A DNA stretch of 62,000 nt from Bolinopsis microptera (taxonomy: Eukaryota > Ctenophora > Tentaculata > Lobata > Bolinopsidae). The translations under genes were made by a program, and so were the position numbers. Every line of letters starts with the position of its first letter. Within the stretch, counting starts at the first letter, position 1. Below are positions 1 through 62,000 of this stretch, one piece after another. The stretch spans positions 1,818,501-1,880,500 of the forward strand of contig NC_087073.1 of NCBI RefSeq assembly GCF_026151205.1, given 5' to 3'. The notes below the pieces were generated by a model. The model had not been told where the DNA came from, did not search any database, and saw only the letters and a list, made by a program, of their open reading frames with translations.

Positions 1-130
1 TAGGAGGGTTTTAAGTTTCACAATTTATCTCTTGAGTTAATCTGACGGTACAGTATTATAGGGAGTAGTACACTTTGTCTTCACTTGACGTGTCAACTAC
101 ACGTTATACTTCATTAAACTCGTTATACAG

Positions 131-308
131 TGGTCACCGTGTACTCTTGTGTACTCTCGAGTACTATTGTGTACTCTCGAGTACTCTTGTGTACTCTTGA
201 GTACTCTCGTGTACTCTTGTGTACTCTTGAGTACTCTTGTGTAATCTTGAGTACTCTCGTGTACTCTTGTGTACTCTTGTGTACTCTCGAGTACTCTTGT
301 GTACTCTT
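131..308. repeat. 10-bp minisatellite (GTACTCTYGT-like units)
   Basis: Roughly 17-18 units of a 10-bp motif alternate between GTACTCTTGT and GTACTCTCGA. The GAGTAC/GTACTC parts are mutually palindromic, so both strands can fold locally. The apparent 70-80 residue reading frames on both strands are products of this periodicity and are not called as genes. The array lies 5' of the MFS transporter gene. Confidence 0.85.
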
Positions 309-659
309 TATTCAAAGTTACATATATTACTCATTGGGACTCAATGAGTATATTTTATTCAGCTTCTTTCGGTTGTTTTAGTTTCAACCAGTTTTAAGTT
401 ATGTCCAGTTCTGAGTTCTGCCACCGCTGTGCGGCCACATTACCTATTGTGACCCGACTTGAATATATCATTACATCATACTGTTTGATTACTATGTAAT
501 ATTTATTACAGACATTTTATACAACTAGCTAATACAGTCTGAAAAACGTCTGACTTGTATAATTTGGTGTTATTTGAATGCAGCATATAATTATGTTTTT
601 AACCATAGACTGCGTGATCTTGTTTGAAGATAACTTACTACCACAGGTACACAAATATA
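309..659 (+). other. Upstream region of the MFS gene, possible 5' UTR or intron end
   Basis: No coding signal is seen. A plausible 3' splice site (ACTACCACAG) lies about 15 bases before the ATG chosen for the transporter, so part of this stretch may be an intron separating an upstream untranslated exon. No promoter element could be assigned. Confidence 0.35.
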
Positions 660-2168
660 ATGTTCTCTGGAAAACACGCCCGCCCAATCCCCTTGCTCGA
701 CTCTGACTTCAGTTCAGATGACGAATCCCTAGCTCCCACTAGTAAGAGGATGTCCTACACCTCCCTAGTCAACTCACAACCCATCTCTAGCTACCACCGA
801 CTAGTCATCTCATTCGTGTGTGCGGTTACCTTCGCCCAGTCCCTACAAATATACTTACCACTCTTACTAACCACACATCTGGGGTGCGAGATGGTGTTGT
901 CAGTAACTGACAGATCTCTGCTAGCTATTTCCTACCCTCTCTCTCACTTTATAGCTCCACTTTTAAACGCTGTCCTCACCAAGTACTCCATTAGGAAGAG
1001 GTTAGGCATGACACTTGGTATCGCTATGTTATTCATTCTCTCAACATTATTCTGCAAATCAGTACACACTATCGTGATATTGCGCTGCCTGGCAGGCATG
1101 TTGGTTATCCCTGAATCTACCCTGACTCAGCTCTGGTCACATGTTTACCCTCAGTCTTATCACGCGCGCTGCAGGATGATTGTGTCGTGTTGCAGCGCGG
1201 AAGGTTTAGCAGTTTCTGCTATTCTCCTCATGACCCATACTAGTGACATTAGATTCATCATTGCTGTAACCTCCATGTTTTTCATTCCCCCTGTCATGAT
1301 GTCATTCTGGGTAGTAGAGACCCCGCTAATGGTGCTGAGAAACGGTAAGTACAGCCAGATTATGAGGTCTATAGAAGCTGTGTTTAGAGGCCCCAAGATT
1401 AGCTCTCTGCGGCTTCAAGAGATCGACTTTAGTGAAGATTCTGCCACAAACTCTTGGAATCCTGCGTATTTGTTCAAGGAGAAGAGAAACAGACGGAATG
1501 TTCTGATTGTAGGAGCTCAAAGGGCCATCCAAGGCTTCATTCTAGCCACTATCCTCTGTACATTTCACTCAGTATTAAACGAACCAGCTGGGGCCTCCTG
1601 TTTCGCTGCTACTCCTGAGAACTGCACACTTGCCCACAAGGAGCCCCTCTACCATCGGAATCTGTGGAATGTTAAGCTGGGAGGTGTTGCTGTATCCTCA
1701 GTATTCGGCACCTACCTCCTTCCCTTCCTACCCTTCAAATACGAGATCCTCATCTTCTCCTTGACTGGTATTCTCTCATACTCCCTGCTCTCAGCTTGTG
1801 TTCTTAGTGGGCCCGGTCGGACAATACTACTGTGTCTTATCATTACATCTCATACTTCCTTTAACAGTGCAGTGTCTCATCTTGCCTCAACTGCCTCGGT
1901 CTCCATAGCTGGAGAGTGTCTCACAGGTCTAATATTCACTCTATCCATGGCACTTGGTAAGATACTGACAGATGAGACTAAGTTAGGTGCGTTGGTGATG
2001 AGTGCTGCTTTAATGGGTGTAGTGTTAGTGTCGGGTGTGTTGGTGAGAGTGCCGCCTACTAAAGACAAATGTAATGAGATGTTAGACAATGATCAGGATG
2101 TTCCGCTGATGGAGGAACTGGAAATGGAACTTGAGGAGGAGAAAGAGGGAGATCAGGAGTCTTGTTAG
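660..2168 (+). CDS. MFS (major facilitator) transporter, SV2/organic-ion-transporter-like, single exon
   Basis: A 502-residue protein with about twelve hydrophobic segments arranged 6+6 around a central cytoplasmic loop, as expected for a major facilitator carrier in a membrane. The N-terminal ~45 residues are hydrophilic and acidic with a di-leucine (PLLDSD) that could act as a sorting signal. A short ETP-LMVL segment after the sixth helix resembles the loop motif of SV2/organic-ion transporters. Between helices 7 and 8 is a Cys-containing luminal loop. The first ATG in frame (660) follows a possible splice acceptor. The open frame extends upstream only through a TTG, so ATG was chosen. The last dozen codons (EEEKEGDQES) are the first unit of the downstream 35-bp minisatellite, and the stop codon lies inside that unit. 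Substrate cannot be inferred. Confidence 0.8.
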   Translation: MFSGKHARPIPLLDSDFSSDDESLAPTSKRMSYTSLVNSQPISSYHRLVISFVCAVTFAQSLQIYLPLLLTTHLGCEMVLSVTDRSLLAISYPLSHFIAPLLNAVLTKYSIRKRLGMTLGIAMLFILSTLFCKSVHTIVILRCLAGMLVIPESTLTQLWSHVYPQSYHARCRMIVSCCSAEGLAVSAILLMTHTSDIRFIIAVTSMFFIPPVMMSFWVVETPLMVLRNGKYSQIMRSIEAVFRGPKISSLRLQEIDFSEDSATNSWNPAYLFKEKRNRRNVLIVGAQRAIQGFILATILCTFHSVLNEPAGASCFAATPENCTLAHKEPLYHRNLWNVKLGGVAVSSVFGTYLLPFLPFKYEILIFSLTGILSYSLLSACVLSGPGRTILLCLIITSHTSFNSAVSHLASTASVSIAGECLTGLIFTLSMALGKILTDETKLGALVMSAALMGVVLVSGVLVRVPPTKDKCNEMLDNDQDVPLMEELEMELEEEKEGDQESC

Positions 2169-2749
2169 AGGAGGAGAAAGAGGGAGATCAGGAGTCTTGT
2201 TAAAGGAGGAGAAAGAGGGAGATCAGGAGTCTTGTTAGAGGAGGAGAAAGAGGGAGATCAGGAGTCTTGTTAGAGGAGGAGAAAGAGGGAGATCAGGAGT
2301 CTTGTTAGAGGAGGAGAAAGAGGGAGATCAGGAGTCTTGTTAGAGGAGGAGAAAGAGGGAGATCAGGAATCTTGTTAGAGGAGGAGAATGAGGGAGATCA
2401 GGAGTCTTGTTAGAGAAGGAGAAAGAGGGAGATCAGGAGTCTTGTTAGAGGAGGAGAAAGAGGGAGATCAGGAGTCTTGTTAGAGGAGGAGAAAGAGGGA
2501 GATCAGGAGTCTTGTTAGAGGAGGGGAAAGAGGGAGATCAGGAGTCTTGTTAGAGGAGGAGAAAGAGGGAGATCAGGAGTCTTGTTGGAGGAGGAGTAAG
2601 AGGGAGATCAGGAGTCTTGTTAGAGGAGGAGAAAGAAGGAAATCAGGAGTCTTGTTAGAGGAGGAGAAGAGGGAGATCAGGAGTCTTGTTAGAGGAGGAG
2701 AAAGAGGGAGATCAGGAGTCTTGTTAGAGGAGGAGAAAGAGGGATATTA
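2128..2749 (+). repeat. 35-bp minisatellite, array 1
   Basis: About 17-18 tandem units of a purine-rich 35-bp motif (GAGGAGGAGAAAGAGGGAGA then TCAGGAGTCTTGTTA), with scattered substitutions and one single-base-short unit. The first unit overlaps the 3' end of the MFS coding sequence and supplies its stop codon. Since 35 is not a multiple of three, the array cannot extend the protein in one frame. Purine-rich on the + strand, it would form part of the 3' UTR. Confidence 0.95.
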
Positions 2750-2862
2750 TCCACTATGACAACTGCTTATTGGTCTTTGATTTACATATTATTATATAAA
2801 TATATATTAGTTAAGATGCGTAGCTACATTTAACATTTCATAAGATTTAAAATAAAATTCGA
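2743..2862 (+). terminator. 3' UTR segment with poly(A) signal, copy 1
   Basis: Unique sequence following array 1, ending in an AATAAA signal at 2851-2856. The same ~120-bp segment recurs after array 2 with only small indels, so array plus 3' end have been duplicated as a block. Confidence 0.6.
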
Positions 2863-3330
2863 AGGAGGAGAAAGAGGGAAATCAGGAGTCTTGTTAGAGG
2901 AGGAGAAAGAGGGAGATCAGGAGTCTTGTTGGAGGAGGAGAAAGAAGGAGATCAGGAGTCTTGTTAGAGGAGGAGAAAGAGGGAGATCAGGAGTCTTGTT
3001 AGAGGAGGAGAAAGAGGGAGATCAGGAGTCTTGTTAGAGGAGGAGAAAGAGGGAGATCATGAGTCTTGTTAGAGGAGGAAAAAGAAGGAGATCAGGAGTT
3101 TTGTTAGAGGAGGAGAAAGAGGGAGATCAGGAGTCTTGTTAGAGGAGGAGAAAGAGGGAGATCAGGAGTCTTGTTAGAGGAGGAGAAAGAGGGAGATCAG
3201 GAGTCTTGTTAGAGGAGGAGAAACTGGGAGATCAGGAGTCTTGTTAGAGGACGAGAAACTGGGAGATCAGGAGTCTTGTTAGAGGAGGAGAAAGAGGGAA
3301 ATCAGGAGTCTTGTTAGAGGAGGTGAAAGA
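2863..3330 (+). repeat. 35-bp minisatellite, array 2
   Basis: About 13 further units of the same 35-bp motif resume directly after the first poly(A) signal. Two adjacent units share the variant AAACTGGGAG, showing local unit duplication. Confidence 0.95.
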
Positions 3331-3455
3331 GGGATATTATCCACTATGACAACTGCTTATTGGTCTTTGATTTACATATTAAATAAATATATAAATTAGT
3401 TAAGATGCGTAGCTACATTTAACATTTCATAAGATTTAAAATAAAATTCGAAAAT
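3331..3455 (+). terminator. 3' UTR segment with poly(A) signal, copy 2
   Basis: Second copy of the segment at 2743-2862, with AATAAA at 3440-3445. Transcripts of the MFS gene could end at either signal. Confidence 0.6.
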
Positions 3456-4240
3456 CAAACGATAATTATAATTAATTGGATAATGAAATGGATAATTTTA
3501 AAATAACTACTGACCAGTTTAATTAATGAATCAGATGGTAGTTGTCTGTATCTGTGAAGGATTTGGTAAGACAGGGCAGGTAGTATCAGAGCTATTAACT
3601 CCTGTCGTCTCTCTTTCTCTTCCACTGAAATTATACATGATTACAGCTGATAACGAGCTTTCGGCACCAAAGTGGATACTATTCAATTAATGTGTTGCAC
3701 TGTACAATTTATGTTTTTGAATCACGTCCGAAAGTTTTGTAATTTATTTTTGTCCCAAAATTTCAAGTTGATCGTTTAAAATTTAGGTGGGTTAAGACCA
3801 TTTCAAAATCTGGATTCTGGCAGGTAAGTGATTTAAATTAAATAAAAAATGTTGTGTTCAAAAATTAGTACCTTCTATTTTCTCTTTACTCCTTCATAAA
3901 CTTTCTCCTTTCTCTTTAAAAATAAGTGATGCAACACCCTAAACAAGAGGGCAAAATTCTTTTTTCATATTATGGCTTCAAAATGAGTTCATCATTTACC
4001 TATTTATGCAAACGATTCTACATGGAATCAATAAGTGATGGTCTCGGAACAATTTAAGTTTTGAACATTATTTGCAGAACAGTTCAACGTTATTCCAACT
4101 AGCTACCTGCTACATCACTTGGCACCTGATCACCACAGTACTACACTGTAACTACTGTACTACACTGTAACTATAACTGTACTACACCACCTCTATCAGT
4201 ATTATTAATATTTATTCTCTATAATCCTATTTAAAAACTA
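3456..4240. other. Intergenic, AT-rich
   Basis: No gene or known repeat seen. A short tandem of TACTACACTGTAACTA-like units lies at about 4139-4186. Confidence 0.5.
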
Positions 4241-4358
4241 ACACAAACTTAGAGATTACCTATAACATATTGAGGTGATAGAACAATATAAAAATAGTTG
4301 GAACCCTCAATAATTGTATAACTAGGAGAAAGAAATTTAATAAAAATTAAAAACTCAC

Positions 4359-4488
4359 CAAGTTTATTGAGTAACGACAAAGCTTGTGACAGAAGAAGAC
4401 TAGAGATGGAATTGTCAGTTATAAGTTCACATAGTGGTTCGTACAAAGGTGAGTAATCTACTTTCACATCAAATGCTGCGATAATTTC
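4359..4488 (-). CDS. Exon of an unidentified gene (43 codons)
   Basis: On the minus strand a good acceptor (TTATTCTCAG) and donor (GTGAGT) bracket a 130-nt open segment encoding a Leu/Ser-rich, helix-like peptide (begins EIIAAFD, ends LSLLNKL). This looks like an internal exon of an alpha-helical repeat (ARM/HEAT-type) protein, but I do not recognise the family. Its first ~20 bases also appear at the start of the second segmental-duplication unit near 11847, so the duplication breakpoint falls within this exon. Confidence 0.5.
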
Positions 4489-4616
4489 CTGAGAATAATA
4501 TTAATAAGGCACTCGTTCACTAAAGTCACTAGTTGATATTATGGACTGTAGAGGTTGCACCAGAAATGATAAAACATGAAATTGACGAGTGGTCACACCT
4601 GTAAAAATATCTCTTG

Positions 4617-4692
4617 AGTTAACCCTTTATATATTATGCTTACCCTTTATATATTATGCTTACCCTTTATATATTATACTTTATATATTATG
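4617..4692. repeat. 24-bp tandem repeat (ACCCTTTATATATTATGCTT)
   Basis: Three to four units. Unit 2 has only one copy at the matching place (about 12000), so this expanded after the segmental duplication or contracted in the other copy. Confidence 0.8.
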
Positions 4693-5486
4693 CTACTAAG
4701 AAACTGTCGGCCAGACTGTTAACCTGTCGAATACTAAATTTCTTTATAGCAATAATCTTTGTCAGAGCACATGATTTAAAGATTTATCAAGAAATTCGTG
4801 TTCTCCAGGAGTCACTCGGTCGTACTGTATTAGACTTATTTTCATCAGACCAGGGAAACTGATAAGAACAGTTTGCAGCACATGAGCACACCTAAAGCAT
4901 TTTAAATCTAATGAAGGTCTTATCTCGTTCTTGACCATCAGCTTTCTATATTTACCCTATTCCAGATTTTAAACTAGATAAACAGAAAGGGATTTATCAA
5001 TGCAGAACGTGGTAAATGCAATTTGAGTGAATGATATACCACATATCATATAACAGGATACATATTTGTAATTAGCAGAACGTATTAGTCACTTATTAGC
5101 ATGACGTATTATATGTATTAAATTCAAAGCATCTACAGTGTGGCCCATTGTGCAAACGTTTGGGCTTATTTCTTAATCACTGGGTGCTTGATTGATATAA
5201 TTGTTTTAATAAGACTTGCTATCATCATTCATTCAAGGAATACATAAGTTGCTGATTGCTTCACAATGATGAAGTTTATTTTTATCTTAAATCAAGTTTA
5301 GCTGTTTTTATGCTGTTGCCCAAGATAATTACAAACAATTTAATGTTGGAAGGGTGTGACCTCCAATCGAATTTGCAACATTTTGGAACAGAAAACTCGT
5401 ATGAGTTACAGTGTACCATTTGCAAATTTGGATTGCATAGAGAAGGACTAATTTAGAAACCCAAATGTTTGCATACTGACTTATGG

Positions 5487-5632
5487 AGGCCCCATGTAGC
5501 CTCCAGGCTCGACAAACCCCGACAAACTCCAACACACCCCGACAAACCCCGAAAAACCTCGACACACCCTGACAAACCCCGACGTATCGAGATATGTCGT
5601 ATCATGTCGGGCCCACCGGCTACATGAGGCCT
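5487..5632. mobile_element. 146-bp MITE with 15-bp inverted ends
   Basis: The ends AGGCCCCATGTAGCC and GGCTACATGAGGCCT are inverted repeats with one mismatch. The element is flanked by TTATGG on both sides (5481-5486 and 5633-5638). The matching place in unit 2 (near 12985) is an uninterrupted ACTTATGGGC, which is an empty site. The interior is a run of ~10-bp GACAAACCCC-like units. No coding capacity; superfamily not assigned. Confidence 0.8.
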
Positions 5633-5688
5633 TTATGGGTTCCCTGTATTAGAACAAAATTTAGTGATTCATAGATTCATAGACTCAC

Positions 5689-5795
5689 GTTAATTGATCT
5701 GGAAAGTTCCACAATAAGTTCATCACTATGAGTCGTAGTAAACTTGGTCCAGGCTGATATAAAAGAAACTGTTGGCACATTTCCAGACATTTCTG
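5689..5795 (-). CDS. Exon of an unidentified gene (unit 1 copy)
   Basis: Minus-strand segment between a NAGNAG-type acceptor (TTTGCAGCAG, so the exon start may shift by three bases) and a GTGAGT donor. It encodes about 35 residues rich in Leu (contains LLRLIVMNLLWNF), again suggesting an alpha-helical protein. It is preserved almost unchanged in unit 2 at 13124-13230, including the donor. It lies upstream in transcription order of the exon at 4359-4488 and may belong to the same gene. Confidence 0.5.
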
Positions 5796-6191
5796 CTGCA
5801 AAGTATATTTAGGATATTATAGGAAGTTTGATATGGTTTATAATAGGCAGTTTATTTAGAATTAATAGAACGAAATAGTTTGCCCCTGAACTCTTGTTGA
5901 ATGGTTCAGATAAAACAAAAAAGGATGAAAAATAGTTAATTTTGACGAATATTGGGTTCAGGTTTTTATCATTTTATTAATAAAACAATTGACTGTCGAA
6001 GTATTAATAGGAGCAACTGATTGATAAGGTTAAAATAAATTCAGCAAAGGTACAAAGACCAGACTAGGAGTCATAGTTTTAAACTAATTACAACACTACA
6101 AATCTATTAAATTTATTGAGAATTATGTAATGTAACATAATGGAAATATTTTAAATGGGCATTATATCCTGTCCAAACCCAGGATGCACTA

Positions 6192-7220
6192 GGGGGGGGG
6201 GGGCCAATGGCATAAAATGGCATAAAATGGCATAAAATGGAGACTTTTTCTATGGAGAAAATGGAAAAACCCATGAGTAATTCTCCATTTTCTCCATTTT
6301 ATGCCATGTATTTTGTCTTCGGAATTTCATCTTTAACACCATTTAACACCTAAATTGGACATCCTAACATCTTTATTTACGCTTACTAGGGGCGTAACAA
6401 GCTTATGAAAGCTCATAGTAGGCTACTAGATGCTTATACTAGTTTAGTAGAGGCACACTTCAGGCAAACTCATAATTACTCAAGCCTAGTGTAAAGTTAA
6501 TTCTACAGGCTACAGCAGGAGTGAGTAATAGCGGAGAGTAATAGGCACTGAGAAGTGAGACCTACATCCTCGAAAGTCGAAACAAGCTCGCTCTGCAAAG
6601 GGGAGGCCTGCCTTCCGAGATCGCATTACCAGGGGGAAGCCTTGAGTCCAAATTTGTGTATCGAGGGGTAGGTGCAGACTTCGATAAACCGAAAAACCAA
6701 AAAAATATTTTCGGCTAATAATGAAGAGGGTAGCATGAAACGTGGAGAAAAGTGGTTTTAAGAAAAACTTTGAAAAATTTTGACTTAGAAAATTTTCGGC
6801 CCGAGTCATTCTCGATACGTACCTCTCGTATCGAGACCTCCCGATTCCGAGCTCGTGTTGCAAAGGGGAGGCCTGCCTTCCGAGATCGCATTACCTCGAG
6901 TCCAAAATTGTGTATCGAGGGGAAGGTGTGGACTTCGAAAAACCGAAAAAATATTTTCGGCAAATAATGATAATACACAATTTTTACAACATTTTTCAAA
7001 GTTTTCCTGAAAACCACTTTTCTCCATGTTTCATGATACCCTGTTCATTATTGGCCGAAAATATCTTTTTTTTAAATAATTTTTCTCGAAATTCTAAATT
7101 TTTCAGGTTTTCAATGGCATAAAATGGAGACTATTTCTATGGAGAAAATGGAAAAACCTATGAGTAATTCTCCATTTTCTCCATTTATGCCATTGGCCCC
7201 CCCCCCCCCCCCCCCCCCCC
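6192..7220. mobile_element. 1.03-kb non-autonomous element with poly-G/poly-C ends, 8-bp TSD
   Basis: Starts with 12 G and ends with 24 C. Next to these are inverted copies of CCAATGGCATAAA and of a ~75-bp self-complementary block (ATGGAGAAAATGG / CCATTTTCTCCAT), so each end can fold alone or with the other. Flanked by ATGCACTA on both sides (6184-6191, 7221-7228); unit 2 has a single ATGCACTA at about 13615. The interior holds two diverged direct copies of a ~200-bp block (GGGGAGGCCTGCCTTCCGAG at about 6600 and 6866). The 8-bp duplication suggests the hAT superfamily. No transposase is present. Confidence 0.8.
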
Positions 7221-7358
7221 ATGCACTACATGAAGAATTCGTTGTTACTTTGTTTAAAAAGTATTAATAGCACATGATTCTACCATACCTTGCATTGTGG
7301 GACAAAACGACCACATTTGGAAAAAGTAAGGCTACGTCCTGTGTTGGTAACAAGTATA

Positions 7359-9134
7359 TATGGACACGTTCATTTGAGTTTGAGGATATTGGTAAATATA
7401 AGTGACCCTATTAAAAGGCACAGTGTAGTTGACTTTGTCACACTATGAAATTACTTAAACCCTTGATGGTTAGGATAATCGTCTCATCCTCTAGGCTAAC
7501 TTTGTCACATAATGATATCTTAATCAGGTGATAAGATATCGCTTAAATACGGCCGGCACGGAAATGGTTACATTGTCACACTATAAACATGTGACGGAGT
7601 AAATATGGACCCCTTGCTGCCGTTTTTGACCAAATTTTTGAGTGTCCAGTTGATTGGATGGGTACATATGACCATTACCTACATATTTGACGACTTTTTT
7701 CGTTAGATGATGCATTCAGGTTTACTCTGTCACACATTAAAGAAAATATATGATGAATGTTTAGGGCACCCTGATAAGCAATGCTGAGTAGTGTAAGTTT
7801 ATTTGATGGCCTGGAAGTGCTGGGAATTGTTATTATATCATATAGTCGTAAGGAATTAAAACACAGAAGGCACAACCAAGCTTACTTTGTCACACAATCT
7901 TGATAATATCTGAACATGTGTGAAATTGAACAAATAATGATATACCAGCTTAAACCCCTTATATTATACGTACTATGGATCAAACAACACTGCTAGTACC
8001 ATGCACCAGTCACATAAATCAATATCAGGTGGTAATATGTTAACAGTGTCACAATTAAACTACCGCTACATGGTCAAAAATAGGGTAATTTTGTCACAAA
8101 AAATTATTATAACTCTGTTAGCTCCTTGCTGGCAAAATAACTAGTTTATCGACATTTTTTTGATGATAAAGTTACATAGTATTCTAATAGAAGTATAGTT
8201 CTTCAAAATAGGGGCAAGACATGTTTACTTTGTCACATCAGTTATTATAAGAGTTAGGTAATCGTCACATTTTGTCACATTTTTAGTGACTTTGACAAAT
8301 TTAACCTAAAATTGTTAAACTTAAGCTCTGATGTTCTGGACAATATTGTAATAGAGGTATAGAATATAGATCTTCAAAATAGGAGCAAGACATGTTTACT
8401 TTGTCACATCAGTTATTATAAGAGTTATTATAAGAGACTATTTCATTCTATAATCATTGTTTTTAATCTATTTACGATTTCGTATAATTTTTTGTGACAA
8501 TGTAAACATCAACTGATCTTAACTTGCATCAACTACATTGTCATCATATTAAATTTTCCCGCCTTTCAAACCAAAATCAGATATAAATTATTCGCCCAAA
8601 ATTTTAAATTTCATATATTATTGTGACAAAATTAACCTCATTTCCCAATAACCAAGTGCCTGTATTAGCTAACTATTCAAAACAACATATTTTAGGGCTA
8701 TGCTTGGTAGAGCAACCATAAAATAATGAGTTGAAAGGGTTTTTAGGACACCTCACAGTAGAATAGAGGTATGGTATCATGAGTGTGACAAAGTTACCCA
8801 AATATTGCCTTGTAACCGTTCGATCCGTGCCCATTAACCAATGTTGTATCATAATTGTTAGATAGACCTAATTTACTATATTTCAGACCAAGGAATGATA
8901 ATTAGACAACTGCAGTTAACTAAGTCACACAGAATGTGACATTTGAAACATTATAGTGCCTAACAACAATAGATTTTCTTTCTGAGCGGTGCATATGGGA
9001 GTATGGGTTACGTGGCTAATGTTCAGAACTTCTGAACGTGCTAGGTTAATAGATGTCAAAATTAAGCCACTATCGTCAAAAACGCTATTATTTTTGTTTA
9101 CCAATATCCTCAAACTCAAATGAACGTGTCCATA
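7359..9134. mobile_element. 1.78-kb non-autonomous DNA transposon, 38-bp TIRs, packed with TTTGTCACA sites
   Basis: A perfect 38-bp inverted repeat starts TATGGACACGTTC (7359-7396) and closes at 9097-9134. TATA flanks both sides (7355-7358, 9135-9138), and unit 2 has the uninterrupted site (AGTATATGGC near 13750). The interior carries about ten TTTGTCACA-like motifs in one orientation (7434 to 8409), then the reverse orientation (TGTGACAA, 8491 to 8793), a pattern typical of transposase-binding subterminal repeats. A ~55-bp segment is directly repeated near 8195 and 8370. No transposase ORF. Confidence 0.85.
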
Positions 9135-9494
9135 TATATGGCACTCCGGCCGGTTAAATAAATCAAAACAATAAATTAAAAATCTTTCGTCCTGGCTGGT
9201 TGCCTGGCCTGGGGGCAATACCTCTGGTGGTCGAGAATACCACCGTCTTGAATTACCATCATTCAAGGTTACTGAGGGTGGTACAAGACACGATTGAGGT
9301 TCAAAGTTCTGTTCCCAAAGAAAACGGAAAATCATCAGAATATAAAAGGAGATTTTGGGAGAGATTTAAAGAGGAGCTTTTCTGCCGGGCCCCTTGACCG
9401 AATTTTCGCGGTTTTGAAGTTTTGGAAGCAGTATATCCAGAGAAAACGATGATGCAATGAACATTTTGAATATGTCCTAGTACCAGGGACATAT

Positions 9495-10826
9495 TCAATT
9501 TGGACATTTAAAAGGTTTCTCTCCCGAGTGAGTCTTCATATGCACATCGAGTTTTGATTTCTGAACTGCTGCATACGAACAATCTGGACATTTAAACGGT
9601 TTATCTCCCGAGTGAATCTTCAAATGTTCTTTGAGGCTTGATTTATAAGCTGATGCATATGAACAATCTGGGCAATTAAATGGTTTTTCTCCTGAATGAG
9701 TCTTCAAATGTACTTTGAGGCTTGATTTATTAGCTGTTGCATACGAACAATCTGGACATTTATATGGTTTATCTCCCCAATGAGTCATCAAATGTACTTT
9801 GAGGTGTGATTTATAAGCTGTTGCATGCGAACAATCTGGACATTTAAATGGTTTCTCTACAGAGTGAGTCTTCAAATGTACTTTGAGGTTTGATTTAAAA
9901 GCTGATGCATATGAACAATCTGGGCAATTAAATGGTTTCTCTCCCGAGTGAGTCTTCAGATGTACTTTGAGGTTTCCTTTATTAGCTGTTGCATACGAAC
10001 AATCTGGACATTTATATGGTTTATCTCCCGAGTGAGTCTTCAAATGTACTTTGAGGTATGCTTTATTAGCTGTTGCATACGAACAATCTGGACATTTATA
10101 TGGTTTCTCTCCCGAGTGAGTCTTCAAATGTACTTTGAGGTTTGATTTATTAGCTGTTGCATACGAACAATCTGGACATTTATATGGTTTCACTACAGAG
10201 TGAGTCTTCAAATGTACTCTTAGGCTTGATTTATGAGCTGCTGCATACGAACAATTTGGGAACAGGCATTTAAATGGTTTCTCTCCAGAGTGAGTTGATA
10301 TGTTATATTGAAGAATATTACGGATCTTTTCTTGAGGATCGGAATATTCCAGAGGACTACTAATTATATTATCACTATCATTAAATTGAAATACATCAAA
10401 TTTTGGTCTTTTTCGTTTGCCGGAGTTTTCTACATGATCTTTGATATGTTTAATGAAACTACTCTCCTCCAGAATCTTTTCCCCACAAACTGAACAGAGA
10501 AAGCCTCCAAACATGCCATTAATTTCACTCTGCTCCGTTTTTACTTCTGATTTAACAACATCGCATTTATTTTGAACACAACAACCATCTTGTTCTGTAA
10601 CATGACCATTGTTATGAACAGAACCTCCAGCAAACTCATGTAACAAACTGTGCTCCTCATCTTGTACTTGCAGGTCAGGCTTATAATGACGTTCCCTGAT
10701 ATGTTCAAGGAAATACTTCTCGTAGAAAAGTTGTTCACCACATGCTGGACACAGAAAACCTCCAGTTTTGCTTCTCAAATCCTCTTCTTCGGTTTTTACT
10801 TCGCTTTTAATGTGAGGACATGACAT
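9495..10826 (-). CDS. C2H2 zinc-finger protein, 9-finger tandem array (unit 1)
   Basis: 443 residues, probably a nuclear DNA-binding regulator. N-terminus: a C2H2-like finger (C26, C29, H42, H47), four SUMO-consensus psi-K-x-E sites (IKSE, VKTE twice, VKSE at residues 6-13 and 91-98), a second finger (C111, C114, H127, H131), and a basic GKRKRPK nuclear-localisation candidate at 136-142. From residue 187 there are nine 28-residue fingers joined by SGEKP/SGDKP linkers. Fingers are almost identical except at helix positions -1, 2, 3 and occasionally 6, the DNA-contact positions. The protein stops just after the first Cys-Pro of a tenth finger. The ATG sits right behind a good acceptor (ACTCTTCAG), so an untranslated 5' exon is likely. 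Paralogue at 20038-21873. It resembles lineage-specific C2H2 expansions; no orthologue recognised. Confidence 0.85.
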   Translation of the reverse strand: MSCPHIKSEVKTEEEDLRSKTGGFLCPACGEQLFYEKYFLEHIRERHYKPDLQVQDEEHSLLHEFAGGSVHNNGHVTEQDGCCVQNKCDVVKSEVKTEQSEINGMFGGFLCSVCGEKILEESSFIKHIKDHVENSGKRKRPKFDVFQFNDSDNIISSPLEYSDPQEKIRNILQYNISTHSGEKPFKCLFPNCSYAAAHKSSLRVHLKTHSVVKPYKCPDCSYATANKSNLKVHLKTHSGEKPYKCPDCSYATANKAYLKVHLKTHSGDKPYKCPDCSYATANKGNLKVHLKTHSGEKPFNCPDCSYASAFKSNLKVHLKTHSVEKPFKCPDCSHATAYKSHLKVHLMTHWGDKPYKCPDCSYATANKSSLKVHLKTHSGEKPFNCPDCSYASAYKSSLKEHLKIHSGDKPFKCPDCSYAAVQKSKLDVHMKTHSGEKPFKCPN

Positions 10827-11117
10827 CTGAAGAGTATTCTGGTTAAATTAATAAAATAATTCAAAAGGAAGTTAAAATCAGTAGTAATGTTATTATGAAT
10901 CAGGAGTGCCTGCATCTATTATAAATTTGATACAGTGTTTTACAGGATAAGTTTTTGATGGATGCATTTAGTCAGAAATGGGAGATTTAAGTCAATATAC
11001 GTTATAAATAAGCTAAGAAGACAATTGCATTCCAGAAAATATATTTATCACCATGAAAAACAATGTATTTAACCAAGGTCATACAATTAACAGTTCTGTA
11101 AACTATTTCGTATATTA

Positions 11118-11724
11118 CACATACATGTTACATGGTAAGGTCTCCTCCTAGTCGTTGGAGTGGCCTGCATCACACACATCGCGTTGGCGGCGTAACATAT
11201 GTCTCCACTGTACTCGGTTGGTAGCCAAAGCTTCTGTCGTGTTGTTGTCGATGTTTTCAACACCTGTAAACTTAGCAGCATCTTCGAGTACGCAGGACTT
11301 CCAGTTCTTACGGGGTCTGCCCCTTGACCTCTTTCCATAATTTGGCTTCCAGTTCAACAGAAACCTCGGTAGTCTAGAGTCTGGCATTCTAACTACATGT
11401 CCATACCAACGTAGCCTGGCAGCACTGATGAAAGTCTCGACTGACTTGATGCCAGCCCTCCTAAGAACTTCTTCGTTGGTCACATGAAAGAACCATTTAA
11501 TCCTAAGGATCCTTCTCAAGGAGGTTTGATGGAAAACCTCGAAGCGTTTCATCTGCTTTTTGGTGGTGTTCCAGACTTCAGCTCCATACAACAAGATGGT
11601 GAGGACAGCAGCCCTATAGATCCTGATCTTGGTTGGAGTCTTTATAGTTCTGCTATTCCAAATGTTCCAGAGCTGATGAAAGGCGCCATTAGCCTTCTGG
11701 ATACGGACATCCAGGTCTCTGTTG
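11118..11724 (-). mobile_element. 5'-truncated LINE fragment (C-terminal RT region)
   Basis: Flanked by a 13-bp duplication ATTTCGTATATTA (11105-11117 and 11725-11737); the corresponding place in unit 2 (about 22155) has one copy. Minus-strand frame 11594-11148 encodes a peptide with LYGAEVWNTTKKQ, LRWYGHVVRM and GKRSRGRPRKNW, the region C-terminal to the reverse transcriptase in many non-LTR elements. No catalytic RT motifs remain. Confidence 0.85.
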
Positions 11725-13123
11725 ATTTCGTATATTATCAGTTATAAATATATTGTTTTATCCTATTAGAAAACATAATTGTGTTTTTAATACTTTCAAC
11801 AATACTATTATATATAACAATTAATTTGAAGTGCACTATTAATTTCAAATGCTGCGATAATTTCCGGGAATAATATGTATTAATAAGGCGCTCGTTCACT
11901 AAAGTCGCTAATTGATATTATGGACTGTAGAGGTTGCACCAGAAATGATAAAACATGAAATTGTCGAGTAGTCACACCTGTCACAATATCTCTTGAGTTA
12001 ACCCTTTATGCTACTAAGAAACTGTCAGCCAGACTGTTAACCTATCGAATACTAAATTTCTTTATAGCAATAATCTTTGGCAGAGCACATGATTTAAAGA
12101 TTTAACAAGAAATTCGTGTTCTCCAGGAGTCACTTGGTCGGACTGTATAAGGCTTATTTTCATCAGACCAGGGAAACTGATAAGAACAGTTTGCAGCACA
12201 TGAGCACACCTAAAGCATTTTAAATCTAATGAAGGTCTTATCTCGTTCCTGACCATCAGCTTTCTAAATTTACCCTATTCCAGATTTTAAACTGTAGATA
12301 AACAGAAAGGGATTTATCAATGCAGAACGTGGTAAATGCAATTTTGAGTGAATGATATACCACATATCATATAACAGGATACATATTTGTAATTAGCATG
12401 ACGTATTAGTCACTAATTAGCTTGACGTATTAGTCACTAATTATCATAACATATAAAACCCTATTATTAAGGTATTATGAACGATTGGATCAAGTCAAAT
12501 TGTAATGTAATGTGAAAATTACATATTTTGTCCTGACTGTGGCTCTACCATGACGTCTGGGATCAGATGATCAAGGTGTCACACAATCACATGATTGCCC
12601 AATAATATGATTGAGGGGTCAACCCCATCGATGCCCATACCCAGTTGACTAAAAGTTAACGAAAAAATGGGCAATTTTTTCGGCCGAAATTGAAAAATAA
12701 ATATTCCTGATACGAGGAATATTTCCTGATACTACTTGCTAATTAGAGGACAGCGAACACAATGATGAAGTTAATTTTTATCTTAAATCAAGTTGAGCTG
12801 TTTTTATGCTGTTGCCCAAGATAATTACAAACAATTTAATGTTGAAAGGGTGTGACCTCCAATCAAATTTGCAACATTTTGGAACAGAATCCTCGTATGA
12901 GTAGTTACAGTGTGCCATTTGCAAATTTACAAGTCTCAAACATAGAAGAAGGACTAATTTACAAACCCAAATGTTTGCATACTGACTTATGGGCTCCCTG
13001 TATTAGAACAAAATTTAGTGATTCAAGGTATATTTTGTAGCTTTTTCCATTGTGTAATTTGTATGTAATTGATTGATTTGAAAGATTTCAATAAAAAATT
13101 TAAAAATAGATTCATAGACTCAC

Positions 13124-13230
13124 GTTAATTGATCTGGAAAGTTCCACAATAAGTTCATCACTATGAGTCGTAGTAAACTTGGTCCAGGCTGATATAAAAG
13201 AAACTGTTGGCACATTTCCAGACATTTCTG
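13124..13230 (-). CDS. Exon of an unidentified gene (unit 2 copy)
   Basis: Near-identical copy of the exon at 5689-5795, with the same donor. The acceptor side is altered by a short deletion that changes ACTTTGCAGCAG to ATATGCAGCAG. Whether this copy is transcribed is unknown. Confidence 0.4.
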
Positions 13231-13980
13231 CTGCATATTTAGGATATTATAGGAAGTTTGATATGGTTTATAATAGGAAGTTTATTTAGAATGAATATAA
13301 TGAAATAGTTTGCCCCTGAACTCTTGTTGAATGGTTCAGATAAAACAAAAAAGGATGAAAAATGCTTAATTTTGACGAATATTGGGTTCAGGTTTTTATC
13401 ATTTTATTAATAAAACAATTGATTGTCGAAGTATTGATAGGAGCAACTGATTGATAAGGCAAAAATAAATGCAGCAAAGGTACACAGACCAGACTAGAAG
13501 TCATAGTTTTAAACTAATTACAACACTACAAATCTATTAAATTTATTGAGAATTATGTAATGTAACGTGATGGAAATATTTTAAATGGGCATATCTAATC
13601 CTGTCCAAACCCAGGATGCACTACATGAAGAATTCGTTGTAACTTTGTTTGAAAATCATTAATAGCACATGATTCTACCATACCTTGCATTGTGGGACAA
13701 AACGACCACCTTTGGAAAATTAAGGCTACGTCCTGTGTTGGTAATCAGTATATGGCACTCCGGCCGGTTGAATAAATCAAAACAAAAATTAAATAGTTTT
13801 AATACTTTCAACACTACTATATAACAAATAATTTTAGGTCCCAATGTCAAAGCGATAGAAGAGACTATGACGTGACCGTTTGTATCCTAAGCAACGCATC
13901 TACTTCCTGGGCTACAGTATTGACTTCGCCATTTTCTCCTCCCTCACCGCCATTTTCTCCTCCCTCTTCCTCACATCACT

Positions 13981-15363
13981 ATGGATCTGAATTCTGTTAC
14001 CAATGTTTTAAACTCGTTTTCATTAAATGAGCTGAAAGCTCTCAAGGCCAGTGTTGAGAATGTCATGAAACTTAAGAGAAATTCTGTTAAATGCGAGGAC
14101 TTCTTGGAGTTGCATTCAGATTTTGTTCAGAACAAGAGTGTTCAACATGGCACGTTGATGTCTGAACTTGAAACACTTATGGCCAAGCAAACTGCTGTGA
14201 AAACTGCCACAAAGTGGCTCACTTCGACTGGAGAAGAATATGTATGGTCTTCCTCAAATGGACACACCACGACTAAGGAGCCAATCGATATTTTAAATTA
14301 TCCTGGGATATCAGAGCTTATGCATGATATCAACTCCAAGTTTGGCTGCAAGCTAAACTCATGCCTAGCAAGCATGTACAAGTCTGGTTCTTGTGCAACT
14401 AGGTACCACAACGACGACGAGGTGTCTCTTGACCAGTCGCAAGGTATTTATGTAGTTTCATTTGGAGCTGAGAGGACCATCGACATAATTCCAGAAAATG
14501 GGGATAAGCGATGTAACAGTAAATGCTATATCACCCCAAAGGACTGTAGTTTGTATATTATGAAACCGGGGTGTCAGGAATATTGTCTTCACAAGGTTCG
14601 TGCAGAGAGCTCAGTTAAGGGGACTCGGTATAGCTTATCTTTTCGCTGCCAGATACCGAAGACAGATACAAATGTAGTCAAGGAGCAGATTGCCCGCACT
14701 ACAATTCCTATGCCGCCCACCACCACCTCAACACCAACCCTTTACTACCGAAATACTCCAAGAAAACCGAAGAGCAGGAAAACCACTGTCCTGTTTGGTA
14801 CGTCAATGACAAAATTCGTACGGACAAATAAGTTGGGATTCCGGGGAAGGAAAGTAATCAATGTGTCTCAAAGTGGTGCAAAAATTAGAGACATCACTGA
14901 AAACATTCATAATTTTCATAAAACTCATGCAGCTGCAGAAGCTGACGATATTGAAAAAATTATATTGAGTGTTGGTACAAATGACATTAAACATTCTAAG
15001 TATGGGGTTCAGTTCCTTAGGAAGTATCTTACTGAATTAATTGACACCACTAAGAAGTTATTTCCCGCTGCAATTATAATTATCCAATGTTGTCTTCCTA
15101 TTAAATGTTTATATTCCTACATAGCAAAGAATGTTCTAGATTTTAATAATCTACTTAAAGACTTATGCCTAAATAATAATTGCGTGTTCTTAGACTGTTT
15201 CTCAGTCTTTTTAACTCGAGACTTTAGATCATGTAATGAACTTCTATACCATGATTGGCTTCATCTCAACATCAGAGGAGTAGGTTTACTGTCCACTTGG
15301 CTTAAGTTTGTTGTAAACGAACACAGTTTTGACAGGGTTGTAAATAATCTTCTGGGAATTTAA
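13981..15363 (+). CDS. LINE ORF1: AlkB-like 2OG-Fe(II) dioxygenase fused to SGNH/GDSL esterase
   Basis: 460 residues. Residues ~1-80: helical, possibly coiled. Residues ~85-225: AlkB-like fold. YHNDDE gives the HxD iron ligands H143 and D145. H204 (in CLHKV, after a MKPG turn) is the third ligand. RYSLSFR gives R216 and R222 with the same six-residue spacing as the 2-oxoglutarate arginine pair of AlkB. Residues 226-268: Pro/Thr-rich basic linker. Residues ~268-445: SGNH hydrolase with block I LFGTSM (S275), block III GTND (332-335) and block V HDWLH (D425, H428), so the catalytic triad is present. Esterase domains in ORF1 are documented for CR1-type LINEs. The AlkB domain could repair or demethylate alkylated element RNA or cDNA, but that is inference. 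The frame is fully open, implying recent activity. Confidence 0.85.
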   Translation: MDLNSVTNVLNSFSLNELKALKASVENVMKLKRNSVKCEDFLELHSDFVQNKSVQHGTLMSELETLMAKQTAVKTATKWLTSTGEEYVWSSSNGHTTTKEPIDILNYPGISELMHDINSKFGCKLNSCLASMYKSGSCATRYHNDDEVSLDQSQGIYVVSFGAERTIDIIPENGDKRCNSKCYITPKDCSLYIMKPGCQEYCLHKVRAESSVKGTRYSLSFRCQIPKTDTNVVKEQIARTTIPMPPTTTSTPTLYYRNTPRKPKSRKTTVLFGTSMTKFVRTNKLGFRGRKVINVSQSGAKIRDITENIHNFHKTHAAAEADDIEKIILSVGTNDIKHSKYGVQFLRKYLTELIDTTKKLFPAAIIIIQCCLPIKCLYSYIAKNVLDFNNLLKDLCLNNNCVFLDCFSVFLTRDFRSCNELLYHDWLHLNIRGVGLLSTWLKFVVNEHSFDRVVNNLLGI

Positions 15364-15460
15364 ATCTTTGATCTTTTCTTCCATTTAATATTTTGATTAA
15401 GACGTTGCGCCTAAAATTAAAACTCAAACAAATCTCTGATTTAATCTTTTTCTCAATTTT

Positions 15461-18400
15461 ATGCCTCCCATTTCAGGTACATTCGGTCACTGTCCATTTT
15501 CCAATATGTTAGACAATGAATCGTTTAGACTTAGAATAGGTCTTTTTGCATGCAAAAGGCCTCGTACACAGTCAAGAAATGCACATATACATATCAACAC
15601 GTTTATACCTAACAAAATTTACACATTTAAGTCTCCATACACCCCACACATCAACTACAATTATCATAATCATATGTTTCTCTTCTATTCTCTCATCATG
15701 ACTTACTTTCTCCCAATTCTTCTCTCCACGGTTAGGTCCATGAACACCGTATTCCCCCTAGATTCTAATATTCATTCCTCTCTACTCCTTGACAGCCCAC
15801 GTTATCTTATACCATTTCTTGCTTGCTCCCACATCAAACTTTTCTTTGTAATTATCTCCTCATGGTTTATAAGAAATGTTCTTCTCCCTGGTAAGATGAA
15901 TAGAGTCAAGTATTCCAGCCGCCTCAGGCGTCTAGTCTCTTTATTCATTCTTTGGGTTTTCTCTCTTAACTTTCTTTTGATAACTCTTGTTAATCCTTCT
16001 ATGCTTAATCCAGGTCCCAACTCCCTATCTGTACTCTACCAAAATGTCCAAGGTCTCATTCCTTTCAGTAACCTAAGCTCCTCCCATCCCCTTCTTGATG
16101 GTAATAAGATTTCCGAACTTCAATCCTTTGCTAACATAGAGCAGCCTGACATAATTGCCCTAAATGAGACTTGGCTCAAAAAATCTATTTCTAGCAACGA
16201 AATCTTTCCTTCTTCTCAATATGAAATCTTCCGCAATGACCGCACGAGAAAGACTCATCCTCAAGATCCTAATAACCCTAAAAAGTTTAGGGAAAATGGA
16301 GGTGGTGTTCTTTTGGCTGTTCGGTCTGATCTCGACGCCACTACAACCCGACTACCAGTTAGCCTAGGTGCAGAAATGCTTGCCGTTAAAATTTCTTTTC
16401 CTAACAAAGAGAGTATTGTAATCTGTACTTGTTATAGAGTAGGAACTCTTGGGTTACCTAATCATGATGTCATAGTTAGTTATATTCGCAAGCTAGTTTC
16501 CAAAAAGAATCCCTCTAAAATCTATGTTATTGGTGATTTTAATCTCCCCCATACAGACTGGCTATCTTCATCCAGTACCGTACCTATTGAGCAATCCTTC
16601 ATAGATTCTTTCAGTGATCTTTCTCTCTCCCAGTTGATCACATCACCCACCCATAAAAGTGGTAATACATTAGACATTCTTCTCAGTAATTATGATAACA
16701 CAATCGATAACTTGAATGTCTGTGATCCTCATTCCGTGTGCAAATCTGATCATTTTCCTGTCACTTTTTCAATTAAAAGCTCCTTTTCCCGTAAGAAAAC
16801 TCCTAAACGTAAAATCTATAATTTTAAGAAAGCAAACTGGGACATGATTAATCGTGAATTATGCTCGATTAATTGGCAAGTCCTAGAATGCCTAGATCCT
16901 GATTCGTCTTGGAAGTTAGTTAAAGACTGCATTATGAATTTAGTTGATATACATATTCCTAAAGTAATTATTAAATCAGAGTTCTAACCCCCGTGGTTCG
17001 ATAGTGAACTTTTTTCTTCATGCCGTAAAAAAGATAGACTCAGAGCTAAATTTAAAATTTCTGGTTCTATTTCTGATGAGTTAAAGTTTGTTACTAGCCG
17101 TAAAGATTTTAAGAGGCTCTCATCAGCCAAAATAAGAGATAATCTTTTTAATAGTGATGATCCAGCGCTTATAACTAAGAAGTTTTGGTCACATGTTAAG
17201 TATAAATCTAACTCCTGCCGTATTCCTAATTGTGTTAGTTATTCTGGACAGCTTCGGTTCAATCCCAAAGATCAAGCTGAACTTTTCAATTCTTTCTTTT
17301 ATAACCAGTTTTCGGATCCTTCACTTTATGACACTGACATCTCCTATGTCAATGATGTTGATTTTGATATTGACTTCGATCATCGGGATGTTCGTAAGCT
17401 TCTTTCAAATATTAATTCAAATAAAGCCCAGGGACCAGATGGCATACACGGTAAAATTCTAAAAAATTGTTCCTTAGGTTTAGCTTACCCTCTAACATGC
17501 ATTTTTCGTGGATCCTACAACAGCGGCTACATTCCACAAGAATGGAAACTTGCAAATGTTGTCCCAATATTTAAGAAAGGTAAGAAAAGTGAGGTTGAAA
17601 ACTATAGACCAATATCCCTTACTTGTTTAGTCATGAAAGTTTTTGAGCGCATTGTTAAACGTAAACTGCTTTCTTTGACAAGTACCCTTCTTGATCCCAG
17701 GCAGCATGGTTTTCTAGAGCACAAGTCATGCACAACCAATATGGTTGATTTTTGTGATAGCCTGGCATTGTCTCTTAACGAAAACATTATCAATCATGTT
17801 GTGTATTTTGATTTTGCTAAGGCATTTGATTCTGTAAATCATGATATCCTTCTTCATAAGCTAAAGACCTTATATAACATTGATGGTACACTTCTCAAAT
17901 TTCTTACCAATTACCTTCAAGGCCGTTACCAAAGAGTGGTTATTGGTAATGAGATGTCATCTACCCTTTCAGTTAATTCTGGTGTCCCCCAGGGCTCTAT
18001 CCTTGGTCCCTTACTTTTTGTATTGTTTATCAATGATATTCCTCTTGGCCTTTCGGATAATACTGATATTGTTTTGTATGCCGATGATACAAAAATCTGG
18101 CGTAAAATACATTCATCTTCTGATAATACCAATTTACAAATGGATATAGACTATCTCTCTGACTGGGCACTTAGAAACAAAATGCGATTCCATCCAGCAA
18201 AATGTAAAGTGCTTATTGTTTCAGGAAAACCATCTTTATCTCCTCCATTCGCATATAATCTTGATGGCTCTCCTCTTGTGTATGTAGAGTTAGAAAAAGA
18301 TCTTGGAGTCGATGTTACTCCTAAGCTCAGTTGGAATAGTCAGTGCGACAGAATTTATACTAAGGCCTGCCAACAACTTGGTATGGTCAGAAGAGATGGC

Positions 18401-18976
18401 CATATTGTCATTGATCAGAAACGTCGTCGGGCGCTTTACCTCTCCCTGGTTCGTAGCCAATTCGAAAATTGTTCCATAATCTGGCGCCCTTGTAATAAAT
18501 CACTTAGTGATAAATTAGAAAGTCTCCAAAAGAGAGCTATTAAATGGATTCTGTCTGAAGAGGGCCGCAGTTATCCACCTGAGCAATATGTCAAAAAGTG
18601 CAAGCTTGTCGACATTCTCCCTTTGTCTCAAAAGTTTGACTTGAATGATCTTATTTTTTTCCACAAAGTTCTGAACAATTTAATTCCTGTATGGCTGCCT
18701 CACTATCTCACTTTATATCAGGGCACTTCTCGACTAAGACGTTGCCACCTCGACAGTCTGTCTATTGTGTCATCAATTTTACCTAAGTTAAGTCAGAATT
18801 CACACACCTTATGTACCTCAAATAGCCCACTGGCAAAATCATTTTTCTACAGAACTCATATACTGTGGAATGGACTCCCTTTACAGGTAAGACAGATTGT
18901 GTCTACAAGTGTTTTCAAAGCTGAGGTCACTAAGCATCTATGGAAATGTTTATTGGATAGTGAAACAACAGCCTAG
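15461..18976 (+). pseudogene. LINE ORF2: APE endonuclease + reverse transcriptase, one nonsense codon
   Basis: One continuous frame interrupted only by TAA at 16985-16987. N-terminal ~180 residues contain hydrophobic stretches and end in LNPGP (NPGP at residues 183-186), resembling a decayed 2A-like motif. Residues ~190-435: apurinic-type endonuclease with YQNVQG, NETW (E236), GDFNLP (D359, N361) and SDHFPV (D430, H431). After the stop the frame resumes with PPWFDSEL and runs through RT motifs: KAQGPDG, NYRPISL, FDFAKAFDSV, GVPQGSILGP and YADD (codons at 18077-18088). It then reaches the C-terminal WNGLP region of CR1/L2-type elements. The ATG at 15461 is the first in frame. With the stop the endonuclease and RT are separated, so this copy is probably immobile unless helped in trans. 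Confidence 0.9.
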
Positions 18977-19485
18977 CCTAGTCTCTTTGCTCCCCATATT
19001 ATTATTATTTTTGTTTTATTAATTTTTTATCTACCTTCCTATACTTTCAACATCATATCACACTTCACCCGCACACCTCACACATTAATGACCATATCAG
19101 ACCTGTATCTAATGTATCTGGAATTTGACGTATTGAAATACCAATTTTGACTATATATCCACAGTTATTCACCATGGATTTGTTTGTTATTAAATAGTTT
19201 TTCATAAATTTTTGGATTTAGATTAATTCGATGTAATGGGTCCAAGTTACTGCGGACATAGTTCACTATGTGTTTACCGTGTTTGGGTGCCCATCATATT
19301 TTACAGATGGGGGCGATATTTTGAACGATTCTATTTTATATTCATCTATTGCTGTACTCTGTAAAATTTGAAAAGTATTTAATAAAAAAAAAAAATCCTG
19401 TCATCACTGCTCCAGTAATAAATATTATGTGTTAATTACAATCAATATATTAGTAAATTAAAATCTTTCGTCCTGGCTGGTTTTG

Positions 19486-19745
19486 GCTGCCAGGAGTCTT
19501 GCTACTCGTTTAAGGAGCAGGGTTGCCAGGAGTCTTGCTTCTCGTTTAAGGAGCATGGATGCCAGGAGTCTTACTACTCGTTTAAGGAGCAGGGTTGCCA
19601 GGAGTCTTGCTTCTCGTTTAAGGAGCATGGATGCCAGGAGTATTACTACTCGTTTAAGGAGCATGGTTGCCAGGAGTCTTGCTTCTCGTTTAAGGAGCAT
19701 GGATGCCAGGAGTCTTGCTACTCGTTTAAGGAGCATGGTTGCCTG
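19486..19745. repeat. 36-bp minisatellite downstream of zinc-finger gene 2
   Basis: About seven units of 36 bp (TGCCAGGAGTCTTGCTTCTC then GTTTAAGGAGCATGGA), alternating TACT/TTCT and CAGGGT/CATGGA variants as a two-unit higher-order pattern. Unit 1 has only a trace at about 9195-9215, so this expanded after the duplication. Being in-frame (36 = 3 x 12), it gives spurious ORFs on both strands. Confidence 0.9.
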
Positions 19746-20037
19746 GAGCAATACCTCTGGTGGTCGAGAATACCACCGTCTTGGATTACCATCATTGAAG
19801 GTCACTGAGGATGGCAAAAGACACAATTGAGGTACTCAAAGTTCTGTTTCCAAAGAAAACTTTAATAAACGGAAAATCATCAGAATATAAAAAGAAATTT
19901 TGGAAGAGTTTTAAAGAGAAGCTTTTCTGCCATCCCCTTCATCGAATTTTCGCAGTTTTGAAATTTTGGAAGCAGTGTATCCAGAGAAAAAAATGATGCA
20001 ATGAATAGTTTGAATATTTCCTACCGGTCTAGGACAT

Positions 20038-21873
20038 TCAATTTGGACATTTAAAAGGTTTCTCTCCCGAGTGAGTCTTCATATGTACATTGAGGTTTGA
20101 TTTCCGAGCTGTTGCATACGAACAATCTGGACATTTAAACGGTTTATCTCCCGAGTGAATCTTCAAATGTACTTTGAGGTCTGATTTAAAAGCTGATGCA
20201 TATGAACAATCTGGGCAATTAAATGGTTTCTCTCCCGAGTGTGTCTTCAGATGTTCTTTGAGGTTACCTTTATAAGCTGAAGCATACGAACAATCTGGAC
20301 AATTAAATGGCTTATCTCCAGAGTGAATCTGAAAATGATTTTGTAGGCTTGATTTCCGAGATGTTGCATACGAACAATCTGGACATTTGAACGGTTTATC
20401 TCCCGAGTGAATCTTCAAATGTACTTTGAGGTCTGATTTCCGAGCTGTTGTATACGAACAATCTGGACATTTAAACGGTTTATCTCCCGAGTGAATCTTC
20501 AAATGCACCTTGAGGTATGCTTTATAAGCTGAAGCATACGAACAATCTGGGCATTTAAATGATTTCTCTACAGAGTGAGTCTTCAGATGTACTTTGAGGT
20601 CTGATTTCCGAGCTGTTGCATATGAACAAACTGGACATTTAAATGGTTTCTCTCCCGAGTGAGTCTTCAAATGTACTATGAGGCTTGATTTAAAAGCTGA
20701 AGCATACGAACAGTCTGGGCATTTAAATGGTTTCTCTACTGAGTGAGTCTTCAGATGTACTTTGAGGTGTGATTTATTAGCTGTTGCATACGAACAATCT
20801 GGACATTTATATGGTTTCTCTTCTGAGTGAGTCTTCAGATGTACTTTGAGGTGTGATTTATTAGCTGTTGCATACGAACAATCTGGACATTTATATGGTT
20901 TCTCTCCTGAGTGAGTCTTCAGATGTACTTTGAGGTGTGATTTATAAGCTGTTGCATACGAACAATCTGGGCAATTAAATGGTTTCTCTCCCGAATGAGT
21001 CTTCAAATGTTCTTTGAGGTTTGATTTATTAGCTGTTGCATACAAACAATCTGGACATTTCTATGGTTTCTCTACAGAGTGAGTCTTCAAATGTTCTTTG
21101 AGGTTTGATTTATTGGCTGTTGCATACAAACAATCTGGGCATTTAAATGGTTTCTCTCCCGAATGAGTCTTCATATGTACTTTGAGGCTTGATTTATAAG
21201 CTGATGCATACGAACAATCTGGACATTTATATGGTTTATCTCCCGAGTGAGTCTTAAAATGTACTCTGAGGTTTGATTTATTAGCTGCTGCATACGAACA
21301 ATCTGGGAACAGGCATTTAAATGGTTTTTCTCCAGAGTGAGTTGTTATGTTATATTGAATAATATTACGGATCTTTTCTTGAGGATCGGAATATTCCAGA
21401 GGACTACTCATTATATTATCACTATCATTAAATTTAAATACATCAAATTTTGGTCTTTTTCGTTTGCCGGAGTTTTCTACATGATTTTTGATATGTTCAA
21501 TGAAACTATTCTCCTCCTGAATCTTTTCCCCACAAACTGAACAGAGAAAGCCTCCAAACATGACGTTAATTTCACTCTGCTCCGTTTTTACTTCTGATTT
21601 AACAACATCGCATTTATTTTGAACACAACAACCATCTTGTTCTGTAACATGACCATTGTTATGAACAGAACCTCCAGAAAACTCATGTAACAAACTGTGC
21701 TCCTCATCTTGTACTCGTAGGTCAGGCTTATAATGACGTTCCCTGATATGTTCAAGGAAATACTTCTCGTAGAAAAGTTGTTCACCACATGCTGGACACA
21801 GAAAACCTCCAGTTTTGTTTCTCAAATCCTCTTCTTCGGTTTTTACTTCGCTTTTAATGTGAGGACATGACAT
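20038..21873 (-). pseudogene. C2H2 zinc-finger gene, 15-finger array, interrupted by a nonsense codon (unit 2)
   Basis: Paralogue of the gene at 9495-10826, with near-identical N-terminal fingers, SUMO-type sites and acceptor-adjacent ATG. The frame is 504 bases longer, exactly six 84-nt fingers. A TAG at 21063-21061 replaces the Tyr codon of a KPYKC linker and truncates the product to 270 residues with three array fingers. The other twelve fingers remain open in the same frame down to 20038. The stop could mean a pseudogene or a truncated protein still carrying both N-terminal fingers. An apparent start just after the stop is a TTG, not a real initiation codon. Finger contact residues (for example ARKSD, AFKSD, AYKGN) differ from gene 1, so the arrays have diverged in predicted specificity. 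Confidence 0.85.
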
Positions 21874-22257
21874 CTGAAGAGTATTCTGGTTAAATTAATA
21901 AAATAATTCAAAAGGAAGTTAAAATCAGTAGTAATGTTATTTTGAATCAGGGGTGCCTGCATCTATTATAAATTTGATACTATACAGTGTTTTACAGGAT
22001 AAGTTTTTGATGGATGCATTTAGTCAGAAATGGGAGATCTAGTCAACATGTACGTTATAAATAAGCTACGAAGACAATTTCATTTCAGAAACTAATTTAT
22101 CACCATGAAAAATAATGTATAACCAAGGTCATACAATTAATAGTTCTGTAAAATATTTCGTATATTATCAGTTATAAATATATTGTTTTATCCTATTAGA
22201 AAACAAAATTGTGTTTTTAATACTTTCAACACTACTATGTAACAAATAATTTGAAGT

Positions 22258-22777
22258 AAACTTTACTTTACTCCCTTTTATTCCACCGCAGTTTATAAAC
22301 AATTGACGGATGTTAATCGCTAAATTTTGTCGACGCGCTTTCTTTACAAAATGTTAGCCATATTAGGCAAGTGCTACGATTAACGAAGTAGCGCACGCCA
22401 GGCTAGTCAATTAATAATCGACAAATAAGCAGCTGCCTGGAATGACAGACTGATTGCTGCCGGCCCAGTAATAAGGAGATGAACTAAAACGAATGTGCAG
22501 AGAAAATTTTGCAATAGGTAAATATTAACATATAAACATAGTATCTTAAGCATAATTTTAACCAAGCCTGCTAAATCACTTTACAGTATATATATAACTT
22601 TAAAACTCTGGTCGCAAGAGCAACTGCCTAAACATGCAGAAGTGAAAACAAATAAATAAAATATACTTACTACATACATGTTACATGGCGATATCTCCAT
22701 CCAAAATAAAAGGATTAGTCTGCGTCGAGATTGACTGCGTCATTACTTTGTATTATAAGTAAAATAAATTTTGACAG
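22258..22777. other. Spacer after duplication unit 2
   Basis: No gene seen. A TACATACATGTTACATGG stretch near 22670 matches the 3' end of the LINE fragment at 11118, suggesting another remnant. Confidence 0.4.
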
Positions 22778-22833
22778 ATTTTGTAAACATGTGTGATGAT
22801 GTGATGTCACATCATCACACATGTTTACAAAAT
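22778..22833. repeat. 56-bp near-perfect palindrome
   Basis: Two perfect 27-bp arms (outer part ATTTTGTAAACATGTG, inner part TGATGATGTGA) are separated by TG at 22805-22806. It could extrude as a cruciform or form a strong RNA hairpin. Function unknown; it may mark the end of a mobile element. Confidence 0.9.
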
Positions 22834-22849
22834 ATCATCACACTGTGTG

Positions 22850-23601
22850 AAAAAATATATAATAAATATTTCCCCACCAACATTAATTATTTATCAAATA
22901 CAATATTTAAAAACAATTTCATCCAAAACATTATCCTATTTCAAAAACTTCCCAGTGGAAAAAAGATTTATAAAACGCTTCTTTGCCACACAAGGATGGA
23001 ACCAAAGATAATTGTTATTTTTCTCTTTATTACTGACATAACTGGCTCCTTTTTTTTAAAAACTTCATTAGAAACATTCGAAAAAAAGCAATCATTTGTT
23101 ATACTTTTAGAAATCATATCTTTCTTAAATCCTTCTAATTTAATTTTAAAACCTAAAACTGTCACAGAGTTCTTGACGTCCGGAGGGAGTTTGTTCCAAT
23201 ATGCAATAACTTGCTCCGGGAAAAAAGATATTCTTGACTTTTGTCACACTTTTACTACATCTATTGGATGAAACCAGATTAAGACCTGATCTGCTTGGTC
23301 TGAACAAGTCTGAACCATAATCAGTCAAACCATTAGTTACCTTAAAAGCTTCAATAATACAACTTCGGCGGGTAACATTTCTCCATCCCTTTCGATCTGC
23401 AGCTAATCTTCTCATACAAACAATCGTGAGTCCATTCCAATCCAATCTCTGCTCAGCATCCTCAATAAATACATCATTTAAGCTCTTCCTAGGCCTCTTG
23501 ATCTCTTCCCATGCTTGGGTTTCTATTAGATAGTTGGGTAACCGATTTTCAGGCATTCTACTGACATGTCCAAACCAACGCAGCCGTTTTGTTGTTATTA
23601 T
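22850..23601 (-). mobile_element. LINE 3' fragment, part 1 (split by LTR element)
   Basis: Minus-strand reading gives LRWFGHVSRMPENRLP, then a region with IIEAFKVTNGLTD and, after a frameshift near 23210, AYWNKLPPDVKNSV: the C-terminal tail of a non-LTR reverse transcriptase. It continues at 33395 on the other side of the LTR retrotransposon. Degenerate, no catalytic domain. Confidence 0.8.
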
Positions 23602-24992
23602 TGTAAACCGTGATTAATTGAGATGAATTTAGGGTAATATGGTGTAATATCTAGGTAGTGTAGTGATTATAATAAGGCGGTCGTGGTGTCCAGTATGTGA
23701 CGGTAGTATTTCGGGCATATATTAGTATACGACAGTTATTGCAGTTTAAGTGCAGAGAGGTCAGTTTAACATATGTTTGGGTCAGTACGAGGTTGAATTA
23801 TGGAGTGTTTACAGAATACTAGTGGTACTATGTTGTGGCTATCGACAGGACAGTTTGCAATTCCCGGGAAATGGTAGATTGTTTAGACTATCAGGGGCGA
23901 GAGGAAAAGACGATTAGCCTTTTGAGATCGGGAGTGCCAGTTTACCCGATCGAGAGGGGGGTCATTTTGATACCGGGCAGGTTCTGTAGCTAGAACCTGT
24001 TAAGGTTAGGTCGTTTAGTTAGGCAGATGGTTATAGTGGTAAGTATAAGATTGGCGGCCGTAGAATAGTGGAGCATTACGTAATTACTGTTATCAGGCTT
24101 GGTTGTGGCCGACACCAGGGGATGTCTTGACAACACTGGGCTCTGGCAGAGCGGGAGTCAGCGCTGGTTGACTTAGATAGGTAAAGCTAGACTAAGAGTA
24201 GGAGCTAGAACCGGTTAAGGTTAGGTCGTTTAGTTAGGTAGATGGTTATAGTGGTAAGTATAAGATTGGCGGCCGTAGAATAATGGAGCATTACGTAATT
24301 ACTGTTATCAGGCTTGGTTGTGGCCGACACCAGGGGATGTCTTGACAACACTGGGCTCTGGCAGAGCGAGAGTCAGCAATGGTTGACTCAGATAGGTAAA
24401 GCTAGATTAAGAGTAGGATTAACGGCAGGAAGTAGGTTGCGTAATATTTGAGGCAGTATGAATCGGAGCAATTAGGAATTTGTTGCACAGCATTTGAGGC
24501 AATATGAGTCTAAGTGACTAAGCGTTGGTTGAGCAAATATTCGATTATTCGTTGTTCAGTTAAGTACCTTGGGCACCTTTATTATACCCCTTGTTTGCAT
24601 TCTCACCCTATTCGATAGAGGGTCATGGTTGATACCGGACTAGTGTAAGGGACCAGGACCAGTTATGGTTGGGGCCTGGTGAGCACGGATGGAACGTGTC
24701 GTTAGAGGTTTAGAATCGACAGTGGTTATTTCAGGGCACCTAGATTAGGCACGGTCAAGGCGAGTTGACCGTGCTATCCGTGTTTTATGTTGCAGCACTA
24801 GATCGCTGAGCGTTTATGGGCGATACGAGTCTGGTTAATTAGGATTTGAAGTAGAGGTTGTCGAATTATTCATTGTATTGTTTCATAGTTTAACTTTGTT
24901 TACCCTTTATTATCACGCTCGTTTCCATTGTCCAAACCCTTAATTAAATGCAAATAAACTTCGAACCGGGAAGCAAGTGTCGACTGCTTACA
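23602..24992 (+). repeat. 5' LTR
   Basis: 1,391 bp, begins TGTAAACCGTG and ends GACTGCTTACA. Contains a ~215-bp internal tandem duplication (GCTAGAACC at 23989 and 24204; about 23989-24203 and 24204-24418). An AAATAAAC-type poly(A) signal sits about 40 bases before the end. Confidence 0.92.
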
Positions 24993-24994
24993 AG

Positions 24995-25012
24995 TGGCGC
25001 GAACGGTAGGAT
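24995..25012 (+). other. Primer-binding site candidate
   Basis: TGGCGCGAACGGTAGGAT begins two bases after the 5' LTR. The initial TGG is complementary to the CCA end of a tRNA, as expected for minus-strand priming. The tRNA species was not determined. Confidence 0.7.
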
Positions 25013-25997
25013 CCTATTTTATTATAGGATAGTTTGTTTTGTATTTTAATTAAGGAAATGGAGACTATTTAGTGTGTGAGAGTGAGTCGACAGAGGTCAG
25101 GAATATTTGTAAATATGTACGTAAACGTAATATTATACAGTGTTGTCAGGTACCATTGTTAGACTAGTGCAGTGCAAGAGCAGTAAGTAAAGGAATGCTC
25201 GGTGAAGTGTAGAGTTTAAATGGTATTTTTGGGGTTTCTTTCATCATGGAGGGGAAAGGGGGTTAGATACCGGAGAGGCACAGGTTATGAGGGGTTATGT
25301 TGAGGAGTATATGTCCGTCCGTTGAGGGATTGGTTCGAGAGAGTGTTTTGATGAGTTGATTCAGAGATAACCGGGTCTTATTTTAAGTTTTAAGACGGCA
25401 GACTTGACATACTTTCAGCCACCAGAGCCTCAGTGGGAGTGGCTGCCTGCTGAACCGTTCTGTAGTGTGTCAGACTTGTTTTCTTTTAGTAGCGCTACGT
25501 ATTGTGATATCATGAAAGAGATAGAGGAAGAGATAGAGGAAGAGATAGAGGAAGAGATAGAGAAAGAGATAGAGGAAGAGATAGAGGAAGAGATATTATA
25601 TAAATAAGACCCGGGTGATGCTAGCATTGGAGGTTGAAGAGAGGTTATTCGGAGAGTGGTGACGTCACTTGTAGGGAATTAGAGCTGTGTATTAATTTGG
25701 AAACTTGGAACGTTTTGAAGGGGTTTTTTTTTAATTTGAGGGGTGCCGGGGCATGGTATTTTCTATGATGAAAGAAATTAGGACTACTTTTCTGTGAAGA
25801 GAGTGTTGAATTGACTGTCCGAATATTTGAATATGAGGAACTGACGGAGATTAAGTCATGGAGTGACGGTGTGAGACACTGATTTATCAATTAGAGTAAA
25901 AGCCGAGCAAAAGAGAGCTGATAAGCGAGAGCTTTAATTATTACATTTGACCTGTACACTGGTTATTTTAATTATTACATTTTAATTCGTACACTGT
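25013..25997 (+). other. LTR element leader
   Basis: No gene seen. A 12-bp tandem repeat (GAGATAGAGGAA) at about 25517-25602 produces a Glu/Ile repeat ORF that is not regarded as real. Confidence 0.6.
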
Positions 25998-26915
25998 TAA
26001 AGAGCGGGATAATATTTGCATCGTAAGTAGTACAGTGTTGAAGAGAGAGACAGTGTTTGTATTTTAATTAGTACATTGTTGAAGAGAGAGACAGTGTTTG
26101 TATTGTAAGTAGTACAGTGTTGAAGAGAGAGACAGTGTTTGTATTTTAATTAGTACACTGTTGAAGAGAGAGACAGTGTTTTTATTTTATTTTAATACTT
26201 TCAACACTACTATATAACAAATAATTTGAGTCAGGGAAGCGGCACTGAGAGAGGAACTGTTGAAGAGAGGGACAGGGTTTGTATTTTAATTAGTACATTA
26301 TTGAAGAGAGAGACAGTGTTTGTATTTTAATTAGTACACTGTTGAAGAGAGAGACAGTGTTTGTATTTTATTTTAATACTTTCAACACTACTATATAACA
26401 AATAATTTGAGTCAGGGAAGCGGCACTGAGAGAGGAACTGTTGAAGAGAGAGACAGTGTTTGTATTTTAATTAGTACATTATTGAAGAGAGAGACAGTGT
26501 TTGTATTTTAATTAGTACACTGTTGAAGAGAGAGACAGTGTTTGTATTTTATTTTAATACTTTCAACACTACTATATAACAAATAATTTGAGTCAGGGAA
26601 GCGGCACTGAGAGAGGAACTGTTGAAGAGAGAGAGACAGTGTTTGTATTTTAGTTTAATACTTTCAACACTACTATATAACAGATAATTTGAGTCAGGGA
26701 AGCGGCACTGAGAGAGGAACTGTTGAAGAGAGAGAGAGACAGTGTTTGTATTTTATTTTAATACTTTCAACACTACTATATAACAAATAATTTGAGTCAG
26801 GGAAGCGGCACTGAGAGAGGAACTGTTGAAGAGAGAGAGACAGTGTTTGTATTGTATTTTAATACTGTCAACACTACTATATAACGAATAATTTGAGTCA
26901 GGGAAGCGGCACTGA
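25998..26915 (+). repeat. Composite tandem array in the LTR element leader
   Basis: Units of ~45 bp (TTGAAGAGAGAGACAGTGTT then TGTATTTTAATTAGTACACT) are interspersed with six copies of a longer block. That block starts TTTTAATACTTTCAACACTA, runs into ATATAACAAATAATTTGA and ends GTCAGGGAAGCGGCACTGAG. The 40-bp first half of the block also occurs outside the element (11784, 13797, 22214) and at 29540. Confidence 0.9.
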
Positions 26916-26920
26916 GAGAG

Positions 26921-27072
26921 GAATTGGCAGAGATAAAGATAGCTAATGAGGTAATGATGAGAGCGCGGCAGGAGGCTGAGTTAGCAAACGAGAGAGGAAT
27001 TGGCAGAGATAAAGATAGCTAATGAGGTAATGATGAGAGCGCGGCAGGAGGCTGAGCTAGCAAACGAAGAGT
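26921..27072 (+). repeat. 76-bp tandem duplication over the gag start
   Basis: The sequence GAATTGGCAGAGATAAAGAT and its continuation occur twice, at 26921 and 26997. The period of 76 is not a multiple of three, so the first copy reads into a TAA. The duplication therefore cuts the gag frame off from any start codon further upstream. Confidence 0.9.
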
Positions 27073-28109
27073 TAAGGACTCAATATGATGAATTGAGGCA
27101 GCAGGGAGCACAGCTAAGAAGAGATGGATTCAGAGAGGGTAAGCTAGAAGCTAGGCAGGAGAAGGAGACCGAAAAGAGGAGAATCAGAGAAGTGAACAGA
27201 GCAGCGGGTAAGAAATACCCATTAATGAAACCTCGGTTGTTTGTGCTGGGGAAACACAGCTTTAGAACCTTCCTGAGCGGGTTTAAAATATTTGCCAATG
27301 CTGCGGACATCTTGGATGAAGACTTGGTGGACATGATAATGACGTACTTGGACCCCAAGGCACAGAGGAGAGTGGAGACCCTACGATTAACCCGGGACGA
27401 AAAGAGAAATGTAGAGGCGAGTTTGGAGAGGATGACAGAGGTGCTATGTGAGGCGCATTCAAAGGTGGAGCGCAGGAAGAGACTTTTTGAGATGCGTCAG
27501 AAAGAGGAAGAGACCATTTCGGATTTTGCAGCTAGAGTCACTGGCATGGCAGATGCGGCATATGCACCGGAGGAGGAGGAGATCAAGAAGACCATCAGAC
27601 TAGATGTATTTACAGCGGGGGTACTAAAGGATGAAATCGGGATCGAGTTAATCAAGTCAGAATTGGAAGATTTTGAGGCCGCGCTAAAGAGGGCAGTTAA
27701 GTTGGATGGGATCCTGGCGAGTCGTAACCCTAGACCAATGAAGAATGAGGAGGAACTTTTGTTCCAAATCGAGGAGGATATAGAGATGGATGAGGGAGTG
27801 ATAAACCGAGTGATGGAAAAGAACCGGCCGAGAAGAGACATCGGTGCTTGTTACACCTGTGGACAGCATGGACATTTCGCAAAGGAATGTAGAAAGCCCC
27901 CTACTTGTTATGGATGCGGGAGACAGAGTCATGTTGCAATGGATTGTACGCAAGGACACGGTGGCCGAGGAGGTCTTCAAAGAGGGCAAGATCCTCTTGT
28001 ACAGAAAGCTATGGACGAAAGAAATTTATCATTAGTAGCAGGTAGAAGAACTGATAAGGCATGGGAGGAGACCAACCACCTTTGTCGACAGAGGGGATGG
28101 ATTACTTGA
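27030..28109 (+). CDS. Gag-like protein with two CCHC zinc knuckles
   Basis: 359 residues from the first in-frame ATG (ATGATG at 27030, within the second copy of the 76-bp duplication). N-terminus: highly charged, probable coiled coil (about residues 1-65). Middle (about 70-240): helical region with FLSGFKIFANA and RVETLRL, resembling a capsid domain of Ty3-type gag. C-terminus: two nucleocapsid knuckles, CYTCGQHGHFAKEC (residues 274-287) and CYGCGRQSHVAMDC (293-306), followed by a Gly/Arg-rich tail. It would package element RNA into particles. The frame is open and ends at 28109 with no pol continuing from it. Confidence 0.8.
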   Translation: MMRARQEAELANEELRTQYDELRQQGAQLRRDGFREGKLEARQEKETEKRRIREVNRAAGKKYPLMKPRLFVLGKHSFRTFLSGFKIFANAADILDEDLVDMIMTYLDPKAQRRVETLRLTRDEKRNVEASLERMTEVLCEAHSKVERRKRLFEMRQKEEETISDFAARVTGMADAAYAPEEEEIKKTIRLDVFTAGVLKDEIGIELIKSELEDFEAALKRAVKLDGILASRNPRPMKNEEELLFQIEEDIEMDEGVINRVMEKNRPRRDIGACYTCGQHGHFAKECRKPPTCYGCGRQSHVAMDCTQGHGGRGGLQRGQDPLVQKAMDERNLSLVAGRRTDKAWEETNHLCRQRGWIT

Positions 28110-28176
28110 AGTGGAAACGTGAAGTCGGCATCTGGGAGTAGGGAACTTCGATAGCAGCTCTGCTAAGCAGGCTGCA

Positions 28177-29334
28177 GTGTGTGTCTTGAGAATCCAGGAT
28201 TTCAAGGCAAGAGATTTTGTAACACGCTTAGAGTATATTTATATATATACTCAGAGTATATTTCTAGGTATTGATGATCTAGAAAAGTTTGTTAGACCGG
28301 AACAAATGCAAATGACAGAATATAGCGCTGAGTTCAAGAGACGATTGAACCGGATCGGAGAGTTGTTTAATGACAAGAAAGAAATTTATCATGATGGTAT
28401 GTTGGCATACAGGTTGTTAACTCAGGCCAACCTGACCAAAGATCAACAGATATTGATCAAAGCTGCAATGGGGACTCAAGAGTTGACAAGTAAAGCAATT
28501 GAGGAAGGTTTGAAGAGGTGTTTCGGTGACGCTGTTTTCTGTCGTAGATCCAGACTGGAGTTAGACACAGTGAAGATTAAGGTAGAACCTGGATCGGATG
28601 TGCATTACCATAGGGGTCAGTTTGATGAAAAGGATACTGATATCGGTGGTGATAACGGAGAATATACATTCTATCAAGGATACAATAATCGAGGACAAGG
28701 ATGAAGGAAAGCGTTCTCTTCTGGCGGTTATAACAATTACTCCAATGGCAGAGGGAGATCTGGAAATTACAGCAGACCATGGGAAAGAGACAAACAGCTC
28801 AATTCAAAAGAAAGGAATAACTCAGACTACAAAGATGAGTTAAATGCTATCAATCACAAAACAGGCGATGTAGCAAGATGTTCAATTTGTGATTCAAATA
28901 AGCATTTCCGGGCAGATTGTCAACATAATCCCAATGTTAATGATGTTCGAAAGAAGGATTCGGGCTCAGTGTGTATGTATCAGTCGTGCAGGAATGGTAA
29001 AGATTCAAACAAAATTGACAATGACTACTGTGAGACAGTGCTGTTAGTCAATGAGACATTGAACAAGGTATTGAGTGACACTGGGACAACCAGTAATGTG
29101 TGTGGTGATGTTTGGTTGAACACATTCTTAGAGTCAATACCTGAAGAGTTGAAGGAAAAGGTCAGCGAAGTCGAGAGAAACTTGAGTTTTTGTTTTGGAG
29201 GATGTAGCATGAAGCAACTGGGGGTATCATTAGACATAGAGAATGATCAGATTATGATTGGCGGAGAACGGCAACAACTGAAAGTGACCAAATCAGTGAG
29301 TGTCAAGTGCAGAAAAAATCACATGATTCTCTAG
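28177..29334 (+). pseudogene. Second gag-protease region, interrupted by a TGA
   Basis: One frame with an internal TGA at 28702-28704. Part 1 (175 residues) has a capsid-like helical segment (YSAEFKRRLNRIGELF) and an RG-rich end. Part 2 has a zinc knuckle (CSICDSNKHFRADC) and an aspartic-protease motif LSDTGTTSNVCG (Asp codon at 29077), then stops at 29334 soon after the protease. It differs in sequence from the gag at 27030 and appears to come from another LTR lineage. No RT follows. The stop may be a nonsense mutation; programmed readthrough is possible but unsupported. I describe it only as a broken gene. Confidence 0.7.
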
Positions 29335-30594
29335 ACACAGAGTCTAGTATTGATACGGTGATGATACCAAAGGAGAGATATGGTGAGGTGTGATGTGTAA
29401 TCAGTTTATAATTTTGTGGAGGCACAGTACGATCGGAGACAAGTACTGATAAAGGGAGACACAGTACGATCGGAGACAAGAGCTGATAAATGGAGACACA
29501 GAGGGGTCAGAGACGAAGGCTGATAAATGGAGACCAGTCTTACTTTCAACACTACTATATAACCAATAATTTGAGGAGGTTCTCTCAAGATGATTTTTAA
29601 TTCGAAGATTTCAAGAGCCTAAACGGTGTATGATTCGCCTCTCCAAACAGATCAAAAGAGACACAAAGTAGTCGGAGACGAAGGCTGATTGGGAAGGGGG
29701 ATGAGCTCCCTATAACCCAGTCAGCAACAGGAGGCAGTGGGTCCGTGAGGGTCCGGGGGCACATTAAATCATTCTATAGTGCTGGAGAGATACTGAAGGC
29801 TCCTGTGTCTAACGAATCATGAATTAACATGATACTGTGGTACCTTCTAGTCGGCTATAAGTTCGGGCTACTCAGGGTCTGATGATTGTTTAGAGAGAAA
29901 AACAAGATCAGTATTCGTCCCCTGAGCAAGTGGCTTATAGTGGTGCGTGGACGACAGTCCACACCTAGCTATGATCTTATTTTAGTCGAACCCCACTTGT
30001 GTGTAAAGTGGAAAATTACCCGTGTTTTGGGTTTTGACAGTTTGGGACCCTAGAAAAAACTGATGTGTTCGGGGAGCCTGTGAGGCACAAATTTGGAAGA
30101 TAAGATCTAGTGAACAGGCAAGGCAAGTGAAAACGGTCAAAGCTCATAGTTGGATAGCAAAGTCCACTATGGGTCAGACCGTCGGTGGAACCCAGGAGTG
30201 CCAACCCCACTCACTGGTAATCCATCGCTACAGACTGGGTCACTTGCCGGTAGGAACACTATGCTATAAAACCCTTGTGTTCTACAAGGTTGCGTTTCCT
30301 GCTCAATGTACAGTCGGGCCTACACAAGCTAAAAGCGACCTGGTCCTTAAGACCTAACAGTTAGTAAGCAAATGTAGCTGTTGTGATCGAGGGGATTGAA
30401 AAGTGAACCTCGGGAAGCAATGGGTAGTATGCACGCATAGCAGAAGGGTTTTGACAGTTTTGTCCAGAAAATAACTGTTGTTTAATAGTGTAGTAGTTAG
30501 TGAGAACTACAGTGTGCCTGCATGTGTGATACTATGGAAAGGGGACCAGCTCGGACTGCACCTGTTATGAGAGATACAGGAGGTCAAAGGTCAG
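29335..30594 (+). other. Noncoding interior of the LTR element
   Basis: A short array of GGAGACACAGTACGATCGGA units at about 29416-29536 and one copy of the 40-bp TACTTTCAACACTACTATAT motif at 29540. The rest shows no coding signal. Confidence 0.5.
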
Positions 30595-31025
30595 AAGTGA
30601 AATAGAGACACAATATGGTCGGAGACGAGAGCTGATAAATGGAGACACAGTACAATCGGAGACAAGTACTGATAAATGAAGACACAGAGTTGGTGGAGAC
30701 GAGAGCTGATAAATGGAGACACAGAGTGGTTGGAGACGAGAGCTGATAAACGGAGACACAGAGAGCTGATAAATAGAGACACAGAGTGGTCGGAGGCAAG
30801 AGCTATTAAATGGAGACACAGAGTGATCGAAGACGAGAGCTGATAAATGGAGACACAGAGAGTTGATAAATGGAGACACAAAGTGGTCGGAGACGAGAGC
30901 TGATAAATGGAGACACAGAAAGCTGATAAATGGAGACACAGACGAGACGGAGGCGTGAGCTGATAAATGGAGACATAGACGGGTCGGAGACAAGAGCTGA
31001 TAAATGGAGACACAGTCCACAGAGT
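30595..31025 (+). repeat. Tandem array of ~36-bp GCTGATAAATGGAGACACAG units
   Basis: About twelve units with alternating 36-bp and short (~20-bp) forms carrying GGTCGGAGACGAGA. Same family as the array at 29416. The minus-strand Leu/Ser-rich frames across it are periodicity artefacts. Confidence 0.9.
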
Positions 31026-31786
31026 GGTCGGGGACGAGTTACGGGAGAATGCGGATAGGCTGGAAGGAGATACAGAGTCAGGATGAGTCACAAAATTTAT
31101 ATAACAGTAGTTATATCGAAATAACAGTGCAATATCATTGATCACAAAAATCAGATAAATCAGAAATTACTTGGAACTGAAAGAACTGTCGATATTGAAA
31201 TGAAAAGTAAAACAAAGTTTAATAAATAACTATCGGAGAGTATTACCCAACAGGGACGGTGAGGAGAAGATGATTAACATACCTGGAGTACAAGAGAGAC
31301 AGGGAAACTAAACCCACGAACTGAGACGCTATACATCATCTTGTATTCTGAACAGAGATAGAGAGAGAGATCCAGAGGAAGATAGTCTGGGCAAGGAGTG
31401 GAGACAAAGAACGAGAGCCAGAAAAAGATATGTCGAACGACGAACGGAGACTCGAGACCGGATCCAGATGAGGATGTTCGGAACGGAGAACGAGACGGAG
31501 ATAATAAGAGACGAAAGACAAGATAGACAAATGAAGTAAGCTGTTAAGTTTGATGAAACTTTATTAAATTATTATAGTGGGGCTTTAAATGCTCTCCATG
31601 GTATTTCGGAAGGTTGAGGAAGAGCAGAAAAAAGGTTTTAGAAAGTGTGTTTTATTATACCAGAATAGTAAAGTTTTAAGAAAGATCAAATTTTCATGAT
31701 CGGGCAAGATTTTTACGAGATTTTCCATTCAGTTAGTGTCCCAGCAGTATGATAGAGTTCTAAAAAAGATTAGATTTTGTAAAGTT
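31026..31786 (+). other. Noncoding interior of the LTR element, distal part
   Basis: Nothing recognisable apart from purine-rich stretches. No clear polypurine tract is seen directly before the 3' LTR. Confidence 0.4.
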
Positions 31787-31999
31787 GTAAGCCGTGACCG
31801 GGCAAGAGATATGGTCTATAGTAAGAGATTTTCCATTAAATTATTGTACCAGTATAGTAGGGTTCTAAGAAAGAACATATTTTGTAAAGTTGTGTAAGCC
31901 GTGACCGGGCAAGAGATATGGTCTATAGTAAGAGATTTTCCATTAAATTATTGTACCAGTATAGTAGGGTTCTAAGAAAGAACATATTTTGTAAAGTTG
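31787..31999 (+). repeat. ~107-bp tandem duplication abutting the 3' LTR
   Basis: Two copies of a block that starts GTAAGCCGTGACCGGGCAAG and ends in TTTTGTAAAGTTGT. The starts resemble the LTR start TGTAAACCGTG, so this may be a relic of repeated end-joining or template switching at the LTR boundary. Confidence 0.75.
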
Positions 32000-33390
32000 T
32001 GTAAACCGTGATTAATTGAGATGAATTTAGGGTAATATGGTGTAATATCTAGGTAGTGTAGTGATTATAATAAGGCGGTCGTGGTGTCCAGTATGTGACG
32101 GTAGTATTTCGGGCATATATTAGTATACGACAGTTATTGCAGTTTAAGTGCAGAGAGGTCAGTTTAACATATGTTTGGGTCAGTACGAGGTTGAATTATG
32201 GAGTGTTTACAGAATACTAGTGGTACTATGTTGTGGCTATCGACAGGACAGTTTGCAATTCCCGGGAAATGGTAGATTGTTTAGACTATCAGGGGCGAGA
32301 GGAAAAGACGATTAGCCTTTTGAGATCGGGAGTGCCAGTTTACCCGATCGAGAGGGGGGTCATTTTGATACCGGGCAGGTTCTGTAGCTAGAACCTGTTA
32401 AGGTTAGGTCGTTTAGTTAGGCAGATGGTTATAGTGGTAAGTATAAGATTGGCGGCCGTAGAATAGTGGAGCATTACGTAATTACTGTTATCAGGCTTGG
32501 TTGTGGCCGACACCAGGGGATGTCTTGACAACACTGGGCTCTGGCAGAGCGGGAGTCAGCGCTGGTTGACTTAGATAGGTAAAGCTAGACTAAGAGTAGG
32601 AGCTAGAACCGGTTAAGGTTAGGTCGTTTAGTTAGGTAGATGGTTATAGTGGTAAGTATAAGATTGGCGGCCGTAGAATAATGGAGCATTACGTAATTAC
32701 TGTTATCAGGCTTGGTTGTGGCCGACACCAGGGGATGTCTTGACAACACTGGGCTCTGGCAGAGCGAGAGTCAGCAATGGTTGACTCAGATAGGTAAAGC
32801 TAGATTAAGAGTAGGATTAACGGCAGGAAGTAGGTTGCGTAATATTTGAGGCAGTATGAATCGGAGCAATTAGGAATTTGTTGCACAGCATTTGAGGCAA
32901 TATGAGTCTAAGTGACTAAGCGTTGGTTGAGCAAATATTCGATTATTCGTTGTTCAGTTAAGTACCTTGGGCACCTTTATTATACCCCTTGTTTGCATTC
33001 TCACCCTATTCGATAGAGGGTCATGGTTGATACCGGACTAGTGTAAGGGACCAGGACCAGTTATGGTTGGGGCCTGGTGAGCACGGATGGAACGTGTCGT
33101 TAGAGGTTTAGAATCGACAGTGGTTATTTCAGGGCACCTAGATTAGGCACGGTCAAGGCGAGTTGACCGTGCTATCCGTGTTTTATGTTGCAGCACTAGA
33201 TCGCTGAGCGTTTATGGGCGATACGAGTCTGGTTAATTAGGATTTGAAGTAGAGGTTGTCGAATTATTCATTGTATTGTTTCATAGTTTAACTTTGTTTA
33301 CCCTTTATTATCACGCTCGTTTCCATTGTCCAAACCCTTAATTAAATGCAAATAAACTTCGAACCGGGAAGCAAGTGTCGACTGCTTACA
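32000..33390 (+). repeat. 3' LTR
   Basis: 1,391 bp, the same length as the 5' LTR and showing no difference in my reading, including the internal 215-bp duplication. Flanked on the right by TTAT. Confidence 0.92.
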
Positions 33391-33394
33391 TTAT

Positions 33395-33660
33395 GTCAGC
33401 AAGAGCAGCTATTGATGCCCTTCTTAAAACATCCTCATTACTTACTCGATGGAACCACCTCACTCTCATGATTCTGCATAAGCAGTACTGATGGAAAGAC
33501 TCCAATTTTCTTGTCTGCACTTGAGTCGTGTTCCATATCTCGCATCCATAGCTAGACGTCAAAATGGTAAGAACAGCTGCGATGTAGATTCACACTTTGT
33601 TGTTAATGCTTATGTTCTTATTCTTCCAAAATGTTGTTGAGTTGGTTAAAAATGTATACT
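33395..33660 (-). mobile_element. LINE 3' fragment, part 2 (split by LTR element)
   Basis: Minus-strand translation gives SSYGCEIWNTTQVQTRK, ESFHQYCLCRIMR and SNEDVLRRASIAAL, which runs directly into LRWFGHVS of part 1 once the LTR element and one TTAT are removed. This proves the nested order: LINE first, LTR element later. Confidence 0.85.
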
Positions 33661-33879
33661 AGCAGTCCTTAAATTTACTCGTAATAAATAGATTCATTCA
33701 TTATTATCAAACATGTCAATCTTACAAATGTCAACAACCCTAAAACAATTTAGAACCGAAACGTGATCCTTTGTAAGATTTTTTTTATCTAGACACTTAT
33801 TTTACTTCGGAGTATTCCAACAGCCATATTGTTACACATGTGCAACCAGCCAATTACAGGAAGCCGAAGGATTTGTTTT

Positions 33880-34138
33880 TAGCCAGTGACGGTTAAGGTA
33901 GTGTGTACCATACTTTCTTCGCCCGAGACTTTGCTGCAATGTGCAGCTCCTCATTTAACCCTCACACCCGATTTCTCGAGTATTCGGCTGAGTAGACCGG
34001 GGGGCTGCATAGACCACTCACGATCCTTAGCTGAATGTCAACGACACTCACCCCACGACCAGGCAGGCAGTGGGATTTGAACCCGCAACATCACGATTGC
34101 AAAGCTGGCTAACCAACTGCGCTACCTGGCCGTTAAAA
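33880..34138 (-). mobile_element. tRNA-derived SINE
   Basis: Minus strand starts with a tRNA-like head holding an A box (TAGCGCAGTTGG) and a B box (GGTTCAAATCC), the internal RNA polymerase III promoter. The acceptor-like ends GGCCAGG and CCTGGTC can pair. The head is followed by a ~170-bp unrelated body ending CTACCTTAACCGTCACTGGC. The same body end recurs near 56431. The anticodon stem does not pair well, so this is not a functional tRNA gene. Confidence 0.7.
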
Positions 34139-34152
34139 ACTTTTTAACGGCC
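34128..34152. repeat. 25-bp perfect palindrome at the SINE head
   Basis: GGCCGTTAAAAA, a central C, then TTTTTAACGGCC. It joins the SINE 5' end to the adjacent LINE fragment. Confidence 0.85.
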
Positions 34153-34154
34153 AA

Positions 34155-34500
34155 AAGTCAAATTGACTTGTACTCAAGTATAAAGTTGAACAATTTTCTC
34201 CAATAACCACGGTCACTAGTAAGTTCTCTCAAATGGAGAATATCATCATACGACTCCAGCAAGATGAAACGCTTCCAGAGGTCAACCTTCAGGTGGTGTA
34301 GGAGGTTACGTCTGTGAGCCCCCAGTCTACCAACTTCACTACACATCTCGACAGCAAAACACAGCGCAACTTGAGCTGGTGATCTTTCATCGCTCCTCAG
34401 TATGTGTCCTAGCATCTTCCACCTAGATAACTCAGCACACTCAGACATAGGGGTAGAGTTACTCTGTTTGTAGAGGGTATCTTTGGACATCATACTGCGT
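34155..34500 (-). mobile_element. LINE C-terminal fragment
   Basis: Minus-strand frame 34493-34158 reads SRWKMLGHILRSDERSP, RRNLLHHLKVDL and DRGYWRKL, the region after the reverse transcriptase of a non-LTR element, distinct from the family at 11118. Truncated at both ends. Confidence 0.65.
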
Positions 34501-35149
34501 GGCCATTCATGATCTTTCTAAGGTGGTTACGGTGACATGCATCTAATTTGTCCCTGTACGATTTAGGCATTCCCAGCAACTAGAGTTATACATGAGGATA
34601 GATACTACTTGGGCCTCATAGAGTAAAACAAAGTATTTTTAGTAAAACAAAGTATTTTATTTATTAATCAATCATTATATGATATAATTATAAGAATTAT
34701 ATGATATAATTATAAGAATATAATAGTATGTCACACCTATTTAACTGTTACGTTTGAGTAGTTGTGCCATGGCTAAATCTAACTAGGACCAGTGGTGTCG
34801 ATTAACATTTAATAGGTGAGTCTAAGTGACACAAATGGAAAATTTTAAGAAAAGACGGATCAAAACACAGATCCAAGGACAAGGAGACCCCACTGCAGGA
34901 CCATACATGCTATTGGCTTGTGCATGGCCCAAAAAGGTTCCAGTTGTCCAGGAAACTGTACGTAGCTGGTCAACTAGTTTTGAATTCAGACTAGGCTTGA
35001 TGAGTTCTGGGGTTTCTAGAGGTAGACCATCAGCTTCTTCTGTAGGGGGATCTTACTCTGACACCAGACCTTCTTGAAGTTCTGGAATGCTACATTGGCT
35101 AACATGATTCTTCTGGTGACATCTTTCCTACTTTCTAGCAGAGAACCCA
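34501..35149. other. Intergenic
   Basis: Probably contains more of the same LINE remnant (34500-34620). The rest shows no coding signal; short ORFs lack any recognisable domain. A 22-bp AT repeat (ATATGATATAATTATAAGAA) occurs twice near 34675. Confidence 0.4.
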
Positions 35150-35276
35150 ACAACTTGTTGTCATAGTTGTATGACCCGCCGCGCACGAAGTGCGCGGCTC
35201 CCCTGTATCGTCGAAGACGATACACTATAGTGAAGCGACCGTGGGGGTCATCACGTCATACAAACAAGTTGCTACC
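35150..35276. repeat. GC-rich cloverleaf-like structured element
   Basis: Nested inverted repeats: outer AACTTGTT/AACAAGTT, then TATGACCC and GGGGTCAT arms. Inside are two tight hairpins with GAA loops, CCGCGCAC-GAA-GTGCGCGG and GTATCGTC-GAA-GACGATAC, plus the palindrome CACTATAGTG. It stands out against AT-rich flanks. It could be the end of a foldback transposon or a structured RNA. No ribozyme core was recognised. Confidence 0.65.
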
Positions 35277-35646
35277 GCACCATTCTTCATTTATTCTAAG
35301 GGGTTTACCATCATCCATGATCTCATCTTTCTTTGAACACCTTAGATTCATCCAATGTCATAAAACTCTTAACCATACACGTGACCAGTAAAATATTTTA
35401 ATTGGTCTATAGACTACTGTTTAAAATTCTCAATATAAACTTTTTTAACAATAATGAATTAGTTTTTAACAATAATAAATTAGTTAAAAACACACCAACC
35501 ATGTTCATTTAATTGTTAGGAAAACAAATTTTTAGGAAAATAAATTTACATTTTGGTATTTATTAATAACAATCAAAAGTAAAATACAATTTTTAATTAA
35601 AATACAATTTTTATTTTCCACAGAAGAATCGATACATGTTAAATTA
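35277..35646. other. AT-rich intergenic
   Basis: Nothing recognisable; short direct repeats of TAACAATAATRAATTAGTT occur near 35450. Confidence 0.5.
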
Positions 35647-35655
35647 TAAATATCT

Positions 35656-35732
35656 TTCACATAGCCATGTGTCTACGCGTACTGCGTGACGGTCGCACGC
35701 TACTGCAAGCGAGAGGGCTCTGGTTAGAGCAA
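35656..35732 (-). mobile_element. Hairpin-ended mini-element, copy A (77 bp)
   Basis: Read on the minus strand it starts TTGCTCTAACCAGAGC (5-bp stem, AACC loop) and ends CACATGGCTATGTGAA (5-bp stem). Flanked by 9-bp TAAATATCT and TAAATATTT (35647-35655, 35733-35741), one mismatch. Shares CCCTCTCGCTTGCAGTAG with copies B and C. Confidence 0.75.
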
Positions 35733-35769
35733 TAAATATTTCATAATTTTATTAATAATCATTAAAAGT

Positions 35770-36130
35770 TGCTTTGTAAAATCAAAAACGAAAAGCCTCG
35801 GAGGACTTCGCCGCTTCGACGCGCCGCGCGAACTAGCATTCTTGCTTCGTCGATCGTTGCTCTGCTTCGCAGAGCAACGATCTCAATGGGTTGACATTTC
35901 ACCTAACCATCTGCTTTCGCGCCACTGCGGGCGCGCTTGTTTCACAAGTCAAGAAAAGCACCTATCCACGAACCCCGATGGGAAGGTTCGTGCGCGCGCG
36001 TGCAGTGCTGACAACAGCGTCTATGTAGCGAAGGAAGTCTTGGCACTACTCCCTCCAGTATGCAGTAACCACTTTTGCAGGTTTCTATAGTGCACAGTGA
36101 CCGTGTATAGGGATTAATTAAATATAAACT
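35770..36130. other. GC-rich hairpin cluster
   Basis: Several short perfect hairpins sit in otherwise unassigned sequence, for example CGTTGCTCTGC-TTC-GCAGAGCAACG around 35857 and GCGCGCGTGCAGTGC near 35993. A 246-nt ORF here shows no family resemblance and is not called. Confidence 0.45.
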
Positions 36131-36214
36131 ACAGTACAGCTGTACTTACACCTACATTCACAAGCATGCAAGCTCACTTGGTCCAATGAGCGGGAAACGT
36201 AGGACAAGGGCTGG

Positions 36215-36331
36215 TGACGTCATAGTCACGTGACCTCATAGACTCATAATTAGGTGACCTCAGACCCAATCAATGATCAATTAGGTTTGGGCGTGGTCAG
36301 CCCCCTGTCACCTGATCTTTAGGTGACGTAC
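36215..36331. promoter_or_regulatory. Cluster of bZIP/E-box-like motifs
   Basis: Within ~120 bp: a consensus CRE TGACGTCA (36215), E-box CACGTG (36227), TGACCTCA twice (36231, 36255) and TGACGTAC (36324). The density suggests a regulatory segment, but no gene start is identified beside it. Confidence 0.35.
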
Positions 36332-36400
36332 GACACCTCGTTTATGCAATCAATGTCTGAAAGGCTACACACGTTGGATATGAGGACAAAAGCGCGGGAA

Positions 36401-36432
36401 ATTTTGGCACCACTGTACAGTGGTGCCAAAAT
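36401..36432. repeat. 32-bp perfect palindrome
   Basis: ATTTTGGCACCACTG, TA, CAGTGGTGCCAAAAT with no mismatch. Possibly a transposon relic. Confidence 0.9.
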
Positions 36433-36444
36433 CGTTGGGTGGGT

Positions 36445-36519
36445 TCATGGCTAGAGCCCTTTTTACCGCCGTGAGGCGGGCGCGCGCTACTGCAAGCGCA
36501 AGGGCTCTGGATAGAGCAA
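36445..36519 (-). mobile_element. Probable diverged fourth hairpin mini-element
   Basis: Minus strand begins TTGCTCTATCCAGAGCCC, then CGCTTGCAGTAGCG, and ends GGCTCTAGCCATGAA, matching the architecture of copies A-C. A clear 9-bp duplication is not visible. Confidence 0.4.
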
Positions 36520-36591
36520 GGTTGACATCGTCAACCAAGAAAAGCCGAACGCTGAACGCGCTCGGCATCTTATCGTCAGCTGCCTAACTTG

Positions 36592-36653
36592 TTGCTCTAA
36601 CCAGAGCCCTCTCGCTTGCAGTAGCAGTAAACGTAGACACATGGCTATGTGAA
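36592..36653 (+). mobile_element. Hairpin-ended mini-element, copy B (62 bp)
   Basis: Starts TTGCTCTAACCAGAGC, ends CACATGGCTATGTGAA. Perfect 9-bp duplication CCTAACTTG at 36583-36591 and 36654-36662 (10 bp if a shared T is counted). It lacks the middle hairpin of copies A and C. Confidence 0.8.
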
Positions 36654-36749
36654 CCTAACTTGTAGCCGCTAACATCAAAGCCGCCGCGCGCGCCAAGTGC
36701 TGGGTGCATTCTCAAAGACAAATAAACTTGGTCAAAGATATTTATATAC

Positions 36750-36850
36750 TTGCTCTAACCAGAGCCCTCTCGCTTGCAGTAGTGAGCGACCGCTTGTTGC
36801 TTGTGAAACAAGCGCGTCACGCAGTACGCGTATACACATGGCTATGTGAA
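36750..36850 (+). mobile_element. Hairpin-ended mini-element, copy C (101 bp)
   Basis: Same termini as A and B. Perfect 9-bp duplication TTTATATAC at 36741-36749 and 36851-36859. The interior holds an extra hairpin CGCTTGTT...AACAAGCG and, like copy A, GTCACGCAGTACGCGT. Confidence 0.8.
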
Positions 36851-36859
36851 TTTATATAC

Positions 36860-38580
36860 AATTTCTAAATTAAATCAATAATCATGTAAATCTGAGTATT
36901 CATGACTACTCGACAGCAAATATTTGTTGGCCCATCGACGATTCAGTCGCCGAAACAAAAATCAAATGTTTGCTTTTTCGTTTCGGGAACTGTTTGAACT
37001 CAATGACAATATTATATCTGACTAATCATATATATATACACTTTATAATGGTTAAAAAACAAAGTAAAAAGATTTTCCTCGATGGGCCGGCATTCGCAAC
37101 CGCGAAACGTTTTGAGTACGACAAACGATGACACCACCACCAGCCCATAGTTGATAAGTCCGTGGGATAAAATTAAATTTATAATTTCATATTTCAAAAA
37201 TTTCAAAACATATCATATCATAAAAATAAAGTCGCGTGTTGGTAGACAAAAAAATTTGTTTTCCTTTGAATTTTTTTAAAAGGGCCGCGCCCCTGACAGT
37301 TGAAATTTACCTGATTTGATGTATTTTCGAACGCTAACTCTGAATATGATGATGATTAATTGTTAATCGCTATTCACTCAATTGTGACGTGACTTTTTCA
37401 ACCCGTTCTCTAGCTGGTCCTCAACTGGTCCCCGACTGTAGCACGCTCAGATTCTGAATTTTATTTTAGAATCGAGCGCTATCAAACAATTTTGTTGACG
37501 ATTCCTTCAGATTAGATTTTTTGTTTTATCTTCCCCGCACACTCAAACTGATGGCCGATTTTACTCCCCATCAGGTAAGATGTTAATGTGGCACTGTTAA
37601 CCTTTAATTTAGCTTTGTATGCTGATGAGGTTTTTTATTTTGTAGACATGTGTGAACATTTTTTGAACATTTTGAACATTTAAAATATAATTTGGAACAT
37701 TACAGTAACGTTATTCAAATCTCAAACAGAAAAAAGTATATTTCAAAGCTTTGTGTGATCATATGATTATGGGTGTATAGTGATTTTGATTGCATAAATT
37801 TGATTGGGCAGTGATGGTGAGCGAGAAGATGATGGGAGTGCCAGCCAGTAACTCTGTCAAATAAACAGCCCACTGAGGAGTGGGTGAGCGCAAGCGCGAG
37901 AACGGCAGAGAGGGTGGCATAAAACGGAATACACGGCCACAGAAAAGACACAGAAACTAAGCCGTGCGCGGTAAGTTAGCCAGTGTCTGAGAGCTAGTGT
38001 TGCCCGGTCGGAGGCATCCAAAAGAGGTGCCGTGGTGAACTGTGGAGGCAAAGTTCGAATGCAAGGCGAAGCAACTCAAACTGATGATGAAGAGGTTGAC
38101 TGAACGGGAAGTAAAGAAAAAGGAAAAGGAAGGATCCAGCTGAGGTCTGGCTCATGTCAGGAAGTGATGAAAAGCTCACAGACAAAATCATCCGTGGCTG
38201 TCTACCCCGTACGTAGGCAGTGTCCGAGATTTCAGGCATCAGGATACACTGAAACAGTGCAGAGCTGATTACGACCAGGGTCCTCACGGATACCCCGCCT
38301 CGGAGGTCGAGCCAATGCCCTGCTTTCGATACTTATGTCTACTGGTGGAACCTTCATATTTTCTCTACTAGCAGTCACTGTAACCCTATCACTCGGAAGG
38401 CCCCACAGCTCCTACATGGACGCACGGCCGGGAGCCCATGTAGGGATAAAAGTGAACGCAAGCCTTCCATCACATCCATCACAGATTCAAAGCTGGGAGG
38501 AAAAAAAGGGAGGAGAGGAAAAAAGAAGAAAGAATACAAAAAAAGAAAACTGAGAAAGGAAACTAATTATCTGCTTTCAG
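36860..38580. other. Intergenic, unassigned
   Basis: No recognisable gene. Short ORFs on both strands (for example 37994-38287 minus, 38335-38553 plus) lack domains. The segment 38150-38560, GC-richer with CGGCCGGGAGCCCATGTAGG, may be the 3' UTR of the LINE that follows on the minus strand. Confidence 0.4.
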
Positions 38581-38783
38581 ACTGTCTTTGAAGTTGAGGG
38601 TTAGTCTGTAGATCTTGTTAATGGTGCTGGTTGAGAGTTTGATCAAACTTACGTCCTCATCACTGGGAGTATCCTTGCAATCAGACTGCGACATGAACGT
38701 GGAGGCAAGATTGAAGCTACCATTACCAACATTGTTGAGTAGGTTTCCACTGAGATTTTGAAATTTGTCCCTAGGACCTTTCC

Positions 38784-40471
38784 CTAGGGGCAGAAATGGA
38801 GCATATGATTCTCGTCCTCAATGAATAGCTGGTTGGTGTTAAGCTCGCAATAGTTGCAGGTCCTTTCATCAATTGGAGTTTTGTCATATCTCCCCCTTTC
38901 AATTCTAAGGTGATGAGAACTGGACCGAATCTGTGTGGTTGCCCTTCTGTCCTGAAAAGACCTAGCATAGGTTAGATATGGCTCCCATGCAAATTCTGTT
39001 TTGACTTCACTGTAGAATGATAGCTTTCTAGAATCTTTCACAAGAGAACCCCAGGAATCGCGGAATTGTTTTTTCAGGTTCTCTGTGATTAATTCAGGGC
39101 TGCAGGAGTCTGCGAGTGAGGTTGCGTTCAACAGCGACGATGAATTCCTTTCAAGAAGGTCGATGTTGTTGAATGATTTGATGATTGATTCGATGCCTAC
39201 AAACCATGACAATTTGAGGTTAATCTGCTCAGTCATTGCAGCTTTGACTAGTTGTGTAGAGGGGAGGCTCATAACTCTTTTGAAATATTTAGTACTCAGT
39301 TTCAACATTTCAATAATGATTGGGTATGAGCCAGTTTCTCCCCAGGCTGTAGCATTGACTGCCCTTCTGTTTATACCAAGAAGGTATTTTAGGTGTCGTA
39401 GATGCACTTGCTCAAGTTGCTGTTTAGCGATGTGAGAGACCGCATGATCAAGATTGTGAAACTTGCTGAAGCTAGAGAGGACCTTATTGACGGTGGGTAG
39501 AACCGGGGCCCAAACTTGACAGCCGTAAAGTAGAATTGGCTTAACAAGGGTGTTAAATAATTTGTTAAGGCAGGATGCATCAACGAATCTCCGGTCTATA
39601 GTGCTTTTCAAGCTGAAGTAAGCTCCAAGTCCTTTTCGGTATAAAGAGTCAGTTGCTTGCCGAAATTTCCCTGTGCTGCTTATAATAATCCCAAGATAGC
39701 AGTAGCTGGAGACCATCTCGATATCTCTTTTGTGAATGGAAGGACGCCAATTTGGAATGTCTGGTCCTTTGCCATTGAAGACCATGAATTTGGTTTTGGA
39801 GATATTGATTTCCAGACCCCATTCGTTACAGTAGTCCCCAATAATCGTAAGCAACTTTTGGAGAGACTCAGGATCTAGGGCAAGTATAACTAGATCATCA
39901 GCCCACGCTAGGTGAGTCACTGAAAGTGACAGTTCGCAGTAGCTTCGTTAAGGAGGTCAGAAAGCTTTTTAAAGTAAACTTTGAAAAACTCAGGGCTAAG
40001 TGGGTGTCCTTGTTCAGTTCCTTTAAGGATCTTGAATGCTTCACTGATTTTACCATTCATCTTGATATGACCCTCTGATTTGCTGTACATGTCTTTGATG
40101 ATGTCGTAGTAGCCACCATTGACACCATAGCAGGCTAGTTTGAACATGAGAGCTTGTCTGCAGACTAGATCGAAAGCTTTGCGAAGATCAATGAATACTG
40201 CATATATTTTATTTTTGACTTTCTTGTATTTTTCTATGGTGGACATCAGCGTAAATATATGGTCATTGCATTGACTTCCTTTGGTAAAGCCTGCTTGGTT
40301 GGGTGGATCAGGATGTGAGATTTGGCGGTGATTAACGAGCCGAGATAGCAGCATCGTAGAGAGCAGTTTTCCGATACAGCTACAGACTGCTATTGCTCTA
40401 TAGTTGTCAGGGTTCCTGATGCACCCTTTTTTGTGAATTGCACCCTTTTTTGTGTGATGATGTGATTTCAT
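38784..40471 (-). pseudogene. Degenerate LINE reverse transcriptase (5'-truncated)
   Basis: Two overlapping minus-strand frames joined by a frameshift near 39920. First: NYRAIAVCSCIGKLL, QAGFTKGSQC, FIDLRKAFD and a GTEQGHPLSP motif. Second: WADDLVILA (RT catalytic ADD), INISKTKFMVF, YLGIIIS, LLYGCQVWAP, and a C-terminal zinc-like TCNYC...ENHMLHFCP. The endonuclease domain is missing. It represents a LINE clade different from the AlkB-bearing element. Confidence 0.8.
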
Positions 40472-40982
40472 AAATTTTACTTACTTACTTACTCAGAAGT
40501 TTATATTCTATCATGTGATATTTTGTTACTTTTCATCTTTTTTTCTTGTCAAACAATTCTTGCCAAATACAGCATTTCAGTGATAACAGAAGCACATAAT
40601 CTTGTTTAACCTGAATTCACTCTATCAGACGTATTATAGTATAACAGTTTCATAGCGAAAATTTGGGTTCACTTACAATACTACTAATGAACCCTTAAAT
40701 TTCCTGCACAAGCGGTTGTGCATTACTTATTTATCGATTAGCAATATGGGTTTGAAATACTCATTACATTGATGAAAAGGGTTCGTAGAAGCCTTGTTAA
40801 ATTATGCAGGAAGTTCTGTCCAATTGACATCCACAAGAAGAATGCTGTGTCAATCTGATTATAATAATTCTGATTATAAATACTTTCCTGGCCTTCTTCG
40901 AAAATTCTCGGTATCACATGCTACTTCTATTTGTAACATTAACCTTTTACAATCATAGATATACCCCCATCTAACTGCTGCT
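40472..40982. other. Region upstream of the exonuclease gene
   Basis: AT-rich, no separate gene recognised. A candidate acceptor (TTTTACAATCATAG) at about 40957 suggests that the last ~500 bp include an intron of the ISG20L2-like gene. Confidence 0.4.
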
Positions 40983-41767
40983 ATGGTTCAATCAGTCGGA
41001 GAGGCTTCTAATGGTGGAAAAGAAATTACGACAACCTCAAAACCAATCCTGCCACCTTGTAAACCTGATAACATTGTGTCTCTTGACTGTGAAATGGTTG
41101 GATGTGGTTCTAAAGGGAGGATTAGTGCATTAGGTCGCTGTAGTATTGTTAACTACTGCGGAGAGATTGTATATGACAGTTATGTTAAACCTGTTCTTCC
41201 TGTGACAGACTATCGGACAAAGTGGAGTGGTATAAGAAGGAAACACTTGTCAAATGCTATGCCCTTTTCAGAAGCCAGAAAACTTATCAAACGCCACCTG
41301 TCTGGGAAATACATCATTGGTCATGATTTAAAGAATGATTTTAGTGCATTAAAATTTACTCCACATCCTCTACTCGTTAAAGACACATCAAAATGTATTG
41401 CACTACGGCACACTGCAGGTCTTCCAGATCATCAAAAACCTTCATTAAGAACCCTTACAAGTTAGTTTATAATTAAAAATTCACTGTTAATAATTATTTT
41501 GTTGTTATTGTAGCTAGTTATACTTCTGACCTCAAGTTATGTGTTAATGATTAAAACTTTTGATTTCATCTTTTTTCAATGAATCAGCCAAATAAGCACA
41601 ATCATATTACAGGTCAAATATTTGGTAAAGTCATCCAGACAGCATCACACTGTTCAGTCGAGGACGCTAAAGCTGCTCTTATGCTTTATAAGAAAGTTGA
41701 AGATCATTGGGACAAAAAAACAAATCCTTTCTTGACTGATACTTATTGGAATGATGTTAAAAAATAG
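40983..41767 (+). CDS. ISG20L2: DEDDh 3'-5' exonuclease, ISG20L2/AEN-like, two exons visible
   Basis: Exons 40983-41460 and 41613-41767 (donor GTTAGT, acceptor ATTACAG) give 210 residues. The DEDDh set is complete: LDCEM (D35, E37), HDLKNDF (D119) and HCSVEDA (H172, D177). The DYRTKWSGI and CSIVNYCG segments match the ISG20L2/AEN branch rather than REXO4. ISG20L2 is a nucleolar exonuclease trimming the 5.8S rRNA precursor; AEN acts in apoptosis-linked DNA and RNA digestion. Family members have a long N-terminal extension. Here the ATG at 40983 may be internal to an exon beginning after an AG at 40956, so the 5' end is possibly incomplete. WDR18 starts 202 bp downstream on the same strand. Confidence 0.82.
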
Positions 41768-41969
41768 TGACCCAATTTTTAGATTCTACTTTTCTTTTAC
41801 TATATATCGTTCTTGTTTTATTAACTGATTTATGTTCCCAACATATCATTAAAGCCAAACTTGAGCTTGTTATAAATATGCAGAGATTGTTAATTATTTA
41901 TGTTATTAATGTTAAAAGTATCATTTTGCAGTAACAATAATATGATAACATTATTCAGCAGGATCCACT

Positions 41970-43166
41970 ATGATTGAGATAACATTTTTGCTAAATGAAG
42001 ATAAACTCGGATTGTATGCTTTGCAAGGGACAAACAAGCTAGCCAAGTTCAAGGTCCATGAGACACTCCAAAGACTAAGTTTTCTGCCTCCACATTTCAT
42101 CATGGCAATATCACAGAAAAAGCCCCTTATCTACCTATGGAACATGAGTCAGGATTCTTCTGTTCAGAAGTATGTGCTACCGGGGCTGCCCCTATCTGTT
42201 GCAGCATCGCCATGTGGCGCATACATTGCAGTGGGTATCGACAACACAATACGATTTTGGCATCTACCTTCAGGTCAACTCATTAACACTGTCAGTAGTC
42301 ACTATCAGAAAGTTACCTCTCTTGTTTGGTCAAAGGACAGCAGACTCCTTATTTCTGGAGGGTATGACAATAATGTCAATGTTTGGGAATTCCACAGAAT
42401 TGTGAAGGACCAGGCAACTGTTTCACCTTTGTACACATTTACTAACCACTCAATGCCAGTGACAGATATTTATTGCGGGTTCGGAGGATTTAAAAGTAGG
42501 TTGTTCACCTCAAGCTTGGACAATACATGCAACATTTACGATTTGTGCTCTGGGAAAATAGTTGTGTCTCTAGAATTTCCTGCTCCAATATTCAAACTCC
42601 TGGTTAGCAAATGTGAGAGTTCTGTTTACGCAGTGACTGTTTCAACAGAGGTTTACAAAGTCTCTTTAGTGTCACCCGCAGAAGCAGACGTCACCAAACA
42701 AATGAAGGTGTTTATAAAGTGCCCCAACAAAATAACTTCCTGCTGCCTAGCTGAGGAAGATTGTGCAATAATTCTAGGAAGTTCCCAAGGTGACTTGATG
42801 AAGTACAGCACCTCAACCGGACAAGTGTTACCTTTTTCATTCAAATCTAGATCGCCAGTGGATGATATTTTATCAGTCACTGTGCCTGGTTATAAAAGAA
42901 ACGACAAGCCTGTCCCATTCCCTTTCCAGCAACCTCTTCAACGAGCACTGACCGGTCTTCAAGACCAGTGTTCTCTTCTTCTTAAACCTAGACATGAGCC
43001 AGTTCAGTTTGTTTCAGACTATGATTTCCTTGCTTTGGTGAAGGAAGCAGTAGAGGAAGATAAGGGGTCAGACAATGTGTCCGAGTTGAAAGACAAGGTT
43101 GGGGAGTTGACTGCACTTTCTGAAAAGTTGGTACAGTTTGCTACAGATCAGCTGATAGGCTCTTGA
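41970..43166 (+). CDS. WDR18: WDR18/Ipi3-like WD40 protein
   Basis: 398 residues in one exon. WD-type blade ends are seen at YLWNM (55-59), IRFWHL (94-99), VNVWEF (136-141) and CNIYDL (187-192). A CGFGG motif (169-173) and the following TSSLDNT are characteristic of WDR18 (yeast Ipi3). The C-terminal ~30 residues form a predicted helix. The protein belongs to the PELP1-TEX10-WDR18 (Rix1) complex, which processes ITS2 and assists late nuclear 60S maturation. The start is the first ATG after a possible acceptor (TTATTCAGCAG). Slightly shorter than vertebrate WDR18 (about 430 residues). Confidence 0.85.
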   Translation: MIEITFLLNEDKLGLYALQGTNKLAKFKVHETLQRLSFLPPHFIMAISQKKPLIYLWNMSQDSSVQKYVLPGLPLSVAASPCGAYIAVGIDNTIRFWHLPSGQLINTVSSHYQKVTSLVWSKDSRLLISGGYDNNVNVWEFHRIVKDQATVSPLYTFTNHSMPVTDIYCGFGGFKSRLFTSSLDNTCNIYDLCSGKIVVSLEFPAPIFKLLVSKCESSVYAVTVSTEVYKVSLVSPAEADVTKQMKVFIKCPNKITSCCLAEEDCAIILGSSQGDLMKYSTSTGQVLPFSFKSRSPVDDILSVTVPGYKRNDKPVPFPFQQPLQRALTGLQDQCSLLLKPRHEPVQFVSDYDFLALVKEAVEEDKGSDNVSELKDKVGELTALSEKLVQFATDQLIGS

Positions 43167-43317
43167 ATTACCTCATGATATTTTATTTAACAATGGGTAG
43201 AGTCTAAATTGTTTCTGTTACTTTCAACATATTAATTTATTAATGCAATTTTACTTTTTTATGGTGGGTGGGGGGGGTGTCACGTCCGTCTATGTCCGCT
43301 TGTCTCATAGAATCCAA

Positions 43318-43434
43318 AAAGGACAGGACATAGGCGGACATAGGCGGACATAGGCGGACATAGACGGACATAGGCGGACATAGACGGACATAGGCGGACA
43401 TAGACGGACATAGGCGGACATAGGCGGACATTAA
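43318..43434. repeat. 10-bp minisatellite (GCGGACATAG)
   Basis: About 11 units alternating GGCGGACATA and GACGGACATA. Confidence 0.9.
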
Positions 43435-43584
43435 TGGACACCTAAATTGCTAAATAAAATGTTCAATTTTTGCTGTTATAGGGGGGATCATGTTTTTTGT
43501 CCGTTCGGTACCCTATATTTTCAAAACGGACAAAAAATAGAGCGGACAAAAATGGACAAAAATGGAAATAACATTTAGATGCTT

Positions 43585-46045
43585 CCTCCTCCTACTCTTC
43601 CTCCTCCTCCCCCTGGGTCTTCCTGATCTTCCTCAGTCCTCTTCCTCCTCCCCTCCTCAGTCCTCCTCCTACTCCTCCTCCTCGTCCTCAGTCCTCAACA
43701 GTCCTCCTCCTTCCCAGTCCTCCTCCTCCTCCTGAGTCCTCCTCCTGGGTCCTCCTCCTGGGTCCTCCTCCTCCTCTTCATCCTCCTCCTCTTCCTCCTC
43801 AGTCCTCAGTCCTCAGTCCTCCCCCAGTCCCCCTCCTCCTCCTCCTATTCAATCCTCCTCCTCCTCCTCCTCCTTCTCAGTCCTCCTCAGTCCTCCTCCT
43901 CCTCCTCCTCCTCTTCCCTCTCAGTCATCCTCCTCAGCCATCCTCCTCAGTCCTCCTCAGTCCTCCTCCTCCTGGGTCCTCCTCCTCATCCTTCTCATCA
44001 GTCCTCCTCCTCCCCAGTCCTCTCCCAGTCCCCCTCCTTCTCCTCCTCCTATTCAGTCCTTCTCCTCCTCCTCCTCCTCAGTTCTCCTCAGTCCTCCTTC
44101 TCATTTCTCCTAAGTCCTCCTCCTGAGTCCTCCTGAGTCCTCCTCCTCTTCCTTCTGAGTCCTCCTCCTGAGTCCTCTTCCTCCTCCCTCTCAGTCATCC
44201 TCCTCAGTCATCCTCCTCAGCCATCCTCCCCAGCCATCCTCCTCAGCCATCCTCCTCAGTACTCCTCAGTCCTCCTCCTTCTCAGTCATCGTCAGTCCTC
44301 CTCCTCAGTCCTCCTCAGTCCTCCTCCTCCTCCTGGGTCCTCCTCCTCCTGGGTCCTCCTGGGTCTTCCTGATCCTCCCCAGTCCTCTTCCTCCTCCCCT
44401 CCTCAGTCCTCCTCCTACTCTTCCTCCTCGCCCTCAGTCCTCCTCATCAGTCCTCAACAGTTCTCCTCCTCCCCAGTCCTCCTCCTCCTCCTGGGGCCTT
44501 TTCCTGGGTCCTCCCCCTGGGTCCTCCTCCTGGGTCCTCCTCCTGGGTCCTCCTTCTCCTCCTCAGTCCTTCTCCTCCTCCTCCTCAGTCCTCTTCCTCC
44601 TCTTCCTCCTCCTCCTCCCTCTCAGTCATCCTCCTCAGCCATCCTCCTCCTCTTCCTCCTCGGTCCTCAGTCCTCCTCCTCATCCTTCTCATCAGTCCTC
44701 CTCCTCCCCAGTCCTCTCCCAGTCCCCCTCCTTCTCCTCCTCCTATTCAGTCCTCCTCCTCCTCCTCCTCCTCAGTTCTCCTCAGTCCTCCTTCTCATTT
44801 CTCCTAAGTCCTCCTCCTGAGTCCTCCTCCTGAGTCCTCCTCCTCTTCCTTCTGAGTCCTCCTCCTGAGTCCTCCTCCTCAGCCATCCTCCCCAGCCATC
44901 CTCCTCAGCCATCCTCCTCAGTACTCCTCAGTCCTCCTCCTTCTCAGTCATCGTCAGTCCTCCTCCTCAGTCCTCCTCAGTCCTCTTCCTCCTCCTGGGT
45001 CCTCCTCCTCCTCCTCCTCCTCCTGGGTCTTCCTGATCCTCCCCAGTCCTCTTCCTCCTCAGTCCTCCTCCTACTCTTCCTCCTCGTCCTCAGTCCTCCT
45101 CATCAGTCCTCAACAGTTCTCCTCCTCCCCAGTCCTCCTCCTCCTGGGACCTTTTCCTGGGTCCTCCTCCTGGGTCCTCCTCCTGGGTCCTCCTCCTCCT
45201 GGGTCCTCCTTCTCTTCCTCAGTCCTTCTCCTCCTCCTCCTCAGTCCTCTTCCTCCTCTTCCTCCTCCTCCTCCCTCTCAGTCATCCTCCTCCCCGTGAC
45301 ACGTGACAATCGCACTTTCGAATGCCCAAAATCCAGTCTCACCGCACTTTCTCAGCAATCTTGATAGGGGTCTCAGTCATCCTCCTCAGTCATCCTCCTC
45401 AGCCATCCTCCCCAGCCATCCTCCTCAGCCATCCTCCTCAGTACTCCTCAGTCCTCCTCCTTCTCAGTCATCGTCAGTCCTCCTCCTCAGTCCTCCTCAG
45501 TCCTCCTCCTCCTCCTGGGTCCTCCTCCTCCTCCTCCTCCTGGGTCCTCCTGGGTCTTCCTGATCCTCCCCAGTCATCTTCCTCCTCAGTCCTCCTCCTA
45601 CTCTTCCTCCTCGTCCTCAGTCCTCCTCATCAGTCCTCAACAGTTCTCCTCCTCCCCAGTCCTCCTCCTCCTCCTGGGGCCTTTTCCTGGGTCCTCCTCC
45701 TGGGTCCTCCTCCTCCTGGGTCCTCCTTCTCCTCCTCAGTCCTTCTCCTCCTCCTCCTCAGTCCTCTTCCTCCTCTTCCTCCTCTTCCTCCTCCTCCCTC
45801 TCAGTCATCCTCCTCAGTCATCCTCCTCAGCCATCCTCCTCCTTCTCAGTCCTCCTCCTGAGTCCTTCACCTCCTTAGTCATCCTCCTCAGTTCTCCTCC
45901 TCCTCCTCCTAGGTCCTCCTTCTGGGTCCTCCTCCTCCTCCCTCTCAGTCATCCTCCTCAGTCATCCTCCTCAGCCATCCTCCTCAGCCATCCTTCTCAG
46001 CCATCCTCCTCAGTACTCTTCAGTACTCTTCTGTACTTTTCAGTC
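43585..46045. repeat. 2.4-kb polypyrimidine array (CTC/TCC-rich)
   Basis: Almost pure pyrimidine on the + strand with recurring CAGTCCTCC, TGGGTCCTCC and CAGCCATCC words. A larger pattern marked by GGGTCTTCCTGATC recurs at about 43615, 44361, 45025 and 45551, so blocks of roughly 745, 665 and 525 bp are repeated with deletions. An ~80-bp non-repetitive island (GTGACACGTGACAATCGCAC onwards) sits at 45295-45375. Ser/Pro ORFs across it are artefacts. Confidence 0.9.
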
Positions 46046-46049
46046 CTCA

Positions 46050-46275
46050 AAATGTTTGTCCGCTAATGTCCACCAATGTCCGCTAATGTCCATCCAAGTC
46101 CGCCAATGTCCGTCCAGGTCCGCCAATGTCCGTCCGAGTCCGCCAATGTCCGTCCGAGTCCGCCAATGTCCGTCCGTGTCCGCCTATGTCCGTCCGTGTC
46201 CGCCTATGTCCCAAAAAACACGTCCGTTGTCTCATAGAATCCAAAAAGGACAGGACATAGGCGGACATAGACGGA
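46050..46275. repeat. Minisatellite (TGTCCGCCAATGTCCGTCCG)
   Basis: About eleven units in the opposite orientation to the array at 43318, giving the element large-scale inverted symmetry. Confidence 0.85.
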
Positions 46276-46296
46276 CATGACACCCCCCCCTGGGTG

Positions 46297-46676
46297 CATT
46301 TAGCCTGGTCACTGATCAGACAGTTAAAGTTGAAATATAGATTCACTGATATGTATCGACCAGTTGTGATCCAAGCAGGGTTATTTATATCCGTTGATAG
46401 TGGTATTTTTGGTATGATTTTATCATTATGTAAAATATAATATCATATTACAAGTCATATTTCACCTCGTTTTTAGCTGCTTATCATTTAAGTGTATGAA
46501 ATATCGAGTCATAAGTTCTCATCACAATTTGTAAAAATCTTCGAGCGAAACAATATAGTTTTTGGTTTCTGTACTTCTCAGACGTTGATTCGTCTGGCCA
46601 GATGCCAAACTTGAAATGGTGTAAATGTACTATACAGTATACTAACCAGCAACCCCAGTAGATAATATATCAGATA
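46297..46676. other. Upstream of ZFAND1
   Basis: AT-rich; no gene or promoter motif assigned. Confidence 0.4.
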
Positions 46677-47821
46677 ATGAGTGTTGTAGAAACTGATGGG
46701 TCACGTGATCCCTTCTGTATTGGAGAACACTGTTCTGTGAAGTCGTGTGGAACCTTGGACTTCCTACCAATCACGTGCAACTTTTGTAAATTAGTAGGTA
46801 CCTTCATCTGAGTCAAATCAGATAAAATCAGAAATTTAATTCAAATGTATTGATCGAATTTTCATGACTCTTTTCAGCGTCCTACCCAAATTAGTAAAAT
46901 TTACAAACTCAAGTTAGATTTAAATATCTGTTATTTTATATTTCTTCGAACTTACCAAGTTACTGGTCATAAATATAACTTTGTGTCTTTATATCTCATA
47001 TCTATATCTATATCTCATATCTATTGTATCAGGTGTATTGTAAAGAGCATCACGGGCCATACACACACAAATGTGAGAAAGTTCCGGAACCAGAACAGAA
47101 GTCTGATGTACAGTACGAGTCATCAAAACCTTGTCATATCTGCCAATTAACGGGTATATATGCTAATTATTTTGGAATTTATTAACTCTTGATAATATGT
47201 GCTATTTGTAGAGACCATTAGTTGACTGAAACATCTCAAAAATTAAACCTTATTCCTGAAAAGTTCTAAATTATACCTCCCAATAACACCTAACACACCC
47301 CCACTAATATCCCAGATATAGTGAACGTGGTATGTGAGGAATGTGCGAGTGTGTGCTGCATGTCACACCGTATCCTGGAGCAACACAACTGTAAAACCCT
47401 CCCCACAAACCAACCAGCCACTAAACCTCAGTTACCACCTCCCACTTCCAGTGTCAAGGGTGTGTCACTCAAGCGGAAGGGCGCTAAATCCCTTGCACTC
47501 GAGCGGAAAGTCATGGTAATGAAGATGAAGAACAAAAGTAGTGGACCAAGGTCTGTGCCACCCGAAGAGAGACAGTTTATCAACGTAACAAGAGAGACAA
47601 ACAAAGAGCCGTGTTATTATCACTTTAGTAAGACGTGGAGTGTAGGACGGTGTATTGATCACGTGGCTAATCACTTGAAGATAAGGAATAATAATGATAA
47701 GGTGGGGTGTGACATGTTGGTTATGTGTTATGGTGAGGAGGTCCTGCCCATGTCGGAGATGTTGGCTAAGTTTACTGAGAGTGGGGACACGGTGATCTTG
47801 AAGTATGTGCCACAAAGTTGA
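46677..47821 (+). CDS. ZFAND1: ZFAND1-like protein: two AN1 zinc fingers plus ubiquitin-like C-terminus
   Basis: Three exons (46677-46793, 47033-47153, 47316-47821; donors GTAGGT and GTATAT, acceptors ATCAG and TCCCAG) join in frame to 247 residues. AN1 finger 1 is textbook: C19, C24, C34, C37, C42, H45, H51, C53. AN1 finger 2 spans exons 2 and 3 (CHIC ... CEEC ... C-x2-H-x5-H-x-C). A basic linker (KRKGAKS, KVMVMKMK) follows. A C-terminal ubiquitin-like domain contains KTWSVGRCIDHVA and GDTVILKYV. In mammals ZFAND1 recruits p97 and the 26S proteasome to arsenite-induced stress granules for their clearance. Length is close to the human protein (268). Confidence 0.85.
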
Positions 47822-47862
47822 AGTATGTGCCACAAAGCTGAAGTATGTGCCACAAAGTTGAT
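47796..47862 (+). repeat. 23-24-bp tandem repeat at the ZFAND1 stop codon
   Basis: About three copies of AAGTATGTGCCACAAAGYTG. The last codons and stop of ZFAND1 are the first unit. Confidence 0.8.
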
Positions 47863-48450
47863 GTTATGTTATGTGACTTTGTTATTTGCTCTACTGAAAA
47901 CTTGACTTTATAATAGAAATGAAATATAAAACGGAGGCTAACATTTCAGAGATTTTATATATACCTTACTCGGGATTATTACGACGGGTTTATTAACGAC
48001 CGGTTAAAATATGGTTCGGGAAAAATATGGCGAAATTGCTCAAAACCCACCACATTTTCCCGGTCGCCATTTTACCGGTGTCCAACCTTTCAATTTTAGA
48101 TTCAAAAATTTTGTCTCAGATGTAAATTTCCTTATTAGAGATAAGCAAGTTTAGAAATTTTCGCATTGCTAAAACTTGTGAAACAAGTCGAATTATCAAT
48201 AATTGTTGAAAGTAGACAGAAATAATGACTCGTGGTTAATCAAACTTCGAAAGAATGCATCGTTCACATTGTTTAGAATTATGAATAAATGACTGATGAA
48301 ACTGATTCATGTTATTGACAGTTTTAATTAATTCAAGTTTTAATTTAACTGTTACTTTTACTTTGAGTCCTATTTCATTATGTAGAGATAGTCAATACCT
48401 AAGAAATTAAAAATTGGTCTATTTAAATCAACTTTGACAATAAGGATATA

Positions 48451-49446
48451 CCTTAATTCCCAAAAATTTGGGCGACCAAAAATTTGAGCGGGCCTCTCGC
48501 CCAAATTTTTTGCAGACCAAATTTATTGCATAAATCTTTTCCGTCTGCTAAATTTTTTGCTAACCAAACTTTTGGCATTTGGCCTGTGGCCCTGAAATCT
48601 ATAGAAAGATGGCTTTTTCTTCATATCCAAGTGAAATAATATTTGAAATTTTAGTTTTCTAATCTGTCATTCATGGCTTGACCAAGTAAAAAGGCTTATA
48701 TTTTAAATGAATAGAAATAACTGGAATAGCTAACAGCTACTAATAAAACAAATGGCTAGAGGTACGGATAGCTAGAGATTTAATCAAGATCTGCAAATGG
48801 ATTATCATCCACCGTAAAGTCTGATCTACAAGCACCGTAAAGTCTGATCTACAAGCATCAGTTATACCCGATTTCTCAAAGCCTTTCCTTATGTCATCTG
48901 GCCTCCCTTTTAAATATACAAAAAGTTCGTTGATCCAACGAGCGTGTACTTCACAGATCACTGTCAAGCGGGTATCAATTTTCACATTGTCTGATGAAAC
49001 TCCTCCATTGAGCTGACACACTATGTTTTTCGCGTACCAATCTTCGTACTTATTGCGCATGAATTTCTTAGCCAGTCCATTGATAAATATGTCCAGGGGC
49101 TAAAGAGAGACTAAATATCACTATTGTATATCTATCATTTTGTACTGTGCCATCATCACTGTATTTTTTAGTAGTTACTGGGCAGATCGTAAATTTCATA
49201 ATGTGAAACAACTCAGACTACCACCTACATGCTTAAAATTTAAAGCAAAATGACTGGAATAATAAGGAATAATAATGAACTAAGGCAAATATCTAACTGA
49301 AATTTTAGTGGAAAATCGTTCATTTTTCGAAGAATTTGTGCCCAAATTTTTGGTCGCCCAAATGAGTTCAAATTTTCTGCCCAAATTTTTCGGGCTCAAA
49401 TAAATTGTGCTCAATATAATGGCACACAAATTTTTGGGAACTAAGG
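48451..49446. mobile_element. 1.0-kb TA-target DNA element (nested)
   Basis: Inverted ends CCTTAATTCCCAAAAATTTG and CAAATTTTTGGGAACTAAGG with TA flanks. Contains a transposase remnant on the minus strand. It shares the first five bases CCTTA with the surrounding element, and both could be mobilised by related transposases. Confidence 0.75.
48740..49060 (-). pseudogene. pogo/Tigger-like transposase C-terminal remnant
   Basis: 106 codons with YEDWYAKNI, DTRLTVICEVHARWINEL, YLKGRPDDIRKGFEKSGI and TDA. This resembles the segment after the DDE catalytic core in pogo/Tigger/Jerky-type transposases. An internal ~25-bp duplication (AGTCTGATCTACAAGCA twice near 48820) disrupts the end. No DDE residues are present. 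Confidence 0.6.
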
Positions 49447-49706
49447 TATGACAAGAATTTGGCAAAAAGGTGAATTTTTTGCAATTTTAGCCAAATGAAG
49501 TCGAGAAACCTACAACAAGTGTCCCAATAGTCTTCTTTAGTGAATATAAGACAACGATTAAAATATGAGCACCCATACCCCTTGGGAACCCTAAAAGCTG
49601 AGTCGGCGGGTTTATTAACGACCGGTGAAAATGTGGTTCGGGAAAAATATGGCGAAATTACCCTAAACCCGCCACTTTATCCCGGTCATAATAATCCCGA
49701 GTAAGG

Positions 49707-50113
49707 TAATAAAGTTTCTTTAATTTAAGTAAAGTATTGGAGTGGTTTCGAAACGGAATATAATATGATTTTGGTTGATTTGATTTTATTTAAAGTTTCT
49801 TCGATTGAAGTAAACTGTGTATTAGAGTGATACAGATTCGGATTTATATAATTTGTGAATTTTTTATAAATGTTATTTGTAAGTTTGTTATACTTAATAT
49901 ACCTATTACTAATAGCAAATTTAATTGGAACTAAAAATGTATCTTCATTTGAAAACATATATCAGGCGTGATGCAAAAATTGGCATTAACATTGAATTGA
50001 ACTTAATCAATTTATCATTGCGAATTCATCGATTTCTTTGAATGTTTTTTGAGAAATTTGTGTGATTCTTTTCACTTTTCTAACTTTCCATCGTTTTAGT
50101 GTTGAGCCACATA
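49707..50113. other. Upstream of alpha-SNAP
   Basis: AT-rich. An acceptor-like TTTTAG at 50094-50099 lies 14 bases before the ATG, so a 5' untranslated exon may exist. Confidence 0.45.
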
Positions 50114-51001
50114 ATGGGAGATCATCAGGCTCGAGCCGAGAACCTTCTAGCAGAAGCAGAGAAGAAGCTGACCTCAGGAGGCGGCTTCTTCAGCAAGATG
50201 ATGGGTGGGGGACAGCGTAACACTGAGGATGCTATTGATATCTACGTACAAGCGGCCAATAATTTCAAGATAGCTAAGTTGTGGTGTGAGGCTGGGAACG
50301 CGTTCAAGAAGGCTGCCTCGTTGAACAGCAGTATTTCAAAGCACGAGTCTGCCAGTCAGTATGTGGAGGCTGCCACTGCGTTCAAGAAGAACAACAAGGA
50401 AGAAGCGGTAAAGTGCTTGTTGGAAGCAGTCCAAGTTTATGAGGAGCTAGGAAGATTCAGCATCGCTGCAAAGCACTACGCTTCCCTCGGTGAACTGTAC
50501 GAAAGTGACGAGATACTTAACATAGAGTTAGCTGTTTCTAACTTCGAGAAGGCTGCAGACTACTACGACAGCGAAGACAGCACCAGCAACGCTAACAAGT
50601 TCAAACTGAAAGTTGCGCACTATTCAGCGCTGACTGACACACCTGTGGGGTACGAGAAAGCTGTAGCGATATACGAGGAGGTAGCAGCGCGCAGCATTGA
50701 TAACAACCTCCTCAAGTGGTCTGCTAAGGAGTACTACTTCAAGTCTGTGTTGTGCACGATGTGCCTGCGCGGCGACAGTGGCCAGCTCATCCCGCGCTAC
50801 GAGGAAGAATTCCCGTCGTTCATGAACACGCGGGAACATCAGCTTGTTAACGGTCTACAGGAAGCGATCAATGAGTCAAATGTGGACAGTTTTACAGTGT
50901 TAGTGCAGGAGTATGACAACATTAGTCCACTTGATAAGTGGCTCACTTCAGTTCTCCTCAAAATAAAGAAGTCTATCAATGAGGACCCGGATCTGTGTTA
51001 G
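50114..51001 (+). CDS. NAPA: Alpha-SNAP (soluble NSF attachment protein)
   Basis: 295 residues, the same length as human alpha-SNAP, in a single coding exon. It binds SNARE bundles and recruits and stimulates the NSF ATPase that disassembles them after membrane fusion, acting at the cytosolic face of membranes. Family features seen: the N-terminal hydrophobic loop (GGGFFSKMMGGG, F25-F26) that contacts the membrane; TPR-like helical hairpins (EDAIDIYVQAANNFKIAK, RFSIAAKHYASLGELYE, NFEKAADYYDSEDS); and the C-terminal LDKWLTSVLLKIKKSI segment that engages NSF. ATG 50114 was preferred over an upstream GTG because it follows an acceptor and fits family length. The codon usage is more GC-rich than its surroundings. 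Confidence 0.93.
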   Translation: MGDHQARAENLLAEAEKKLTSGGGFFSKMMGGGQRNTEDAIDIYVQAANNFKIAKLWCEAGNAFKKAASLNSSISKHESASQYVEAATAFKKNNKEEAVKCLLEAVQVYEELGRFSIAAKHYASLGELYESDEILNIELAVSNFEKAADYYDSEDSTSNANKFKLKVAHYSALTDTPVGYEKAVAIYEEVAARSIDNNLLKWSAKEYYFKSVLCTMCLRGDSGQLIPRYEEEFPSFMNTREHQLVNGLQEAINESNVDSFTVLVQEYDNISPLDKWLTSVLLKIKKSINEDPDLC

Positions 51002-52073
51002 TTTTTGAAGCTAAAATTGGATCTAATCAGAAACTACGGTAACTTTGGGAGACACTAGAACCGTTTTACGATCTCTGCGATGTGCTCCCTTGACGTTGCT
51101 AAGTTTGCTATCAATATCAAAAGGAGACAAATTGCTCACTGCAAGCAAAGATTTTTCAGGTTTGTTTACTAATAATAATTAGTTATTCAATAAACTAAAG
51201 TGGTATGTTAAGTTTTATTAATGCTATTTTTGCATGTTTAGTTTGCACAACTTGAAACTGTTGAATTTTAAAACTTTCGTCGCGCTGCACGTCAGGTATT
51301 TTAAGAATTCTTTTCACAATCCTTTCAATGTAAAAGTACAGAATATAAAGTTTAAAGCTCTAAAGTTTGAAAATGCAACTTTCCGTGTCAATAAAAGCAT
51401 GAATATAGAAATCTGTAAAGTTTGCGATGCTTTTTTTCTATTAATTTAGCTTTAAAACATCTATTTACCTCACAGCTAAAATCTTAAATTTTCCCCTAAA
51501 AATACGGGTTTAGAGTTCTAGTGAGGCTATATGATTTAAAGTTTAATTTGGTTATAATTATAATTATTGATTTGTTTAGCGATAATTATGTTTTATGTAC
51601 AATTAATTCATGAATTTGTGTCTAAATTTAATGTTAAATGTTAACTTTCCTGGCTATCTCAGAAAGACTGAGCTACTTTTTCATTGTCTCCTAATCAGGG
51701 TAGAAAATCAGTCCTTACTTCCGCTTCCGTTACCATGACAACTAAATCAGGTACACATATTAGTTAGTTATATCAAGTAGTCTGTGAGAGAATCGACACT
51801 TCGAATGTTATTGTTATGATATAAGGGCTAATTGATGCTATATTGCACACGACTAAATATAGTGGATAGTAGCACTTGCTGTCTGTTATTCATTTTATTT
51901 GTAATTGCGTAGTTCGGTAGTTCTCTCACTTTTCTAACTTTATACTCCCTCAATGTTTGTAGGAATGTAAACTCAGCACTCCTTACCCCTATAATCAGAT
52001 ATCCAGAAACCCTCTGCTCCAATCCCTCCTACAAAAGTCCTCCTTATTTTAATACTTAGTCAGATTTAACACA
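51002..52073. other. Alpha-SNAP 3' UTR and spacer to SBDS
   Basis: A probable poly(A) signal AATAAA at about 51189. The rest is AT-rich without a recognisable gene. Confidence 0.5.
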
Positions 52074-54875
52074 ATGTCGAAGGTATTTACCCCGACGAAT
52101 CAGAAACGGTTGACTAATGTGGTTGTCGTGAAGCTAAAGAAGGGCGGGAAACGGTTCGAAATAGCTTGTTACAAGAACAAGGTGGTGGCTTGGAGAAGCA
52201 AAATGTGAGTGTGGCTTAGATTCACAGATCACAGATCTCCATTGTATGAAAGGTACATACTACACATTACGTCATTACACGTGTACAACTGGTTTAGAGC
52301 TTATTTAATTAAATACATGTAACCAACTCCATGTTGAGTATTTAAACAACTACGGGGAGGTGGCAAAGATTTCGTTATAAAAATGACTTTTTAATAGATT
52401 TCCTAATAGATTGAAGCACTACCTTAATTTTTCTCAGACCCACTAACAAGGGGTCGTTCACATATTAGGTAATCACTGAAGGGGGAGGGGGTTTCCAAAT
52501 GATTATGCTAGTGGTATTTTGACGAATAGCCTAGCTATGCGTAAAACTGATAACGGAGGGGGAGTTAAAAAAGTGATTATGTAATATTATGTGAATTGTG
52601 AACCCTAATGAACTTTTTAAGGCCTTCCTAGCTCTCGACTTTTTTTAAAAGAATACCTATTTGTAAACATGCTGTAAACATACAGTAAACATGCTGTAAA
52701 CATACTGTAAACATGCTGTAAACATGCTGTAAACATGTTGCTATTTCCCAGAGAGAAGAACCTGGAAGAAGTTGTACAGACCGAGACAGTATTTACAAAC
52801 GTGTCGCGCGGGGAGGTGGCTAAAGCTGTTGATCTTAAGAAGGCCTTTAACACGGAAGATATGACCGCTATCTGTGTTCAGGTTCCAGTATCTAACTAAT
52901 AATCCCAGAATGTGTGTTTTCTGTCTGTCTGTCTGTTTGTAATTTCCGAGCGGCTTAATCAAGAAAACGGTAAGAGTTGCGGGACTGATTTTTTCGGTAA
53001 AGTGCCGACAAAACTCTGACGAAGTTAAATGATAAAGGTTTTTTAAATCGGTCGTTGGTAAGTGGTTTAATTTATGGTTTTGTACCACAAATATTACATA
53101 AAATAGCTTGAGCAGAACGGTAAGAGTTACGGGGCTCGCATATGTAGCTGCATAATTAGTGTAATTGAGTTACCCGGGTAAGATTCGCTGTCTATACTAT
53201 AATCTCATTAGGGGAGGGGGCACTGTTTGGACTGCAGAGAGAGAGAGTTCATACTTTCATACGACAATGTTATGCGTGTTCACAAATATGATAGGCGGGT
53301 GTTGATTATTGTTTAAGATACTATTACTATTGTTTAAGATACCATTGGATACGTGAGGGCACTCCGAATAGAATTGCTCACCTAATGCGGGTTTTGACTC
53401 AACGGGTAAATGCTCCTACCCTTTTTAACTGCGGCAGTGAAATCCCGGCCGAAGGCCGGGTTACACTAGTACCAGTATAATACCAGTATACAGTATACCA
53501 GTATTCTCTTATATACCAGTATGCAGTATTCTTCATACTTTTTGTTCGACTATGAGCCGAACAGGATCAGGATAATCCCGCAGAATCCGGCTTTTAATTT
53601 GTAATTTCTTCAGATTTTAGAGAAAGGGGAGTTCCAGCTGTCAGAGAAAGAACGCTCCACAGCTCTCAGTTCCAAATATACAGAAATAGCAGCCAACATT
53701 TCAACAATGTGCATCAACCCCTCCACTCAGCGCCCATATCCTGTCTCCTTAGTGGAGAAGGCTATGAAAGATGCTCACATAAGCGTTAAACCGAACAGGT
53801 CCGCTAAACAGCAGGTAATTTGTAGCAGGTAATAGCAGGTAATTTGTAGTTTTAGGTGCTTTTAGAAACTTATTCTTTCAATTTTTTGTACAATTTGAAA
53901 GCTGTACGATGTTTGTTCGTCTTCAATAATTTCACACGGCTATGTAGTATGTAATATGTATGATCAGATTAGTTATTTTAGGCGTTGGAGGTTATTCAAG
54001 TACTGAAAGAAACAATACCGATTGAAAGAGTGAAAATGAAAATTAAGATCTCAATGACGATGTCAGATGCAAAGAAATGTAAAGATCAGATCAAGGCCCT
54101 GTTTCTATCAATCATCTCTGAGGATCACGACGGGCAATTTGAATTGGTAAGAAATTCGCGTAAATAACATGGCCGGTGTCATTTTTAATTTTGTCCTAAT
54201 TATTAAGATTGAAATTTCAACGGTCAATATTCCAAAAGAAGGCCACGGTGGGATTCGAACCCACGCCCCGGAGGACCAGTGCCTTAAACTGGCGCCTTAG
54301 ACCGCTCGGCCACGTGACCATGCTGCTAAGATATACTTTCCTAAGAAATCCTGTCAATATTGCATGTACCATCCGCGCCACTTCAAATATTTTTGTATGC
54401 ATATTCTAAATGGTGATGAAGTTCCGTCGAGTAACAGCAGTCAGAATCTATTAACATATTACATCTTAGCTACATGGTCACGTGGCCGAGCGGTCTAAGG
54501 CGCCAGTTTAAGGCACTGGTCCTCCGGGGCGTGGGTTCGAATCCCACCGTGGCCTTCTTTTGGAATGTTGATCTTATAATATTTTTTAGTTATATTTGTT
54601 ACTAAATTCCTGAAAGTACCTTAATTTTAATTGACATGAGTCGTTAGTCAACTGTGTTCAACAGTAGTATCTTCTTATTGAACTACAAAGTTACTAATTA
54701 TCGTTACAGTACTAATTACTAATCACTATAACCCTTTACTTTACAGCTGGGTTTATCAGAGCCGGGTCATTACAAACAGTTGGCAGAACTTGTGGGGAAA
54801 AACTCCAGAGGAAAAGGAATGTGCGAGGTGATCGGAGTTGAAGAGGCTGCCGAAAACGCTGTTTTTAAAAATTGA
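52074..54875 (+). CDS. SBDS: SBDS ribosome maturation factor, five exons
   Basis: Exons 52074-52204, 52752-52881, 53614-53814, 53982-54146 and 54747-54875, all with GT-AG introns, join to 251 residues (human 250). Domain I starts with [16 protein letters not shown] and includes [15 protein letters not shown]. Domain II follows [14 protein letters not shown] and [12 protein letters not shown]. Domain III starts near [20 protein letters not shown] and ends [12 protein letters not shown] works with the GTPase EFL1 to release eIF6 from the nascent 60S subunit in the cytoplasm. The sequence looks intact. Intron 4 (54147-54746) carries an inverted pair of tRNA-Leu sequences, and intron 1 contains a 12-bp tandem repeat close to its acceptor. 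Confidence 0.95.
52662..52738. repeat. 12-bp tandem repeat in SBDS intron 1
   Basis: Six to seven units of GTAAACATGCTG/GTAAACATACTG, ending about 13 bases before the exon 2 acceptor. Each unit contains a potential GTAAAC donor-like word. Confidence 0.85.
54241..54319 (-). tRNA. tRNA-Leu (AAG), minus copy in SBDS intron 4
   Basis: GGTCACG/CGTGGCC acceptor stem, A box TGGCCGAGCGG, anticodon stem CCAGT/ACTGG with loop TTAAGGC (anticodon AAG), long variable arm typical of Leu, B box GGTTCGAATCC, and a TTTT terminator just downstream (54235-54232). The base after the acceptor stem is T rather than the A usual at position 73 of Leu tRNAs, so charging is uncertain. Confidence 0.85.
54476..54554 (+). 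tRNA. tRNA-Leu (AAG), plus copy in SBDS intron 4
   Basis: Same 79-nt sequence as the copy at 54241-54319, in inverted orientation; flanks are also inverted copies for a few tens of bases. TTTT terminator at 54559. Same T discriminator. Both lie within a spliced intron, transcribed by RNA polymerase III independently of the host gene. Confidence 0.85.
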
Positions 54876-55911
54876 ATCATGAACGGTTAAAATGCTTGGT
54901 TTTTATATTTAAATTTTTTGTGACAAACTTATATCGTATTTTCAATGAATCTAAATTTTCAACAATTCTCCTCCATTTGAAATACTGTTTGAATTTTTCA
55001 ATGGCGATATAACTAATGTTGATTAAGGCACATTATTACGTATGTCGCAATATAATAGAAAGGTTCTACTAAAGGAGAAAATGGAACGCGCGAGCTAATT
55101 TCTGCTGATTATAAACGCGCTGACCACGTGAGTTCTTGATCGATCAACGCGCGCGCGCGCCAATATCACGAGGTAGCTTATTAACCGGATCGACCTGCTC
55201 AATTTTACGTATATAATTTATTGACAAGTATTTGTGACAATCGACACGTCAGTCTGACTTGAACTTCATGGTACTAGCAAGTAGCAAGCTAGCTGTTTCG
55301 TATTGCGGACTAGGTGAGGAGGGGCGTTGGGTTAAATTCAGATTGGAAACAGGTTAGATGGGCCCGCTATATGAGATAACAGCTCATGATTGGTGACATC
55401 ATATCACAATGACAACTTGTAAAGCTCCGTCATGTACAGCGTAGCCGTTTACGCTAGATTTTCAGGCGTTTTTATTCAGACAAATTGCACAAAATGAAGG
55501 GATACAGGGAGGCGATGCTGTAAAATACAAGCTATTGTTCCAAAACCACTCCCAAGGTTTACCAACGTATTTAGTACTGCTAAAATACCCCAGAAATAGT
55601 ACAGCTAAAAGTTATCTTGAAAAGGAAAACCGCAATTTAAGATTAACCTTTCGAAAGGGAAAAGAAATCATAACTAAAACAACATATTGCTATAAATCAA
55701 TATTAAAAGTGTATAGTAATAGTAAAACAAATCACTTTATTTTATCGTGAAATTAAATTTATAAAACGGAAGGCTGCTAATTGTACGCTCAAAAGAAAAG
55801 CAGCAACATTCTCCATTTTTTTGTGGTCAAAGAGTTACATACTATTATGATTAAAACGGTTCTCTGTGAATTACGTCAAGAAATGATAATAATTTTCAAA
55901 ATAAAATCGGA
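54876..55911. other. Convergent spacer between SBDS and the Csk kinase gene
   Basis: No gene recognised. A GC-rich patch with GCGCGCGCGCGCC and CACGTG lies at 55085-55170. A 71-codon ORF at 55535 lacks any domain. Confidence 0.45.
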
Positions 55912-58131
<2,220 letters not shown>

Positions 58132-59085
58132 CTGAATCGAAAGGGAAACTCTTATTGTGGAGTCAGATTTACAATAGAAAGTGCTACAGTTACAGGATTA
58201 GAGACACATTGTTAAGAGCAAACTTTACACGCAGGATGAGTAACTCATGATGTACTTGGCGAGGTTAAGTTACTTTATTATGTTGTCAGATGTATAATTA
58301 TTATAAGTAACATTATGTGTTGTATATTATGTTACAGTATGTGTGGTGTATACTTTATCTGTAATAACTAAGTATATATCATTGACAGCCTAACTACTGC
58401 ACTTGTAAGGTGTTGCCAATAAAGTCATCCGTTAAATTGCTCTTCCTAGCTTTTTCATCCGTATAAGTTGTAAAAAGTAACGCACGGATTAAATATCTCG
58501 GCCCGGGCGCGGGCATCATTAATTAACATCAGACCTATAAATACGAGTTTCAGATATTTCTGATTCAGGAATCCTAAAAACGTGTCTTTTCCTCAAACGA
58601 AATGATGCAAATATATACATAGTCTTTATATAATATATAGGTTATATATATCACTACGCAGTGTGTATTATTATGAGTTACTATTACAGCTAGCCGTGAT
58701 GCACAGTGTAGACTCAAGTTATAAAGTGTATAGAACCACATGATAATAACATTTTGTGTACATACTTGGTTTACATTCTCTATCAGATACTCTCATTTCT
58801 GGTATGTTGTACAATGCTACTAGTTACCATGGTTACTCCACTGTCTACCTTACAATAACACCTAAAATCATTGAAATATGCATCGTATATTAGCACTAAT
58901 TAATAATGTAAATAAATAAATTAATTATGTCTGAGTTAGTATTATGTAGATGGAAGGCAGTTTTTTAGACCACCAACTCAATAAACGATCTGTATTCCAG
59001 AAGAGCAATGATGGAGTGATTGCGTGTGTAGATATTCCAACAGTGGTGGCCGGGTAATGTAAAGCGGGAAAATAATACTTTATCC
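58132..59085. other. Probable Csk intron, AT-rich
   Basis: No exon could be identified on the minus strand. Nothing else recognised. Confidence 0.45.
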
Positions 59086-62000
59086 TTCACTCTCTATTAG
59101 GGTGCGTGAGTTCACACTCTCTATTAGGGTGTGTGAGTTCACACTCTCTATTAGGGTGTGTGAGTTCACACTCTCTATTAGGATGTGTGAGTTCACACTC
59201 TCTATTAGGGTGTGTGAGTTCACACTCTCTATTAAGGTGCGTGAGTTCACACTCTCTATTAGGGTGTGTGAGTTCACACTCTCTGTTAGGGTGCGTGAGT
59301 TCACACTCTCTATTAGGGTGTGTGAGTTCACACTCTCTATTAAGGTGCGTGAGTTCACACTCTCTATTAGGGTGTGTGAGTTCACACTCTCTATTAGGGT
59401 GCGTGAGTTCACACTCTCTGTTAGGGTGTGTGAGTTCACACTCTCTATTAGGGTGTGTGAGTTCACACTCTCTGTTAGGCTGTGTGAGTTCACACTCTCT
59501 ATTAGGGTGTGTGAGTTCACACTCTCTATTAGAGTGTGAGGGTTCACACTCTCTATTAGGGTGCGTGAGTTCACACTCTCTATTAGGGTGTGTGAGTTCA
59601 CACTCTCTATTAGGGTGTGTGAGTTCACACTCTCTATTAGGGTGTGTGAGTTCACACTCTCTATTAGGGTGTGTGAGTTCACACTCTCTATTAGGGTGTG
59701 TGAGTTCACACTTCACACTCTCTATTAGGGTGTGTGAGTTCACACTCTCTATTAGGGTGTGTGAGTTCACACTTCACACTCTCTATTAGGGTGTGTGAGT
59801 TCACACTCTCTATTAGGGTGTGTGAGTTCACACTCTCTATTAGGGTGTGTGAGTTCACACTCTCTATTAGGGTGTGTGAGTTCACACTTCACACTCTCTA
59901 TTAGGGTGTGTGAGTTCACACTCTCTATTAGGGTGTGTGAGTTCACACTCTCTATTAGGGTGTGTGAGTTCACACTCTCTATTAGGGTGTGTGAGTTCAC
60001 ACTCTCTATTAGGGTGTGTGAGTTCACACTTCACACTCTCTATTAGGGTGTGTGAGTTCACACTCTCTATTAGGGTGCGTGAGTTCACACTCTCTATTAG
60101 GGTGTGTGAGTTCACACTCTCTATTAGGGTGCGTGAGTTCACACTCTCTATTAGGGTGTGTGAGTTCACACTCTCTATTAGGGTGTGTGAGTTCACACTC
60201 TCTATTAGGGTGCGTGAGTTCACACTCTCTATTAGGGTGTGTGAGTTCACACTCTCTATTAGGGTGTGTGAGTTCACACTCTCTATTAGGGTGCGTGAGT
60301 TCACACTCTCTATTAGGGTGTGTGAGTTCACACTCTCTATTAGGGTGTGTGAGTTCACACTCTCTATTAGGGTGTGTGGGTTCACACTCTCTATTAGAGT
60401 GTGAGGGTTCACACTCTCTATTAGGGTGTGTGAGTTCACACTCTCTATTAGGGTGTGTGAGTTCACACTCTCTATTAGGGTGTGTGAGTTCACACTCTCT
60501 ATTAGGGTGTGTGAGTTCACACTCTCTATTAGGGTGTGTGAGTTCACACTCTCTATTAGGGTGTGTGAGTTCACACTTCACACTCTCTATTAGGGTGTGT
60601 GAGTTCACACTCTCTATTAGGGTGTGTGAGTTCACACTTCACACTCTCTATTAGGGTGTGTGAGTTCACACTCTCTATTAATAGGGTGTGTGAGTTCACA
60701 CTCTCTATTAGGGTGTGTGAGTTCACACTCTCTATTAGGGTGTGTGAGTTCACACTTCACACTCTCTATTAGGGTGTGTGAGTTCACACTCTCTATTAGG
60801 GTGTGTGAGTTCACACTCTCTATTAGGGTGTGTGAGTTCACACTCTCTATTAGGGTGTGTGAGTTCACACTCTCTATTAGGGTGTGTGAGTTCACACTTC
60901 ACACTCTCTATTAGGGTGTGTGAGTTCACACTCTCTATTAGGGTGTGTGAGTTCACACTCTCTATTAGGGTGTGAGTTCACACTCTCTATTAGGGTGTGT
61001 GAGTTCACACTCTCTATTAGGGTGCGTGAGTTCACACTCTCTATTAGGGTGCGTGAGTTCACAATCTCTATTAGGGTGCGTGAGTTCACACTCTCTATTA
61101 GGGTGCGTGAGTTCACACTCTCTTTAGGGTGTGTGAGTTCACACTCTATTAGGGTGTGTGAGTTCACACTCTCTATTAGAGTGTGTGAGTTCACACTCTC
61201 TATTAGGGTGTGTGAGTTCACACTCTCTGTTACGGTGTGTGAGTTCACACTCTCTATTAGGGTGTGTGAGTTCACACTCTCTATTAGGGTGTGTCAGTTC
61301 ACACTCTCTATTAGGGTGTGTGAGTTCACACTCTCTATTAGGGTGTGTCAGTTCACACTCTCTGTTAGGGTGTGTGAGTTCACACTCTCTGTTAGGGTGT
61401 GTGAGTTCACACTCTCTATTAGGGTGTGTCAGTTCACACTCTCTATTAGGGTGTGTGAGTTCACACTCTCTATTAGGGTGTGTCAGTTCACACTCTCTGT
61501 TAGGGTGTGTCAGTTCACACTCTCTGTTAGGGTGTGTGAGTTCACACTCTCTATTAGGGTGTGTGAGTTCACACTCTCTATTAGGGTGTGTGAGTTCACA
61601 CTCTCTATTAGGGTGCGTGAGTTCACACTCTCTGTTAGGGTGTGTCAGTTCACACTCTCTATTAGGGTGTGTGAGTTCACACTCTCTATTAGGGTGTGTC
61701 AGTTCACACTCTCTGTTACGGTGTGTGAGTTCACACTCTCTATTAGGGTGTGTGAGTTCACACTCTCTATTAGGGTGTGTGAGTTCACACTCTCTATTAG
61801 GGTGTGTCAGTTCACACTCTCTATTAGGGTGTGTGAGTTCACACTCTCTATTAGGGTGTGTCAGTTCACACTCTCTGTTAGGGTGTGTGAGTTCACACTC
61901 TCTATTAGGGTGTGTGAGTTCACACTCTCTATTAGGGTGCGTGAGTTCACACTCTCTATTAGGGTGTGTGAGTTCACACTCTCTATTAGGGTGTGTGAGT
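59086..62000. repeat. 27-bp satellite/minisatellite, continues past window end
   Basis: About 105 units of a 27-bp motif (TTCACACTCTCTATTAGGG then TGTGTGAG). Each unit contains the hairpin GTGTGA-GT-TCACAC and a single TTAGGG. Variants: GTGCGTGAG, GTGTCAG (only after ~61290), TCTGTTAGG, and a 34-bp unit with an extra TTCACAC. The 34-bp units occur at about 59710, 59770, 59886, 60030 and again at 60576, 60637, 60752, 60896, so a ~0.5-kb block is duplicated at an 866-bp offset. With a period divisible by three, all frames stay open and produce spurious ORFs on both strands. Confidence 0.97.

Follow-up and report, generated by a model that had tools for sequence, protein, structure and literature searches.

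An AlkB-like dioxygenase fused to an SGNH hydrolase in the ORF1 of a LINE from the ctenophore Bolinopsis microptera

Introduction

Methyl groups on the Watson-Crick face of RNA threaten end-to-end RNA copying by retrotransposons. Sequencing laboratories add AlkB to RNA in order to pass such methyl blocks (PMC12140624, PMC11417395), and if a mobile element encodes the same trick, template repair becomes a testable part of retrotransposition. This possibility is raised by a locus of the ctenophore Bolinopsis microptera (contig NC_087073.1, positions 1,818,501 to 1,880,500), where a 62,000-nucleotide window, the whole stretch of DNA analysed here, holds a LINE whose ORF1 appeared to join an AlkB-like dioxygenase to an esterase. 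Esterase-type ORF1 proteins of CR1/L2 LINEs were reportedly described by Kapitonov and Jurka in 2003. We ask whether the fusion is real, whether its two domains are maintained, and what the dioxygenase could do for the element.

Results and discussion

An intact two-domain ORF1 in a multi-copy LINE

The original prediction held that window positions 13981-15363 (+) encode, in a single intact 460-residue frame, a 2OG-Fe(II) dioxygenase followed by an SGNH hydrolase as the ORF1 of a LINE. Our results confirmed the frame, all of the named residues (H143, D145, H204, R216, R222, S275, GTND 332-335, D425, and H428) were in place, and the AlkB and SGNH matches were both significant. The LINE setting was also borne out by ORF2, which matched Exo_endo_phos_2 (E 4.6e-13) and RVT_1 (E 5.1e-24). 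The ORF1 protein is almost certainly an ALKBH2/3-like Fe(II)/2OG dioxygenase fused to an SGNH hydrolase within a LINE (Table 1).

Table 1 Features of the LINE (window positions; residue numbers refer to the ORF1 protein)
Feature	Position	Strand	Basis or remark
LINE, APE-type non-LTR retrotransposon, near full-length	13795..19390	+	copy boundaries
5' untranslated region	13795..13980	+	copy boundaries, sequence
ORF1, 460 aa, AlkB-SGNH fusion	13981..15363	+	open frame, no internal stop
N-terminal helices, residues 1-35 (H3-10, H15-33), ahead of AlkB fold	13981..14085	+	AF2 model
AlkB-type 2OG-Fe(II) dioxygenase, residues 36-226	14086..14658	+	
HNDDE, residues 143-147, with E147 and the metal ligands H143 and D145	14407..14421	+	each in 90/90 rows with a letter
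H204, third metal ligand	14590..14592	+	94/94 rows with a letter
RYSLSFR, residues 216-222, RxxxxxR, 2OG/substrate arginines	14626..14646	+	R216 94/95, R222 95/95
Disordered linker, residues 227-267, basic tract at its end	14659..14781	+	pLDDT <50 at 229-259 (AF2)
SGNH hydrolase, residues 268-447 (S275, G299, GTND 332-335, D425, H428)	14782..15321	+	Pfam, profile, fold, PDB match
ORF2	15461..18976	+	in-frame stop 16985-16987 in window copy, same frame resumes
N-terminal extension of ORF2, with three hydrophobic stretches ahead of NPGP (16007-16018)	15677..16018	+	hydropathy
APE-type endonuclease	16082..16762	+	PF14529 E 4.6e-13, PF03372 E 1.4e-7
Reverse transcriptase, portion after stop	17633..18217	+	PF00078 E 5.1e-24

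The element has the layout of an APE-type LINE, with an APE endonuclease and then a reverse transcriptase (RT) in ORF2 and no LTR, and the multi-copy spread and A-rich 3' end (20 copies) agree with this class. These 20 other copies were aligned to the window unit by BLASTN over 5.6 kb at 97.9-99.9% nucleotide identity; the match starts at window 13793-13798 in 13 of them and ends at 19387-19396 in 19. The 3' terminus consists of AATAAA and an A-run, A-runs were also seen in the 3' ends of the copies inspected, and no convincing target-site duplication was found in 20 flank pairs (the window and 19/20 copies). ORF1 (460 codons) and ORF2 (1171 codons) occur together and uninterrupted in 16/20 other copies. 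Among the remainder, L040 deviates at the ORF1 start, ORF2 is broken in L039 and short in L043 (1120), and in L034 it is interrupted by about 3 kb, the unit extending past the sequence examined. Intact copies of the LINE exist in the genome, and the high identity among copies suggests recent activity. The CR1/L2-like label of the original prediction is a putative one: the solved RTs matched by the RT part include those of R2, group II introns or their kind, and LINE-1.

A whole-genome search for the ORF1 protein (264,652,675 bases, 232 contigs; 92 of 912 candidates scored) gave at least 94 matches. At least 26 of these, including the window copy, are near full length, stop-free and 95-100% identical, and the matches listed also include decayed relatives with 37-44% identity and many stops. 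More distant matches comprised at least 12 ORF1 places at 29% identity (10 stop-free) and at least three, all stop-free, at 31%. From the set of 12, L051 represents a second family with an AlkB-SGNH ORF1 followed by an ORF2 with endonuclease and RT, and a search with the family-2 ORF2 located it immediately 3' of each of the 12 ORF1 places, in the same orientation. The two families share 28% identity in ORF1 and 50% in ORF2.

Assignment of the AlkB and SGNH domains

The sole Pfam dioxygenase match of the window protein alone (PF03171, E 0.0048) was under the cut-off, and the AlkB assignment is therefore based on sequence comparison with PDB, on the family and on the model. Using phmmer against PDB sequences, the window protein matched ALKBH3 (8jnr) over residues 107-226 with E 7.1e-8. 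The profile of alignment A1 (the window protein plus 42 of 95 database relatives) reached E 3.9e-18 for ALKBH3 and E 4.3e-16 for ALKBH2, and Pfam 2OG-FeII_Oxy_2 (PF13532) matched 37/43 members of this alignment. Structure comparison of the model, in which the AlkB fold match begins at about residue 36, was likewise positive, and the significant AlkB match on which the original prediction hinged was therefore obtained both ways. The HxD...H triad, RxxxxxR, sequence profile and fold are all those of the AlkB family. JGI annotates two relatives as 'alkylated DNA repair dioxygenase AlkB', and an NCBIfam scan of four proteins left three without any match and gave a partial alkb match, far under the cut-off, for P0028.

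With regard to subfamily, ALKBH2/3 outscored the m6A-eraser side in sequence and structure comparison. Their HxDDE and SFGAxR signatures are both present in the window protein, with D at position 146 in only 37/90 relatives. Taken together, sequence and predicted structure lean towards ALKBH2/ALKBH3 (m1A/m3C-type repair) over m6A erasure. A departure from ALKBH3 concerns N179 and N271, which we take to be its Asn contacts to 2OG: both align with Ser in the window protein (S131 and S218). Relatives show S 55, T 17, and N 4 of 90 at position 131, and S 74, C 19, and N 1 of 95 at position 218.

The SGNH domain was recognized in the window protein by Pfam (PF13472, E 1.1e-11), and Lipase_GDSL_2 matched 43/43 members of alignment A1. 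Among solved sequences it comes closest to the ORF1 esterase of zebrafish ZfL2-1 (4c1b; E 1.1e-5, and E 3.3e-5 over residues 270-438 in a separate comparison), a match strengthened to E 5.8e-13 with the A1 profile. In the full alignment S275 is kept in 93/95 rows, N334 in 93/93, H428 in 90/91, and D425 in 74/90; in 12 rows the six residues ahead of the His include no Asp. The catalytic S, N, and H of Type IV ORF1 proteins (S275, N334, and H428) are jointly kept in 87/89 rows. H191 and S228 of ZfL2-1 have been reported as specific to transposon esterases; their equivalents in the window protein are S330 and Q369, and no alignment row has the H or S there. The esterase therefore looks separately acquired, and the protein does not appear to be a Type IV ORF1 to which a domain was merely added. 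Three SGNH-sized relatives (P0101, P0102, and P0103; 224-252 aa) lie on contigs of 11-43 kb. Two of them match Pfam OSK, which also touches 7/43 members of alignment A1, and it is possible that an Oskar-type SGNH domain is linked to the family.

Outside the two folds, residues 1-35 were looked at with regard to the N-terminal coiled coil of Type IV ORF1 and are predicted to be helical in the AF2 model. The basic tract of the linker has a median of 5 K/R per 14 residues over 85 rows and only 1 in family 2.

Conservation across copies and relatives

Database searches returned 95 relatives of ORF1 with E no higher than 1e-3 (26-95% identity, partly of incomplete length), and a profile search with a limit of E 1e-5 gave 102 proteins, seven of them new and outside the alignment, tree and distance test. 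The 96-row alignment comprises P0001-P0096 minus P0078, plus L051, and after removal of gappy rows the tree used 83 rows (13/96 dropped) and the distance test 85 (11/96 dropped). All five AlkB residues (H, D, H, R, R) are kept in 89/90 rows. Within the genome, 25/25 copies keep these five together with S275, N334, D425, and H428, while G299 is altered in 1/25 and S220 is variable in at least one. Both active sites of the AlkB-SGNH ORF1 are conserved across a diverse family.

The original prediction would have been weakened by other copies that had lost the metal ligands without purifying selection. The outcome favoured the prediction: H143, D145, and H204 were kept throughout the aligned relatives and in 25/25 near-intact copies. 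Pairwise dN/dS (300 pairs; 25 of 26 near-intact ORF1 copies, L011 dropped) was lowest for residues 1-77 (0.16) and SGNH (0.19), 0.33 for ORF1 as a whole, and higher for AlkB (0.64) and the linker (1.02). Taken alone, the AlkB value, which coincides with a low dS (0.016), says little about selection. The argument for this domain rests instead on residue conservation and on comparison with the linker: codons with amino-acid variation among copies number 15/148 in AlkB and 15/42 in the linker (226-267; Fisher P 0.0002). AlkB and SGNH distances correlate across the family (r 0.85, 85 rows, 0/999 permutations as high), and such a joint rise is expected of one old fusion.

Compared on five copies each, subfamilies A and B of the element diverge by 1.0% at window 14187-14586 and by 2.3-4.2% in the remaining ORF1 bins; divergence is equally low or lower in several bins of ORF2. 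The dS in this interval is 0.016 vs about 0.05. Conversion, template switching or synonymous constraint may be the cause.

The relative P0078 (706 aa, on contigs up to 59,550 bases) apparently has, judging from its sequence, two AlkB-like units and then one SGNH unit; it may represent a nested element or a gene of the host. Pattern searches for the family gave 39 matches in viral contigs, none confirmed, and 35 in prokaryote genome contigs, one confirmed. The latter (L052, bacterial MAG) covers query residues 326-450 only, i.e., the esterase part.

Possible roles of the AlkB domain

Protection of the element's RNA or cDNA, as originally proposed by analogy with viruses, is a plausible role. 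We rank first the repair of the template, before or during target-primed reverse transcription, over m6A erasure, DNA-side repair and a binding-only function: the AlkB domain would remove RT-blocking methyl groups from the element's template, a reading of the sequence that we hold tentatively, at somewhat less than even odds. ORF1p would bind its own RNA via the AlkB domain and the basic linker, and the dioxygenase would strip Watson-Crick-face methyls (m1A, m3C, perhaps m1G), originating from damage or the host, that block reverse transcription. The SGNH domain would anchor the RNP at a lipid surface, in line with the role via lipid binding proposed for the ZfL2-1 esterase, and ORF2p would copy the cleaned RNA at the target site. 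A 2013 study (PMC3905857) described the esterase-type ORF1 proteins of Repbase as lacking an RRM or any other structural domain for RNA binding, and left their entry into the RNP as an open question. In the present protein the predicted AlkB fold occupies the place of that missing domain, and nucleic-acid binding would be expected from this kind of fold. This placement, together with the basic tract, is why we consider template repair the likeliest role.

Other readings share part of this evidence. The AlkB domain may be an anti-epitranscriptomic eraser of a host regulatory mark, e.g., m6A, as proposed for an orchid Gypsy element; we find this rather doubtful given the better sequence and structure scores of ALKBH2/3. 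Action on freshly made cDNA or at the target site, through alkylation repair or 6mA removal like that of ALKBH2, is unlikely, as the best sequence score is that of ALKBH3, an enzyme of ssDNA and RNA, and ORF1 proteins are known for RNA packaging. The putative 2OG-contact Asn residues are gone, and Repbase esterase ORF1s had no structural RNA-binding domain as of 2013 (PMC3905857), both of which would suit an AlkB fold kept as an RNA/ssDNA-binding or chaperone surface in place of an RRM, with catalysis secondary or lost. However, 89/90 rows retain the three metal ligands together with the two Arg, and a pure binder would not need all five, which makes that reading improbable.

We consider it very unlikely that the domain is a protein or small-molecule hydroxylase with no involvement of nucleic acids. 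Many 2OG oxygenases act on proteins; the nearest relatives of this domain, ALKBH2/3, are nevertheless nucleic-acid enzymes, and the setting is an RNP protein. A host fusion gene lying by chance beside LINE debris can be practically dismissed. The unit, with ORF1 and ORF2 side by side, recurs in 20 copies elsewhere, its layout is seen again in a second family, and no evidence in favour of this reading was found.

A further oddity of the AlkB part is the variation at position 146, which presumably corresponds to AlkB D135. Relatives have D in 37, N in 19, G in 14, A in 10, S in 8, and other residues in 2 of 90 rows, and of the two families in this genome one has D and the other G. The states require 26 changes on the 83-row tree vs a shuffled mean of 43.9, which indicates that position 146 is partly inherited yet frequently switching. 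Engineered AlkB D135S has been combined with the wild type to broaden demethylation (PMC11417395). It is conceivable, if doubtful, that a whole LINE lineage repairs or un-marks its own template with an ORF1 demethylase and repeatedly re-tuned this putative base-recognising residue beside the metal site (D, N, G, A, S) to track differing host methyl marks; the neighbouring position 144 is also variable, so the variation may reflect tolerance instead of retargeting. Were re-tuning true, it would imply an arms race over RNA methylation, the natural enzymes may differ in the RT-blocking methyls that they remove, and the variants would be natural counterparts of D135S.

Relation to known systems

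Type IV (esterase) ORF1 proteins, e.g., zebrafish ZfL2-1 (Schneider 2013, PMC3905857), have a C-terminal SGNH domain in a LINE ORF1 in common with the window protein. They differ in that here an AlkB fold precedes the esterase, so that the absence of a structural nucleic-acid-binding domain, a mark of the type, would no longer hold given the binding expected of this fold. An orchid (Phalaenopsis) Ty3/Gypsy retrotransposon likewise carries an AlkB-type domain, in a 2-ODD/AlkB ORF, and RNA binding and demethylase activity of its protein were reported in vitro (PMC9289625). That element is an LTR retrotransposon described in orchids with AlkB in an additional ORF, whereas the present one is non-LTR with AlkB inside ORF1 and has highly diverged relatives. 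Human ALKBH3/ALKBH2 share the fold, HxDDE, SFGAxR, M-x4-Q, H, and RxxxxxR; in contrast to ALKBH3, the domain here is fused to SGNH in a mobile element, has S131 and S218 in place of Asn, and varies at position 146 among relatives.

Plant RNA viruses with AlkB domains (Bratlie 2005, PMC544882) are also selfish RNA-using elements, but their domain lies inside a replicase polyprotein and no reverse transcription is involved. Viral replicases, e.g., that of Grapevine virus T, match the ORF1 model. Retrotransposons with captured DNA methyltransferases (PMC5890265) similarly acquired a modification enzyme, one that adds DNA methyls rather than removing them.

AlkB is absent from the domains in Table 1 of Metcalfe and Casane 2014 (448 Jockey-superfamily elements, PMC4120745), and none of the literature matches listed, judged by title and start of abstract and with Repbase reports and most subscription journals outside the scope, described AlkB in a LINE. 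We file the protein as a LINE ORF1 of new architecture. It would add to the five ORF1 types in use (PMC4120745) and bear on how esterase-type ORF1 proteins can hold nucleic acid, which was left open in PMC3905857. If template repair is true, the relatives constitute a natural panel of putative demethylase variants.

ORF2 start and neighbouring features

ORF2 hydropathy was computed on copy L031, and window positions were transferred by codon count. In both families ORF2 starts with strongly hydrophobic stretches (L051 residues 42-65 and 145-163), followed by LVNPxxxNPGP and then the endonuclease. From their sequence, these N-termini would fit membrane-associated assembly, without proving it. 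NPGP is reminiscent of 2A peptides (2A signals: PMC4981915), but their D(V/I)Ex portion is missing here.

Elsewhere in the window, two related C2H2-type zinc-finger arrays flank the LINE at 9495-10826 (-) and 20038-21873 (-), with a best match of 92.8% over 1629 bases. At 27000-28109 (+), a Gag-like ORF contains a CCHC zinc knuckle and weakly matches PNMA, and positions 59080-60654 are repetitive and open in several frames on both strands. A second LINE-like RT is found in two pieces at 38784-40471 (-), one of them 26% identical to the family-2 RT over 161 aa.
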